Shown here piece by piece: positions 1 to 53,365 of a DNA stretch of 53,365 nt. The notes under the pieces are model-generated. The model was not told the origin of the DNA. It was given only the letters and a program-made list of their open reading frames with translations, and made no database searches. Position 1 is the stretch's first letter. Each line of letters opens with the position of its first letter. The stretch spans positions 1-53,365 of the forward strand of contig JAENYC010000025.1 in the NCBI GenBank assembly GCA_016841945.1, written 5' to 3'. The translations under genes were made by a program, and so were the position numbers. The DNA is from Haloplasma contractile (lineage in GTDB: Bacteria > Bacillota_I > Bacilli_A > Haloplasmatales > Haloplasmataceae).

Positions 1-3000
1 TTATAACTACCAACTAAATCATCTATATTCTCTACTGTTGGTTGATAAGAATATTCCTTCTTAGATAAGATATTACCATGGTCATCATAAATATAGACCA
101 TTGTATAGCTTGTACCGCCATTTGAGGTATAGTCTTCTCGTTCTAATTGATTTAAACTATTATAGTAATAATTAGATTGATATAAGAAATTACTACCATC
201 ATTTACAAGTATTTCTTTTATATTACCAACAGAGTCATAGTCATATCCAATATGATAACCATTTCCAATATCATAATGGAATGAACTAATTCTTAATGTT
301 GCTGTTCCATTTATTACTTTATTATCATCATATCCAATGGATTGATTAATGGTTGTATTTCCTGTATATAGACTAATTTGACTTAATCTTTGAAGTGAAT
401 TTGTATGTACTTCGTATATGTAATCCTTTTCCACATCTCCATAACTAACACCCGTATATTGATTCATTGTTGATTGATTCAGAATCTCGTCTTCATAGAA
501 ATATTCAGTAAGTTGTTCTCTACCATTTATATTATAATATAAACTACTAAAATTACCTCTATTATCATAGGAATAACATAAATTATTCCCTAATTCATCA
601 GTAACTTCACGTAGTCTTCCTGCAAGGTCATATTGGTAGTAAAACTGTTTTTGATTATATATATCTTTATACACCGTTACACGACCAAATTGATCGTATT
701 TATATTCATATCTTGTGTTTCCATTATAAGATATAGATGTTAATTGATATTCATCATTATAATCAAAATCAACCCAATCATCATTACCATATGTTTGTTT
801 TTTTATTATATCAGTATAATAAGTATCACCATTAACTATTTCTAAATAATCATATGAAGTTAAGCGTGTTATATTTGTTCCATTTTCTATTTTGATATGT
901 TCAATTTGACCTATATCATTGTATTCAAATAAATATGAATACCCATTTACAGTAATCCTTCTTAGTTCATCATCTATATATTGATATACATTTTCTGCTG
1001 AATCTTTTGTTATTGTTAATAATCTACCATAATCATCAAACTGAAATAATGTTTGATTTCCATCTGGATCTGTTGAAGACTCTATTAACCCCGATAAATA
1101 ATTAACATCAAAAGTTGTTGATTGATTGAACTCATCTGTTTGCTGTAATATATACTGATTATCTGTTGAATAACTAGTGCTTGTAGTAAAATAATCACCA
1201 CTTATATTCCCTATTCGTACTGATTCAACTTGATTCTTTGAATTATATATATAATTAGTTGATACGTTATTTGCGGTTTGTGTTTGTAATAGTCCACTTG
1301 ATGTATTAGTTACTTCATGATAAACACCCTTTTCATCAAAATAATTATCAATCAAATTATAGTCTGTTTCATCATAATTAACCACTATATCATGTGCTGA
1401 TGTTGGTTTATTTATTAGTTCAACATTTCCTTTATCCGTGTATGAATAACTCGTACCAAATTCTTCTACATATACTTGAAGTCCATCAAAATAAGCAGTT
1501 CCCTCTCCTTGATATGCAATTTCAAAATCTATTTGTATAATATCAACATTAGGTAAATCAAATTTATACATTACATATTGCCAGTCTTCTATATCGGAGT
1601 TAAATGGTAAATGATAAGTATCTTTATCCCAAGTAATACCATCAGTGTAATGGACACGTAATACAATTTCTAAGGTTCGTCCATCGGTATTATAATTATC
1701 ATCTGATACAAAATCAGTTATTTTACTTGGAACAGTATCTGCTTTTGCCCAACCACCTACTACAATTGTACTATTTGATGCATCAAGTGTGAAAGTTTGT
1801 TTAAGTGTTCTTTTTGTATCAGCATCTCCAATCATTCTCATTGCATAGTCACCAAGTACATGATCATATATTTCACTTGTACTTATTGAATATCTATATG
1901 CACCATTTGAAGTCCAACCAACAGAATCATTTTCAAATGATGAATTCTCTATTAAATTATAACGTGCGTCAATAAAACCTTCATTTAATTGAATATTGTC
2001 AAAATAAGCCTTCGATACACTATTATTATGTAGTTTTATAGTTATGATTGTATTATCATTATCAACTTCAAAGGCTAGTTCATATCTTTGCCATTCATCT
2101 TTTCCATACACTGGTGTAATAACACCTTTATATGTGGCACCTAATACATCAATATAAGCTCCTTGACCATTATTTAAGTTACCTGGATTTCTAATAAATC
2201 CAGAAATAGTATAATTTCCATTATCCAATATAATATTTTGAGAAATAGCCATGGTATGTCCTAAATCACTTGAAGTTCTATTAATATAAAGACTTTGTTC
2301 TCCATAGAAATCATTTGTATATTCTATCCCGCAACTACCAGCATTACATTCATCCGTCCATTTAGACCCTGATAAAAATGTCGAATTCTCAAAACTATGA
2401 TTTTCTATCGGGTTTAATTGACTCTTTTGTGGAAGCGATTTTTCAATTAGTTTATTATTTATAAAATAGTTTGGTTCACTATCTATTGCATAATCACCAC
2501 TTACTTCATTATGGTCTGTTGTCACTGTAAATGGATTAGTATATTGATAGAATTGTGCATTACCATCATCGTCTAAAACGTTTATTGTATGACCATAATT
2601 ATCAAATAGATATCTTATAGATTTTCCTCTATGGTCAGTATAAACAGTTTGATGAAAACTGTAATCAATATTGACAGTACCATATTTTTTACTACTTGCT
2701 TGATTATAAGACTCGAATAAATTAACTCTTTGATTACTATCGAAAGTATATTTTACAACATCTCCATTAATTAAATTTGTTACAATACAATTATCGGTGC
2801 CAAAATTATAATCAACCTTTTCAACTCCATTATAACTACGAGATCCATTTCCACTATAATCCGAATAATTTTCTATATAATCTAAATTCCCAGATGAGTA
2901 ATAATAATATATGTTTTTAAAATTAACATATGATAAATCCAATTGTTTTAAGTAAATCCCTATTCTATATAAACCACTAGAATTGTAATAAAACTGTAAT

Positions 3001-5050
3001 TTATTATCAGCTTCATCTAATATATAATCAATTCTATTATTTGCATCATAGAATAATGAAGTTTGATGATTCTTTTTATCATTTCTAATATTATTTAGTT
3101 TATAATTTGAATCAAAATTATAATGAATCCCATTTTTATGCTCTAAAGTATATACTGAAAAATCATTGAATACTTTTAAAATACTCCCAGAACCATCCTC
3201 AGCAACATAACAATATGTATTAGGGATATCTTCTCCAGTAAACTCTAAACATGAACCACTTATATAATGAACCTCAGAACCATCTCCTCCAATTACTTTA
3301 TATGTAGCTAAAGAACTATCATATTCTAGACTCACATCATAGTTGGTCCTCCAGCCAAAACCATATCCGATATTTATATCTTGATTTGCACGATTGTAAT
3401 AAAAGTTTAAATTTAACGGCATTAAATGACTAGTACCAGTATAATCATTACGAACCATTGTTAAATTTCCTGTATAATCACTGACATATCCTACTCCTGC
3501 ATAACCTAAATCTTGATTATTATACGTCCAATAATCCTTTATACCACTTTTATCAATATAACCTATTTTAACTTGTGGTCTACTAGAACTATATGAATAG
3601 TCCAATGATTTTGCTGACATATATCCAGGATAATACGTTTCTGTTTTTAGAGTTAGACCATAATTCGAATATACACCCGTTGCCCACTGTTGAACTATTT
3701 TGGTTATATCAAAATTATATGAGCTCGTTTCATCTATTATATGATAATCTATAATATCATAATCAATGTTTGGACTTGTGTACCAAGTTACAGTACTAGT
3801 AAAGTTTTGTCTATTTCTATGTAAATCAATTCTTTCCCCTATAATCTTGGTACTACTTTTTAATTCCAATGTTGAATAGGTAATGACATTATCATCTAAT
3901 TCATCAGGTAAATAAAATTTTATTAGGCTTTTATATCTATTATCACTAGAACTAGAACCAAATTTCAAATAACTACTACTAATATAATTACTTGATTTAC
4001 TTCCTTCATAGACATATGTATCGTAAAAGGATTTATTTCCAATGGTGTTACTCCCATTATTTGATATTGTTGGATCTAAAATTACAGGATATGTTGCATT
4101 TTGTAACCATTCATCATCTGGAGTTACTACTAATTGATATTCATCTTTTTTTAGTTGTATTAACTGTGTATTAATATTAAAAGACACTTCTTCATTTGCA
4201 TCAACCATATAATAATTATCAATAGTAAAAATACTATCTTGATTATTATTATAAAATATTATGCCTTCATCTGTTGTTTCGGGCGTCAAATCTTTACATT
4301 CTATTACATAAGTGAACTCAAGATTCTCAATATATTGATTTATTATAATATCTTCTTTAAGTTTTTGACCTATGAGTGTGAGTTTTAAATCAATATTTTC
4401 CTTAATATTTTTATATATAATACTTGATATATTGTTTACAGATCTTAAATCATTACTACCTTCTTGTAAATCAATGACTTCTCCATCTACTTTATTTATA
4501 TGAAGCATCTGGATATCTAGTTGATAATTATCAACCTTCAACTTTATTTTTTTATTATCATCGATCTTTTTCGGCAATTTTATTTTAAAATTATTATCCT
4601 TATTTTCATATTCATTTTCTATTTCTAGTAGTTCATTATTAATCTCATTCCATAATCCGTTTTCTTCATAATGGATTTGTTGTTGATATAATGCAAATTC
4701 ATATGTTCCATCAATTTTTCTAAATGTTTTACTATATTCATCTCTTTTATCTAATAATTCATAATCTAGTGGTACATTTACCATATCAGTTGGATTACTT
4801 GACACAGTATCATACTTCTTAAACTCTTTATTGTTGTTTTTGTTATCTGAAGATTTAGTTGGTTCATTTATTAAAGGTTCTTCAACATTTTTAGTTGCAT
4901 GTACTTGAAATGACTGCCACTCTATAGATGATAACAACATGACTAATGTAAGTAGTACACATAAATATATTTAGTGGTCCTACTTAAAACAACGTAAAAC
5001 TTTGGATACTCCTCTTTTTTAATTATTGAACTTCCTTTTTTGAATAACAT
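1..5050 (-). CDS. Giant secreted DNRLRE/RHS (YD-repeat) protein, partial, frameshifted near its start
   Basis: The reading frame is open on the minus strand from about 4970 to the left edge, so at least 1,640 codons are visible and the C-terminus is missing. After a Thr/Asn/Lys-rich N-terminal part comes a DNRLRE-like module (about 4020-3640), then RHS/YD-repeat blocks typified by YEYKYDQFGRVTVYKD (about 720-630). The core is interrupted by two carbohydrate-binding-like jelly-roll stretches (about 2400-1480) with YFDNIQL/YFDGLQVY motifs. RHS proteins are large cell-surface or toxin-delivery shells whose variable C-terminus often carries a toxin; that end is not visible here. A good RBS (GGAGGG) precedes ATG 5050, but that frame stops at 4943-4945 after 35 codons. 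The main frame lacks a start until ATG 4940, which has no RBS. A -1 shift between 4970 and 4946 would restore a classic signal peptide ending VHA. Confidence 0.8.
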
Positions 5051-5065
5051 AATTCCCTCCTAAAT

Positions 5066-5161
5066 TTAATTATCTATACAATAAAAGACAGTCACAAGGA
5101 ATATTAAATCTAATATTCTACGACTGCCTGTGTTTTTCAGAAACTTCACCCTTCTTTTCAT
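5066..5161 (-). CDS. Possible 31-codon leader peptide upstream of the RHS gene
   Basis: A short ORF starts at ATG 5161 after AGGGATATT and ends with TAA 15 bases before the RHS start codon at 5050. The 31-residue product is strongly basic at its N-terminus (MKRRVKFLKNTGSRR) and hydrophobic in the middle (LDLIFLVTVFYC). It begins about 16 bases after an extended -10 promoter and contains the hairpin at 5085-5137. It could be a leader peptide that couples or attenuates RHS translation, a small membrane peptide, or chance. No homologue is recognised. Confidence 0.3.
   Translation of the reverse strand: MKRRVKFLKNTGSRRILDLIFLVTVFYCIDN
5085..5137. other. Long imperfect hairpin in the RHS leader
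   Basis: The arms AGACAGTC...AATATT and AATATT...GACTG-CCTGT pair across a six-base loop with internal mismatches. The structure lies between the extended -10 at 5177-5185 and the RHS start. The plus strand ends in GTTTTTC and the minus strand in TCTTTTATT, so it may act as a weak terminator/attenuator. Confidence 0.4.
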
Positions 5162-5176
5162 AATATCCCTAATTTG

Positions 5177-5185
5177 ATTATAGCA
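5177..5185 (-). promoter_or_regulatory. Extended -10 promoter for the RHS gene
   Basis: On the minus strand the sequence reads TGC-TATAAT, an extended -10 element (TGnTATAAT). It lies 16 bases before the small leader ORF and about 127 bases before the RHS ATG. A TTGTCA lies 20 bases upstream of the -10, too far for a normal -35, which fits an extended -10 promoter. Confidence 0.5.
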
Positions 5186-5336
5186 CATCTTGTAACTATA
5201 TATGACAAATATATAAAAAGTATATATTTCTGTCTCCTACGACCACAGATCTCCACTAATTTATTTGGTGAAAATCTATCTTATGAACAAAACAATAATA
5301 AGGGATATACATAAGTAAAATTTTAAATCAAGATAT

Positions 5337-5373
5337 AAAAACTGTCAGTTAATCTTATTTAACCGACAGTTTT
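5337..5373. terminator. Bidirectional intrinsic terminator
   Basis: AAACTGTC(A/G)GTTA pairs with TAA(C/T)(C/T)GACAGTTTTT around a short AT loop, with T-runs on both strands. Its minus-strand 5' arm includes the last codons of the hydF remnant, so it looks like the original terminator of that lost gene. Confidence 0.7.
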
Positions 5374-5500
5374 TAATACCTCTATACTACGTTCTAATAT
5401 ACCATTTAGATAAGTTAGTACTATACCATAACTAGTAATTGGTACATCTTTAAATGTCTTGAATATCAGAAATAACTATATCGTTAATCATACATTCAAG
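5359..5500 (-). pseudogene. Degenerate 3' fragment of a second hydF
   Basis: On the minus strand one frame reads DVPITSYGIVLTYLNGILER followed by SIEVLKTVG and stop. This matches the C-terminus of the intact HydF encoded at 31865-33058 (GVPITNYGIVLAYLNGILER, SIEILNVII). Just upstream, in another frame, lies a CMIN...S.I..I stretch resembling HydF CMFN...SRIKIA, so the remnant is frameshifted. Thirty-one bases (5384-5414) are identical to 31890-31920. No upstream domains remain; this is debris of a duplicated or displaced hydF, not a working gene. Confidence 0.75.
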
Positions 5501-5563
5501 TTCTATATATCATGATATTTTCTCTGTAGTAGAATTGTTTGAACTAATATTATAATTTTATAT

Positions 5564-5580
5564 AAAGAGACAGTCTCTTT
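5564..5580 (-). terminator. Terminator of the DUF4185 gene
   Basis: AAAGAGA and TCTCTTT form a perfect seven-base-pair stem with a three-base loop, five bases past the stop of the DUF4185 gene, followed on the minus strand by an AT-rich tract. The stem is short, so it may be leaky. Confidence 0.5.
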
Positions 5581-5585
5581 AATTA

Positions 5586-7328
5586 TCATTTATAATATAC
5601 TTCCAACTCCGCAGCAGATGTATAGTAATAATCTCCACCTGGTATACCTATAATTCTAACGCCATCACCCCAAGTGTCGTTAAAACTTATATCAATTGTT
5701 GAAAATGATTCAAGTTTTTCATCAAAAACATAATTATCACTTATTCTTAACCCTTCAACATCAACCCATTCATGATTTTGTCTCACTTGTACTTTAAAAT
5801 CAGTGAACCAACCACCCTTATCGGTTACTTTTCCAACTGTATAGGTTAGATTATTTAAATTATACGCTTTTGACCAAGTGAATCCCCAGTAATCATAATC
5901 TTTTCTAATTCGATTATAACTCTCATCCCAAACACGTAATTTACCATCATTTAATTTATTATATAATCCTAATTTAGTTGCAATCGATATAGGAGTCGGA
6001 TTGTTTGAATTATTTTCTAATGCTAAGTTCAAATCACTTTTTTCATTTGTTGGGGTTGTTTCTTCATATGGATTAACTTCAAATTTTCGAAGAGAAAAGT
6101 TATACTTATGAATACCACCAACAAATGTATTAGCATTTACATACATCGTCTTTCCATCTTCACTTATAAATTTAGAGGGCACAACCGTTGCATACCCACC
6201 AAACTTACTATTTGTCCATGGATAAGCACCAAAATCTTTTGTATAAAAATGTTTCCATGGTCCATAAGGTGTTGGTGATTCATAAAATTCAAATGTATAT
6301 TCTGTCCATGATGTATAAATATATCGTTCTAATGGCTTGTTATATACAATACTTCCTTGTGATAATACTGTCATATCATTATGTCTGCCATCGATTCTAT
6401 TGGTATAAATTCGTCTTTCATCAGTTAAAACTGGTTTCTTTTCAGAAATAGCTCCAGGTGCTGACCAAGATGGATTTCCATTTAAATCACCCGTATAAAA
6501 CTCCCATTTAGATACATCTTGTATTCCATCTTTTGGCATTCTAGCCAAATAGAGATTGGTTGGGTCTGTTACGGAATTAGAAAAAGAATCACGCCAATTA
6601 TAATCTAGACCATATGCATAAACATACTCATCAAAAACGTTATCCTGTGAATCCTTACCATAATCTAAAAACATAACTGTTGTGAAACGATAATCAGAAA
6701 ACATCGGGCTTGATGGGTCCCAAGACCAGGTTTCACCTTTATTATCTGAACGAATAATCGTCGCATTTGGGGCGTCATTAAACATCTTTGGACCTTCTAC
6801 TTTATTTAGATCTTGTACAGCCATATATAACACACCATCAACTGATACCATACCAGTTGGTTTACGATTATATGAAGTAGATTTTCCCCAAACTTGACTT
6901 ATGCTTGTACTAGGTTCTATTTTTTCACCCACTAAATTATGTTCATATGGTGTACCCGTTAATTTATTCATCACAATATCTTCCCAATGACCTTGCATAT
7001 TAAATCCTTTACCATCACCATTGGCAAGATATAATATATCATCATCACTCCATGCTGCTGGCCATAAATCTCCATCACTATAAGTATCATAGCTTGAACT
7101 ATCTTCTACAATAACAGTAGAAAAGAAAGTGCTTCGTTCTGGTGTAACAATATCAGGGTCCTTAAATGGGTCATAATAATCTAATTCAAATTCACCTCTA
7201 TATTTTTCATCAAGCGTTGTAGTAGTTTGATTTTGATTCACATCATCACCTCTAAAAAAAATTAACCCAGTTGTTATAACACCAACTATCATAATAACTA
7301 GAATTACTATATACTGTATTTTCTTCAT
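5586..7328 (-). CDS. Membrane-anchored DUF4185 (GH183-like) glycan hydrolase with C-terminal galactose-binding-like domain
   Basis: The 580-residue protein has an N-terminal hydrophobic anchor (about 4-26) without a lipobox. A beta-propeller-like region follows (about 60-430) with DGDLWPAAWSDDDILYLANG, YNRKPTGMVSVDGVLYM and SDNKGETW motifs, as in DUF4185 proteins. Residues about 445-580 look like a discoidin/CBM32-type domain ending in YYYTSAAELEVYY. Some DUF4185 proteins are endo-D-arabinanases and were classed as GH183, so an extracellular endo-acting glycan hydrolase is the best guess. It follows a sugar-binding lipoprotein gene and an ABC importer. The RBS AGGTG precedes ATG 7328. A strong terminator at 7365-7413 separates it from the upstream gene, so it is fed by read-through or a short promoter. 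Alternative: another five-bladed-propeller hydrolase such as a sialidase-like enzyme. Confidence 0.65.
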   Translation of the reverse strand: MKKIQYIVILVIMIVGVITTGLIFFRGDDVNQNQTTTTLDEKYRGEFELDYYDPFKDPDIVTPERSTFFSTVIVEDSSSYDTYSDGDLWPAAWSDDDILYLANGDGKGFNMQGHWEDIVMNKLTGTPYEHNLVGEKIEPSTSISQVWGKSTSYNRKPTGMVSVDGVLYMAVQDLNKVEGPKMFNDAPNATIIRSDNKGETWSWDPSSPMFSDYRFTTVMFLDYGKDSQDNVFDEYVYAYGLDYNWRDSFSNSVTDPTNLYLARMPKDGIQDVSKWEFYTGDLNGNPSWSAPGAISEKKPVLTDERRIYTNRIDGRHNDMTVLSQGSIVYNKPLERYIYTSWTEYTFEFYESPTPYGPWKHFYTKDFGAYPWTNSKFGGYATVVPSKFISEDGKTMYVNANTFVGGIHKYNFSLRKFEVNPYEETTPTNEKSDLNLALENNSNNPTPISIATKLGLYNKLNDGKLRVWDESYNRIRKDYDYWGFTWSKAYNLNNLTYTVGKVTDKGGWFTDFKVQVRQNHEWVDVEGLRISDNYVFDEKLESFSTIDISFNDTWGDGVRIIGIPGGDYYYTSAAELEVYYK

Positions 7329-7364
7329 GTCTTATTCACCTCATTTTTAATATACCCACTATTC

Positions 7365-7413
7365 AAAAAAAGAACCTATATAGTAATTAATATTAAATTT
7401 TACTATATAGGTT
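7365..7413 (-). terminator. Strong terminator between solute-binding protein and DUF4185 gene
   Basis: A perfect 14-base-pair stem (AACCTATATAGTAA 7373-7386 with TTACTATATAGGTT 7400-7413) is followed on the minus strand by TTCTTTTTTT. It lies 43 bases downstream of the solute-binding protein stop and only 37 bases before the DUF4185 start. Confidence 0.8.
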
Positions 7414-7455
7414 TTTATGTTTATAAGTATACTATTTTACTATAAATTAGGACTA

Positions 7456-8925
7456 TTACTCTTCTTCAATCCCTAATTTTTCTCTCAAATCATCATATAC
7501 CTCTGCGATTTTATTATTCATTAAACGCTTCATCTCTTGTGCATGGTCACCGATATCTTCTTCACCAAGGTTTCCAATCTCATGATTAATATCTGCCATC
7601 GTTCTTCCTTCTTGGTATAGCATTAGCCATCTCGCTTCTTCAAAACCAGGCATTACAGCCCAAGCATCAAAATAGAATTTTCCATTTTCAATGACTTTTT
7701 GCCATTCTGGATAGTCTGGATAAGTATCATCAAAGAAAGCTTGGTGTGCTATTTCACTATCAGTTAACGGTGGAGAAATAACAGGGAATACATCTTCATT
7801 ATTTCTAGAAACTTCTAATTTATAGGCATATCCTTCATCATCATATGATAAATATTTTAATAGTTTAAATGCCTCATCAGATACCTCTGTATCTTTACCT
7901 AACATCATATAAGTTGGCTTAATTGGTGTACGTAACTCACTCTCATCATTTCCTCTTGGTATACCAATAAAATCAAAGTCAAAAGTGATATCCCCTTTAT
8001 TTTTCGCATTTATTAAGAATGTGAACATATTAGAGAAATCAAAATGAATGCCTAATTGACCATTCCACCATGGGTACCACCAATCAGCAGAACCAAAGTA
8101 AGTCGCTCTCTCTTCTTCACTTAAAGCATCATTTACATATGTTTTGTCACTAATTATTTCTAAGTTTAATTCTATTGAATCTTTAAATGCTGGATCATCT
8201 AGTTCAAATGATTGTTTACTAGCATCCCATGCATACCATCCTAAATCATCGTTTAGTTGCGCTGGAAAATAATTAAACATTTCAGCTGGTCCACTTAATC
8301 CAAGGACACTATTTCCACCTTCTTGTAGTCTAGCTACTGATTTTGCACTAGTTAAGAACTCATCAATCGTTGAACCAAACATAGGATAATCAACATTTTC
8401 TTCATTAAATAATGTCTTATTTATAAAGTAACCAAAGAATTCATACATATAAGGAACTGCATAATAATGCTCAAAGAATTTTCCTGTTTCACGAATATCT
8501 TCATAAATTGTATCAAATTCTTCATCCTCTGATACAAAATCAGTAATATCTCTTGCCCATCCTTGTAGTAACGCATTTGGCATGTTAGGTGCATTAAATA
8601 AATCTGGGAATTCATCAGCTGATGCGAGCGATGCCAAGTAATCAAGCCAAGGTTGTTCTACTGTACCTGTATCATCTTCATTTGGTACAAGTGGTGCTCT
8701 TAAGATTTCCACTGTTACGTGTGGATTTTCTTCTTCATATTTTCTAATTGCGTTAACCAATGGATGATTTTCCTCATCATCTTCGGTACCACAATCTCTC
8801 CAACATGCAAATCTAATTGTGGTTGGATCTTTTTCAGCCTCTGTAGTTGTTTCGTCCGTTTTACCACAAGCCTGTAAAACCAAAACAAACATCAATAAAA
8901 TCATAATTAAAACTAATTTTTTCAT
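7456..8925 (-). CDS. Sugar ABC transporter extracellular solute-binding lipoprotein
   Basis: The 489-residue protein begins with a lipoprotein signal (LVLQAC lipobox at about residue 20) and a Thr/Glu linker. A family-1 solute-binding fold follows (TIRFACWRD start strand, PDLFNAPN, WWYPWWNGQLG). The many aromatic residues and the length are typical of oligosaccharide binders. It should capture glycan fragments outside the membrane and deliver them to the permeases encoded immediately upstream (9053-9970 and 9972-10844). AAAGGAGG precedes ATG 8925. It has its own promoter and operator (8987-9027), so it can be expressed above the level of the upstream operon, as is common for binding proteins. 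Confidence 0.9.
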   Translation of the reverse strand: MKKLVLIMILLMFVLVLQACGKTDETTTEAEKDPTTIRFACWRDCGTEDDEENHPLVNAIRKYEEENPHVTVEILRAPLVPNEDDTGTVEQPWLDYLASLASADEFPDLFNAPNMPNALLQGWARDITDFVSEDEEFDTIYEDIRETGKFFEHYYAVPYMYEFFGYFINKTLFNEENVDYPMFGSTIDEFLTSAKSVARLQEGGNSVLGLSGPAEMFNYFPAQLNDDLGWYAWDASKQSFELDDPAFKDSIELNLEIISDKTYVNDALSEEERATYFGSADWWYPWWNGQLGIHFDFSNMFTFLINAKNKGDITFDFDFIGIPRGNDESELRTPIKPTYMMLGKDTEVSDEAFKLLKYLSYDDEGYAYKLEVSRNNEDVFPVISPPLTDSEIAHQAFFDDTYPDYPEWQKVIENGKFYFDAWAVMPGFEEARWLMLYQEGRTMADINHEIGNLGEEDIGDHAQEMKRLMNNKIAEVYDDLREKLGIEEE

Positions 8926-8986
8926 TTTATCCTCCTTTTGAAATCATTCGTCTATTTCGATAAATTTGTTTATATTTAATAACTAT

Positions 8987-9000
8987 TGTAAACGTTTCTA
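8987..9000. promoter_or_regulatory. LacI/CcpA-type operator overlapping the solute-binding protein start of transcription
   Basis: TGTAAACGTTTCTA contains the palindromic core AAACGTTT shared by seven other sites in the window. On the minus strand it directly follows the -10, so bound repressor would block initiation or escape. A degenerate second copy (TAAATGTTTCGA) lies near 9029-9041, upstream of the -35. Confidence 0.7.
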
Positions 9001-9027
9001 TTATAACATATTTATAAAATTATTCAA
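9000..9027 (-). promoter_or_regulatory. Promoter of the solute-binding protein gene
   Basis: The minus strand reads TTGAAT (9027-9022), a 16-base spacer, then a consensus TATAAT (9005-9000). The gene's ATG is 74 bases downstream of the -10. Confidence 0.65.
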
Positions 9028-9052
9028 TATAAATGTTTCGATTTTTTCAATT

Positions 9053-9970
9053 TTATTCACCTGTTACACCTGTTTTATCAATCGCTTCAACAAACCATCT
9101 TTGAAGTACAAAATAAACAATTAACATTGGTAAAATAACCAAGATTGTTCCTGCATTTTTAATCCCTTCATTAATTGAAAAGAACCCTTGTGTTGTTGAA
9201 GACAATGATTCATACAATATTGTAAAACTTACCAAATTCAACTGTAAAGTTGACACTGATTCTCCCAAAAAGATAGATGATATATACGTTTCATTCCAAT
9301 ACCAAACAAAACTAAATAGAAAAGATGTAATATAAGCTGGTACTGATAATGGAATTGCAATCTTAAAAAAGATGTAATACCTATTTGCACCATCTATCAA
9401 AGCTGCTTCATCTAAGGATTTTGGAACCATTCTAAAAAATTGATAGAATATAAACACAAAAATCGCAGAATTCACACCTTGTCCAAGTAGAGCTGGCAAC
9501 ACAATTGAAATGGCTTTTCCAGTTAATTTTAAATCAGAAAAAAGCATATATTTAGGTATCATTGTCACTTGTTGAGGGATTATATAGGACAGCAATATTA
9601 AGAATAAAAACAATTTCTTAAATGGGAATTTAAATCTTGCAAATCCATATCCAATAAATGAAACGATAATTGTTTGAGCCAGTGCTGGAATTAATGTAAC
9701 TTTCAAACTATTAAATAATGTTGGAACATAATTTAAAGTTTTAAAAGCAAGCTGATAATTGGTTGTAAATAATTTAGATGGAATCCATATAACCATTGGA
9801 TTTAATAAATCATCTATATCTTTTAAACTATTTGACAACATATAAAATAGAGGGAATAAAAAGATATATCCAATAGCTGATAGTAATAAATACATAAAAA
9901 TTTTCATCAATAATCCATCAGTCGTATGACGACCAAGTAACTTTCTTTTTAACTTATTGCTTATTAACAT
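9053..9970 (-). CDS. Carbohydrate ABC transporter permease (MalG type)
   Basis: The 305-residue integral membrane protein has about six hydrophobic segments and the cytoplasmic EAA loop DEAALIDGANRYYIFFKIAI, which docks the ATPase. Together with the permease at 9972-10844 it forms the channel for the solute-binding protein at 7456-8925. GGAGGGG sits nine bases before ATG 9970. No ATP-binding subunit lies in the window, so a shared MsmX/UgpC-type ATPase encoded elsewhere is presumed. Confidence 0.93.
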   Translation of the reverse strand: MLISNKLKRKLLGRHTTDGLLMKIFMYLLLSAIGYIFLFPLFYMLSNSLKDIDDLLNPMVIWIPSKLFTTNYQLAFKTLNYVPTLFNSLKVTLIPALAQTIIVSFIGYGFARFKFPFKKLFLFLILLSYIIPQQVTMIPKYMLFSDLKLTGKAISIVLPALLGQGVNSAIFVFIFYQFFRMVPKSLDEAALIDGANRYYIFFKIAIPLSVPAYITSFLFSFVWYWNETYISSIFLGESVSTLQLNLVSFTILYESLSSTTQGFFSINEGIKNAGTILVILPMLIVYFVLQRWFVEAIDKTGVTGE

Positions 9971-9971
9971 T

Positions 9972-10844
9972 TTATCCCCTCCTAATTTGATTTTTTCTTT
10001 TACTTAAGTAAAACAATAATGCGACCAATCCAATGACAATAAGTACTACCATAAAGTATATCCACGCTTCTGCACTAGCATATCCATAACCTGTACTAGA
10101 TGAAAACATATCTCTTTTAATTTTACTCAATACTTCATTTGTAGAAAACGATGACAAAGTCACGATGGTATAAAGGACATTTACACTCACCAAACTTGTT
10201 AATGATGGAAGTGTAATCTTCCAAAAAGCTTCCCAAGGTGATGCGCCATCAATTGATGCTGCCTCATAAACACTTCTATCAATTTTTTGTAATCCTGATA
10301 AGAAGATTAGAATTTGAACACCTGACATCCATAATATGAAAATCATTTCTGAAAACATTAAAACGATTGGTTCTGCGATCTTCTCAGGTAAACTATTAGA
10401 AATGATTTGAATGACACCATATTGCTCGATAAGTGGAATCGATGTCGCCCCTTGATTAAATAATTCCGTAATTACAGGACCACTAGTGATAATCACAGGT
10501 AGAAAATAGATGGTTCTAAATATTCCTTTAAATTTAATTTTTTGATTTAGCATCACACTTACTATAATTGAAAATACGATAATAATTGGAACATATAAGA
10601 CAATTTGTTCAACAAACAATCTAATACGATCCATAAAATCTAAATCAAGTTTTAAGATTTCCTGATAGTTCTTGAGACCAATATTCTTTGTTACAACACC
10701 ATTTACTTCAAATTTAACTTCTTGAAAACTAAATTTTAGCGATTGAATAATAGGGATAAGCGAGAGTAGAATAAATCCAATGACCCATATTCCAATAAAT
10801 GAGTAACCAATTAAAGCTTCTCTTCGTTTATTTGTCATGTTCAC
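9972..10844 (-). CDS. Sugar ABC transporter permease (MalF/UgpA type)
   Basis: A 290-residue membrane protein with six predicted helices and the EAA loop YEAASIDGASPWEAFWKITL. It starts with GTG 10844, six bases after GGAGG, in a GTGA overlap with the stop of the DUF5696 gene, which implies translational coupling. ATG 10838 is a less well spaced alternative. It ends one base before the partner permease gene, so the two are produced together. Confidence 0.92.
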   Translation of the reverse strand: MNMTNKRREALIGYSFIGIWVIGFILLSLIPIIQSLKFSFQEVKFEVNGVVTKNIGLKNYQEILKLDLDFMDRIRLFVEQIVLYVPIIIVFSIIVSVMLNQKIKFKGIFRTIYFLPVIITSGPVITELFNQGATSIPLIEQYGVIQIISNSLPEKIAEPIVLMFSEMIFILWMSGVQILIFLSGLQKIDRSVYEAASIDGASPWEAFWKITLPSLTSLVSVNVLYTIVTLSSFSTNEVLSKIKRDMFSSSTGYGYASAEAWIYFMVVLIVIGLVALLFYLSKRKNQIRRG

Positions 10845-13123
10845 GCTACCCCTCCTATCACATGATAATGATTTCCTAAAATCTTAATTCCATCAACTGT
10901 AATATCTTCATTTAAGTAATTGATGTAAATCATTACACCATTAGAATATGTATTTTTAACAACACCTGCTTCTAACACTTCTCTTTCTACAATCCATTCA
11001 CCGGTAACATTTTTTAATGCATCGTTAACAAATCGATACTTATCTACAATCGTATTTTTCCAACTAGAATATTTAGAAGAATATAAATCCTTTGATGGTG
11101 TATCAATTAATAAATGAGCAGATTCCTCTGTAATATAGAAGGAAGGATAAATGCCATAATCAATTAATCTCAATGAACCATCATTAATATCAGAGAAATA
11201 ATTCATAAACGGTGCGTAAGCATCTACTGTTGTTCTTAACACTAACGAGACAAATGGAACTGTGTCAGTAAACTTGTAATGTTGGCTAGAATACATTGGT
11301 ACATCAAAGTACTCATCACTATATTTTAATAAATAATCATTAACTTCATACAAGCCAATTTTTCCATTATATTTTTTTAACATATTCTGATATAAATCAA
11401 TTGCATCTCCTCTTGATTCAATTTTTCTTCCATTACTTGAATATAAGATGTTACCTAAGGATTGAAGTGCAATATTCTCTATATTATTTTTCTCAAAATC
11501 TTCTAGTGTGTTTTCAAATATTTTTCTTGTTGAACTTGGTTTTAATAGATGGTATTCATAATCATCTACTTCATAAGAAATGGTATCTCCATCAATTCGT
11601 CTAGCTAAATCAACCATTTGATTAAAATTACCTGCATTATCAAAACCTCGGGTATAGTCCATTTGGAAATAAGTTGGAATATTTAGTTCATCCATCGCAT
11701 CAATTAACAGTTGATACCCTTTTTTACCTCCAGTTTTTCTATCAAATGGGAAATAATCTGGTGCTGTGCCAGTTAGACCACCTTTAGACCATCCTCTAAG
11801 GACCAAACGCAAATTATCAATGTCTTGATGTGACAAGTCATTTACCATATGTATAACATCAGATGCATCTGTCATCTTTACTCTTGAATCAAATAATAAG
11901 CCTTTTTTTCGTTCAGAATTTAAAATTTCTAATCGCATTGGAATATTCTCTTTTTTATCAAATTGTTCCTCATTTAATAAGTCATTTTTATCAAGATAGT
12001 TCCTGTACTGATTTGCCATTCCTACATAATTTGCTTCTTCTTCATTTAAAAATTCATAGTAAATAGATGCATCAAATTCAGTTCTATTTTTTTGTGTCAT
12101 TACAACACTTCCCATATCTCTGCTTGTTGGTTGTTCATATTGAATTCGATAAATGTATTCGAAGAATGTCCAATAAAAATCTGTTGTTTTTCCTGCAGGA
12201 TAAACGACTAATCGAGATGATTCAGCTCCACCTTTATTTACTGCATAAAATGCATTATGATTTACACCATGAACCATTCCATATACAGGTAAATGTATCG
12301 ATTGTTCTGGCATTACGTAATCATCAATCGTTTTATCATATAGACCAACATCACTTCTATAAAGGCTCTTACTATATATCAAACCATTCATATTTGATTG
12401 TTTTTGATATCTAATCAATGCACCAGAGCCATCTGGTACTAAGATGTATCCAGGAATGGTGATATCATCTATTGTTGTTTTCACCGCACCTAAAAATGGA
12501 TAAATTTTTATATTACCTAATTTATATTTCTCTGTTTCTTCAATAGAATCTGATGGTATTGTTACATTTAATCCTTTTCCATCTAAACGAACAATTAGTT
12601 TTAACTTTATTCCAGTTTCTCCAAAGGTGATGTCTGATTCAAAACCATTTTCAGTTTTTACTGTATTTATCTTACTTGTACCACTTGTTGTGATAGCTTC
12701 TTCTCCAATTTCTTCTCTTATATTGGTTTTTCTAAAATATGTAATCCATACGGCTGATTTCACACGTGCTCTCCAAGTTCTGTTTAAGCGCTCTTCTTCT
12801 GTATTGAATGACGAACCCCAAACATAACCTGTTTTTTTATCTTCAATTCTAATTGAAAGATCATCTTGATTCATATATAGTATCAATTGTTCAGATTCTG
12901 TGACATATTCATAACCTTCTAAATCAACTAAAGGATTGTTTGGCGCATCAAAGTTTGTCTCTACCTGGGTAAAACGATTTGAATTATATATAGCATCATT
13001 ATTTAATTCAAATTCAACAACATCCTCTTCATTTGTTTGTTGTGCATGACTTATCATAAATGTGATAGAAATTGATATACCTAACACTACAAAAATTAAA
13101 GCTTTATAAAGTATTTTTGACAC
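10841..13123 (-). CDS. DUF5696-domain extracytoplasmic protein of the sugar-transport operon
   Basis: A 760-residue protein with an N-terminal hydrophobic signal/anchor (about 5-25). The remainder is extracytoplasmic: a beta-rich first half (about 60-330, with YVWGSSFNTEEE and IPGYILVPDGSGALIRY) and a second half that looks like an alpha/beta barrel (about 390-700, with TYFQMDYTRGFDNAGN). It matches my recollection of DUF5696 proteins, which have no assigned activity and occur between sugar ABC permease genes. The position between two permease pairs suggests an accessory glycan-handling or glycosidase-like role; no catalytic residues can be named. Its GTG start (AAGGAGGTGG, good spacing) overlaps the NHL/YIP1 gene end by 20 bases. 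Confidence 0.7.
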   Translation of the reverse strand: MSKILYKALIFVVLGISISITFMISHAQQTNEEDVVEFELNNDAIYNSNRFTQVETNFDAPNNPLVDLEGYEYVTESEQLILYMNQDDLSIRIEDKKTGYVWGSSFNTEEERLNRTWRARVKSAVWITYFRKTNIREEIGEEAITTSGTSKINTVKTENGFESDITFGETGIKLKLIVRLDGKGLNVTIPSDSIEETEKYKLGNIKIYPFLGAVKTTIDDITIPGYILVPDGSGALIRYQKQSNMNGLIYSKSLYRSDVGLYDKTIDDYVMPEQSIHLPVYGMVHGVNHNAFYAVNKGGAESSRLVVYPAGKTTDFYWTFFEYIYRIQYEQPTSRDMGSVVMTQKNRTEFDASIYYEFLNEEEANYVGMANQYRNYLDKNDLLNEEQFDKKENIPMRLEILNSERKKGLLFDSRVKMTDASDVIHMVNDLSHQDIDNLRLVLRGWSKGGLTGTAPDYFPFDRKTGGKKGYQLLIDAMDELNIPTYFQMDYTRGFDNAGNFNQMVDLARRIDGDTISYEVDDYEYHLLKPSSTRKIFENTLEDFEKNNIENIALQSLGNILYSSNGRKIESRGDAIDLYQNMLKKYNGKIGLYEVNDYLLKYSDEYFDVPMYSSQHYKFTDTVPFVSLVLRTTVDAYAPFMNYFSDINDGSLRLIDYGIYPSFYITEESAHLLIDTPSKDLYSSKYSSWKNTIVDKYRFVNDALKNVTGEWIVEREVLEAGVVKNTYSNGVMIYINYLNEDITVDGIKILGNHYHVIGGVA

Positions 13124-15137
13124 GTATCACCACCTCCTTAAATAAAGAATAAATAAAGTCTGATAATTGATTTAGTAATAGATATACAATAAATAACATT
13201 AAGGCGATAATTACCATTGTAAATATTGTCAACAATATATTTTTAATTGTTTCTCCCACTTTATAATTATGAATTTCTTTAATCATAATAAAGATTAAGA
13301 TTAACGACCAACTATATAGAATAAAGTGTGAGAAGTTAAATAGAAATATTTCATTATACGTTAAAACATTAGAAATTATTGATAATGGAATAATCCCAAC
13401 GATAAGAGGGGCAAATGCATAAATACTACTAATATAAATGTCTTTAAACCAACCCTCACCATCATTTAATGTACTTATTAAGTAGTTAGCCAAAATCCAT
13501 AATAGGAATAAACCAAATACTTTAGCTAATTCATAAATTAATACAATATCATTAGTATTAACATTAACGAATATAAATGAGGTAATATAGTATGATGCGA
13601 TTATTTCAATAAATAAAATGACATATAAAACACTTGCCGATAGATAAGACGCTTTCTTTTCACGTTTAATCTCATAGTAGGTATCAGCAGGATGCTTAAA
13701 TATCTGAAACATTAATGATAATTCTCTCACAATTTTTATATGAAAAATCTTTAGACCTACTTTTTTTATTTTCTCTACATAGTTAAATCTTTTTAATAGA
13801 TACTTTGTTACATTCCACAATAATACGGTAATGACGATACTTATAATCAATATACCACCGTTATTTTGCAACCAATTATTTCTAATTTCCCAAAATGCAT
13901 CTGAATAGCCATCCTTATCGTTGGCAATTTCAAATCGTTCTAACGCCTCATCATATTGTTCATTTTTCATGTTAATTTTGCCTAGGGCACTATTTGCCAA
14001 AGCAAATGAATTATTCATTCTATTAACCTCTTGCCAAACCTGCTCACTCTGTTTATAATCACCATCTAAATATAACTGATTGGCTTGATGAATAAGGTTA
14101 ACAAAATTTGTTTTTTGAAAAATTTGAATATTGTTATAGGAAGAGTCTAAAACATAGATATTTCCTTCATCATCTACTGTTAAGCTCGTTGGTTTTTTAA
14201 TAAGTCCTAATCGTTTGTTTCCTGTATCTAATCCACCAAATACAAACAACAAATTTCCATATGAATCATATTGATAGATTCTAGCCTCTTCTGTTATAAG
14301 GTAAATATTCAAATAATCATCAATATAAAGATCAATTAATTTATCACCAGGTTGATATATATCTTCATTTAAAATATTTACACTTGATAAATTAAATTTT
14401 TTAATACTTGGATTAATATTAGATGTAATGGTATAGATTAAACCTTTTTTATCAATCGCAACATTTTTTGGTGCTGGTGGTAGATTTTTCGCTAGTTGAT
14501 TTGTTAAACCGAGAAATAAATCATTGAACTTCATTCTCCAATCAAATCCTGATTGATTTACACCAAAGTATCCTAAGAAGTTCCCTTTGTAATTTAATTG
14601 AATTACACCATTAGTCGCACCATCACCTGTGATGTATAAATTACCTCTTTTGTCAACCACTATTTTTTCTGGTCTATACCCTTGATTTTCACCATATAAA
14701 GGTTCGGTCGGTTTTTCGAATTCTTGAAGTAAAACACCTTCAAAATTAAACTTATAAACCTTTGCATTTCCTTTATCTGCAACATAAATCATTTCTTCAT
14801 CATCTACAAAAATTCCCGTTGGACTATCTAATATTTCCTCACCTATAAAACGAATTAGGTTTCCATCTAAGTCCATTACCACTATATTATTAGCACCAGT
14901 GTTTGCGATATATAAATAATCACCTTTATAATACATATCTTCAGGTTTATTTAGTTCATAGTCGTAGTTTAATACCCCAACAGGTAAATAACTCGTTTGT
15001 GTGGGAACTAAGCCTTCATTTGTACCGATTGTATATGTTTTGTAAGGCACTCCGAGGGTATTACTTGCTTTTGTCGTTTGTGTGATAACAAATAATGAAG
15101 TTGTAAGTATAAAGAAAATCAAACATATTTTTTTCAT
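13104..15137 (-). CDS. NHL-repeat / TPR / YIP1-type membrane protein
   Basis: The 677-residue protein has a signal peptide (1-24), then an extracytoplasmic six-bladed NHL propeller (about 45-340) with repeats such as PEDMYYKGDYLYIANTGANN and GIFVDDEEMIYVADKGNAKV. A TPR-like helical stretch follows (about 350-410, LYLDGDYKQSEQVWQEVN). A transmembrane helix lies near 425-445 and a YIP1-type multi-helix membrane domain at about 480-677. An outward-facing propeller tied to a membrane domain inside a glycan-import operon suggests sensing, scaffolding or a docking role for the two importers; that is inference. The start has AAGGAGG and ATG 15137. Confidence 0.75.
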   Translation of the reverse strand: MKKICLIFFILTTSLFVITQTTKASNTLGVPYKTYTIGTNEGLVPTQTSYLPVGVLNYDYELNKPEDMYYKGDYLYIANTGANNIVVMDLDGNLIRFIGEEILDSPTGIFVDDEEMIYVADKGNAKVYKFNFEGVLLQEFEKPTEPLYGENQGYRPEKIVVDKRGNLYITGDGATNGVIQLNYKGNFLGYFGVNQSGFDWRMKFNDLFLGLTNQLAKNLPPAPKNVAIDKKGLIYTITSNINPSIKKFNLSSVNILNEDIYQPGDKLIDLYIDDYLNIYLITEEARIYQYDSYGNLLFVFGGLDTGNKRLGLIKKPTSLTVDDEGNIYVLDSSYNNIQIFQKTNFVNLIHQANQLYLDGDYKQSEQVWQEVNRMNNSFALANSALGKINMKNEQYDEALERFEIANDKDGYSDAFWEIRNNWLQNNGGILIISIVITVLLWNVTKYLLKRFNYVEKIKKVGLKIFHIKIVRELSLMFQIFKHPADTYYEIKREKKASYLSASVLYVILFIEIIASYYITSFIFVNVNTNDIVLIYELAKVFGLFLLWILANYLISTLNDGEGWFKDIYISSIYAFAPLIVGIIPLSIISNVLTYNEIFLFNFSHFILYSWSLILIFIMIKEIHNYKVGETIKNILLTIFTMVIIALMLFIVYLLLNQLSDFIYSLFKEVVIRVKNTL

Positions 15138-15148
15138 ATGACTCCTCC

Positions 15149-16027
15149 TTACTTAATACCCGAGTGTGCCATGGTATCCATGACTTTTCTCTGCATTATG
15201 ATAAAGATAATTAGATTTGGTACAAACATAATTAATGATGAAGCAGCAGCCATTCCTTGACCTGCTACTGTATTATTGTTATTTAATGTAACAAGTGTTT
15301 GCATATAAAACGCCAAGGTTCTCTTACTGTCCATATTGATAAATAAACTAGAGGTTTCAATATTGTTCCACACACTTTGGAATGATAGAATCGCAACTGT
15401 TGCAAGCGCTGGTTTAATTAGGGGAAGTATAATTCTCCAATAAATCGAAAAATCACTTGCCCCGTCAATCTTCGCGGCTTCTATCAACGAATTAGGTATT
15501 TGATCAATAAATTGTTTGATTAGAAACAACCCAACAGGAATTGTTAGTAAAGGAAGTACGTGGACGAAAAAGTTATCGATTAATCCGATTTCCTTAATGA
15601 CTAAGAAACGAGGAACACCTACGGCTATCCCTACAAACATCAAGGCAATTGTATTGATCTCAAATATAAGTGCTTTAAACTTAAATTTCATTTTTGAAAG
15701 AGCAAATCCTGCCATTGAACTGATAATGATTGAAAATATCATTACCAGTGCCGTTACAAAAATACTGTTGAATAAATAACGACTCATCGGAATTCCTGTT
15801 GTACTTGTGTTAGAAAATAAATTTTTAAAGTTTATTAATGTTGGATTTTTGACAAAGAATCGAGGAGGGAATGCAAACAGTTCATCAAGCGGTTTAAAGG
15901 CATGAAATACGATAAAGATTAATGGTAATGCCATAAATATACTTAAAGGCAATAGATACATTAAAAACTTAATTTGACTTTTATGAAATTTTTTTGGATT
16001 AATTCTATTTCCATGATAAGCTCCCAT
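15149..16027 (-). CDS. Carbohydrate ABC transporter permease (MalG type), second importer
   Basis: About 292 residues with six hydrophobic segments and the EAA loop [20 protein letters not shown]. The frame extends to an ATG at 16066, inside the upstream permease gene. AGGAGGT seven bases before ATG 16027 and the 11-base gap after the upstream gene favour [14 protein letters not shown] as the true start. It pairs with the permease at 16039-16971 and the 986-residue binding protein. Confidence 0.92.
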
Positions 16028-16038
16028 AATTCTACCTC

Positions 16039-16971
16039 CTAACCTTTCTCGCCAAATAATCGCCAAGATACTTTACTGAAATAATAGACTATGAGTAATA
16101 AAACAACAGATACTGCTGCTGCATAACCCATTTCAAATCGAATGAATCCATAGTCTTCTATATGATTGACGATTAATTGTCCTGAATATTGAGGCGTTGG
16201 ATTTGCACCTGATAAGGCTACTCCGATTCCGCCTATATTAAATGTATTTACTATCGCCATAACTGCTCCAAATAGCATCTGTGGTTTCATAGATGGAATT
16301 GTGATATAAAAAACCTCTTGCCAACGGTTTTTCATTCCATCTATATAAGCTGCTTCATATAATTCCTGATCAATATTTAATATTCCTGCTAACATCGCAA
16401 GAAAACCAACTCCCATGCTTCCCCACAAGGAGACAACAATCATAATATTCATTAAATGATCAGGAGATTGTAACCATTGAATTGGTTGTTCGATGATATT
16501 TAAATTTAATAAAAATGCATTTAAATACCCTGTATGGTCACCTGAAAAGATAATTCTCCATATAACCGCCATTGCAATCCCTGCTGTCATAGACGGAGAA
16601 TAAATCACAAGTGCGAGTATTGTTCTTAATCTATGAGGAATTTGCGACAATGACCAAGCTAAGAAGAATCCTAACATATATCCACCTGGTCCTACAATAA
16701 GAGCGTATTTAATGGTGTTAGGCAAAACATGTTGCATGAACTCTTGGTCATTTGTGATAAGTTGTATATAATTTAATAACCCGATAAAATCAGGTGATTT
16801 AACGGTATTAAAATATGTAAATGATAGATATATCGCGGCTAACACCGGGATTACTATAAAGGTTATAAATAAAAGCACATATGGACTAACAAATAAATAT
16901 GGGGATTTATGAGATAAAAATTGATGAACAACTTTAAATTTTTCTATTATTTTTTTCATATTATTCTTCAT
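16039..16971 (-). CDS. Sugar ABC transporter permease (MalF/UgpA type), second importer
   Basis: A 310-residue membrane protein with the EAA loop [21 protein letters not shown] and a long N-terminal cytoplasmic tail. ATG 16971 overlaps the end of the binding-protein gene by 11 bases; a second in-frame ATG at 16959 is also possible. The order binding protein, MalF-type, MalG-type is the usual one for this importer class. Confidence 0.92.
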
Positions 16972-19921
16972 CTTCTCTCACCCAACTTCTAATCATATCT
17001 AAAGTCGCAATATTGTATGGTTCTATCATATTACCGTTTTTGTCTACATATCCAAATTCAATATTCTTACGAGTAATTTCACGGTTAATTTTAATAATGG
17101 AATCATCAACTGCATCACGGACACTTTCTCCACTCATTACAACTTCATTCCATATATTACTTAATTCTCTTTCTACCATATAAGTAGCTGGTGTATTTGG
17201 TACATTTCTTAACCATTCCCATTGATTTAGAATCACTTCTTTATCCTCTTCTGGCCAAGTTGATAACCTAAAAGCTTCAATATTCGCAGAATTCCACATA
17301 TATTCAGGTCCTAATGTTGTGGTTAAGGTTCTATCAAACTCAACTTGCGTTTCTGTTTCCATCCACCATTTCATTAACTGCCAAGCAGCATTCTTTTTAT
17401 CACTTTTATTAAAAATAGTCATCCCTTGACCTGGTCCTGTTGCATAACGCAATATTTCTCCATCCTCATTTTCAATACCTGGAATCACTTGGATATCCCA
17501 TTGGCCTTTTAATTCTGGTGCTGCATACATCAACTGTACATAAACACCGAAATCACCAATTCCAATAGGTAACATTCCATATCGGAAATGATTATAAAAA
17601 TTAGGCACTTGCATTGGCATACTGTAAATGGAAAATAAATCTGTCATAAATGAAATAGCCTCAATCGAACGGTCATTATCAAGTACTGTTTTCATTCCAT
17701 TTTCATCATACAAATCACCTTCAAATTGATAAATAAAAGGTGTTGTCGTATCGAATGTTTTATAACTATTAGCATAGGCTAATGGTACAAAGAAATTCAT
17801 ACCGTATCGTTGTAATTCTGGCAAAATCGAAATCACTTCATCCCAAGTGTTTGGCACTGGTATATCTAATTTATCTAATATATCTTTTCGATAAAACAAG
17901 ACATTAAAGTTTTGTGTGTCAGGCAAACCATAAACACCTTCATCATGAATAAACGGTATTAAAGCACCCTCTTGATAGATATCAAGCATTTGTTCAAAAT
18001 CATCAAATTGTCTTAAATCATAAACTGCATCACGAAGTGTTAACTGATACGATAGATTTGTATGAATCCCCATCGCCAAGTCTGGTTGAGCATCAGCTGC
18101 ATTGGCTAAAACCAATTTATTCTCATCAGGCATGACTGAAAACTTTACTTTAATTCCTGTCTCTTTTGTGAAACTACTATCTGCCATTTCCTGCATCAAA
18201 TTAACATATAACCTTGGTCTGTTGACCCATACATTGATTTCATCTTCTAAAACTGTATCATCATATGGAGAAATAAAAAACGATAAGAAGAAACGCTTAA
18301 TAAAAACCCACATTTTCACAAAGAAATTAGGTTCACTATTTGGTAAATCACTTTCATCTGCATGGATATAAAATGCATCAATTGATAAGGGTTGTTCTAT
18401 TAGATAATCTAGAGAATCTCCTAACAGTTGTGAAACAGAACCAGACCCTTCAGATAGTACATTTAATTTATAAGGTAGTTCATCATAATCTTTAATTAGT
18501 TTACTTAAATTACGACTAGCCAATTTAAATAAAACCATCTCTTGTGATTCTTTATTTGAATGATTTAACTGATTTAAATACGCATAATAGTCATCAACTG
18601 TATCTTTCCATTCTTCTAGTGTATTTTTTAAATTTGGTATATATTCATGCATGTTCCAATCACGATTTTTATCAGCATTATTACCAGTTAATTGTTTTAT
18701 ATCAAGTGTTAGTTCATTTATTTCCTTCATCATATTCTGAGTACCTTCATAAACATCTTTATACAATGAACTATTTACCTCTAGTGACAAAGTATTTTCA
18801 CCTTTTTTTAAATAAAAGTAGTAAGGATTTTGATTCCAATCGGCTATTGTTACATTTTCCCATCTTGCACTGTTAGGAAAAGCAATATATTTTGCTTCTT
18901 CAAAAGGTATTTCTCCATTAATATAAATTGATTGATAGGAAGCAGAATTGATTTCAAAATCTTGTTTTATCTTAAAAGTAAGTTGATAATACCCTGTTTT
19001 GGGTACTTCAATTTCCCAATCAACACGATGTCCAGGTTTTTTGAATGTATCCCCATCTAAAATATTAACCTTCATATATACCACATCAAAGGGCTTAACA
19101 CCCGCTTCTCTTGAGGTACCAGGTCTAATTGATGGATGACTTGTTGACTTAAATAACTCAGATTGATATGTTATATAATCTTCTTTGATGATATTTCCTT
19201 TAGCTAGATCAAAATATTCATCATAAGACAAAAATTCTTTCTTATTATGAATAGAGATGTCTCCAACAAGTAAGTTACCGCTATCAAGTGTAATTGTGAT
19301 GGTATTTAAACCTTCATCCAATAAGAACTTTAAATTTTCATCTTGAATTCTTGTTGTGTCACGTAGTGTTTGCTTCATCCACTTTTTAATTCTTTCTTGT
19401 TTTGGTAGCACTTCATTCCCATAACGGTCGGTATCAAATGTCTCTTTTTCAAAGCGCCATAAGGAATCAAGTGTAATCTGTGATGCTTCACGATAAGGGG
19501 TTTTACCATTTATCATCACGTTTAACTCTATCGGCAAAATACTATCTGAGATAGAAAAATAATCCATTGATATTTCATATAAACCTGCTTCTTCTACTTC
19601 AACATTAAATTCAAGTATCTCATCACTTTGAAGTTCATAAACACCTGATTTATAACCTAAACTATTTGAAATATCGACCTTATTATCTTGATAGTTAAGA
19701 AACTCTAATGGCGTTATCGCTTCATTAAATAAGATATCATCACGATATCCATCGTCTATCCAATCTGATAATACTTTAGAATATTGACCGTCGCGATTAA
19801 TTTTTGTCACATCATCTATTCCATTGGCATTCACAGTTTCAAAACGATCAAAATTTGGTAAAAAAACAATACCTATTAATAATAGAGTTAATAAGGTCAA
19901 ATATTTTTTTAATCTCATCAC
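16961..19921 (-). CDS. Giant solute-binding protein with N-terminal carbohydrate-binding-like domains
   Basis: The 986-residue protein is about twice the usual length of a sugar-binding protein. After a signal peptide (about 10-32, no clear lipobox) come two galactose-binding-like beta domains (about 80-225 and 255-400; [35 protein letters not shown]). A helical linker (about 410-545) and a hydrophobic aromatic stretch (about 547-565, [18 protein letters not shown]) follow. The C-terminal family-1 binding domain covers about 580-970 ([45 protein letters not shown]). It probably tethers polymer while loading oligosaccharides into the importer. GTG 19921 is seven bases after GGAGAGG; ATG 19918 is equally plausible. 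It heads the operon running down to 9053. Confidence 0.88.
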
Positions 19922-19971
19922 AACAAATCCTCTCCTTCCTAATCAGATAATTGTATATTTTTAATAGATAA

Positions 19972-19987
19972 TTTAAACGTTTATAGA
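19972..19987. promoter_or_regulatory. LacI/CcpA-type operator upstream of the giant solute-binding protein
   Basis: TTTAAACGTTTATAGA contains the palindromic AAACGTTT core. It lies about 50 bases upstream of the start codon, probably downstream of or overlapping the transcription start. Confidence 0.65.
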
Positions 19988-20017
19988 AAAATTATAAATA
20001 TACATTAATATTTTATT

Positions 20018-20023
20018 ATTATA
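20018..20023 (-). promoter_or_regulatory. Candidate -10 for the transport operon
   Basis: A TATAAT lies on the minus strand between the two operators at 19972 and 20046. No good -35 is found at 16-18 bases upstream, so the exact promoter is uncertain. An AT-rich alternative lies near 19990. Confidence 0.4.
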
Positions 20024-20045
20024 CACCCATTTTTTTCCTATTTAA

Positions 20046-20059
20046 TTGAAACGTTTACA
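20046..20059. promoter_or_regulatory. LacI/CcpA-type operator, distal site
   Basis: TTGAAACGTTTACA is one of the best-conserved copies of the operator family. It lies upstream of the candidate -10 and 73 bases from the proximal operator (about seven helical turns), which would suit looping. Confidence 0.7.
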
Positions 20060-20072
20060 TTATTAGGTAAAT

Positions 20073-20100
20073 AATAATTCCAGGTTAACCTGAAATAATT
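20073..20100. terminator. Inverted repeat, possible terminator of the LacI gene
   Basis: A 28-base near-perfect inverted repeat is centred on CAGGTTAACCTG, eight bases past the stop of the LacI-family gene. The tail on the minus strand is only moderately T-rich, so it may be a weak terminator or a protein-binding palindrome. Confidence 0.45.
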
Positions 20101-20107
20101 ATCTAAA

Positions 20108-21067
20108 TTAAAGTGAATTCCTAATTATAATTTCACCCGATGGTCTAGCAAAACGTGAAAAATCATCTTCTTTTTTAATTAGTGCATATACCAAACGGGC
20201 AACATCACTTCCCCATAAAAAACGATCAATATGTATAGTTGTTAGACTCGGTGTATAATATTTTGCTAATTCTATATTGTCAAAGCCAACTACTGCGACA
20301 TCATCTGGAATCTTATAATCATATTCTTTTAGTGCATCCATCACACCAATTGCCATTTCATCATTGGCACAAAAGAAAACTTCTGGAACATTTTGGTTTT
20401 TCAAGACATTTTTTACGATATTGTATCCACTTTCTATTGTCCAATCGCCCCTATAGTATTTATCTGTGTTTAAATCATGTTCATCCATCGCACGAATAAA
20501 CCCTTTATAACGATGAAGTGAATCATAAGTAATTGGACCGCTAATAAAACAAATATCTTTATAACCTTTTTCTATCAAAAGTTTCGTTAGTTTATATGTC
20601 ACTTCTGTATTTTCAATCATAAACCCATAGATATTTTTACTTTCAAGTGTTCTATCTAAAACAACTATTGGAAAATTTGTTGATGCAACTCTCTTTATTA
20701 TTTCATCACTTACTGTTCGATCGTGAATAATCGCTGCATCTACTTGTCGTTCTAACAACAATCTTTCTGCTGATTTTCCACTACTAACGATAATAGAATA
20801 ACCTAATTTAATTAACTCTATGTTGATACCATCTAATAATTTATGATATGTGGGTCTACTAAATCCATCCAAAAAAACTCCAATTGTGTTAGTGCTTTTC
20901 CGTTTTAAATTTCTTGCCGAACCATTTGGTGTATAGTTTAGTTTTTTTGCTGCTTCCAAAACTTTCTTGCGTGTTGATTCCTTCACTCTTGGGTCATTAT
21001 TCAAAGCATAGGATGTAGTTGATATTGAAACGCCTGCTAGTTTTGAAACCTCCTTTATCGTCACCAT
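20108..21067 (-). CDS. LacI-family transcriptional regulator
   Basis: The 319-residue protein has an N-terminal LacI helix-turn-helix (TIKEVSKLAGVSISTTSYAL, residues 3-22), a hinge (YTPNGSARNLKRK) and a periplasmic-binding-protein-like effector domain (about 60-319; AVVGFDNIELAKYYTPSLTT). It sits between the transport operon and the isomerase/kinase operon. The most likely targets are the GAAACGTTT-type sites near both, and the ligand is probably a pentose or disaccharide from the glycan. ATG 21067 is preceded by GGAGGATATATA. Confidence 0.92.
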   Translation of the reverse strand: MVTIKEVSKLAGVSISTTSYALNNDPRVKESTRKKVLEAAKKLNYTPNGSARNLKRKSTNTIGVFLDGFSRPTYHKLLDGINIELIKLGYSIIVSSGKSAERLLLERQVDAAIIHDRTVSDEIIKRVASTNFPIVVLDRTLESKNIYGFMIENTEVTYKLTKLLIEKGYKDICFISGPITYDSLHRYKGFIRAMDEHDLNTDKYYRGDWTIESGYNIVKNVLKNQNVPEVFFCANDEMAIGVMDALKEYDYKIPDDVAVVGFDNIELAKYYTPSLTTIHIDRFLWGSDVARLVYALIKKEDDFSRFARPSGEIIIRNSL

Positions 21068-21124
21068 TATATATCCTCCTTTTCACATAAATATTAAATT
21101 ATATTAATATCATTAACTATTTCT

Positions 21125-21153
21125 ATTATACAATATATATTACTCTTCGACAA
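21125..21153 (-). promoter_or_regulatory. Promoter of the LacI-family gene
   Basis: The minus strand carries TTGTCG (21153-21148), a 17-base spacer and TATAAT (21130-21125). No good copy of the GAAACGTTT operator is seen next to it, so direct autoregulation is not evident. Confidence 0.65.
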
Positions 21154-21202
21154 TACTTATAAACTTGTAATAAATGTCTTTTTTATTAATTATTATGATA
21201 AA

Positions 21203-21238
21203 ATGATTGGTAGAAATTCTAAAATATCTACCAATCAT
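21203..21238 (-). terminator. Terminator of the isomerase/kinase operon
   Basis: A perfect 12-base-pair stem (ATGATTGGTAGA with TCTACCAATCAT) around a 12-base loop lies 10 bases past the stop of the first DUF2961 gene. It is followed on the minus strand by TTTATCATAATAATTAA. Confidence 0.75.
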
Positions 21239-21247
21239 CGAGTTCAT

Positions 21248-22336
21248 TTAATTCACTTCTAAATCATCTAAGTCTGGTAATTTTGGAAATGGGACATGTG
21301 GTATTGTTTGATACCAATACGCCACAGAAGCGATATCATCTTGAAGAGGCAAATATTTATGATCTTTTCTCCACCCTAATGCTTGAATGGTTACTTTTAA
21401 GTCTTCTTCAAAACGTATTGGATCTGTTACATGAAAACGATACATTCCAAAACGTTGTTGAGAATTATATAACCCATCTGGTCTTATCACTTGATTTAAA
21501 CCTGCATATGCTGTTGTGTATTCTTTATACTGCTTAGTTTTAACGTCTTCAAAATTATAAGACCCACAGAAATAATCCTCAGTACCAGTCCCACAAATAG
21601 TTGGGAATTCTTTATCTCCATCCATAAAGAACTTAATTTCGCCTTCTCCCCACCAGCGGTTATTATTAACACCCCAAGCCATATAGGTTCCTACATAATG
21701 TCCTTTACCTTTTACATTATCAAGTATCGTATAGACCTCTTTATATGGTAGAGGATTTACACGTCTAAATTGTGCATGGAAATAAGCTGCATCTTCCGAT
21801 ATTTCTGTCAATGTATAATCCACTTGATAATAAAGAACCATGTCTACATTATCTAGATTTTCAATAGTAATGCGACATCTTTTTCTAAATGGCATAATCC
21901 AGTAACTATTAAATGCACTTCCTGGATTAACCGTTATTGGTAATGAATTTACATGGGAATATTGATTCCATCCATTACAGAAAAAATCTCCAATTGGGCA
22001 CTCAACAGATGGTGTAGCTTGGTCATCCCAATAGATCCTCATAATTGTATGTCGCCAAACTCCCGTTGGTGTCATCCACATATGTTGAATTGCACCAGGA
22101 CCTTCAATATTTGCCATTTCAAATGTTTCTCCAGCTTTAATAACAACAAATGGATTAACCTTCCAGCCTTGTCCAAGTTTTTCAGCTTGTGCACTTGCAA
22201 CACCTTCTCCAATTTTAGCCATTCCACCTTTTCCTTTTTCACCAGAAAAGTTTTCAGGACTTATTGAACGCGTTTTTGCGTCTGATAATCTAAATAAACT
22301 ACCTAAATCAGTTGTTAAGCCATTAAATTTATTCAT
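21248..22336 (-). CDS. DUF2961 (GH172-like) glycoside hydrolase, copy 1
   Basis: About 362 residues, the normal length for single-domain DUF2961 proteins. It has the family hallmarks GAIQHMWMTPTGVWRH, ECPIGDFFCNGW, GEGEIKFFMDGD and GTGTEDYFCGSYNF. The acidic GEGE and GTGTED segments match the region holding the catalytic glutamates of GH172. GH172 includes alpha-D-fructofuranosidases and exo-alpha-D-arabinofuranosidases. No signal peptide is present, so it should act in the cytoplasm on imported oligosaccharides. It is the last gene after the kinase and isomerase. ATG 22336, six bases after GGAGG, is preferred over ATG 22342, which overlaps the RBS. Confidence 0.85.
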   Translation of the reverse strand: MNKFNGLTTDLGSLFRLSDAKTRSISPENFSGEKGKGGMAKIGEGVASAQAEKLGQGWKVNPFVVIKAGETFEMANIEGPGAIQHMWMTPTGVWRHTIMRIYWDDQATPSVECPIGDFFCNGWNQYSHVNSLPITVNPGSAFNSYWIMPFRKRCRITIENLDNVDMVLYYQVDYTLTEISEDAAYFHAQFRRVNPLPYKEVYTILDNVKGKGHYVGTYMAWGVNNNRWWGEGEIKFFMDGDKEFPTICGTGTEDYFCGSYNFEDVKTKQYKEYTTAYAGLNQVIRPDGLYNSQQRFGMYRFHVTDPIRFEEDLKVTIQALGWRKDHKYLPLQDDIASVAYWYQTIPHVPFPKLPDLDDLEVN

Positions 22337-22350
22337 CGTCATCCTCCAAT

Positions 22351-24132
22351 TTATTTAAATAATGGTCCAAAAGCTTTACAGGCTCTAAAATCTGCATCTT
22401 CTTGATTTTTTGTTCCAAAAGAACCCCAAACTTTAGGTCTAAATATTTTATCCTCTAATACATTATGCATCGCAACAGGAATTCTTAACATCGATGCAAG
22501 GGTGATTAAGTCAGCTCCAATGTGACCATATGATATTGCACCGTGATTAGCACCCCATTCATTCATCACATCATATACGGATTTAAATGCACCTTCACCC
22601 GTTAGATTAGGTACAAACCAAGTCGTTGGCCAGGTTGGGTCTGTTCTTTGGTCTAATGTTTCATGTACTTCATCCGGTAACTCAATGGTATAACCTTCAG
22701 CGATTTGTAATACTGGACCAATCCCTTTTATGTAATTAATTCTTGACATGGTCACTGGCATATTACCTCTTGTAAGAAAATCAGTTGAGAATCCTCCTCC
22801 ACGGAAATATTCTCTGTTGGCAGGACAAAAACGAGTCGCTTCTAAACATTTTTTCGTATCTTCTTCTGTAATTTCCCAATAAGGTTTCATCACAGGCTCA
22901 CCTTCATCATTGGTCATTTCTCCTGTACCATCTAATGTGGTTGAACCTGAATTAATTAAATGAATAAATCCATCTTTTGCTTTTCCTTCTACTTGATAAC
23001 CTGTCACCCGTTTAACTGCACTTGGACTCCAGTAAGTTCTAACATCCGAAAATATTTGTGCAGTACCAGTTAATAGATGCCCAAAAAGCATTGGCACCGC
23101 ATTTAAACTATCATTTTCTGTTGCCATAATGAATGCTTCACGAATCCCATTCCAATCAAATGAGGAGTTTAAAATCGTTTCCATGAAGTCTCCATTAGGC
23201 ATAAAATCAGTCCATGCCCGCTGTCCTTGGAAACCAGCTGCGATAGCATTATGACCTTCTGCTTCTTCTCCAAAACCAATTTCTTTTAGTTTAGGATTTC
23301 CAATCATTAAATCACGACAAATGAGGGTCATCTTTACAACTGTTTCCCAATCTTCGTCTATCTTTTCTTTACTGAATTTTAAATCCTCACGATTATTATC
23401 AACACCTAATTGACAATTTCCTTTTACCCACTTCAAAGCTATTTCATATTCTTTTTGATCAAATATATTTTCTTCAAGTCTTCGCTTTACTTCACTCATG
23501 TCAACAAATTCATTGCGCATGCCTAAATAATCTTGAAAAATTTCTGGAAGCACAATAGACCCTGCGATTCCCATTGAGACACTCCCAATAGATAAATAGG
23601 ATTTATTTTGCATCGTGGCAAGCGCTAACCCTGATTTAATAAATCGAATGATTTTTTCTTTGACATCATTTGGAATATCCGTATCATTGATGTCTTGTAC
23701 ATCTTGTCCATATATGCCAAATGTTGGAAGACCTAATTGCGCATGTGCCGCAAGAGCTGCCGCTAAATAAACCGCACCAGGTCTTTCCGTTCCATTAAAG
23801 CCCCAAATCGCTTTAGGACGAGTCGGATGCATATCGATAGTTTCAGTCCCATAACACCAACAAGGTGTCACACTAAGGGAAACTGAAACACCTTCTCTTA
23901 AGAATTTTTCTTCACAGCGGCTAGCCTCTGCTACACCACCAATTGTCGTATCAGCAATTACGCATTCTACTTTTTCACCACTTGGATGTCTTAATTGTTC
24001 CTCTATAAAACGAGCAACTCTTTTTGCCATATCCATGGTTTTATCTTCAAGGGATTCACGAATCCCTTTTCTTCTGCCATCAATAATTGGTCTAATACCA
24101 ACCTTTGGTAAACTACCATTTAATCTAAACAT
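22351..24132 (-). CDS. fucI: L-fucose isomerase (also D-arabinose isomerase)
   Basis: The 593-residue protein is close to E. coli FucI in length and sequence throughout. It shares [88 protein letters not shown] and the C-terminal [12 protein letters not shown]. FucI is a metal-dependent aldose-ketose isomerase acting on L-fucose and, with the same stereochemistry at C1-C4, on D-arabinose (to D-ribulose). The partner kinase is of the ribulokinase type and no fuculose-phosphate aldolase is nearby, so D-arabinose is the more likely physiological substrate here. The start at ATG 24132 follows AGGTG and overlaps the kinase gene by eight bases, indicating coupling. Confidence 0.93.
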
Positions 24133-25801
24133 TATTTTCACCTCGTAATACTTTGTTTTTTAGATTTTTTAATTTAATTAGTACTTCATTTTCCATTTTT
24201 CCAAAGTAATCATGTAAAGTCTTATACTCTTGGTATAGTGTTTCATATATCTTTTGATTTTTCTCATTCGGTGTATACACAACATCATCTATACCAGCCA
24301 TTTTTTTAGATGCTTCTTCAATCGTTTCATAACCATCACGCGAAACAACAGCACCAAGTATTGCAGAACCAAGTGCAACAGCTTGTTCAGACTTTCCAAT
24401 CTTAATCTTTTTTCCGGTTACATCTGCATAGATTTGCATAATAAGAGAACTCTTTTTTGCAATTCCACCAGTTGCGTATAATTCTTTTATTTCTATTCCT
24501 TGATTTTCAAATTGTTCAATAATGACCCTAGCTCCAAAAGCAGTCGCTTCAATTAATGCGCGGTAGATTTCTTCAGGTTTTGTTAGAAGTGTTAATCCTA
24601 AAATACAGCCTGTTAAATCACTATTACTTAATATAGAGCGATTACCATTTAACCAATCAAGTGCTAAGAGACCACTTTCGCCAGGATTTAATAACCCTGC
24701 CTTTTCATTTAATATATCATAAACCGTTAAATTTAATCCTTTAGCCTCATTAAAATATCTTTCTGGTACTAAGTTATTTACCAACCACTCAAAGCCATTT
24801 CCAACACTTGCTTGACCAGCTTCATAACCATAAAAATCAGGTATAATCCCATCTTCTACTACTCCTGAAATCCCTTCAACAAAGATTTCCTTTTTAGATA
24901 GTACCATGTAACAAGTCGACGTCCCCATAATCGCAAGCATCTTACCTTCTTCATTGATTCCAACTCCAGGTACTGCACTATGAGCATCAATATAAGCTAC
25001 AGCTACCGGTATATCAGGTTTTAACCCTAATAAACGAGCTGCATCTTCAGTTAAATAACCTGCTAAATCACCAACAGATTGTATATTTAAAGAGAGCTTA
25101 TCTTCAACAAAACCATCTAATTTAGGGTGCAATGATTTAAAAAATTCATTATCTGGATAGCCTTCTTGCTTATGCCATAAGCCTTTATATCCTGCTTGGC
25201 AACTAGAACGACTTTCTTTACCAATTAGTTTGGATACAATCCAATCACCTGCTTCAATGATTTTATCACACGCATCATAAATTGCATCATCCTCTTCAAC
25301 AATTTCTAGCACTTTTGGAAGTACCCATTCAGATGATATTTGATTACCGTATCTTAATAAAAATTTTTCTCCTCTTTTTCTCGCAACTTCAACAATACGA
25401 TTAGCTTGTTTTTGCGCTGCATGATGTTTCCAAAGTTTTACATATGCATGTGGATTGTTTTTAAACTCATCTTTTAAACACAGAGGTGTTAAATCTTTAT
25501 CAACCGGTAAGATGGTACAAGCTGTAAAATCAACGCCAATTCCTATAATTTGAGATGGTTCAACTTTACTTTCTTTTAACACATTTCTAACACCAGCCTG
25601 CAAAACATCTAGATAATCACTTGGATGTTGAAGTGCATAATCAATGGGTAATTTCTTTTTACTATCACATAAATATTCATCCATCACACCATGCCTATAT
25701 TTGATAATAGAAGTAGCAACTTCATTACCATTTTCAATATCAACGAGTAAAACTCTTCCTGATAAAGTTCCAAAATCAATGCCTAATGAATACTTTTTCA
25801 T
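24125..25801 (-). CDS. araB: Ribulokinase-like FGGY carbohydrate kinase (AraB type)
   Basis: The 558-residue protein has the AraB-type N-terminus [16 protein letters not shown], the [15 protein letters not shown] and [13 protein letters not shown] motifs, the mid-domain [10 protein letters not shown] with [10 protein letters not shown], and the C-terminal FGGY motif [20 protein letters not shown]. Length and motifs fit ribulokinase rather than fuculokinase or rhamnulokinase. AraB enzymes are known to phosphorylate both L- and D-ribulose; with FucI upstream in the pathway, D-ribulose to D-ribulose 5-phosphate is the inferred reaction. It heads its operon, preceded by a TATAAT (about 25818-25823) and the operator at 25835. 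AAAGGTGA precedes ATG 25801. Confidence 0.85.
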
Positions 25802-25834
25802 GATATCACCTTTCTATTATAATTGTTTCTAAAT

Positions 25835-25848
25835 AAAAACGTTTCAAT
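25835..25848. promoter_or_regulatory. LacI/CcpA-type operator upstream of the kinase operon
   Basis: AAAAACGTTTCAAT, read as ATTGAAACGTTTTT on the minus strand, lies just upstream of a TATAAT at about 25818-25823, in the -35 zone. It is 34 bases from the kinase start codon. Confidence 0.65.
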
Positions 25849-26004
25849 TTTTTTATATTTTTATTATACATGGGATTATATTAAAAATCAATTAAACATT
25901 GAACTATAAAAATTTACTCATGATTATAAACCTGTTACTACGATATAACTAACATAATAATTTAAATTGAAACAATTATTCTAAAAAGAATTTATGTGAG
26001 TTAA

Positions 26005-26018
26005 TAGAAACGTTTTTG
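26005..26018. promoter_or_regulatory. LacI/CcpA-type operator, distal to the kinase operon
   Basis: TAGAAACGTTTTTG lies 170 bases upstream of the 25835 site, inside the 246-base gap between the kinase gene and the second DUF2961 gene. The pair could support looping. No terminator for the upstream operon is evident in this gap. Confidence 0.6.
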
Positions 26019-26047
26019 ATTATTTCATCCAATAAAGGACGATTTTA

Positions 26048-27166
26048 TTATTTTTTATCTGGTAATTTAACTTTCCCTTCCCAAATGAAGTCATCTGTTA
26101 CAATTGGCAACCTTTCATTCACCGGTCTCATTTCTGGAAACTTCATATGCGGTTCAGTTTGATACCAATAAGCTGTTGTTGACCAATCATCATTTCTGTG
26201 ATTATTATGACCATGTTCAATCGTGACTTTAATTTCTTTCTCAAACATAATTGGGTCTGCAATATGATAGCGATAATACGTTATTAGACCTTTCCAATTA
26301 TGTAAACCTCCTAGAATTAACCCATGATAGGGTGCTGAATATTCTTGAGTAGGACACCAAGCCATATTCACATAATCCTCTGTGCCTGTACCATATAAAC
26401 GTGGTGGGAATGGTTCACCATCAATAAAAATCATGTCATCCCCTTCACCAGGCCAATCCCATAAAGATGATGTATTTAAATTATGAATATTAACATGGCA
26501 ACCGCAATAATGTCCTTTTCCTAAAGCTTCTAATACTACGTAATTCCCTTTGCCATTTTTATTCTCGCCCTCGAAAAGCCAATCTCTATGAGAATTAAAT
26601 TCACTTTCATCTTTACCATCTGTCGGAACTTCACGTCGCCACTGAGCATGAAAGCGAAGTCTATCCTCCGGTAGTTTTTCATATATCTCATAATCAATGT
26701 AAAAATATAATATTAATGTTGTATCACATTCGTTTTTCACTTTTAAAAGTGCGCGCTCCCCATAGGGCATTGGCCACCAACTGTTAAATCCTTTTCCATC
26801 TTCAGGACTCATTTGAAGAGGTGCAGAGACAAAATTTTTACTCATTCCATGACCCATTCCAAAAAAATCTCCAATCGGAACTTCAACACTTGGGTTCTCT
26901 TCATTATCCCAATAAAATTTTAAAAGTGTTTTCCGAAAATTATTTTCCTCTGGCTTAAACCCTTCATTCATCATCGTCATCCATATATGTGTGATGCATC
27001 CAGCACCTTTAAGATCCGCAATAATTGCGGTATCACCAGGTTCTATATACATTCTGTCATCATTACCACCTGTTTTGTCATAACTTGAAACTCTTCCCCT
27101 CTTAGAATTTCTAGCTACACAAATATTAGACATGTTACCGATTGGCGAAAATCCATTTTGATTCAT
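26048..27166 (-). CDS. DUF2961 (GH172-like) glycoside hydrolase, copy 2
   Basis: The 372-residue protein is a divergent paralogue of the one at 21248. It has the same order of motifs: GCITHIWMTMMNEGF, EVPIGDFFGMGHG, the acidic GEGDDMIFIDGE and YGTGTEDYVNMAW, then a histidine-rich C-terminus (IEHGHNNHRNDDW). It has no signal peptide, so it is probably cytoplasmic. The paralogues share family but differ strongly around the substrate loop, suggesting different linkages or chain positions. ATG 27166 is seven bases after GGAG; ATG 27172 overlaps the RBS and is disfavoured. Confidence 0.84.
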   Translation of the reverse strand: MNQNGFSPIGNMSNICVARNSKRGRVSSYDKTGGNDDRMYIEPGDTAIIADLKGAGCITHIWMTMMNEGFKPEENNFRKTLLKFYWDNEENPSVEVPIGDFFGMGHGMSKNFVSAPLQMSPEDGKGFNSWWPMPYGERALLKVKNECDTTLILYFYIDYEIYEKLPEDRLRFHAQWRREVPTDGKDESEFNSHRDWLFEGENKNGKGNYVVLEALGKGHYCGCHVNIHNLNTSSLWDWPGEGDDMIFIDGEPFPPRLYGTGTEDYVNMAWCPTQEYSAPYHGLILGGLHNWKGLITYYRYHIADPIMFEKEIKVTIEHGHNNHRNDDWSTTAYWYQTEPHMKFPEMRPVNERLPIVTDDFIWEGKVKLPDKK

Positions 27167-27181
27167 AATCATTCTCCTTTT

Positions 27182-28285
27182 CTATATTTTAATTAATGTT
27201 TTTTGCTCATTTTTATACGCTTCATATACCTTTAATATGTGTAGTGCTTGCGCTAATGAACCATTTTCAATTACATCTTCATTTAATAATGTCTCAGCAA
27301 AATATATAATTTCCTGTGCATAACCCAACATGAAAATATTTTTATTATATAATTGACCAAGTGAAAACTCAGGCTCCCATATCATTGGTGCTACTTCATC
27401 ATCACCGATATAACTTGACATTCTACCATAACCACCTAAAGTATGTTTGAGTTCTTTAATCACTCTATCGCCCTTTTTATAGTATTTTAACGAAACACCA
27501 TTTTCCAACACTACATTAGACCCTTCACCTATTATTTCTAATCGCTCAAGTGGTGATGTATTAGAACTTGCCGCTGCAAGATGTAAACATCCAATAGCTC
27601 CATTTTTAAAAATTATATTGGTACTAGAGCTCCCAACTTTATCATTAATCATATAGTAGATTGAATCTATTTCTCCTATTAAGTAAACTAAAATGGATAA
27701 GGGATGGACAATGTGGTCTAAAAACCACATCATTTCTCTATCTTTTTGACGGTCATTTATGTTATAAGGAATATTTTGAGGATAACGAATATAAAAAGAG
27801 GTTACATCACCAAATCCATCACTATTTATAATTTGTTTCACTTTCTGAATTGATGGAAAAAACATTTTTTTAAAACCGACCATCACTTGCTTGTTCGTTT
27901 CTCGACTCACTTCTAGCATCTCTTGAATTTCCTTTGAACTAGCGGCAGGTGGTTTTTCGATCCATACATGTGTCCCCAATTTCATACAATTTATCGCAAT
28001 TTTTGGATATAAAGGTTTATGATTATCATCATAACCCGCAATCACAAATACGGCATCAATATCTTCTTTTTCTAACATTTCGTAATAATTATCATACACT
28101 CTCTTTGCACCATAAAGCCCTGCCACATCTTTTGCCTTATTAACATCTAAATCACAGATGGAAACAAGATCAACTGGTGCATAGGCAAAACAAGGAAGAA
28201 TATTTCTGAAAGTATGGCCTCCAACACCAATCACTGCGACCTTTAATTTATTATCATATTCATAATTGTATTTAATGTATTTCAT
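27182..28285 (-). CDS. Gfo/Idh/MocA-family oxidoreductase
   Basis: The 367-residue protein has an N-terminal Rossmann fold (VAVIGVGGHTFRNIL, about 16-30) and the EKPPAAS motif (about 111-117), where lysine is the usual catalytic/cofactor residue. An alpha/beta substrate domain follows with FLDHIVHPLSIL. Family members are NAD(P)-dependent sugar or cyclitol dehydrogenases. It overlaps the upstream cupin gene by four bases (ATGA) and is followed 15 bases later by the DUF2961 gene, so it probably oxidises or epimerises a sugar from the same glycan. The specific substrate cannot be read. Confidence 0.87.
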   Translation of the reverse strand: MKYIKYNYEYDNKLKVAVIGVGGHTFRNILPCFAYAPVDLVSICDLDVNKAKDVAGLYGAKRVYDNYYEMLEKEDIDAVFVIAGYDDNHKPLYPKIAINCMKLGTHVWIEKPPAASSKEIQEMLEVSRETNKQVMVGFKKMFFPSIQKVKQIINSDGFGDVTSFYIRYPQNIPYNINDRQKDREMMWFLDHIVHPLSILVYLIGEIDSIYYMINDKVGSSSTNIIFKNGAIGCLHLAAASSNTSPLERLEIIGEGSNVVLENGVSLKYYKKGDRVIKELKHTLGGYGRMSSYIGDDEVAPMIWEPEFSLGQLYNKNIFMLGYAQEIIYFAETLLNEDVIENGSLAQALHILKVYEAYKNEQKTLIKI

Positions 28286-28644
28286 GATTCTACCTCACTA
28301 ACAATAGTCTTCCTATCTCCACTAGAAAAACTAATCATTAAAACCGCATCAGTATCTCCAATATTTATAGCACAATGCTTGATATCCTCAGGAATAACAA
28401 TACTATCTCCTTCATTCAATATGACATCTGATTTATTTTCATACGTGTGCTTAATCATTCCTTTTAATACATATAACACCTCTTCACAATTCGGATGGAA
28501 ATGAACAGGGTTTTGACATCCTTTTTTTATTATACACTGTCCTAAGGTAAGGTGTTTACTATTCCCTAATTGGCTTGATGCATACCAGTATAGTCTTCCC
28601 CAATCAAAATTTTCAATTTGTTGCGCTTCTTTTTTTAGTATCAT
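28282..28644 (-). CDS. Small cupin-domain protein
   Basis: A 120-residue single cupin. It contains NPVHFHPNCEEVLYVLKG (metal-binding His/His/Glu motif 1, about 46-63) and SIVIPEDIKHCAINIGD (motif 2, about 86-102). Such proteins are sugar-binding or sugar-isomerising enzymes or sensors. First in a three-gene operon with the oxidoreductase and second DUF2961 gene. AAAGGAG lies before ATG 28644, with a candidate TATAAT on the minus strand at 28688-28683. It ends in TGA overlapping the next ATG. Confidence 0.85.
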   Translation of the reverse strand: MILKKEAQQIENFDWGRLYWYASSQLGNSKHLTLGQCIIKKGCQNPVHFHPNCEEVLYVLKGMIKHTYENKSDVILNEGDSIVIPEDIKHCAINIGDTDAVLMISFSSGDRKTIVSEVES

Positions 28645-29076
28645 CTTTTTCTCCTTTCAGATGTATATTTTTTTCATCCTTTATTATAAACAATGAAATG
28701 ACTAATAAAATAAAGATCATATAATTGGATAACTAAACACCACAGTTTTTTAAACTAACTACGCTCCATCTTTTCACTTGTTGTTTAAATTAAGAAATAC
28801 GTATAAAAGACACAAGTATTACTATTATTATTAGCTAAGATATAAAATGAAATAGTTCATCATCCACAATTAATTTTAAATAATACATAGTGAGATAATC
28901 TATAAAGTAATACTCGGAAGTACGCCTGTCAATGTATAATTAAATTATTTTCATAGCTAATTTTGATAGTAATATTTGGATAGAACCAAAATAATTTCCC
29001 AAATGTTGGTTGGATAAAAACATGTATATATTGATTTTGTTTTTCATATTTTACTCTAAAAATAAGTTATAACACA
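28645..29076. other. Gene-free divergent spacer
   Basis: AT-rich sequence between the cupin operon (minus) and the glycan-binding lipoprotein (plus). I see no convincing short gene or hairpin. A candidate -10 (TATAAT, minus strand 28688-28683) probably serves the cupin gene; the rest up to the first operator at 29077 is unexplained. Confidence 0.4.
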
Positions 29077-29091
29077 ATAAAAACGTTTAGT
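29077..29091. promoter_or_regulatory. LacI/CcpA-type operator, distal site of the lipoprotein gene
   Basis: ATAAAAACGTTTAGT contains the shared AAACGTTT core. It lies about 98 bases upstream of the promoter-overlapping site, the first of three. Confidence 0.55.
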
Positions 29092-29173
29092 ATTTTAACT
29101 CAATTTTCCAATTGAAATCACATTTATCCTATCATATCGGTCAATTAGTGTCAAACCAAATTAAAAAAAATCG

Positions 29174-29189
29174 ATTCGAAACGTTTACA
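29174..29189. promoter_or_regulatory. LacI/CcpA-type operator overlapping the lipoprotein -35
   Basis: ATTCGAAACGTTTACA includes the -35 hexamer TTTACA (29184-29189) of the lipoprotein promoter, so occupancy would directly exclude RNA polymerase. Confidence 0.7.
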
Positions 29190-29212
29190 TTTTAGTTCAA
29201 AGCGTATATAAT
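29184..29212 (+). promoter_or_regulatory. Promoter of the glycan-binding lipoprotein
   Basis: TTTACA (29184-29189), a 17-base spacer and a consensus TATAAT (29207-29212). The start codon GTG 29273 is 60 bases downstream of the -10. Confidence 0.75.
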
Positions 29213-29239
29213 TATAAATAAAGACGTTTTCATATATAA

Positions 29240-29253
29240 TTGAAACGTTTAAA
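29240..29253. promoter_or_regulatory. LacI/CcpA-type operator in the lipoprotein leader
   Basis: TTGAAACGTTTAAA lies about 20 bases downstream of the expected transcription start, where a bound repressor would act as a roadblock. A weaker AAGACGTTTTCA lies at 29221-29232. Confidence 0.65.
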
Positions 29254-29272
29254 AACGAAAGGAGAGAAAAGT

Positions 29273-31705
29273 GTGAAAAAAATATTACTTAGTTTTCTAG
29301 CAATCATTTTTCTTATCGCTTTAGTAAGTTGTACAAGCAAAGAAGAAACAACTACAACAACTGAAGAAACAACTACAACAAGCGAAGAAACAACAACTGA
29401 TGAGACGACAACAACTGAAGAAGATACATCAGCACCGACGTTTAGTGGAACAGAAGATATTACCATTAATTGGGGAGAAGAATTTGATTTACTAGATGGT
29501 GTATCTGCATCTGATGAAGTTGATGGTGATTTAACAGACTCTATCACAACTGTTGGCACAGTTGATATTTATAAACACGGAAGTCACCAAATCACCTATA
29601 GTGTAACCAATAGTCAGTCTATTGAAACAACAGTTGAAAGAAAAGTTAAAGTAAATCAACCCACAATAGAACAACTAACAGAAATAATTAATGATGAAGA
29701 AAAAGTGACACAGTATGAAGAGGGCAATAACTTAGACTTATCAATTGATGGTTCTAGTAGCGATGGAATAGTTGAAGGTTGGGGCTCTTGGGGTATGGGT
29801 GGTCCATACTACATTGAAAACGGCATCATGACCTTCGAAACAGGTACAGAATATTTCCAAGTATCTAATGGAGATAATGACTTTAAAATTGATCAACGAT
29901 ACATTGTACTGTTTGACATTAAAAGTGATAACCCACATACAAAAAGTGGTGTACCATTTACATTCCGTACCATTGTTGGATCTGAAGAAGATGGATGGGA
30001 TGATTTCCATATACAATATTTTGAAAATGATATTACAACAGAAACGCAAACATTTGGTTTTGTCTTTAAATCTGAATATGAAACTAAAAATGTAATATTA
30101 TGGGCATCAGAACATGTTGATAACACATTGTATCTAAGCAATATTCAAATATATGAATTTTATCCAGAAGGAAAAGAATTAACCAACTCAGAACCGCCTG
30201 TCATAAATGGAACTGATAATACTGAAATAGAATGGGGAACTGAATTTGGGTTATTAGATGGAGTAAGTGCTACAGATGATGTTGATGGAGACATTACTTC
30301 ATCAATTACAACAGATGGCACTATTGATAAATTTACACCAGGAGAATATACTATAACTTACAAAGTAACAGATAGCGATAATCAAGAAGCAACCGAAACA
30401 AGAATCATCAAGGTATTAGAACCAACAACAGCTGATTTAATCGCAGCAGCAAATGATGATACAATCGTTATTCCATATGGAAAGGGCACTAACTTAGACT
30501 TATCAATTAATGGAAATAGTGATAATGGAGATGTGCCTGGTTGGGGACAATTTAGTTTTGGTGTTGGAGGTCCTTTCCGCATTGAAAATGAAGAATTAAT
30601 CTTTAATACAACAACTGATTATTATCAAGTGACTAATGGTGGAAATGCTTTTACTGTAGGACAACGATATATTGTATTATTTGATGTGAAAGCAGATAAT
30701 TTGCATGTCAAAGATGATGTGCCATTCACTTTTAGAACGATTATTGGTTCTGAAGAAAATGGTTGGGATGATTATCACATTCAATTATTTGATAATGATG
30801 TCACAACAGATTATCAAACATTCGCTTTTATCTTCAATGCTGAATATGCAACCGAAAATGTATTATTATTTGCATCAGAGCATGTAGCAAATACTATTTA
30901 TATTCGTAATATAAATATTTATGAGTTTTATCCTGAAGGAGCACCTTTATATGAAGCGCCAGAATTTGAAGGATTGAACAATGTTGAAATCCCTTGGGGT
31001 ACTGACTTTGATTTATTAGATGGAGTAAGTGCTACAGATGATGTTGATGGTGACATCACTTCATCAATTACAACAGAAGGTACACTTGATATATTAACAT
31101 CAGGGGAATATACTATAACTTACAAAGTAACAGATAGCGATAATCAAGAAGCAACCGAAACAAGAATCATCAAGGTATTAGAACCAACAACAGCTGATTT
31201 AATCGCAGCAGCAAATGATGATACAATCGTCAGCCCATATGAAGGTGGAAATAACTTAGACTTATCAATAGATGGAAATAGTAATGAAGGCGTTGTTGAA
31301 GGTTGGAGTTCATTTAGTTTTACTGGAGCTGGTGGTCCTTATAGTATATCAAATGGTGAGTTAATCATTAATACACCTGTAGATTACTATCAAGTTGCAA
31401 ATGGTGGAAATAACCTAAATCTAAATCAACAATATATCGTTTTATTCGATATTAAAGCAGATAATTTGCATCATAAAGATGATGTCCCATTCACATTTAG
31501 AACAATTGTTGGTTCTGAAGAGAATGGTTGGGATGATTACCACATTCAATTATTTGAGAATGATATTACAACACAAACTCAAACATTTGCATTCTTATTC
31601 ACAGCTAAATATGAAACAAACAATGTATTAGCATTTATTACAGAACATGTAGAAAATACAATATATATAAGTAATATCCAACTCTTAGAAATAACTTCAC
31701 AATAA
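29273..31705 (+). CDS. Surface lipoprotein with three Ig-like plus three glycan-binding-like modules
   Basis: GTG 29273 is chosen because AAAGGAGAG is six bases upstream and it gives a lipoprotein signal (LIALVSC). The frame extends upstream to a TTG at 29240 without an RBS. A Thr/Glu linker is followed by three tandem units, each with a DUF5011-type Ig-like domain (EFDLLDGVSASDEVDGDLTD, then ITYSVT) and a beta-jelly-roll domain (RYIVLFDIKSDN, PFTFRTIVGSEE, GWDDFHIQYF, YLSNIQIYEFYPEG). The jelly rolls resemble carbohydrate-binding modules; no catalytic domain is seen. It probably displays a glycan on the cell surface for the extracellular enzyme and importers. Units 2 and 3 share a 125-base identical segment. 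Three operators and a consensus promoter precede it. Confidence 0.85.
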   Translation: MKKILLSFLAIIFLIALVSCTSKEETTTTTEETTTTSEETTTDETTTTEEDTSAPTFSGTEDITINWGEEFDLLDGVSASDEVDGDLTDSITTVGTVDIYKHGSHQITYSVTNSQSIETTVERKVKVNQPTIEQLTEIINDEEKVTQYEEGNNLDLSIDGSSSDGIVEGWGSWGMGGPYYIENGIMTFETGTEYFQVSNGDNDFKIDQRYIVLFDIKSDNPHTKSGVPFTFRTIVGSEEDGWDDFHIQYFENDITTETQTFGFVFKSEYETKNVILWASEHVDNTLYLSNIQIYEFYPEGKELTNSEPPVINGTDNTEIEWGTEFGLLDGVSATDDVDGDITSSITTDGTIDKFTPGEYTITYKVTDSDNQEATETRIIKVLEPTTADLIAAANDDTIVIPYGKGTNLDLSINGNSDNGDVPGWGQFSFGVGGPFRIENEELIFNTTTDYYQVTNGGNAFTVGQRYIVLFDVKADNLHVKDDVPFTFRTIIGSEENGWDDYHIQLFDNDVTTDYQTFAFIFNAEYATENVLLFASEHVANTIYIRNINIYEFYPEGAPLYEAPEFEGLNNVEIPWGTDFDLLDGVSATDDVDGDITSSITTEGTLDILTSGEYTITYKVTDSDNQEATETRIIKVLEPTTADLIAAANDDTIVSPYEGGNNLDLSIDGNSNEGVVEGWSSFSFTGAGGPYSISNGELIINTPVDYYQVANGGNNLNLNQQYIVLFDIKADNLHHKDDVPFTFRTIVGSEENGWDDYHIQLFENDITTQTQTFAFLFTAKYETNNVLAFITEHVENTIYISNIQLLEITSQ
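30344..30468 (+). repeat. 125-base exact direct repeat, copy 1
   Basis: Identical base for base to 31106-31230, 762 bases downstream. It encodes the end of the second Ig-like domain and the start of the following glycan-binding module. Confidence 0.9.
31106..31230 (+). repeat. 125-base exact direct repeat, copy 2
   Basis: Second copy of the repeat at 30344-30468. Identity at synonymous positions indicates recent duplication or gene conversion between modules 2 and 3. Confidence 0.9.
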
Positions 31706-31771
31706 TACTTCTTTTAATACTAAAAACACTTAAACACTTTACTGAATACTTAATATAATAAAGCCCAATAC

Positions 31772-31814
31772 AAAAGCTCGTGAATCACTATATTTGTGAT
31801 TTTCACGAGCTTTT
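31772..31814. terminator. Bidirectional terminator between lipoprotein and hydF
   Basis: AAAAGCTCGTGAA..TCAC pairs with GTGA..TTCACGAGCTTTT (17 pairs, two-base bulge). T-runs on both strands lie between convergent genes ending at 31705 and 31865. Confidence 0.85.
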
Positions 31815-31864
31815 AAACTGTATAAATTAATGTATAAATATAATGCATGCAATAATGAAAAGAT

Positions 31865-33058
31865 TCATATTATCACATTTAATATCTCAATACTACGTTC
31901 TAATATACCATTTAGATAAGCAAGTACAATCCCATAATTTGTGATAGGAACACCATATGCTTTGGCTATTTTGATTCTTGAAGCCATTGTTTTTTTATTG
32001 AACATACAATTTCCACAATGAATGATTAAATCATAAGGAGATAAATCACTAGGAAAATCTTGACCCATTACATGATGATAAGTTGGGTTAATCTTCATCT
32101 TTTGATTAATAAGATTTGGAATTTTATATCTTCCTATATCTTCATGGGATACATTATGAGAACAACTTTCAGCAATCAATATATTCGCATTATCTGTTAA
32201 GGTTTTTAAAGTTTTGACATCTTCAATAAATACATCGATATCTCCTTTATATCTGGCAAACAAAATAGAAAATGAGGTAAGATAAATATCATTTGGTACT
32301 ATTTGATTCACCTTTTTAAATGCTTGTGAATCAGTAATCACTAAATCTATCTTGTTCAATTCATTAATTGCACTTTCAAGTTCTGTATCTCTTACTACAT
32401 GACATTTAATACCATAATCTAAACAATCTCTTATGACTTGTACTTGTGGAAGTATAATTCGACCTTTAGGTGCTTCTGAATCAATTGGTACCACTAAAAC
32501 AACAGTTGAATTATAATTTAGTAAATCACCTATAATGGGTTCCTCTTTTTCTTGTTTTAAGTTTTTTATAATGACCTCTTTTAAATTGTTCATATCGTGA
32601 GGATTAAATGTTGAAACAAAACTTGCTTTCTCATATTCCTTTTTTAAAAGTATAATTTCATCATCATTTAATAGATCTATTTTATTAAAGACAATCTTAT
32701 AAGGCGTATGATACTTCTTACATTCTAATACTAATTGATCAATATAGATTGTATCATAATCTAAAACATCTATAATTATTAATGCCAAATCAGTTTTTTG
32801 CATCATCTTTTTTGTCATATCAACACGTAACTGGCCTAAGGTACCTATATCATCAATGCCTGCTGTATCAATAAATACAACGGGTCCATAGGGAATCAGT
32901 TCCATTCTCTTTTTAACGGGATCTGTTGTCGTGCCTTTTTTCTCTGATACAATCGATACCGTTTGATTGAGCATCGCGTTTAATAAACTAGACTTACCTG
33001 CATTTCGTTGACCAAATAGGGTTATGTGAGGGATATTTGCTTCTGGTGTTTGATTCAT
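31865..33058 (-). CDS. hydF: [FeFe]-hydrogenase maturation GTPase HydF
   Basis: The 397-residue protein has a G-domain with Walker A GQRNAGKSSL (11-20), the switch motif DTAG and NKID. A dimerisation region follows, then a C-terminal cluster-binding domain with CSHN and HCGNC, fitting the HydF C-x-H...H-C-x-x-C pattern. HydF is the scaffold on which the 2Fe subcluster of the H-cluster is assembled before transfer to apo-hydrogenase. The last gene of hydE-hydG-hydF; GGAGG precedes ATG 33058. A decayed fragment of a second copy lies at 5359-5500. No hydrogenase structural gene is in the window. Confidence 0.95.
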   Translation of the reverse strand: MNQTPEANIPHITLFGQRNAGKSSLLNAMLNQTVSIVSEKKGTTTDPVKKRMELIPYGPVVFIDTAGIDDIGTLGQLRVDMTKKMMQKTDLALIIIDVLDYDTIYIDQLVLECKKYHTPYKIVFNKIDLLNDDEIILLKKEYEKASFVSTFNPHDMNNLKEVIIKNLKQEKEEPIIGDLLNYNSTVVLVVPIDSEAPKGRIILPQVQVIRDCLDYGIKCHVVRDTELESAINELNKIDLVITDSQAFKKVNQIVPNDIYLTSFSILFARYKGDIDVFIEDVKTLKTLTDNANILIAESCSHNVSHEDIGRYKIPNLINQKMKINPTYHHVMGQDFPSDLSPYDLIIHCGNCMFNKKTMASRIKIAKAYGVPITNYGIVLAYLNGILERSIEILNVII

Positions 33059-33072
33059 TTTAAACCTCCAGT

Positions 33073-34455
33073 TTAGATAAATAAATCTCTTTCATTGTTT
33101 TCAATTCTTTCCAACGCTTTTATCGTATAGTCCCTTACCTTTTCATTTTTTATGGCTTGTACTCTTGTATGAATAAATGTTTTAGCTTTTTCTTTTAATA
33201 CCTCTGAACCATAATCCTCTACATATTCCATTAAAGTCATCAACGCATTAGGTTCACAAACATTACCAATCTGTCCTGATTTCGCAAGTCTCATAAAACG
33301 ATCTCCCGTTCTACCACTTCGATAACAAGCGGTACAATAACTAGGAATATATCCACTATCAACAAGTTGTGATATTACTTCAAGTGGAGCGCGTTCATCA
33401 CTTAACTCAAATTGATTAATCGTTTGTTTACTTTCATATTTCTCCTTATATCCTCCTACCTCTGTACAACTACCTGCACTGATTTGAGATACACCATGCT
33501 TTATCAATCGTTCACGCATTTTAGGCGTTTCACGGGTAGACAAGATGATTCCAACAAATGGAAGTGCTAAACGTAACACTGTCACAATGCGAATAAATGC
33601 TTCATCATCAACTAAGTTAGGGAACAGATCAAGTGATACACCTTCTGCTTTTTTTAATCTTGGAACACTAATGGTATGAAAACCGACGCCATACTTTTCT
33701 TCTAAATACAGATTATGCATAATAAGAGATAATACTTCAAATTTATAATCATATAATCCAAATAATACACCAGCCCCAACATCATCAATCCCCGCTTCCA
33801 TCGCTCTATCAAAAGCAGTGAGATGATATTCATAATTGCTTTTTGGACCTTTAGGATGCATTTTCTTATAGGTATCTTCATGATAGGTTTCTTGAAATAA
33901 AATATAGGTCCCTATTCCTTTTTCCTTTAATCGTTTATAATTTTCTACTGTAGTAGCGGCAATATTAACATTAATACGTCTTATATTCCCATTTTGATTT
34001 CTTGTATCATATATTGTATCCATTGATTCTAATATATAATCCATACTACAATTGATCGGGTCTTCTCCTGCTTCTAATGCCAATCTTTTATGACCTAAAC
34101 TTTCTAATGTTTTAACCTCTTGCGCAATTTGTTTTTGCGTAAGTCTCTTACGTTTAAATTTATTTTTCATATTATATCCACAGTAAACACATTGATTCAC
34201 ACAATAATTACTAATATAAAATGGCGCAAATAAAACAACCCGTTTCCCATAAATTGTTTCCTTCATCTTCCCTGCGATTGTTTTTATTCTTTCTAATTGA
34301 TCATCATCTTTTACCTCAAGTAATTTTGCGACATCTAATAAATCTAAATTCTCATGATGTTCTGCTTTATCTATTATCTCATCTATCTCTTCATGGGTTG
34401 GGTTAACAGATGTTTTTAAAATTTCTTTTACTTTCTCCTCATTAATAAATTTCAT
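33073..34455 (-). CDS. hydG: [FeFe]-hydrogenase maturation radical SAM enzyme HydG (tyrosine lyase)
   Basis: A 460-residue radical SAM protein. The SAM-cluster motif CVNQCVYC (CX3CX2C) lies near residue 86. The second cluster motif at the C-terminus is CTAC followed by 22 residues and C, exactly the CX2CX22C signature of HydG. HydG cleaves tyrosine to give the CO and cyanide ligands of the H-cluster. The gene starts one base after the hydE stop and ends 14 bases before hydF, forming a tight operon. Confidence 0.96.
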   Translation of the reverse strand: MKFINEEKVKEILKTSVNPTHEEIDEIIDKAEHHENLDLLDVAKLLEVKDDDQLERIKTIAGKMKETIYGKRVVLFAPFYISNYCVNQCVYCGYNMKNKFKRKRLTQKQIAQEVKTLESLGHKRLALEAGEDPINCSMDYILESMDTIYDTRNQNGNIRRINVNIAATTVENYKRLKEKGIGTYILFQETYHEDTYKKMHPKGPKSNYEYHLTAFDRAMEAGIDDVGAGVLFGLYDYKFEVLSLIMHNLYLEEKYGVGFHTISVPRLKKAEGVSLDLFPNLVDDEAFIRIVTVLRLALPFVGIILSTRETPKMRERLIKHGVSQISAGSCTEVGGYKEKYESKQTINQFELSDERAPLEVISQLVDSGYIPSYCTACYRSGRTGDRFMRLAKSGQIGNVCEPNALMTLMEYVEDYGSEVLKEKAKTFIHTRVQAIKNEKVRDYTIKALERIENNERDLFI

Positions 34456-34456
34456 T

Positions 34457-35548
34457 TTATAAAATCTCCTTTCTAAAATCTATATGATCGCCTCTAGACA
34501 TATCAACTATATATCCAATTTTGTTTATATTATTTTGTATTTCTTCTAAATTGTATTTTAAAACCTTATTTTGATATAGTTCATATTTATTCTTATAAAT
34601 CACTGGTGTTAGATTTGGCATCAAAACATTGGCGCCAAATTTAAACGCCCTCTCTTTTCCTAATGGGTCAAGTGTTTCAAGTGCCGTCGTTGCGGGTAAT
34701 AACACTTTAGGTAACAACAATCTTGTTAATCCAAGCATCACAAGTGTCTGTAACGCGGTACCACTCTTATTACCTTTTAATGGCGTATTGGGGTGGCAAA
34801 TGAATGGCCCTATTCCACACATATGGGGACTAAAGTTCTTTACGAATTTTAAATCCTTTAATAAATCATCATTCGTTTGATGAGGAAGACCCACCATAAA
34901 TCCAGCTCCAACCTGATAACCAATCGCCTTTACCTCCTCTAAACACCTCATTCTATTCACAAGTGTCATCCCTTGATGTAAAGATTGATATAATGAGGGA
35001 GATGCTGCTTCATGACGTAAAAGATAGCGTTCAACACCAGCTTCATACAATTTATGATAACTTTCATTTGAGAGTTCACCAACTGATAAAGTAACAGCAC
35101 ATTGAGGATTTAAAGATTTAATATTTTTTACAATTTCTACTAATTTATCATCTGTATAATAAGGGTCTTCACCACTTTGTAATACAAAAGTCTGAATTCC
35201 TAATGCTAGACCTCTTTTGACACTCTTTAAGATCTCATCCATCCTTAATCGATACCTATCAATATTAGCGTTATGACGACTAATACCACAGTATAAACAT
35301 CCTTGTTTACAATAATTACTAAATTCTACTAATCCTCTTAAATAGATGGATTTATCATAATACTTAAACCTCATTAAAGTCGCATAATGACTCATGATAT
35401 CAAGGTCACCTTGGGTGATATTGTCTAAAATATAAAGCATCTCATTATCTTCTAAATTTGATTGAATGTATAGTTTTTTTATTAACGCTTCTATTAAAGG
35501 ATTGGGTTTATTCTTCTTATTTAAATTAGGTAAAATTGTACACATCAT
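34457..35548 (-). CDS. hydE: [FeFe]-hydrogenase maturation radical SAM enzyme HydE
   Basis: A 363-residue radical SAM protein with CKQGCLYC (CX3CX2C) at about 80-87, the FVLQSGEDPYYTD stretch and a C-terminal barrel with MPNLTPVIYK, typical of HydE. HydE processes an iron-cysteine complex from HydG during H-cluster assembly. First gene of the operon. AGAGG precedes tandem ATGs at 35548 and 35545. An FNR/CRP-like palindrome lies at 35605-35620 upstream of the likely -10. Confidence 0.94.
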   Translation of the reverse strand: MMCTILPNLNKKNKPNPLIEALIKKLYIQSNLEDNEMLYILDNITQGDLDIMSHYATLMRFKYYDKSIYLRGLVEFSNYCKQGCLYCGISRHNANIDRYRLRMDEILKSVKRGLALGIQTFVLQSGEDPYYTDDKLVEIVKNIKSLNPQCAVTLSVGELSNESYHKLYEAGVERYLLRHEAASPSLYQSLHQGMTLVNRMRCLEEVKAIGYQVGAGFMVGLPHQTNDDLLKDLKFVKNFSPHMCGIGPFICHPNTPLKGNKSGTALQTLVMLGLTRLLLPKVLLPATTALETLDPLGKERAFKFGANVLMPNLTPVIYKNKYELYQNKVLKYNLEEIQNNINKIGYIVDMSRGDHIDFRKEIL

Positions 35549-35577
35549 AACAACCTCTTTTTCTTCTGTCTAATATT

Positions 35578-35583
35578 AATATA
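35578..35583 (-). promoter_or_regulatory. Candidate -10 of the hyd operon
   Basis: TATATT (35583-35578, minus strand) lies 32 bases, centre to centre, from the palindrome at 35605-35620, the geometry of a class II activator promoter. No good -35 is present, as expected for an activator-dependent promoter. Confidence 0.45.
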
Positions 35584-35604
35584 ATAAAAAAATCACCTTT
35601 TGTA

Positions 35605-35620
35605 TGTAACATATGTGACA
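35605..35620. promoter_or_regulatory. FNR/CRP-like activator site upstream of hydE
   Basis: TGTAACATATGTGACA is a two-fold symmetric TGTnACA-TA-TGTnACA element of the kind bound by Crp/Fnr-family regulators. Its centre would be about -41.5 from the inferred start. It lies within a larger AT-rich inverted repeat (AAAAATCAC near 35588 with GTGATTTTT near 35640), which could instead be a weak terminator. Confidence 0.45.
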
Positions 35621-35756
35621 AAAATGATATTTTTGTGATTTTTTTAACAAAGTAATTTTTATGCACCAAGCACCACTCGCCCATCATCATCATAAAATAT
35701 AGTGTTGTTTAGAATAAATAACTTTAAAATTAATATTAATAAAAGAGGTGAAAAAG

Positions 35757-36107
35757 ATGTATTCGCAGTATCAAGCACCTTTAGGCACATTTTCTTATAC
35801 CGTACAACCCGGTGATGCACTTTATGAAATAGCGAGAAGATATAATACAACGGTTGAAAATATAGTAGCTGTAAATAATATTCCTAATCCGAATCAAATC
35901 TCTATTGGTCAAACACTAATGATACCAGCCTCTCCACCAGAAGCCATTATCTACACCGTACAACCTGGTGATGCACTCTATTCCATTGCGCAACAATTCG
36001 GTACAAATATAGAAAACATATTAGCTTTTAACTATCTTCCTAATCCAGACATGCTTTATATTGGTCAACAATTAGTCATCCCAACATCTTTAAGATATTT
36101 TTATTAA
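35757..36107 (+). CDS. Small protein with two LysM domains
   Basis: ATG 35757 is five bases after AGAGGTG; the in-frame GTG at 35748 is part of that RBS. The 116-residue protein has a short N-terminal tail without a signal peptide and two LysM units. These are YTVQPGDALYEIARRYNTTV...IPNPNQISIGQTLMIP and YTVQPGDALYSIAQQFGTNI...LPNPDMLYIGQQLVIP. LysM binds N-acetylglucosamine-containing glycans; in spore-forming Firmicutes similar small LysM proteins are spore-coat or morphogenetic proteins. Monocistronic on the plus strand between two minus-strand operons. Confidence 0.88.
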   Translation: MYSQYQAPLGTFSYTVQPGDALYEIARRYNTTVENIVAVNNIPNPNQISIGQTLMIPASPPEAIIYTVQPGDALYSIAQQFGTNIENILAFNYLPNPDMLYIGQQLVIPTSLRYFY

Positions 36108-36113
36108 AAAAAT

Positions 36114-36140
36114 AACCTCTATTATCAACTAATAGAGGTT
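36114..36140. terminator. Bidirectional terminator between the LysM gene and glgA
   Basis: AACCTCTATTA pairs with TAATAGAGGTT around a five-base loop (perfect 11-base-pair stem). TTCTT follows on the plus strand and TATTTTTTT on the minus strand. Confidence 0.85.
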
Positions 36141-36143
36141 TTC

Positions 36144-37565
36144 TTATGTTGTTAAATTTTCATAGAGCTTTTTATAGTTTTCAGCTGATACTTCCCAACT
36201 AAAATCGACTTTCATCGCATTCTTGATTAAGCCTTTAAATCGTTCTTTATCATAATAAATATCAAAGGCATATCGCAAGACATTAATCATATCCTTTTCA
36301 TTCAAAGAATCAAACCCAAAACCATATCCTTCCTTGGTATATTCATTATAGTTCACAACAGTGTCTTTTAATCCCCCTGTTTTTCTCACAATGGGAATCG
36401 TTCCATAACGCATTGCGATGAGTTGGGATAAACCACAGGGTTCAAATAACGATGGCATAAGAAAGAAGTCCCCACCTGCATATATAAATCTCGCCAAACT
36501 GTTATTAAACTCGATTGCGACTTTAAACTTATCATGATATTGTCGACTCATTTCATATAAAAAGTGTTCATAATGATGTTCTCCACAACCTAGTAAGATA
36601 AACTGACAGTCTAAAGTCATCATTTCATGAAAACCTTTCATGATAATATCAAGCCCTTTTTGTTTAACTAGTCGTGATATCATCACCACAATAGGAATAT
36701 CTTTTGTTGGTAAATTAAAATAGTTTTGAAGAAATTCTTTATTGTCTTTCTTTTTATCTATATGATTAATATCATATTTTTTCTTTATCATATGGTCTTT
36801 CTTAGGATTAAAGTCCAATGTATCTAAACCATTTAAGATACCAACGATTTCTTTTCGCTGATTTAAGGCATAATCTAATCCTTCACTAAACTCCCATGAT
36901 TTTATTTCCTTGGCATATGTAGGCGAAACGGTAGTCACTTTATCCACTAATAAAATCGCAGTTTTTAAAAAATTCATTCTATTATCATGACAAGTAATCG
37001 TACATAAATCTTGACTTAACATACAGTAATCTAACATCATACGGTCAAAACTACCTTGATAATAGATATTATGAATGGTTAATACGGTTTTAATATTTTG
37101 ATATTCTTTTTTATGTTGATAAATCTCTTTTAAGAATAATGGTAGTACACCTGCATGCCAATCATTGATATGAATAATATCCGGTTTAAAACGGATATGA
37201 TGAATCATTTCTAAAACTGCTTTAGAAAACAAGGCAAATCTTGCCCCTTCATCATCATATCCATAAATTCCATCACGATTAAAATAATCATGGTCTACAA
37301 AATAATAAGTGAGATTTTGATGTTTAAAACTATCAATCCCACAGTACATCCTTTGATTTCCAATCTCTATCGTAAAATCACATTCTCTTTTAAAATGTTC
37401 TGTATACATAGAACTGATATTTCGATACTTCGGTAATACTACCCTTACATGACATCCCACCTTTTTTAATGCTTTTGGTAAAGCCCCCGCTACATCAGCT
37501 AATCCACCACTTTTAACAAATGGACTACATTCTGAAGCAACATAAAGCACTTTAATTGTGATCAC
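36144..37565 (-). CDS. glgA: Glycogen synthase (ADP-glucose type, GT5)
   Basis: The 473-residue protein is full length for bacterial GlgA. It has the nucleotide-sugar loop KSGGLADVAGALPKAL (KxGGL, about 18-33), HINDWHAG (about 130), and the C-terminal GT-B motifs SRLVKQKGLDIIMKG and MPSLFEPCGLSQLIAMRYG. It elongates alpha-1,4-glucan from ADP-glucose. No other glycogen genes are adjacent; it follows prmC by two bases. The start is uncertain: GTG 37565 overlaps the likely RBS AGAGGTG, an ATT codon at 37556 is well spaced, and GTG 37550 is further in. Confidence 0.93.
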   Translation of the reverse strand: MITIKVLYVASECSPFVKSGGLADVAGALPKALKKVGCHVRVVLPKYRNISSMYTEHFKRECDFTIEIGNQRMYCGIDSFKHQNLTYYFVDHDYFNRDGIYGYDDEGARFALFSKAVLEMIHHIRFKPDIIHINDWHAGVLPLFLKEIYQHKKEYQNIKTVLTIHNIYYQGSFDRMMLDYCMLSQDLCTITCHDNRMNFLKTAILLVDKVTTVSPTYAKEIKSWEFSEGLDYALNQRKEIVGILNGLDTLDFNPKKDHMIKKKYDINHIDKKKDNKEFLQNYFNLPTKDIPIVVMISRLVKQKGLDIIMKGFHEMMTLDCQFILLGCGEHHYEHFLYEMSRQYHDKFKVAIEFNNSLARFIYAGGDFFLMPSLFEPCGLSQLIAMRYGTIPIVRKTGGLKDTVVNYNEYTKEGYGFGFDSLNEKDMINVLRYAFDIYYDKERFKGLIKNAMKVDFSWEVSAENYKKLYENLTT

Positions 37566-37567
37566 CT

Positions 37568-38413
37568 CTAATTGTATAAAATCGTTATTCTATCTTTCCC
37601 ATTCATATCTTGAATGATTTCATACTGTGCATCTTTATAATACTTTTTAATCAATCGTTTTAACTCTAATTTTTGATTCCAACCATGTTCGAATGCGATT
37701 ATGTTTTTAGGTTTTAATATGAGATGGGCATTTTTTAAAATCTGTTCATAAAAAAACATCCCATCATGACCCCCATATAATGCCACATGGGGTTCATTAT
37801 CCTTTACTAAGGCTTCCACATATTCTTCTTTCGGTATATAAGGAGGATTAGATACCAATATATCGTATTTCTTTCCATTGTCAATAAGGGGTTGTAACAT
37901 ATCTCCACATAAAAAATGTACATTGGCTCCTAATAACTGAGCATTCTTCTTAGCAACATCAAGTGCTTGCTCACTAATATCAGTCGCATCAACTGTCATA
38001 TTTTCTTCTTCTAAACTAAGGGTTATCGCAATCGCACCAGAACCCGTTCCAACATCCACAACCTCAACCTTTTCATGATTGAAGTATTCATCATAACAAG
38101 CTAAAACCTGTGCCACTAACTCCTCAGTCTCAAATCGAGGAATTAACACATCAGGACTCACTAAGAATTTATGTCCATAAAAATAAACATATCCCATGAT
38201 ATGTTGTATAGGAATATTATCTTCGATATATAATCTAACCCCTTTTTTATAATCTAGTTCTAAATCCCTTTTTACCTCTTCATCCATATTAGCGATTAAC
38301 TCATAACTTTCTTTATTTAAAAAATGCATGAGTAATAATTTAATCGCACTTGATTCTTTATGATGATAAACTGCCAACTGTTCCCCATATTTTAGTAATT
38401 CTCTTACTGTCAT
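37568..38413 (-). CDS. prmC: Peptide chain release factor N5-glutamine methyltransferase
   Basis: The 281-residue protein has an N-terminal helical domain, SAM motif I VVDVGTGSGAIAITL (about 115-129) and the catalytic NPPY motif (VSNPPYIPKEEY, about 184-195). PrmC methylates the GGQ glutamine of release factors. Its usual neighbour prfA is present in the window (46860-47933) but about 8.5 kb away, so the common prfA-prmC operon is split. ATG 38413 follows GAGGTGAAGA; it is probably cotranscribed with glgA. Confidence 0.94.
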   Translation of the reverse strand: MTVRELLKYGEQLAVYHHKESSAIKLLLMHFLNKESYELIANMDEEVKRDLELDYKKGVRLYIEDNIPIQHIMGYVYFYGHKFLVSPDVLIPRFETEELVAQVLACYDEYFNHEKVEVVDVGTGSGAIAITLSLEEENMTVDATDISEQALDVAKKNAQLLGANVHFLCGDMLQPLIDNGKKYDILVSNPPYIPKEEYVEALVKDNEPHVALYGGHDGMFFYEQILKNAHLILKPKNIIAFEHGWNQKLELKRLIKKYYKDAQYEIIQDMNGKDRITILYN

Positions 38414-38483
38414 TTCTTCACCTCAAACACTATTACTAGTTTAACTATAAAATAAAAAAATATGAAAATAAAATAAAATTACC

Positions 38484-39107
38484 TCAAGATTTACTTAATA
38501 TCAATACACCACCACAATAAGATATTTGTTTATATCGATGATTTATCTTCTCTTTATCTAATATCTCTTTTATTTCATCATATACAAGATAAATTTCATC
38601 ATGATCCCATACGTTTTGATATTTCATCCTACATTTTTCTAATTCATCACACGTTAAAAAACTCACATCACCGATTAATATTTTGCCACTTGGTAATAAA
38701 TGATTAAATAGTTCTTTTATGATTTCAATTTTCTTATTGAATGTAAAATGGTGCATTACATAGGTTGATATGATATAATCATATCTTTTATTTTTTAACT
38801 CAATAGGCATTCCTTCATCTATCCGATGTTTATAAAACACACCGTTTTTAACTCTTTCCTTCGCTATTTCTAACATCTTTTGAGAAAAATCAATGCCCGT
38901 AATTTTAACCTCTAATTGACTCAAATAACCAGAAAGTATTCCCGTCCCGATTCCTACATCTAATACATGAGGTTTTCTTTCAATATTCATTTCATTTATA
39001 ATTTCTTTTAAAACCAACCAATATCCTTCAAATGGATAACCCTCTTCTACTTTAACCATCTCATCATATTGACTCGACCATTTATCAAATCCTTTTTCTT
39101 CTAACAT
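38484..39107 (-). CDS. Class I SAM-dependent methyltransferase
   Basis: A 207-residue single-domain methyltransferase with motif I HVLDVGIGTGILSGYL (about 49-64), an acidic residue after strand 2 (ITGIDFSQKML) and YDYIISTYVMHHF. It resembles YrrT-type methyltransferases of unknown substrate in Firmicutes. It has its own AT-rich upstream region with a TAAAAT-like -10; AGGTAAATGT precedes ATG 39107. Substrate unknown. Confidence 0.85.
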   Translation of the reverse strand: MLEEKGFDKWSSQYDEMVKVEEGYPFEGYWLVLKEIINEMNIERKPHVLDVGIGTGILSGYLSQLEVKITGIDFSQKMLEIAKERVKNGVFYKHRIDEGMPIELKNKRYDYIISTYVMHHFTFNKKIEIIKELFNHLLPSGKILIGDVSFLTCDELEKCRMKYQNVWDHDEIYLVYDEIKEILDKEKINHRYKQISYCGGVLILSKS

Positions 39108-39156
39108 ACATTTACCTCATTTCATATTTAATTCTTTTATATTTTAACATAAATAT

Positions 39157-39188
39157 GAAAAAGATACACAAATTTGTGTATCTTTTTC
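39157..39188 (-). terminator. Perfect 32-base palindromic terminator
   Basis: GAAAAAGATACACAAA and its exact complement form a perfect 32-base palindrome. It lies 18 bases past the stop of the 39206 gene and ends in CTTTTTC on both strands. Confidence 0.8.
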
Positions 39189-39205
39189 TATTGGGGTAGA
39201 TGTAT

Positions 39206-39565
39206 CTATTTTTCTATCACAAGTATTTGAGGTAATGCATTTTTAAGATGGTCTATCGATATTTTATTTTCTTGTAATGCTTCTTTTAAACCAATCGTTT
39301 CATCATCACCACATAATTGATAAATATGACTACTGATGACCGGGAGGTAATAGATATGTTTTTCATCTTCATAAATTGGTTCGAGGGCCTCGGCAAAGAA
39401 TTGAACTGAAGTATCTTTATATAAAGTATACTCACCCACTTTACCAATCGCTTTATATTTAGTTTCAATCACCCTATTCATATCAAACTCCAAAGCATTA
39501 CTTATTCGATGGTAACTAAAAAATACCATGGTTCCTAAGACCATTGCGATGATTATTTTTTTCAT
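39206..39565 (-). CDS. Small exported or membrane-anchored protein of unknown function
   Basis: A 119-residue protein with an N-terminal hydrophobic signal/anchor (about 4-20, IIIAMVLGTMVFFSY) and a small extracytoplasmic alpha/beta domain. One cysteine is present. No family recognised. GGAGGTG precedes ATG 39565. Its upstream region carries the same GCAAY-N17-CGTCTAAT motif found before the ECF sigma gene at 42391, so it is a likely member of that sigma factor's regulon, perhaps a cell-envelope stress protein. Confidence 0.75.
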   Translation of the reverse strand: MKKIIIAMVLGTMVFFSYHRISNALEFDMNRVIETKYKAIGKVGEYTLYKDTSVQFFAEALEPIYEDEKHIYYLPVISSHIYQLCGDDETIGLKEALQENKISIDHLKNALPQILVIEK

Positions 39566-39587
39566 TATTTTGCACCTCCATACATCT

Positions 39588-39617
39588 ATTAGACGAATAA
39601 CCCGACATTTTTATTGC
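39588..39617 (-). promoter_or_regulatory. Predicted ECF-sigma promoter of the 39206 gene
   Basis: On the minus strand GCAAT (39617-39613), 17 bases and CGTCTAAT (39595-39588), 22 bases before the start codon. CGTC is typical of Bacillus ECF -10 elements. Confidence 0.55.
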
Positions 39618-39637
39618 GTTATTCTACATTTTTTTAT

Positions 39638-41515
39638 TTAATAACACCAATCATAATAAACTTCTTCATTAAATTCTAAATCTAATGTCTCTAACCATTC
39701 ATAAGTATCTAATCTGTGTGCTTGTATTTTGGCTAAAGAAACGGTATATAATACATCTTCTATATACATTCCTCTATTTATTTGATAACCATATTGGTAA
39801 CCATTTTCTTTATCTTCATCAAAATGGGTAATATCAGTTTGATAAGTAAAACCATTTTCTAAATCAACATGGAACACCTTATATGATTGATGATAATAAT
39901 ACCGATAAGTATTTTCTTCGTATCGATAAGATGTAGATGTAAATGGAAAAGCAAATAATTTTTTATCTTTATTAAACAACAATGCTTTATGATTATAATT
40001 TAATTCCGTATAAGCATATCCCTGATTTCCAAAATCAATGACCTCATTAAAAATTGCCTCTGGATTTTCTGGGTCTTCTACATCAAACATCGTCATTTTT
40101 AACCCTTTAATCACCGTAAATTCTCTACCATTTTCATTTTTAACTTCAGTTTCAAACCCAAACCCAATGATATGGCTATCATCATATGGATGTAAATAGG
40201 TACTATATCCTGATATCTTTAATTCTGATAAAATAATGGGATTTTCTGGGTCTTCTACATTGATCACAAAGAATGGATCGATCTGTCTAAAAGTGACTAA
40301 GTATATCCAATCACCTACAAAACGCGCTGATTGTATTCTTTCCCCTTCAGCAATTCCTTCTATACTAGATAATAATTCAAAGTTCTCATCATATATATAA
40401 AGATTATTTATACTATCATCACTCCACCACATTGCACCACTAGTTGTTGCGATTCTAAAGGTATTTTGATATTCATCCATTGAAAATTGATTATGAACAT
40501 ATCCTTTTACGATGACGTGTTGACTATCTCCAAAGGCATCATCCGTATAATTAATTTTAGTTACAATAGATTTGGTATCTTCTTTTTCCTCTTCTTTCGT
40601 AGTGGTTGTATCTTCGCTATCCGCATCATCTGTATTAACATCATCTAATAAAAAATCAAAGTAATAAACATTTTGCGCAATATAAACATTTTCTAAAGAT
40701 ACATAAACATGATGAGATGAACCAAGGTATGTATATTGAGATAAATCATCTTCAATCTGATTTAAATTAAACTTAGACAACGTGATAAAACTATCTGGGT
40801 ATGTTCCCTCATTATAATGAATATCTCGATAAGAGACTTCATAGTCACTTTCATTAATCTTTAATTTTGGTAATTTAAAAGATTCCAGATGATTCTTATC
40901 ATAACTTATATATTGATTTGTGATGACTAATAATTCATTATTCACCTTACGGGTTGTCACTGTATAACCATCAATCAATATGATATCCTGTGGTGTTTCA
41001 TAATTCTGTTTATCATAAATGATAATTTTTGTTTTAGAACCATAATAATGATAATCGCCATCTTCTTGATAATTATTTTGTCTACCAATGACCACTAAAT
41101 ACTCATCATCAACATAGAGTGAGTTTGGATAGAATCCATTCTCATATGTGATGGTTTCAACAAGCTCCATTTCATCAACCGGATAAGCCTTCGCAATTTG
41201 AACTGAATTTTTTGATGTTAAATATATATAAGTACCATCCGTCTTAACAATATCCGCTTCATCAACACCATTTACTTGAGTATTGGTTTTTGAATAATCC
41301 CGTTTCGGTTGATTGGTTTGGTCCACACTGCTTTCTGGAACACCAATGAAACCATACGACCCACCAACACGTTCTAACAAAGAGATTAAGTCATCTTTAG
41401 ATTCAAAAACAACTTCATCGCCAATCATAGTTTCATTATCAGTATCAATCAATGTACAACTGAATAAACCAAACACGACAAACAAAAACATCAAACTTAA
41501 TAATATTTTTTTCAA
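39638..41515 (-). CDS. Lipoprotein with PF09826-type beta-propeller domain
   Basis: The 625-residue protein starts with TTG 41515 (GGAGG eight bases upstream) and a lipoprotein signal (FGLFSC). The rest matches the secreted beta-propeller family: TNTQVNGVDEADIVKTDGTYIY, GNFYPNS-like blades, GSSHHVYVSLENVYIA and ARFVGDWIYLVTFRQIDPFF. An acidic Asp/Glu/Thr-rich insertion lies near 315. Function of the family is unknown; it has been found near ECF sigma factors. It is third in an operon with the sigma gene and a membrane protein, and has a paralogue at 45107-46810. Confidence 0.85.
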   Translation of the reverse strand: MKKILLSLMFLFVVFGLFSCTLIDTDNETMIGDEVVFESKDDLISLLERVGGSYGFIGVPESSVDQTNQPKRDYSKTNTQVNGVDEADIVKTDGTYIYLTSKNSVQIAKAYPVDEMELVETITYENGFYPNSLYVDDEYLVVIGRQNNYQEDGDYHYYGSKTKIIIYDKQNYETPQDIILIDGYTVTTRKVNNELLVITNQYISYDKNHLESFKLPKLKINESDYEVSYRDIHYNEGTYPDSFITLSKFNLNQIEDDLSQYTYLGSSHHVYVSLENVYIAQNVYYFDFLLDDVNTDDADSEDTTTTKEEEKEDTKSIVTKINYTDDAFGDSQHVIVKGYVHNQFSMDEYQNTFRIATTSGAMWWSDDSINNLYIYDENFELLSSIEGIAEGERIQSARFVGDWIYLVTFRQIDPFFVINVEDPENPIILSELKISGYSTYLHPYDDSHIIGFGFETEVKNENGREFTVIKGLKMTMFDVEDPENPEAIFNEVIDFGNQGYAYTELNYNHKALLFNKDKKLFAFPFTSTSYRYEENTYRYYYHQSYKVFHVDLENGFTYQTDITHFDEDKENGYQYGYQINRGMYIEDVLYTVSLAKIQAHRLDTYEWLETLDLEFNEEVYYDWCY

Positions 41516-41529
41516 ATTTCATTCCTCCT

Positions 41530-41883
41530 TTATGGATTTACTTCACAACTATCACTTGTTGTAGATACTTCATCCTCATTCTGATCAAAATAAGATTCAG
41601 TTTGAGAATTATCCTGTGGACATCTTGATTCTGATAATGGATAATTATCAGGAGTTATCTCCGGATCATCACTTTGATAAAACATATGAATTCCTAAAGC
41701 GAAAATAACCACAAACATTGAAAATACAGTTGTCATTTTCATCCAGTTTCTTTTTACATACATTAGAAATGAATTTTCTTTATGAAAGATATGATTCATC
41801 GTATTTTTTTTCAATTTGTTCGTTACCTTTATATCTTCTAACTGTTCATCTATGATACTTTTTAAATTTTTAAATTCATCCAC
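41530..41883 (-). CDS. Putative anti-sigma factor, single-pass membrane protein
   Basis: About 117 residues: a charged N-terminal cytoplasmic part (about 1-48), one transmembrane helix (about 50-68, TVFSMFVVIFALGIHMF) and an acidic extracytoplasmic tail with two cysteines. No zinc-binding anti-sigma motif (HxxxCxxC) is seen. Position directly after the ECF sigma gene and before a surface propeller lipoprotein makes an anti-sigma role likely, by context only. GTG 41883, eight bases after GAGG, is preferred over GTG 41892 inside the RBS. Confidence 0.65.
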   Translation of the reverse strand: MDEFKNLKSIIDEQLEDIKVTNKLKKNTMNHIFHKENSFLMYVKRNWMKMTTVFSMFVVIFALGIHMFYQSDDPEITPDNYPLSESRCPQDNSQTESYFDQNEDEVSTTSDSCEVNP

Positions 41884-41893
41884 ATTGATCACC

Positions 41894-42391
41894 TCACAAC
41901 CTTTTCTTTAAAAGTTCCCTAGCGCGAGATAACTGACTACTCACTGTACCTGTTGTACTATCTAGAATAGAAGCAATCTCAACGACACTAAATCCTTGAT
42001 AATAATACAAAAGAATGACATCCTTATATTTTTCAGGAAGCATTAATACTTGTTCAAACAATGCTTTTTTTTCCATTTCTTCTTCTACATTATCTTTACT
42101 TTCATGATAAGTATATTTATCAACAACATCATAAAACGATACTTTTTTTAACCAATTATTTTTCAACATATCTTTACTTACATTGATTGCGATTTTTATT
42201 ATCCAAGTCTTTTCACTACTTTCATTTCTGAAAGTATCCCATTTATGATAAACTCTAATAAATACTTCTTGAAAGGCATCTTCAGCTAAATATTTATCTT
42301 TCAAATACATATAAGCTATCCGTAATACATCGTTTCCATAATCTTGAATCAATCGCTCAATTACTTGTTCTAAAGGTAATTGCTTTTTCAA
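41894..42391 (-). CDS. ECF-type RNA polymerase sigma factor
   Basis: The 165-residue protein has sigma region 2 (about 15-80; YMYLKDKYLAEDAFQEVFIRVYHKW) and region 4 (about 110-160; LPEKYKDVILLYYYQGFSVVEIASILDSTTGTVSSQLSRAR). It lacks regions 1 and 3, as ECF sigmas do. The start is TTG 42391 after AAAGGAGTGG. It heads an operon with a membrane partner and a propeller lipoprotein. A motif upstream, shared with the 39206 gene, suggests autoregulation. Confidence 0.93.
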   Translation of the reverse strand: MKKQLPLEQVIERLIQDYGNDVLRIAYMYLKDKYLAEDAFQEVFIRVYHKWDTFRNESSEKTWIIKIAINVSKDMLKNNWLKKVSFYDVVDKYTYHESKDNVEEEMEKKALFEQVLMLPEKYKDVILLYYYQGFSVVEIASILDSTTGTVSSQLSRARELLKKRL

Positions 42392-42410
42392 GATGCCACT
42401 CCTTTCATTA

Positions 42411-42440
42411 ATTAGACGAATCTAATTTGATTTATGTTGC
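42411..42440 (-). promoter_or_regulatory. Predicted autoregulated ECF-sigma promoter
   Basis: On the minus strand GCAAC (42440-42436), 17 bases, then CGTCTAAT (42418-42411), 19 bases before the TTG start. Spacing and -10 are identical to the promoter at 39588-39617. Confidence 0.6.
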
Positions 42441-42609
42441 ACTTATCTTTATTATAATCAAAAAAAACAAAATTTTAAAGAAAGATATACAAAAGTCATA
42501 ACAAAAAGAATATTTGGTCATTTTATAATTAAATAAATTTTTTAATCCGTAGAAAACTTAAATGACATGTAAAACAATTAATCAATATAATAAATAATTA
42601 TTTTGCGTT

Positions 42610-42638
42610 TATGAACTATTTTTCTTTATAAGTTCATA
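42610..42638. promoter_or_regulatory. TetR-type operator 1 of the ABC exporter
   Basis: TATGAACT-N13-AGTTCATA, flanked by TT/AA for further symmetry, lies immediately upstream of the -35 of the ABC exporter promoter. Confidence 0.65.
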
Positions 42639-42643
42639 AATTG

Positions 42644-42672
42644 TTGACACCTCCTCGAAGATATGATAATAT
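42644..42672 (+). promoter_or_regulatory. Promoter of the ABC exporter operon
   Basis: A consensus TTGACA (42644-42649), a 17-base spacer and TAATAT (42667-42672). It is sandwiched between, and its -10 overlaps, the two TATGAACT inverted repeats. Confidence 0.7.
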
Positions 42673-42698
42673 GAACTCAACTTAAGCTTAAGTTCATA
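42670..42698. promoter_or_regulatory. TetR-type operator 2 of the ABC exporter
   Basis: TATGAACT-N13-AGTTCATA again, exactly 60 bases downstream of operator 1, with an inner 16-base palindrome (AACTTAAGCTTAAGTT). It covers the -10/start region. Confidence 0.7.
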
Positions 42699-42723
42699 TT
42701 TTAGAGAAAGAAGATGATTGAAG

Positions 42724-43605
42724 ATGATTCAAATTCAAAATATGTCAAAGATTTATCCAAATAATAAGGGAGTATTTAATGTCAATCTAGAAGTTAAAAA
42801 GGGAGAAGTATTTGGTTTTTTAGGTCCAAATGGAGCAGGAAAAACAACAACAATTCGTCAATTGCTTGGATTTACAAATGCGACAAAAGGAACTTGTTTC
42901 ATCAATGGATTAGATACAAGACAAAACGCTGCTGAGATTCAAAAAACATTAGGTTATTTACCGGGTGAAATCTCTTTTTTTGACCATATGACAGGTTATG
43001 ATTTTTTAAATTTTATTGCTCAAATGAGGGGATTATCTACAACGACAAAAAGAGATAAACTAATCGAATACTTTGAATTAGAATGTGAAAGAAAAATAAA
43101 AAAGATGTCTAAGGGAATGAAACAAAAAGTAGGAATTGTAGCCGCGTTTATGCATAATCCTGAAATTATCATATTAGATGAACCAACGAGTGGATTAGAT
43201 CCATTAATGCAAAAGCGTTTTATCCAACTAGTTAATGAAGAAAAGAAAAAAGGAAAGACAATACTAATGTCTTCACATATTTTCGATGAAATTGACAAAA
43301 CCTGTTCGAGAGCCGCGATTATAAAAGATGGAAAAATAGTCGCAATTGATCACATTCCTACGATGAAACAAAATTTAAGAAAATGTTATCGTATTACGGT
43401 TAAAAATGAAAGAGATGTTAAAAAAATTATCTCTTCTGGTCTAGAAATTGAATTAATTGATGATTTAAAAATACAGATCTACGTAAAAAACCAATTTGAT
43501 TTATTATTCAGCGTATTAAATGATTGTCAAGTAACAAGTTTAGACGCTGCAGAGCAAACGCTTGAACAGATATTCATTAAGTATTATGGAAAGGAGAATA
43601 ATTAA
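42724..43605 (+). CDS. ABC transporter ATP-binding protein (drug/exporter type)
   Basis: The 293-residue protein has Walker A GPNGAGKT (about 36-43), the signature MSKGMKQKVGI, Walker B IIILDEPTSGLDP and the switch histidine MSSHIF, plus a C-terminal extension typical of two-component exporters. It energises the permease encoded two bases downstream. ATG 42724 is used; TTG 42718 is an in-frame alternative and the RBS is weak. The operon promoter is bracketed by two identical operators, and a TetR regulator follows the permease, so induction by a toxic compound is likely. Confidence 0.92.
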   Translation: MIQIQNMSKIYPNNKGVFNVNLEVKKGEVFGFLGPNGAGKTTTIRQLLGFTNATKGTCFINGLDTRQNAAEIQKTLGYLPGEISFFDHMTGYDFLNFIAQMRGLSTTTKRDKLIEYFELECERKIKKMSKGMKQKVGIVAAFMHNPEIIILDEPTSGLDPLMQKRFIQLVNEEKKKGKTILMSSHIFDEIDKTCSRAAIIKDGKIVAIDHIPTMKQNLRKCYRITVKNERDVKKIISSGLEIELIDDLKIQIYVKNQFDLLFSVLNDCQVTSLDAAEQTLEQIFIKYYGKENN

Positions 43606-43606
43606 G

Positions 43607-44407
43607 ATGTCTTGGGTATTATTTAAAGCAAATATTAAATCTAATCGCTTTATCTGGCTATTAATTACAGGAATATTTTGTTTTTACTTCATGACGATCA
43701 TAGGAATGTATGATCCAAAAAGCAGTGAAGATATGAAACAACTTATCGAAATGTTACCACCGGAAATGCTAAACGCTATGGGTTTTACTAATATAGGCTC
43801 AACTTTAGTAAGTTATTTATCGGGTTATATTTATGGTTTTTTGATTTTCCTATTTCCAATGATTATTTCAATAGTAGTGAATCACCGTTTAATAGCCACT
43901 CATGTTGATAAAGGAAGCATGACCTATTTACTGACAACACCAAATTCACGATTCAAAATTTCGATAACACAAATGTTATTTAGTTTATTTTCAATTACAC
44001 TTATGTTTGTGGTTATTTTTCTATTCAGTACCATTGTTACCATTTCTTTATTTCCTGGTGAATTAGAAATAGGTAAATATTTACTATTGAATCTATATGC
44101 CATGAGCACTTTCTATGCGATTAGTGGAATTGGTTTCTTTGGCTCAGCAATCGCAAATGAAAGTAAACAGAGTTTAGGTATTGGAGTAGGAATTCCTGTT
44201 GGATTCATGGTTATTCAAATGATGAGTGGTTCAACTCCAAAAGTTGAATGGTTAAAATATTTAACACTGTACAGCTTATTTGACCCAAATGCAGTTGTCA
44301 ATTCCACTTCATTTGTTTGGATTGGGATGTCTATTCTACTCATTATCTCAGGTGGTTTGTATTCTATTGGAATTTACGTATTTAATAAGAAGGATTTGTA
44401 CATTTAA
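43607..44407 (+). CDS. ABC exporter permease
   Basis: The 266-residue protein starts at ATG 43607 after AAGGAG, one base past the ATPase stop; the frame extends upstream inside that gene but without an RBS. About six hydrophobic segments are visible, with a large loop after the first helix, as in ABC-2 type permeases (MSWVLFKANIKSNRFIWLLI start, YLLTTPNSRFKI loop). It probably exports a drug, peptide or lipid; the substrate is unknown. Confidence 0.87.
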   Translation: MSWVLFKANIKSNRFIWLLITGIFCFYFMTIIGMYDPKSSEDMKQLIEMLPPEMLNAMGFTNIGSTLVSYLSGYIYGFLIFLFPMIISIVVNHRLIATHVDKGSMTYLLTTPNSRFKISITQMLFSLFSITLMFVVIFLFSTIVTISLFPGELEIGKYLLLNLYAMSTFYAISGIGFFGSAIANESKQSLGIGVGIPVGFMVIQMMSGSTPKVEWLKYLTLYSLFDPNAVVNSTSFVWIGMSILLIISGGLYSIGIYVFNKKDLYI

Positions 44408-44412
44408 TATGT

Positions 44413-44455
44413 AAGTGACAAAATCTTTATGATTATTAGATTTTGTCACTTTTAT
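44413..44455 (+). terminator. Terminator after the ABC exporter operon
   Basis: AAGTGACAAAATCT pairs with AGATTTTGTCACTT (14 base pairs) and is followed by TTATTT, six bases after the permease stop. Confidence 0.85.
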
Positions 44456-44484
44456 TTACCATGTTATGAAATATTTGTTATAAT
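44456..44484 (+). promoter_or_regulatory. Promoter of the TetR gene
   Basis: TTACCA (44456-44461), 17 bases, TATAAT (44479-44484), 16 bases before the start codon. No TATGAACT operator is visible here, so the regulator seems to control the exporter rather than itself. Confidence 0.55.
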
Positions 44485-44500
44485 ATGTATAGGTGATACA

Positions 44501-45079
44501 ATGAATGGTTTTGAAAAAAGAAAAGAAATCTTAAAGAAAAATATAAAAGAAGCAGCATTTGCCTTATTCCGTGTTTATGGCATTCAAGGAGTTAAAATGA
44601 CAGATATCGCAAAAAAAGCAGATGTTTCTAAAGTGAGTATCTACAATTTTTTTGGAAGTAAAATGAATCTTGTTAAAAATATTATATTTGACTTCATGGA
44701 CCAAGCATATTTAGAGATGAGAGAAATTATGAATCAAGAATTATCGTTTGATAAAAAATTTAATCAAATATTTAATTTATCTTACCAGTCCTTTGACAAA
44801 CTTCGCGAAGGTGATTCGGATGGTCTTATTAATAATGAATTAATCCAAAATGAAGAAGTGCAAATATTTTTACGTGAATATTCAGAGAAAAAAATCAAAC
44901 CTCTGTTTCGTGAGTTAATATCTCAAGGACAAAGAGAAGGTTCCGTTGATGAAACGTTAGATATTACAACAGTCTTCCTATATATCCAAACGATGCAAAC
45001 TATCCTGAATTCTTCCTTAACAATTAAACAAAGAAATGACCTTGGAAAATTAATCTTTTATGGAATAAGAGGTAAATAA
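44501..45079 (+). CDS. TetR/AcrR-family transcriptional regulator
   Basis: The 192-residue protein starts at ATG 44501, four bases after AGGTGA; the longer frame from 44429 runs through the promoter and terminator and is rejected. The N-terminal helix-turn-helix is MTDIAKKADVSKVSIYNFFG (about 30-49) and the remainder is an all-helical ligand domain. It is the natural candidate to bind the duplicated operator before the ABC exporter genes. Confidence 0.9.
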   Translation: MNGFEKRKEILKKNIKEAAFALFRVYGIQGVKMTDIAKKADVSKVSIYNFFGSKMNLVKNIIFDFMDQAYLEMREIMNQELSFDKKFNQIFNLSYQSFDKLREGDSDGLINNELIQNEEVQIFLREYSEKKIKPLFRELISQGQREGSVDETLDITTVFLYIQTMQTILNSSLTIKQRNDLGKLIFYGIRGK

Positions 45080-45086
45080 TATGAAA

Positions 45087-45108
45087 AGAACAGCTAATTA
45101 GCTGTTCT
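45087..45108. terminator. Bidirectional terminator between TetR and the beta-propeller gene
   Basis: AGAACAGCTAA and TTAGCTGTTCT form a perfect 22-base palindrome overlapping the stop of the propeller gene. On the minus strand it is followed by TTTTCATATT. Confidence 0.75.
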
Positions 45109-46810
45109 ATCTTAAATACACTTCATCTAATAATTTTAAATCATATAAAGCATTCTTCTTTATTAACTTATCAGATACTGTATACAAGGCTTGATCTAAA
45201 ACAAGCCCTTTTTTAATATCATCACTGACATTATTATATTTCCCTTTTTCATAATGACTCACTTTTCCAAGTTTTTTTAAACCTGTTTGATCAATTTTAT
45301 ATAGCGCATAAAACTGTTTATAATAAGAAACTTCTGTTCCTGGTTCATCTATCCAGTATATAATTGGAAAACCTAATATATGATGTTTTCTATCTAATAA
45401 TAATGATTTACAATCATATAAGACGTCTGTATAAGCACTATTATAATCCTTATATAAAATAGTATCTTTAGAAACAATTTTGACTTGATTTGGATTAGAA
45501 ACATCATATAAGGATATTTTTAATCCAGTCGATTGTTTATCTTGATTTAACAATAATCCAAATGCGAGAATATAATTTTCATCATAGGGGACGAAATTTG
45601 TGTTATAGCCTTCAAATTTTATTTCACTGATGATTTTTGGTTTTTTTTCATCTGATAGATCAATTACATAAAAGGGATCAATAATATTAAATGTTTCAAT
45701 ATAGGCTTTATCTTTTATAAATACCGCAGCTTGTATTTCATTTCCTACTGAAAACCCTTCAAGCTTTCCAACGATCTTCATCCTATTATCCAAAATATAA
45801 ATATTATTGCTGTCTTTCATATGATCTTCATCTGATGTTGATGTAGCAATTCGTAAATGACCTTTATATTCATTTAAGGAATATTGATCTAATACATAAC
45901 CTGGTACTTGTTGAAGACCCGATAATCTTAAATCTTTTTGATTTATTTTTATAATAATGGTTTTATTTGAATTCCCTGTTTCTTTTGCATACTTTTCTTC
46001 TGCGATAAAGATATCAGTTGGTGAAAAATAAATTACTTGTCCTAATCCTAAATAACTCATAATTTCTAAATTGTCTTTCTGATTAATATTGGTTTTTATA
46101 ATATTAACATAATTATTAGGATAGGTTTGATTAATATAATAGATTTTATCTATTGGGATATATTTTTCTTCACCATTTTCTGTATAAACGGGTCTTTTCT
46201 CACTTTGTTTCTTATTTTCTATTATTTTTGAAGTGATCACAAATAATTCTTCATCAATCAATCGACTTGTCACGTAAGTTGCATCGATTTGAAAATTTTT
46301 TAATTCTTCGAAATCATCCTTATGATATATATAGGTCCTTGTCTTATTTACTGCTTCACCAACAACCACTAACTTATCCTCAGTGATATATAAAAACATC
46401 GGTTTAAATGGTTGCCCTATATATGTGATTTCATCCCTCACTTTTAAATCATCGATATTGGTTATGACTACCTTACTACTTGATATACTATAGATATAAT
46501 TTTTATCATGAACCACTTGGTTTGGTTCTCTCACCTGTTTATTGATCACCTTATAGGGATTTAAAGTTCTTGTTAATTGCACATCATTTGCGAGCTGATG
46601 ATTACTAAAATCTGACCAAATTTCAGTAATTTGTTGGGGTGATGCTATATTCACATAGGTCACTTTATTTCTTTCATTGTTTATTAAATGAAAAATAGAG
46701 ATCCCAACTAAAGAAAGAAAAAATAAACTAATAATATTTAATTTAATCTTGTTTTTTATGATTAATACGTACAAGATGATGACGATTAATCCTATAACGA
46801 TTCCTTGCAT
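45107..46810 (-). CDS. Membrane-anchored PF09826-type beta-propeller protein
   Basis: A 567-residue paralogue of the lipoprotein at 39638-41515, sharing the blade pattern (SYLGLGQVIYFSPTDIFIAE, AAVFIKDKAYIETFNIIDPF, YNTNFVPYDENYILAFG). Instead of a lipobox it has two N-terminal transmembrane helices (about 2-20 and 28-44). ATG 46810 is seven bases after GAGGTGG; the GTG at 46822 is inside that RBS. It is downstream of prfA and the terminator at 46811-46849, whose 3' arm contains its RBS. Function unknown. Confidence 0.82.
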   Translation of the reverse strand: MQGIVIGLIVIILYVLIIKNKIKLNIISLFFLSLVGISIFHLINNERNKVTYVNIASPQQITEIWSDFSNHQLANDVQLTRTLNPYKVINKQVREPNQVVHDKNYIYSISSSKVVITNIDDLKVRDEITYIGQPFKPMFLYITEDKLVVVGEAVNKTRTYIYHKDDFEELKNFQIDATYVTSRLIDEELFVITSKIIENKKQSEKRPVYTENGEEKYIPIDKIYYINQTYPNNYVNIIKTNINQKDNLEIMSYLGLGQVIYFSPTDIFIAEEKYAKETGNSNKTIIIKINQKDLRLSGLQQVPGYVLDQYSLNEYKGHLRIATSTSDEDHMKDSNNIYILDNRMKIVGKLEGFSVGNEIQAAVFIKDKAYIETFNIIDPFYVIDLSDEKKPKIISEIKFEGYNTNFVPYDENYILAFGLLLNQDKQSTGLKISLYDVSNPNQVKIVSKDTILYKDYNSAYTDVLYDCKSLLLDRKHHILGFPIIYWIDEPGTEVSYYKQFYALYKIDQTGLKKLGKVSHYEKGKYNNVSDDIKKGLVLDQALYTVSDKLIKKNALYDLKLLDEVYLR

Positions 46811-46849
46811 AAAAAAATCCACCTCATTATATTATGAGTGGATTTTTTA
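46811..46849 (-). terminator. Terminator hairpin containing the next gene's ribosome binding site
   Basis: On the minus strand AAAAAATCCAC-TCAT pairs with ATGAGGTGGATTTTTT with one bulged base, then the T-run leads straight into ATG 46810. The GAGGTGG in the 3' arm is the propeller gene's RBS. Confidence 0.75.
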
Positions 46850-46859
46850 GTTACAATAC

Positions 46860-47933
46860 TTAAACTTCATTTGTATCTTTTTCTAATTGTCTCTTTTGTT
46901 CTTCAGTGATTAGCGCTTCAATAATCGGTTCTAATTTCCCTTCAATGACTCTATCTAGTTGTTGAAGCGTAAATCCAATTCGGTGATCAGTGACACGATT
47001 TTGTGGATAATTATACGTTCTGATTTTTTCACTTCTGTCACCTGTCCCAATCTTAGAACGACGTTCTTCCCCTTCTTTTTCTTCTCTTTCTTTCATGATT
47101 AAATCGTATAATCTTGCTCGCAATACCTTTAACGCATTGGCTTTATTTTCATGTTGCGACTTAGCATCCTGACAAGAAACCACCAATCCCGTTGGCATAT
47201 GGGTCACACGAATGGCAGATTTCGTTGTATTAACCGATTGACCGCCTGGTCCTGATGAACAAAAGGTATCAATTCGTACATCATCTAAATTTAAATCAAC
47301 TTCTACTTCCTCCGCCTCAGGCATAACTAAAACGACTGCCGTTGAGGTGTGAATACGTCCTTGTGTTTCAGTTTGTGGGACGCGTTGGACGCGATGTGCA
47401 CCAGATTCATATTTTAAATGAGAATAAACCTTATCGCCTGTAATCATAAATTCGATGGAAGAAAATCCTCCAGCCTCACTTTCTTCCGCATTTAATAATT
47501 CTATTTTCCAGTTCATCGCCTCAGCATATTTACTGTACATACGATATAAATCTCCCGCAAATATATTGGCTTCATCGCCACCTGCTGCACCACGAATTTC
47601 AACAATAACGTTTTTCTCATCATTTGGATCCTTTGGAATTAATAGAACCTTTAATTCTTCTTCTATTTTAGGTATTTTCGGCTTTAATGTTTCTATTTCC
47701 ATTTCAGCCATTTCAACAATATCTGGATCATCATCTTCAAGCATTTTTTTTGTTTCCTCAATTTGATTCAAAATCGATTTATATTCTCTATATTTTTTTA
47801 CGACCTTTTCTAATGAACTTAATTCTTTCGATAGTTCCTTTAATTGATTCACATCACTTGTTATTTTTGGGTCTGATAATAACTTCATCACTTTTTCATA
47901 ACGTGCTTCAATCGCATCTAATCTATCAAACAT
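46860..47933 (-). CDS. prfA: Peptide chain release factor 1
   Basis: A full-length 357-residue RF1. It has the codon-recognition PxT tripeptide within HRVQRVPQTETQGRIHTSTA (about 186) and the catalytic GGQ loop SSGPGGQSVNTTKSAIRVTH (about 228). RF1 reads UAA and UAG. GGAGGCAATAATT precedes ATG 47933. PrmC, which methylates the GGQ glutamine, is encoded at 37568-38413 rather than next door. Confidence 0.97.
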   Translation of the reverse strand: MFDRLDAIEARYEKVMKLLSDPKITSDVNQLKELSKELSSLEKVVKKYREYKSILNQIEETKKMLEDDDPDIVEMAEMEIETLKPKIPKIEEELKVLLIPKDPNDEKNVIVEIRGAAGGDEANIFAGDLYRMYSKYAEAMNWKIELLNAEESEAGGFSSIEFMITGDKVYSHLKYESGAHRVQRVPQTETQGRIHTSTAVVLVMPEAEEVEVDLNLDDVRIDTFCSSGPGGQSVNTTKSAIRVTHMPTGLVVSCQDAKSQHENKANALKVLRARLYDLIMKEREEKEGEERRSKIGTGDRSEKIRTYNYPQNRVTDHRIGFTLQQLDRVIEGKLEPIIEALITEEQKRQLEKDTNEV

Positions 47934-47991
47934 AATTATTGCCTCCTTAATACATGTATCAACACTCTATTATACTACATCTTATGCAAAA

Positions 47992-48360
47992 TTAAAATAC
48001 ATGGACTGTGAGTTCTGGTTTATATCTTTTATGATTAAGCGCTGTAAAAAACCCTACAAGACATAAGATAGAAAAATAAAGTAAACTTAAATAAGTAAAA
48101 TTAAAGATATTTAGCTTAAATAAATCAAGAATAAAATTAATGACTAGTCCCACAACATGAATAATAAAAGCAGTGAGTAAACCATTAAAATATGTTTGAC
48201 AATGGCTTTTGGTAAATTTAGAACCTAAAATCCAAAAAATTAATGGTAACACTAATGGAAAAAAACCATAGGGATATAAATAATTAATATACCCTGCACA
48301 CCCTAAAAGACCTAAAAACCATACTAAAACAGACAGCGTATTACTTTGTCTACGTGCCAT
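47992..48360 (-). CDS. Small membrane protein, DUF4870-like
   Basis: A 122-residue protein with three to four hydrophobic segments and a C-terminal YKPELTVHVF resembling the end of the DUF4870 protein encoded next to it (YKPHFTIRFI). TAGGAGAG precedes ATG 48360. Probably a divergent DUF4870-type protein; function unknown. Confidence 0.7.
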   Translation of the reverse strand: MARRQSNTLSVLVWFLGLLGCAGYINYLYPYGFFPLVLPLIFWILGSKFTKSHCQTYFNGLLTAFIIHVVGLVINFILDLFKLNIFNFTYLSLLYFSILCLVGFFTALNHKRYKPELTVHVF

Positions 48361-48381
48361 AATATCTCTCCTATCTTTATT

Positions 48382-48789
48382 TTATTGTATGAAACGAATT
48401 GTAAAATGAGGTTTATATACTTGCATTTCCGATGCTTTTAATAATCCTACAATTGGAATTGCGATGTAATATAATCCTACAAATGGCATTAAAATAAAAC
48501 CAATCAAAAGAAACGCGAGTACAGAGGCAATCGTTCCATATATCACCAAGGAAATACCGTAATTTAATGATTCTTTCGCTGTATTCCGCAGGAACTCATT
48601 CTTATTCTCATAGTAAATATAAGCAATGATACCGGCGATAAATGGAATCACGAAATTTGCTGCCCAAATTAAGATTGCGATTAATTTATCATCACTTTGG
48701 CTATTAGGTCGATTATTATTATTTTTATCTTCATCATCTACTGGTATGTAAGATTTTGTTTTTTCATCATATTCATATTTTTGAGCCAT
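48382..48789 (-). CDS. DUF4870-domain membrane protein
   Basis: About 135 residues: a charged Asn/Asp-rich N-terminal tail, then a DUF4870 domain with three to four helices (IWAANFVIPFIAGIIAYIYY, RNTAKESLNYGISLVIYG, LLIGFILMPFVGLYYIAIPI). ATG 48789, eight bases after GGAG, is chosen over the in-frame GTG 48798. No function is known for the family. Confidence 0.85.
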   Translation of the reverse strand: MAQKYEYDEKTKSYIPVDDEDKNNNNRPNSQSDDKLIAILIWAANFVIPFIAGIIAYIYYENKNEFLRNTAKESLNYGISLVIYGTIASVLAFLLIGFILMPFVGLYYIAIPIVGLLKASEMQVYKPHFTIRFIQ

Positions 48790-48809
48790 ATGATTCACTC
48801 CTTTTAAAT

Positions 48810-50219
48810 TTATACCATTATTTTATCACTTGTCATATTATTTGACAAATCAATATCATTAAACATCTTATTCTTTCTAATATATAATTTATAGTATGTA
48901 TAAATAACCAATCCTTTTAAAATAGATGAAATTGTGATGGCTAACCAAATTCCATTTAATCCAAAGAATGGAATAAATAAAAAAGCCATAGGAATTCTTA
49001 ATAAATTAAAACCTAAACTATTCACCGATTGTGGCACAGTTTTACCTAATCCATTTAAAGCACCACCTACTAAAGCTTCAATGATCATAAAAAGCTGTGA
49101 AAAGGCAAGGATTTTTAAGTAATCTATACCAAGTGGCAAGGCATCTGGATTATTCAAGAATACACTAAAGATAGTTTTAGCAAACACAAACATTAGGATT
49201 GATATCACAACGCCATATATACTCATAGAGATTAAGGAATACTTCACACCTTTTAAGACACGTCTCGGTTGATTCGCTCCATAATTTTGTCCAACAAAGG
49301 CACCTAGTGCTGTTTGAAAACCAGCTGCGGTTAACCATGATAAGGATTCAATTTGACCGCCTATTTTTTGTACCGCATTGGCTGCATCGTTAGACGTTGT
49401 ATCATAAATAGCGACCATTCTTCCCACATACATTGAAATCATCGTAAATAAAGCACTTTGTATGGCAACCGGTAATCCTAAACGCAGGATATCTCGTGCT
49501 TTTTCTTTGTCAATTTTACTAAAGAATTTTGCTTTACTCAATAAAGTATGTTTTTTAAAGAAATAACAAACAAATATGAAAGAAACCACAAATTGTGATA
49601 TCACCGTTGCAATCGCTGCACCTTTTATATCCCAATGAAACACTTTAATAAAGATAGGGTCTAATATCATATTGAGCAGTAATCCAACTCCACTAATATA
49701 AAAGGGTGTTTTTGTATTTCCTGTCCCATTTAATGTTGCGGTAAAAACCGGATTCATTAAATAAAACAACAAGCCAAAGGAAATAATTCTTAAATATAAA
49801 ATAGAATTATCATAATTGACAGGTTCCATCGGATAAAACTTCATAAACAAATTAGCGCCTAAAAACAATGTCACACTATAAATTAACGCCAATATAAATT
49901 CTAACTGTACACCGGTCCTAGCATATATCCTAGCTGATTCCTCATCCTGACGTCCAACTGATTGTGCGACCCGTACCTCAGTTCCAATTTTTACTAAAAG
50001 AAAAACAGCAGCACCTAACCAAATAAAAAAACCACCAAATCCAGCGCTGGCAACATAACCATTATTCACATTCTTATCCGGTGTTGCATTACCAAGCCAA
50101 AATAAATCAGTTAAATTATATGCCATCTGCATTAAAGATGTTAACATAACCGGTAATGATACCTTAAAAAGTTGTGGTAAAATATTACCCTTTGTTAGAT
50201 TATATTTATCATTTATCAT
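48810..50219 (-). CDS. MATE-family multidrug/cation efflux transporter
   Basis: The 469-residue protein has about 12 hydrophobic segments, starting PQLFKVSLPVMLTSLMQMAY and including TATLNGTGNTKTPFYISGVG and GGALNGLGKTVPQSVNSLGF (the two internal-repeat motifs of MATE transporters). It exports organic cations or drugs using an ion gradient. GAGGAG precedes ATG 50219. Monocistronic or co-read with the DUF4870 genes downstream. Confidence 0.94.
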   Translation of the reverse strand: MINDKYNLTKGNILPQLFKVSLPVMLTSLMQMAYNLTDLFWLGNATPDKNVNNGYVASAGFGGFFIWLGAAVFLLVKIGTEVRVAQSVGRQDEESARIYARTGVQLEFILALIYSVTLFLGANLFMKFYPMEPVNYDNSILYLRIISFGLLFYLMNPVFTATLNGTGNTKTPFYISGVGLLLNMILDPIFIKVFHWDIKGAAIATVISQFVVSFIFVCYFFKKHTLLSKAKFFSKIDKEKARDILRLGLPVAIQSALFTMISMYVGRMVAIYDTTSNDAANAVQKIGGQIESLSWLTAAGFQTALGAFVGQNYGANQPRRVLKGVKYSLISMSIYGVVISILMFVFAKTIFSVFLNNPDALPLGIDYLKILAFSQLFMIIEALVGGALNGLGKTVPQSVNSLGFNLLRIPMAFLFIPFFGLNGIWLAITISSILKGLVIYTYYKLYIRKNKMFNDIDLSNNMTSDKIMV

Positions 50220-50337
50220 ACTTCATTCTCCTCTAATAAGTTAACCCATTCTATTATATATGATTTTACTGACGCTAACAATCATTTAATCACTCTAACA
50301 GGATTTTTTATCAATAATTTATGGATATATGTAACGT

Positions 50338-50369
50338 AAAATAGCCACAAAAATTTTTATGGCTATTTT
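50338..50369. terminator. Terminator between the 50408 gene and the MATE gene
   Basis: AAAATAGCCA pairs with TGGCTATTTT; T-runs lie on both strands. It is 39 bases past the stop of the 50408 gene. Confidence 0.75.
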
Positions 50370-50407
50370 ATATTTAAATTACTTTTGTTTTTTAAATTTC
50401 AATGTAA

Positions 50408-50812
50408 TTATATAAAAAGTAGTATAAAAGGAAAACTAAATGTCTTATCTTTATGAACATAAGCAATTCCAAAAATTGGATACACAAAATATATAATACT
50501 AGATATAAATAAAATGATGATACTGATTAAGGCTAATATAAGAGAAAAGAATAAATGAAGGTCTAGTAAATATATAATAGATAACGGAATAACACCTAAT
50601 GTAAAATATAAAAGTAATGTCAACTGAAAATTAAGAACATTTCTTGTTAATTTATGTATACGTTCATTTTTATTAAAAAGATATAAGAAAAAAGTTATAA
50701 TAATTGGAATTATAAAAGTGTTAAAAAATTGAATTCCCCAAATTACATACTCTAACCGTGTATGATTTGTTTCTTTATATCCATTGCCTAACTCAATATT
50801 TTTATGATTCAT
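50408..50812 (-). CDS. DUF4870-like membrane protein
   Basis: A 134-residue protein with four hydrophobic segments and the DUF4870-like RNVLNFQLTLLLYFTLGVIP motif (compare AKESLNYGISLVIYGTIAS in the protein at 48382). A longer polar N-terminus precedes the membrane part. GGGAG lies before ATG 50812. The third such protein within 3 kb; function unknown. Confidence 0.75.
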   Translation of the reverse strand: MNHKNIELGNGYKETNHTRLEYVIWGIQFFNTFIIPIIITFFLYLFNKNERIHKLTRNVLNFQLTLLLYFTLGVIPLSIIYLLDLHLFFSLILALISIIILFISSIIYFVYPIFGIAYVHKDKTFSFPFILLFI

Positions 50813-51272
50813 TTTACTTATTACTCCCGCTATATTTTTTATTTAATTATGGTACTAAGTTTTTATATTGACACTTAATTATTTCATCCTCTAATATATC
50901 ATAAATGCTATCAGTATATTTTAAGAATTCCGTTTACTCTTATTGAGATGATGGTAAAATCCTTTTTTAAAAGGGAATACATATTTTTGTTAAAAGCATT
51001 TTTTTCATCAGAGATTACTTGATATCAAAACTAAGCTCTCTACATTTGTTTGGATTGTAGTGTTACTAGTTTATACGCATTACTAAAAAGAGCGACAAAA
51101 TGCTCTTTTAATTTGAAAAATTTGAAAAATAAAACATAAATATTGATGTAAATATTATGAAAAAAAACTAATTAAAGTAAAAAAGTAAAAATAATCCGAA
51201 AAAAATTTATAATCAGCGATGTAAATAATTAGACCATTACAGATTTATATAATGTGGAAATCTACAATTAAA
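50813..51272. other. Gene-free AT-rich region
   Basis: No coding frame with an RBS is visible on either strand. It contains only the hairpin at 51086-51109 and short AT-rich repeats. Together with the decayed RHS fragments to the right it looks like eroded sequence. Confidence 0.45.
51086..51109. terminator. Orphan terminator hairpin
   Basis: AAAAGAGC pairs with GCTCTTTT around an eight-base loop, followed on the plus strand by AATTTG. No gene ends nearby, so it may be left over from a lost gene. Confidence 0.5.
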
Positions 51273-51313
51273 GAAACCCAGCAGTGACTAGTGTTAGTGA
51301 TTTGCTGAGTTTC
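51273..51313. repeat. Dispersed hairpin repeat, copy 1
   Basis: GAAACCCAGCA pairs with TGCTGAGTTTC (one mismatch) around a 19-base loop. The loop, not only the stem, is conserved with the copy at 52236-52272 (AGTGTTAGTG shared), so the two are homologous elements and not merely similar terminators. Confidence 0.7.
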
Positions 51314-51522
51314 TATTGAATTAAAAATTTCTTTTTTAACTTTTAAACTTAGTGTCTAAGATCATTGTTTTTTTTATCATTTTCTGAGCAGTTAAAATAA
51401 TAATTATAATCAAAGTCAACTTGAACCGAAAGTACACCTTCTATCTCAACAAATCATGAACAGCCTTAGTTCAAACACTTATACCTTACCATCTCTTTTT
51501 AAAAATATTTTGTTATAATAAT

Positions 51523-51759
51523 TTATAATTTTTTACTATTATAATAAAGATCATCTGGACAAATATCCTGACCTGTAATCCATTCAAGTGTAATATCGCT
51601 AACTTTAACTGTATTGAATATACTTTTATTTTTTAATTTATTATAAAATGGTTTTTCTAATAATGCTGACATATCATAAACACGAGTTTCTCCATTCTCA
51701 AATAACACTTCTAAACAATAATTATCTAACGGTTTAACATCCTTTGGTCTTGGCACCAC
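51523..51759 (-). CDS. DUF2442-domain protein
   Basis: About 78 residues with the DUF2442 pattern VKPLDNYCLEVLFENGETRVYDMSAL and C-terminal ITLEWITGQDICPDDLY. GTG 51759, eight bases after GGAG, gives the family's usual short N-terminus; GTG 51768, in a GTGA overlap with the upstream stop, is the alternative. It is paired with a DUF4160 gene. The pair recurs in many genomes and has been suggested to behave like a toxin-antitoxin module; the activity is unproven. Confidence 0.85.
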   Translation of the reverse strand: MVPRPKDVKPLDNYCLEVLFENGETRVYDMSALLEKPFYNKLKNKSIFNTVKVSDITLEWITGQDICPDDLYYNSKKL

Positions 51760-51764
51760 ATATA

Positions 51765-52031
51765 TCACTCCAATCCTTTAATCGTAAAATAGTCACCAGT
51801 TTCTTGTATTGACTTCCATAATGCTTCTAGTTCCTCTTGATGAATAGTAGCCCAAGCAGCTATTAATTTAAGTTGCTTCTTTGGTATATTTCCATCTATC
51901 ATTTCTCCATCAAGTGTAAAAGAACCTGTGTATTCACCATAAACTGCATGAAAATGTGGTAAATGATGTTTTTCCTGGTCATTAAAAAACATTCTTATTA
52001 AAATGCCATAAAATTGTGATATTAAAGGCAT
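51765..52031 (-). CDS. DUF4160-domain protein
   Basis: An 88-residue protein typical of DUF4160: MPLISQFYGILIRMFFND, the HHLPHFHAVYGEY histidine motif, and GNIPKKQLKLIAAWATIHQEEL. AGGAGAG precedes ATG 52031. It ends in TGA, and the DUF2442 gene starts at or just after this stop, so the two are coupled. The pair is flanked by two homologous hairpins (51273 and 52236), which suggests a mobile or duplicated cassette. Confidence 0.88.
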   Translation of the reverse strand: MPLISQFYGILIRMFFNDQEKHHLPHFHAVYGEYTGSFTLDGEMIDGNIPKKQLKLIAAWATIHQEELEALWKSIQETGDYFTIKGLE

Positions 52032-52235
52032 ATTATCACTCTCCTAAAATAGATATTCTTAATTCTATTTTAGCATAATGCACCTGATTCATCCATATCT
52101 ACAATTATTTTATTTATTTTTTATAGTTCTGGCATACATTATTCTGTCTTATTTTTAAGCATTCCATAAATAGTATTAACCAATCTCTTTTGTATACATA
52201 CCATGGCCGCTTACCCTCCGAGAATAAACCAAAAG

Positions 52236-52272
52236 GACCCAGCAGTCGCCAGTGTTAGTGGTTTGCTGGGTC
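52236..52272. repeat. Dispersed hairpin repeat, copy 2
   Basis: GACCCAGCA pairs perfectly with TGCTGGGTC around a 19-base loop containing AGTGTTAGTG. It is homologous to the hairpin at 51273-51313, 963 bases away. The stretch between the DUF4160 gene and this hairpin (52032-52235) shows no gene. Confidence 0.7.
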
Positions 52273-52288
52273 ATAAATAGAATCTAAA

Positions 52289-52423
52289 TTACAAGATTTT
52301 ATATGATACATCATCTATAATTATTTCATTGGTTTCTACATAAAATGCTGAGTTCCAAGTTTCAAATATTAAATTGGGTTTAGAATAAAATTTATTATCC
52401 CATTCATCACCAGATATATTAAG
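52289..52423 (-). pseudogene. Short coding remnant downstream of RHS debris
   Basis: An open stretch of 44 codons plus stop on the minus strand, without a start codon or RBS, reads like a real protein end (SGDEWDNKFYSKPNLIFETW ... EIIIDDVSYKIL). It may be the C-terminus of a lost immunity or toxin-associated protein. The stop at 52424-52426 cuts it from anything upstream. Confidence 0.4.
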
Positions 52424-52447
52424 TTACCCACACGATTCAGCGAAAGG

Positions 52448-52900
52448 TCAGTATTCATAATAATAATCATCTGTATCAGTCATGACCTTCTTATACGTTC
52501 TATAACCTGAATCATTATATCGGTATTCTACTTCATCTCCTGTTACAATATCTGTTATATGGGTAAGTTCTCTACCTTCCCACTCATATGTCCGTAATTC
52601 ATCATCTATTATATTACCTGATAAATCATAAGATAAATCTCTATATGATGTAACATAATTACCATTGATATTAATTCTTTCTTCGATTCGATCTATTCTG
52701 TCTTTCCAGTAATAGTCGTATATATACCTTGTTCTTTTGTTGTAAGATGGTAATGAACCTGTTGTATAATCATACTCATATTTGTATGTCATATTCCCAT
52801 TTGAATTATACACATAACGATAGGTTACTTGTTTTGTTGAAGAGTATAGATTTTCCCTTGTTAATTGATTTAATGAATCATACTCATATGAGTAATTTGC
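52448..52900 (-). pseudogene. Truncated RHS/YD-repeat fragment
   Basis: One frame runs from a stop at 52901-52903 to a TGA at 52448-52450 and encodes typical YD repeats (NYSYEYDSLNQLTRENLYSS, YRYVYNSNGNMTYKYEYDY, YDLSGNIIDDELRTYEWEGR). There is no start with an RBS, only an internal GTG near 52813. Composition resembles the large RHS gene at the left of the window, so this is a broken C-terminal-type piece of a related RHS protein. Confidence 0.8.
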
Positions 52901-52950
52901 TTAGATTAAAAAAGCAGCCATAACAAATTGTAATGACTACTTTCATTAAT

Positions 52951-53365
52951 TTATATAACTTTTACCTCTAATAAATCCATTCCTGTTAATTTATTTCTTT
53001 TAATTTCTTTCTTAATTTTTTCAGATATATATGTTGCAAATTTATTATCCTTGATTCTTAATAAATCTAAACCCTCAATTTCTTTAGATTTTAAAGCACA
53101 TTTAATAATACTTTTAAATTTTATATTATCAATTGTTCTTTCAGTATATTTTGAATTATCTAAATCTAAAGCATCAGTTAAAGTTGTTATATTTACAACA
53201 TGAAAACCTTCAATAATACAATCATTATTTTTTTCTTTTATATTTACTGGAAGATACTGAACATTTTTAACATTTAGATTCATTAAAATATCTTTGAATT
53301 TTGGAGATATTACAAACCACCCCAAATTATTTGCTAAATAATCATTTGTTACAGATCCTTCATTA
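52951..53365 (-). CDS. Imm11-type (DUF1629-like) immunity protein, partial
   Basis: At least 137 codons are open to the right edge; the frame continues upstream of the TTG at 53323-53325 as NEGSVTNDYLANN, so the N-terminus is missing. The pattern fits the Imm11/DUF1629 family: GWFVISPKFKDILMNLNV, NVQYLPVNI, a central NITTLTDALDLDNSKY and the C-terminal ISEKIKKEIKRNKLTGMDLL. Such proteins neutralise toxin domains at the ends of RHS or WXG-type polymorphic toxins. The RHS fragment 50 bases downstream supports a toxin-immunity context. Confidence 0.65.
   Translation of the reverse strand, partial: NEGSVTNDYLANNLGWFVISPKFKDILMNLNVKNVQYLPVNIKEKNNDCIIEGFHVVNITTLTDALDLDNSKYTERTIDNIKFKSIIKCALKSKEIEGLDLLRIKDNKFATYISEKIKKEIKRNKLTGMDLLEVKVI

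What the first reader, a model, noticed from the sequence alone, without database searches (positions are those of the whole stretch)
42610..42698. Duplicated TATGAACT-N13-AGTTCATA operator exactly 60 bases apart
Two identical-geometry 29-base inverted repeats bracket a TTGACA promoter; one lies before the -35 and one covers the -10/start. The 60-base period is close to six helical turns, so both would face the same side of DNA. The half-site spacing is longer than typical TetR operators, suggesting cooperative binding of dimers.
Basis: seen in the sequence. Interest (0 to 1): 0.55.

Follow-up and report, generated by a model that had tools for sequence, protein, structure and literature searches.

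The report
Paired TetR operators before ABC exporter
Two copies of a long mirror-image DNA site flank the promoter of a membrane-pump operon, and relatives show that they are very probably the landing sites of the neighbouring TetR-type switch protein; this is ordinary pump control in outline, with an unusual gene order and a slightly altered site.

Summary
They precede an ABC-ATPase/permease operon, with a TetR gene downstream behind its own promoter. Profile search found this TetR subfamily in 112 of 249 genomes of a Bacillales order. Of 124 such loci, 112 carry the same palindrome upstream of tetR, with N14 (0 of 124 inside tetR, 0 of 123 downstream). Where tetR is divergent from an ABC ATPase, 84 of 91 loci carry two copies; elsewhere 2 of 33 do. 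In the window the distance from the first site to the -35 and the overlap of the second with the -10 equal the modal geometry of the 61-class. So the TetR-operator reading is well supported, on comparative evidence only. The "same helix face" argument is not: the two natural spacing classes differ by about half a turn. Each 29-30 bp site probably binds two dimers (QacR-like). Peculiar here: N13 in both copies, tetR moved downstream with no operator of its own, and a cassette absent from three relatives at the same place.

The parts
42610..42638 (.). Operator O1: TATGAACT-N13-AGTTCATA (arms extend to 42608-42640), upstream of the -35
   Evidence: subfamily motif
42644..42672 (+). Predicted promoter of the ABC operon: TTGACA (42644-42649), 17 bases, TAATAT (42667-42672)
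   Evidence: same place relative to both operators in most of 53 relatives
42670..42698 (.). Operator O2: TATGAACT-N13-AGTTCATA, overlapping the -10 and the predicted transcription start
42724..43605 (+). ABC transporter ATP-binding protein, DrrA-like (293 aa, ATG start)
   Evidence: Pfam ABC_tran; TIGR01188 drrA best but below its cut-off
43607..44407 (+). ABC-2 type permease (266 aa)
   Evidence: Pfam ABC2_membrane_2
44413..44451 (+). Hairpin (14-base arms AAGTGACAAAATCT / AGATTTTGTCACTT), probable terminator between permease and tetR
   Evidence: read; within inverted repeat I1; loop of 11 is too long for the terminator scan
44455..44484 (+). Predicted separate promoter of tetR (TTTACC-18-TATAAT); holds a lone half-site TATGAAAT at 44465-44472, no full operator
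   Evidence: no full site
44501..45079 (+). TetR-family regulator, 192 aa (MNGFEKRK... subfamily), predicted to bind O1 and O2
   Evidence: residue 33 covariation

Best explanation
O1 and O2 are operators of the TetR protein encoded at 44501-45079. Without ligand the repressor sits on both; O2 covers the -10 and start of the ABC operon's promoter and O1 abuts its -35, so RNA polymerase cannot use it. A ligand, probably a toxic compound that the pump expels, releases the repressor (inferred from the family, not shown). Each 29-bp site most likely takes two dimers, as in QacR, because the half-sites are two helical turns apart. In relatives tetR lies on the other side and O1 also covers the tetR promoter; here tetR lies downstream behind its own promoter without an operator, so both sites now serve the pump promoter alone and the repressor is probably not autoregulated. 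Shown by comparison: the link between TetR subfamily and motif, and the promoter geometry. Inferred: binding, stoichiometry, ligand, repression.
For: Motif upstream of 112 of 124 subfamily tetR genes, 0 of 124 inside and 0 of 123 downstream with the same matrix; motif-free test: perfect 8+8 palindromes with gap 14 in 26 of 111 upstream regions against 1.6 expected; held-out halves 52-54 of 62 against 0 of 62 shuffled. Two sites in 84 of 91 loci divergent from an ABC ATPase, in 2 of 33 others. L034 has exact TATGAACT-N14-AGTTCATA twice, 62 apart. Window geometry equals the mode of the 61-class: 5 bases O1 to -35 (39 of 53), -10 starting 3 bases before the O2 core (47 of 53). Met at residue 33, at the start of HTH helix 2, goes with C in TGAACT in 20 of 22 half-sites (six loci); the window TetR has Met33 and C in 4 of 4.
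Against: All comparative; no binding data. N13 instead of N14: among 124 Bacillales loci 94 have an N14 pair at one mismatch or less, and the N13 class is empty. The window TetR is a long branch with unsure placement and at most 36% identity. Of 16 subfamily-like TetRs from its own class only three had a like pair near them, with gaps 12, 13 and 14 (L061, L064, L070). The covariation is not corrected for relatedness. 12 of 124 loci have no site.
Confidence: 0.86

Rival explanations
1. Only O2 matters for the pump. O1 is a relic of the ancestral divergent layout, in which it covered the tetR promoter; it no longer has a task.
For: Two sites occur almost only where there are two divergent promoters (84 of 91 against 2 of 33). 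In the window no tetR lies to the left.
Against: Both sites are perfect in their 8-base arms, O1 even to 10 bases, and both have the same changed gap of 13; a relic should drift. O1 keeps the modal distance to the -35.
Confidence: 0.3
2. O1 controls leftward transcription towards the ECF sigma operon (42391 downwards), so the pair serves two promoters as in the relatives.
For: A weak leftward promoter-like match overlaps O1 (TTCATA-17-TATTAT, 42615-42587, 9 of 12).
Against: The sigma gene starts 219 bases away and has a better candidate at 42479-42451 (10 of 12); nucleotide similarity to the same-genus genome, which lacks the cassette, runs to 42466, so most of the sigma promoter region is older than O1. 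The promoter scan overall finds no more matches than shuffles.
Confidence: 0.08
3. The sites belong to another regulator, for instance a GntR protein of the YtrA kind (recalled: long-gap operators at ABC operons).
For: A gap of 13-14 is also recalled for YtrA-type operators; nothing else.
Against: The motif follows this TetR subfamily across 112 of 124 loci, in several gene neighbourhoods.
Confidence: 0.03
4. Chance inverted repeats in AT-rich intergenic DNA.
For: AT-rich region; many short inverted repeats.
Against: No duplicated 8+8 repeat in 60 shuffles; conservation across relatives.
Confidence: 0.01

Closest known systems
QacR and its 28-bp operator (also CgmR 32 bp, Ms6564 31 bp, CprB 22 bp; PMC4150764, passages read)
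   Same: TetR-family fold; operator of 28-32 bp, long enough for two dimers; in QacR's case repression of a drug exporter
   Different: Here two such operators flank one promoter, the conserved bases are at the outer ends (TTWTGAAMTAT), and sequence relation is only at family level; stoichiometry not measured
HlyIIR of Bacillus cereus (PMC1828608, passages read)
   Same: TetR family; gene directly downstream of its target; long inverted repeat (44 bp) at the promoter; authors report two dimers per operator
   Different: One continuous 44-bp repeat centred 48 bp upstream of the start, controlling a hemolysin gene and not an exporter; operator sequence not compared here
TimABR of Listeria monocytogenes (PMC11970672, passages and one section read)
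   Same: ABC exporter operon with a repressor that leaves the promoter when tartrolon B is added; repressor gene named last in the operon
   Different: I had no TimR sequence or operator to compare; common ancestry not tested
SczA of Streptococcus pneumoniae (recalled only; paper not held)
   Same: TetR-family regulator with a recalled motif of two 6-base half-sites 14 bases apart
   Different: Recalled half-sites run the other way (TGTTCA...TGAACA); metal regulator of a zinc exporter
RefZ (NF037937)
   Same: Best NCBIfam match of the window TetR, 37 bits
   Different: Far below the family cut-off of 180 bits

Membership tests
TetR family of regulators | N-terminal TetR_N helix-turn-helix domain | tested here: met
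   Pfam PF00440 41.6 bits, cut-off 24; all-helical AlphaFold2 model, mean pLDDT 85; Foldseek hits are TetR-family chains
TetR family of regulators | Palindromic operator at the regulated promoter | tested here: met
   (by sequence and comparison; binding not tested)
The MNGFEKRK/MDGFQRRR TetR subfamily defined here by profile A1 | N-terminal signature and profile score | tested here: met
   window protein begins MNGFEKRK and is in A1 by construction; 26-34% identity to the first 13 relatives
The MNGFEKRK/MDGFQRRR TetR subfamily defined here by profile A1 | Operator with a gap of 14 | tested here: not met
   gap 13 in both window sites; 94 of 124 relatives have gap 14, none 13
The MNGFEKRK/MDGFQRRR TetR subfamily defined here by profile A1 | tetR next to and divergent from the controlled ABC genes | tested here: not met
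   tetR is downstream and co-oriented; of 141 loci the window alone has a detectable homologue of the permease directly upstream of tetR in the same direction
QacR-like dimer-of-dimers binding | Two dimers per operator | not testable with these tools
   inferred from half-site distance (21-22 bp) against 31-38 A between recognition helices
DrrAB-type drug exporter | DrrA family cut-off | tested here: not met
   TIGR01188 207.7 bits against cut-off 312.45; so DrrA-like only

The most novel reading that the evidence does not exclude
O1 and O2 form one cross-promoter repressor complex of up to four dimers. When the gap inside each site shrank from 14 to 13, the distance between the two inner half-sites (39 bp) and their fit to the -35 and -10 stayed at the modal values of the 61-class, and both sites stayed perfect after tetR left the other side; this would make the window a natural case in which a two-promoter switch was turned into a double lock on one promoter.
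Probability: 0.3. Interest if true: 0.5.

Novelty: new member of a known kind. Interest (0 to 1): 0.4.

Why it matters
It gives a defined operator (a 30-bp palindrome with half-site TTWTGAAMTATWW) for a TetR subfamily found in nearly half of the sampled genomes of one Bacillales order (112 of 249), mostly next to ABC exporters, for which I saw no description in the paper searches. That makes regulons and inducers of these pumps easy to test. The window itself is a rearranged, probably acquired copy that can be used to ask what a second operator adds when it no longer serves a second promoter.

Tried and rejected
Wider regulon in the own genome: rejected, no more sites than the reversed control at 2 mismatches; the N14 version gives 126 against 104 control matches at 2 mismatches, and no exact one among the places listed. 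Same-face argument: rejected as a rule. Autoregulation of tetR through a full site: not found; only a half-site TATGAAAT at 44465-44472. Close kin in the own order: none of the other seven genomes has the subfamily at E 1e-20; phylum search at 1e-35 found only the own genome (1 of 295). Tree: placement of the window TetR unsure, so no statement on its donor. Defence library: only generic ATPase-domain matches. Direct paper search with the half-sites gave no paper on such an operator among the 20 of 61 listed. SczA literature was not held in usable form.

Rows left out: of 117 hits, five were already in hand and one (G659, contig edge) was not fetched, leaving 111; with the 13 that is 124. Of the 24 hits besides the window's own, I fetched the 16 best with wider flanks and report them separately. 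The matrix was trained on the same 124 loci; the held-out test, the downstream and in-gene controls, and the motif-free test are the guards. The 124 loci are related to one another and were found with a profile whose first 13 rows were seeded partly on MNGFEKRK, so counts are not independent events.

Full report
What is there. The window holds TATGAACTATTTTTCTTTATAAGTTCATA at 42610-42638 and TATGAACTCAACTTAAGCTTAAGTTCATA at 42670-42698. They are the only exact TATGAACT-N13-AGTTCATA sites in the 3.43 Mb genome. No other perfect 8+8 inverted repeat recurs within 200 bases in the window, and none did in 60 shuffles. Between them lies TTGACA-N17-TAATAT. Downstream follow an ABC ATP-binding protein (42724-43605), an ABC-2 permease (43607-44407), a hairpin that looks like a terminator (44413-44451), and a TetR gene (44501-45079) with its own promoter-like sequence. 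Upstream, an ECF sigma gene reads leftwards from 42391.

Is the TetR the right partner? A scan of genome contigs with the TetR gave 13 relatives of 26-34% identity in Bacillaceae and Paenibacillus. Several are divergent from an ABC ATPase with 35-55% identity to the window's, and the shared intergenic regions hold the same palindrome, twice, with a gap of 14; in Lysinibacillus alkalisoli (L034) both copies are exact TATGAACT-N14-AGTTCATA, 62 apart. A profile of these TetRs (A1) found the subfamily in 112 of 249 genomes of the order of L022. I used 111 further loci. A motif-free test showed an excess of perfect 8+8 palindromes upstream of these genes at gaps 10, 12, 14, 16, 18 and so on, as one long even palindrome gives (gap 14: 26 of 111 against 1.6 expected). 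An iterated matrix found at least one site in 112 of 124 loci and two in 86, none inside 124 tetR genes and none after 123. Trained on half of the loci it found 52-54 of 62 in the other half and 0 of 62 in shuffles. The consensus half is TTWTGAAMTATWW, strongest at the TG and the second A.

Why two copies? Two sites occur in 84 of 91 loci where tetR is divergent from an ABC ATPase, one in six and none in one; in the 33 other loci 20 have one, two have two and 11 have none. So in the family, as a rule, one site goes with each promoter. Spacing is in two classes, 61-64 (53 loci) and 66-69 (31), with single cases of 51 and 87. In both classes the tetR-side site ends 5-6 bases before the -35 of the ABC promoter in most loci (50 of 53 and 23 of 28 with a promoter found; 3 of 31 in the second class had none); in the first class the -10 starts three bases before the core of the other site (47 of 53), in the second class that site lies about six bases further down. 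The window has 5 bases and three bases, the mode of the first class, and its spacing of 60 equals 61 less the one base lost from the gap. The distance between the inner half-sites is 39 in both. A shift of six bases between the classes is about half a turn, so a common face of the helix is not a general requirement.

What differs here. First, the gap is 13 in both sites; no Bacillales locus of 124 has a 13 pair at one mismatch or less, against 94 with 14. In the own class one TetR neighbour (L064) has a degenerate 13 pair and one (L061) two 12 pairs 65 apart. Second, tetR is not across the promoter but downstream; none of the other 140 loci examined has a detectable homologue of the permease directly upstream in the same direction. 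Its own promoter has only a half-site. Third, in three relatives of the same family (G005, G007, G001) the sigma gene and the beta-propeller gene that flank the cassette here are neighbours, and nucleotide similarity with G005 stops at 42466 and resumes at 45113. With the subfamily absent from the other seven genomes of the order at E 1e-20, acquisition as a cassette is the simplest reading, though loss elsewhere is not excluded.

Recognition. The residue that best predicts A or C in TGAAMT across 112 loci is position 33 of the window numbering, at the start of the second helix of the HTH: Met goes with C in 20 of 22 half-sites in six loci, which fall in three places of the tree; the window TetR, not used in the fit, has Met and C in all four. 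This is the best of about 190 columns (adjusted R2 0.34) and not corrected for descent, so it is support, not proof.

Mechanism. Published complexes put recognition helices of a TetR-family dimer 31-38 A apart, and operators of 28-32 bp take two dimers in QacR, CgmR and Ms6564 (PMC4150764, passages); HlyIIR, with a 44-bp repeat, is reported to take two dimers (PMC1828608, passages). Half-sites 21-22 bp apart (about 72 A in B-DNA) therefore suggest two dimers per site. O2 then blocks the -10 and start, O1 flanks the -35. Ligand and substrate are unknown; an exported toxic compound is the usual case (the Listeria TimABR system behaves so; PMC11970672, passages and one section). Whether O1 adds to repression here is the open point; its perfect state and the parallel gap change in both sites speak for it, the one-site-per-promoter rule of the relatives speaks against.

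Limits. Nothing here is a binding experiment. The loci are related and sampled by one profile. The AlphaFold2 monomer (mean pLDDT 85) only confirms the fold; Foldseek's best hits are general TetR-family chains with modest TM-scores. Absence from print refers to the searches in an open-access library.

Noticed in passing
window 39638-41515 and 45107-46822: Two related beta-propeller proteins (PF09826, about 30% identical) lie on either side of the sigma gene and the ABC-tetR cassette; the pair and the ECF sigma gene are contiguous in relatives G005 and G007.
   Followed up: partly
L218 and L219 (Rossellomorea aquimaris genome G489, C2:39362 and C14:23556): The same perfect 30-base palindrome (one orientation each) occurs at two places with no subfamily TetR within the 7 kb fetched, while the TetR locus of that genome (L025) has no site; perhaps remote targets or a repeat element.
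   Followed up: partly
window 42679-42694: The spacer and right arm of O2 contain a 16-base perfect palindrome AACTTAAGCTTAAGTT, offset from the operator's own centre and close to the predicted start; it could form a hairpin at the 5' end of the mRNA.
   Followed up: no
L026-L030, L107, L108, L117 and others: A subclade of these TetRs mostly has a single operator and a convergent gene of about 460-480 aa (in L029 flavoprotein-like by its sequence) instead of an ABC pump.
   Followed up: no
G000:C1:14971-15762 (L245): The own genome has a second ABC pair like the window's (ATPase 50%, permease 37% identical) with no like operator or subfamily TetR in the 8 kb fetched.
   Followed up: partly
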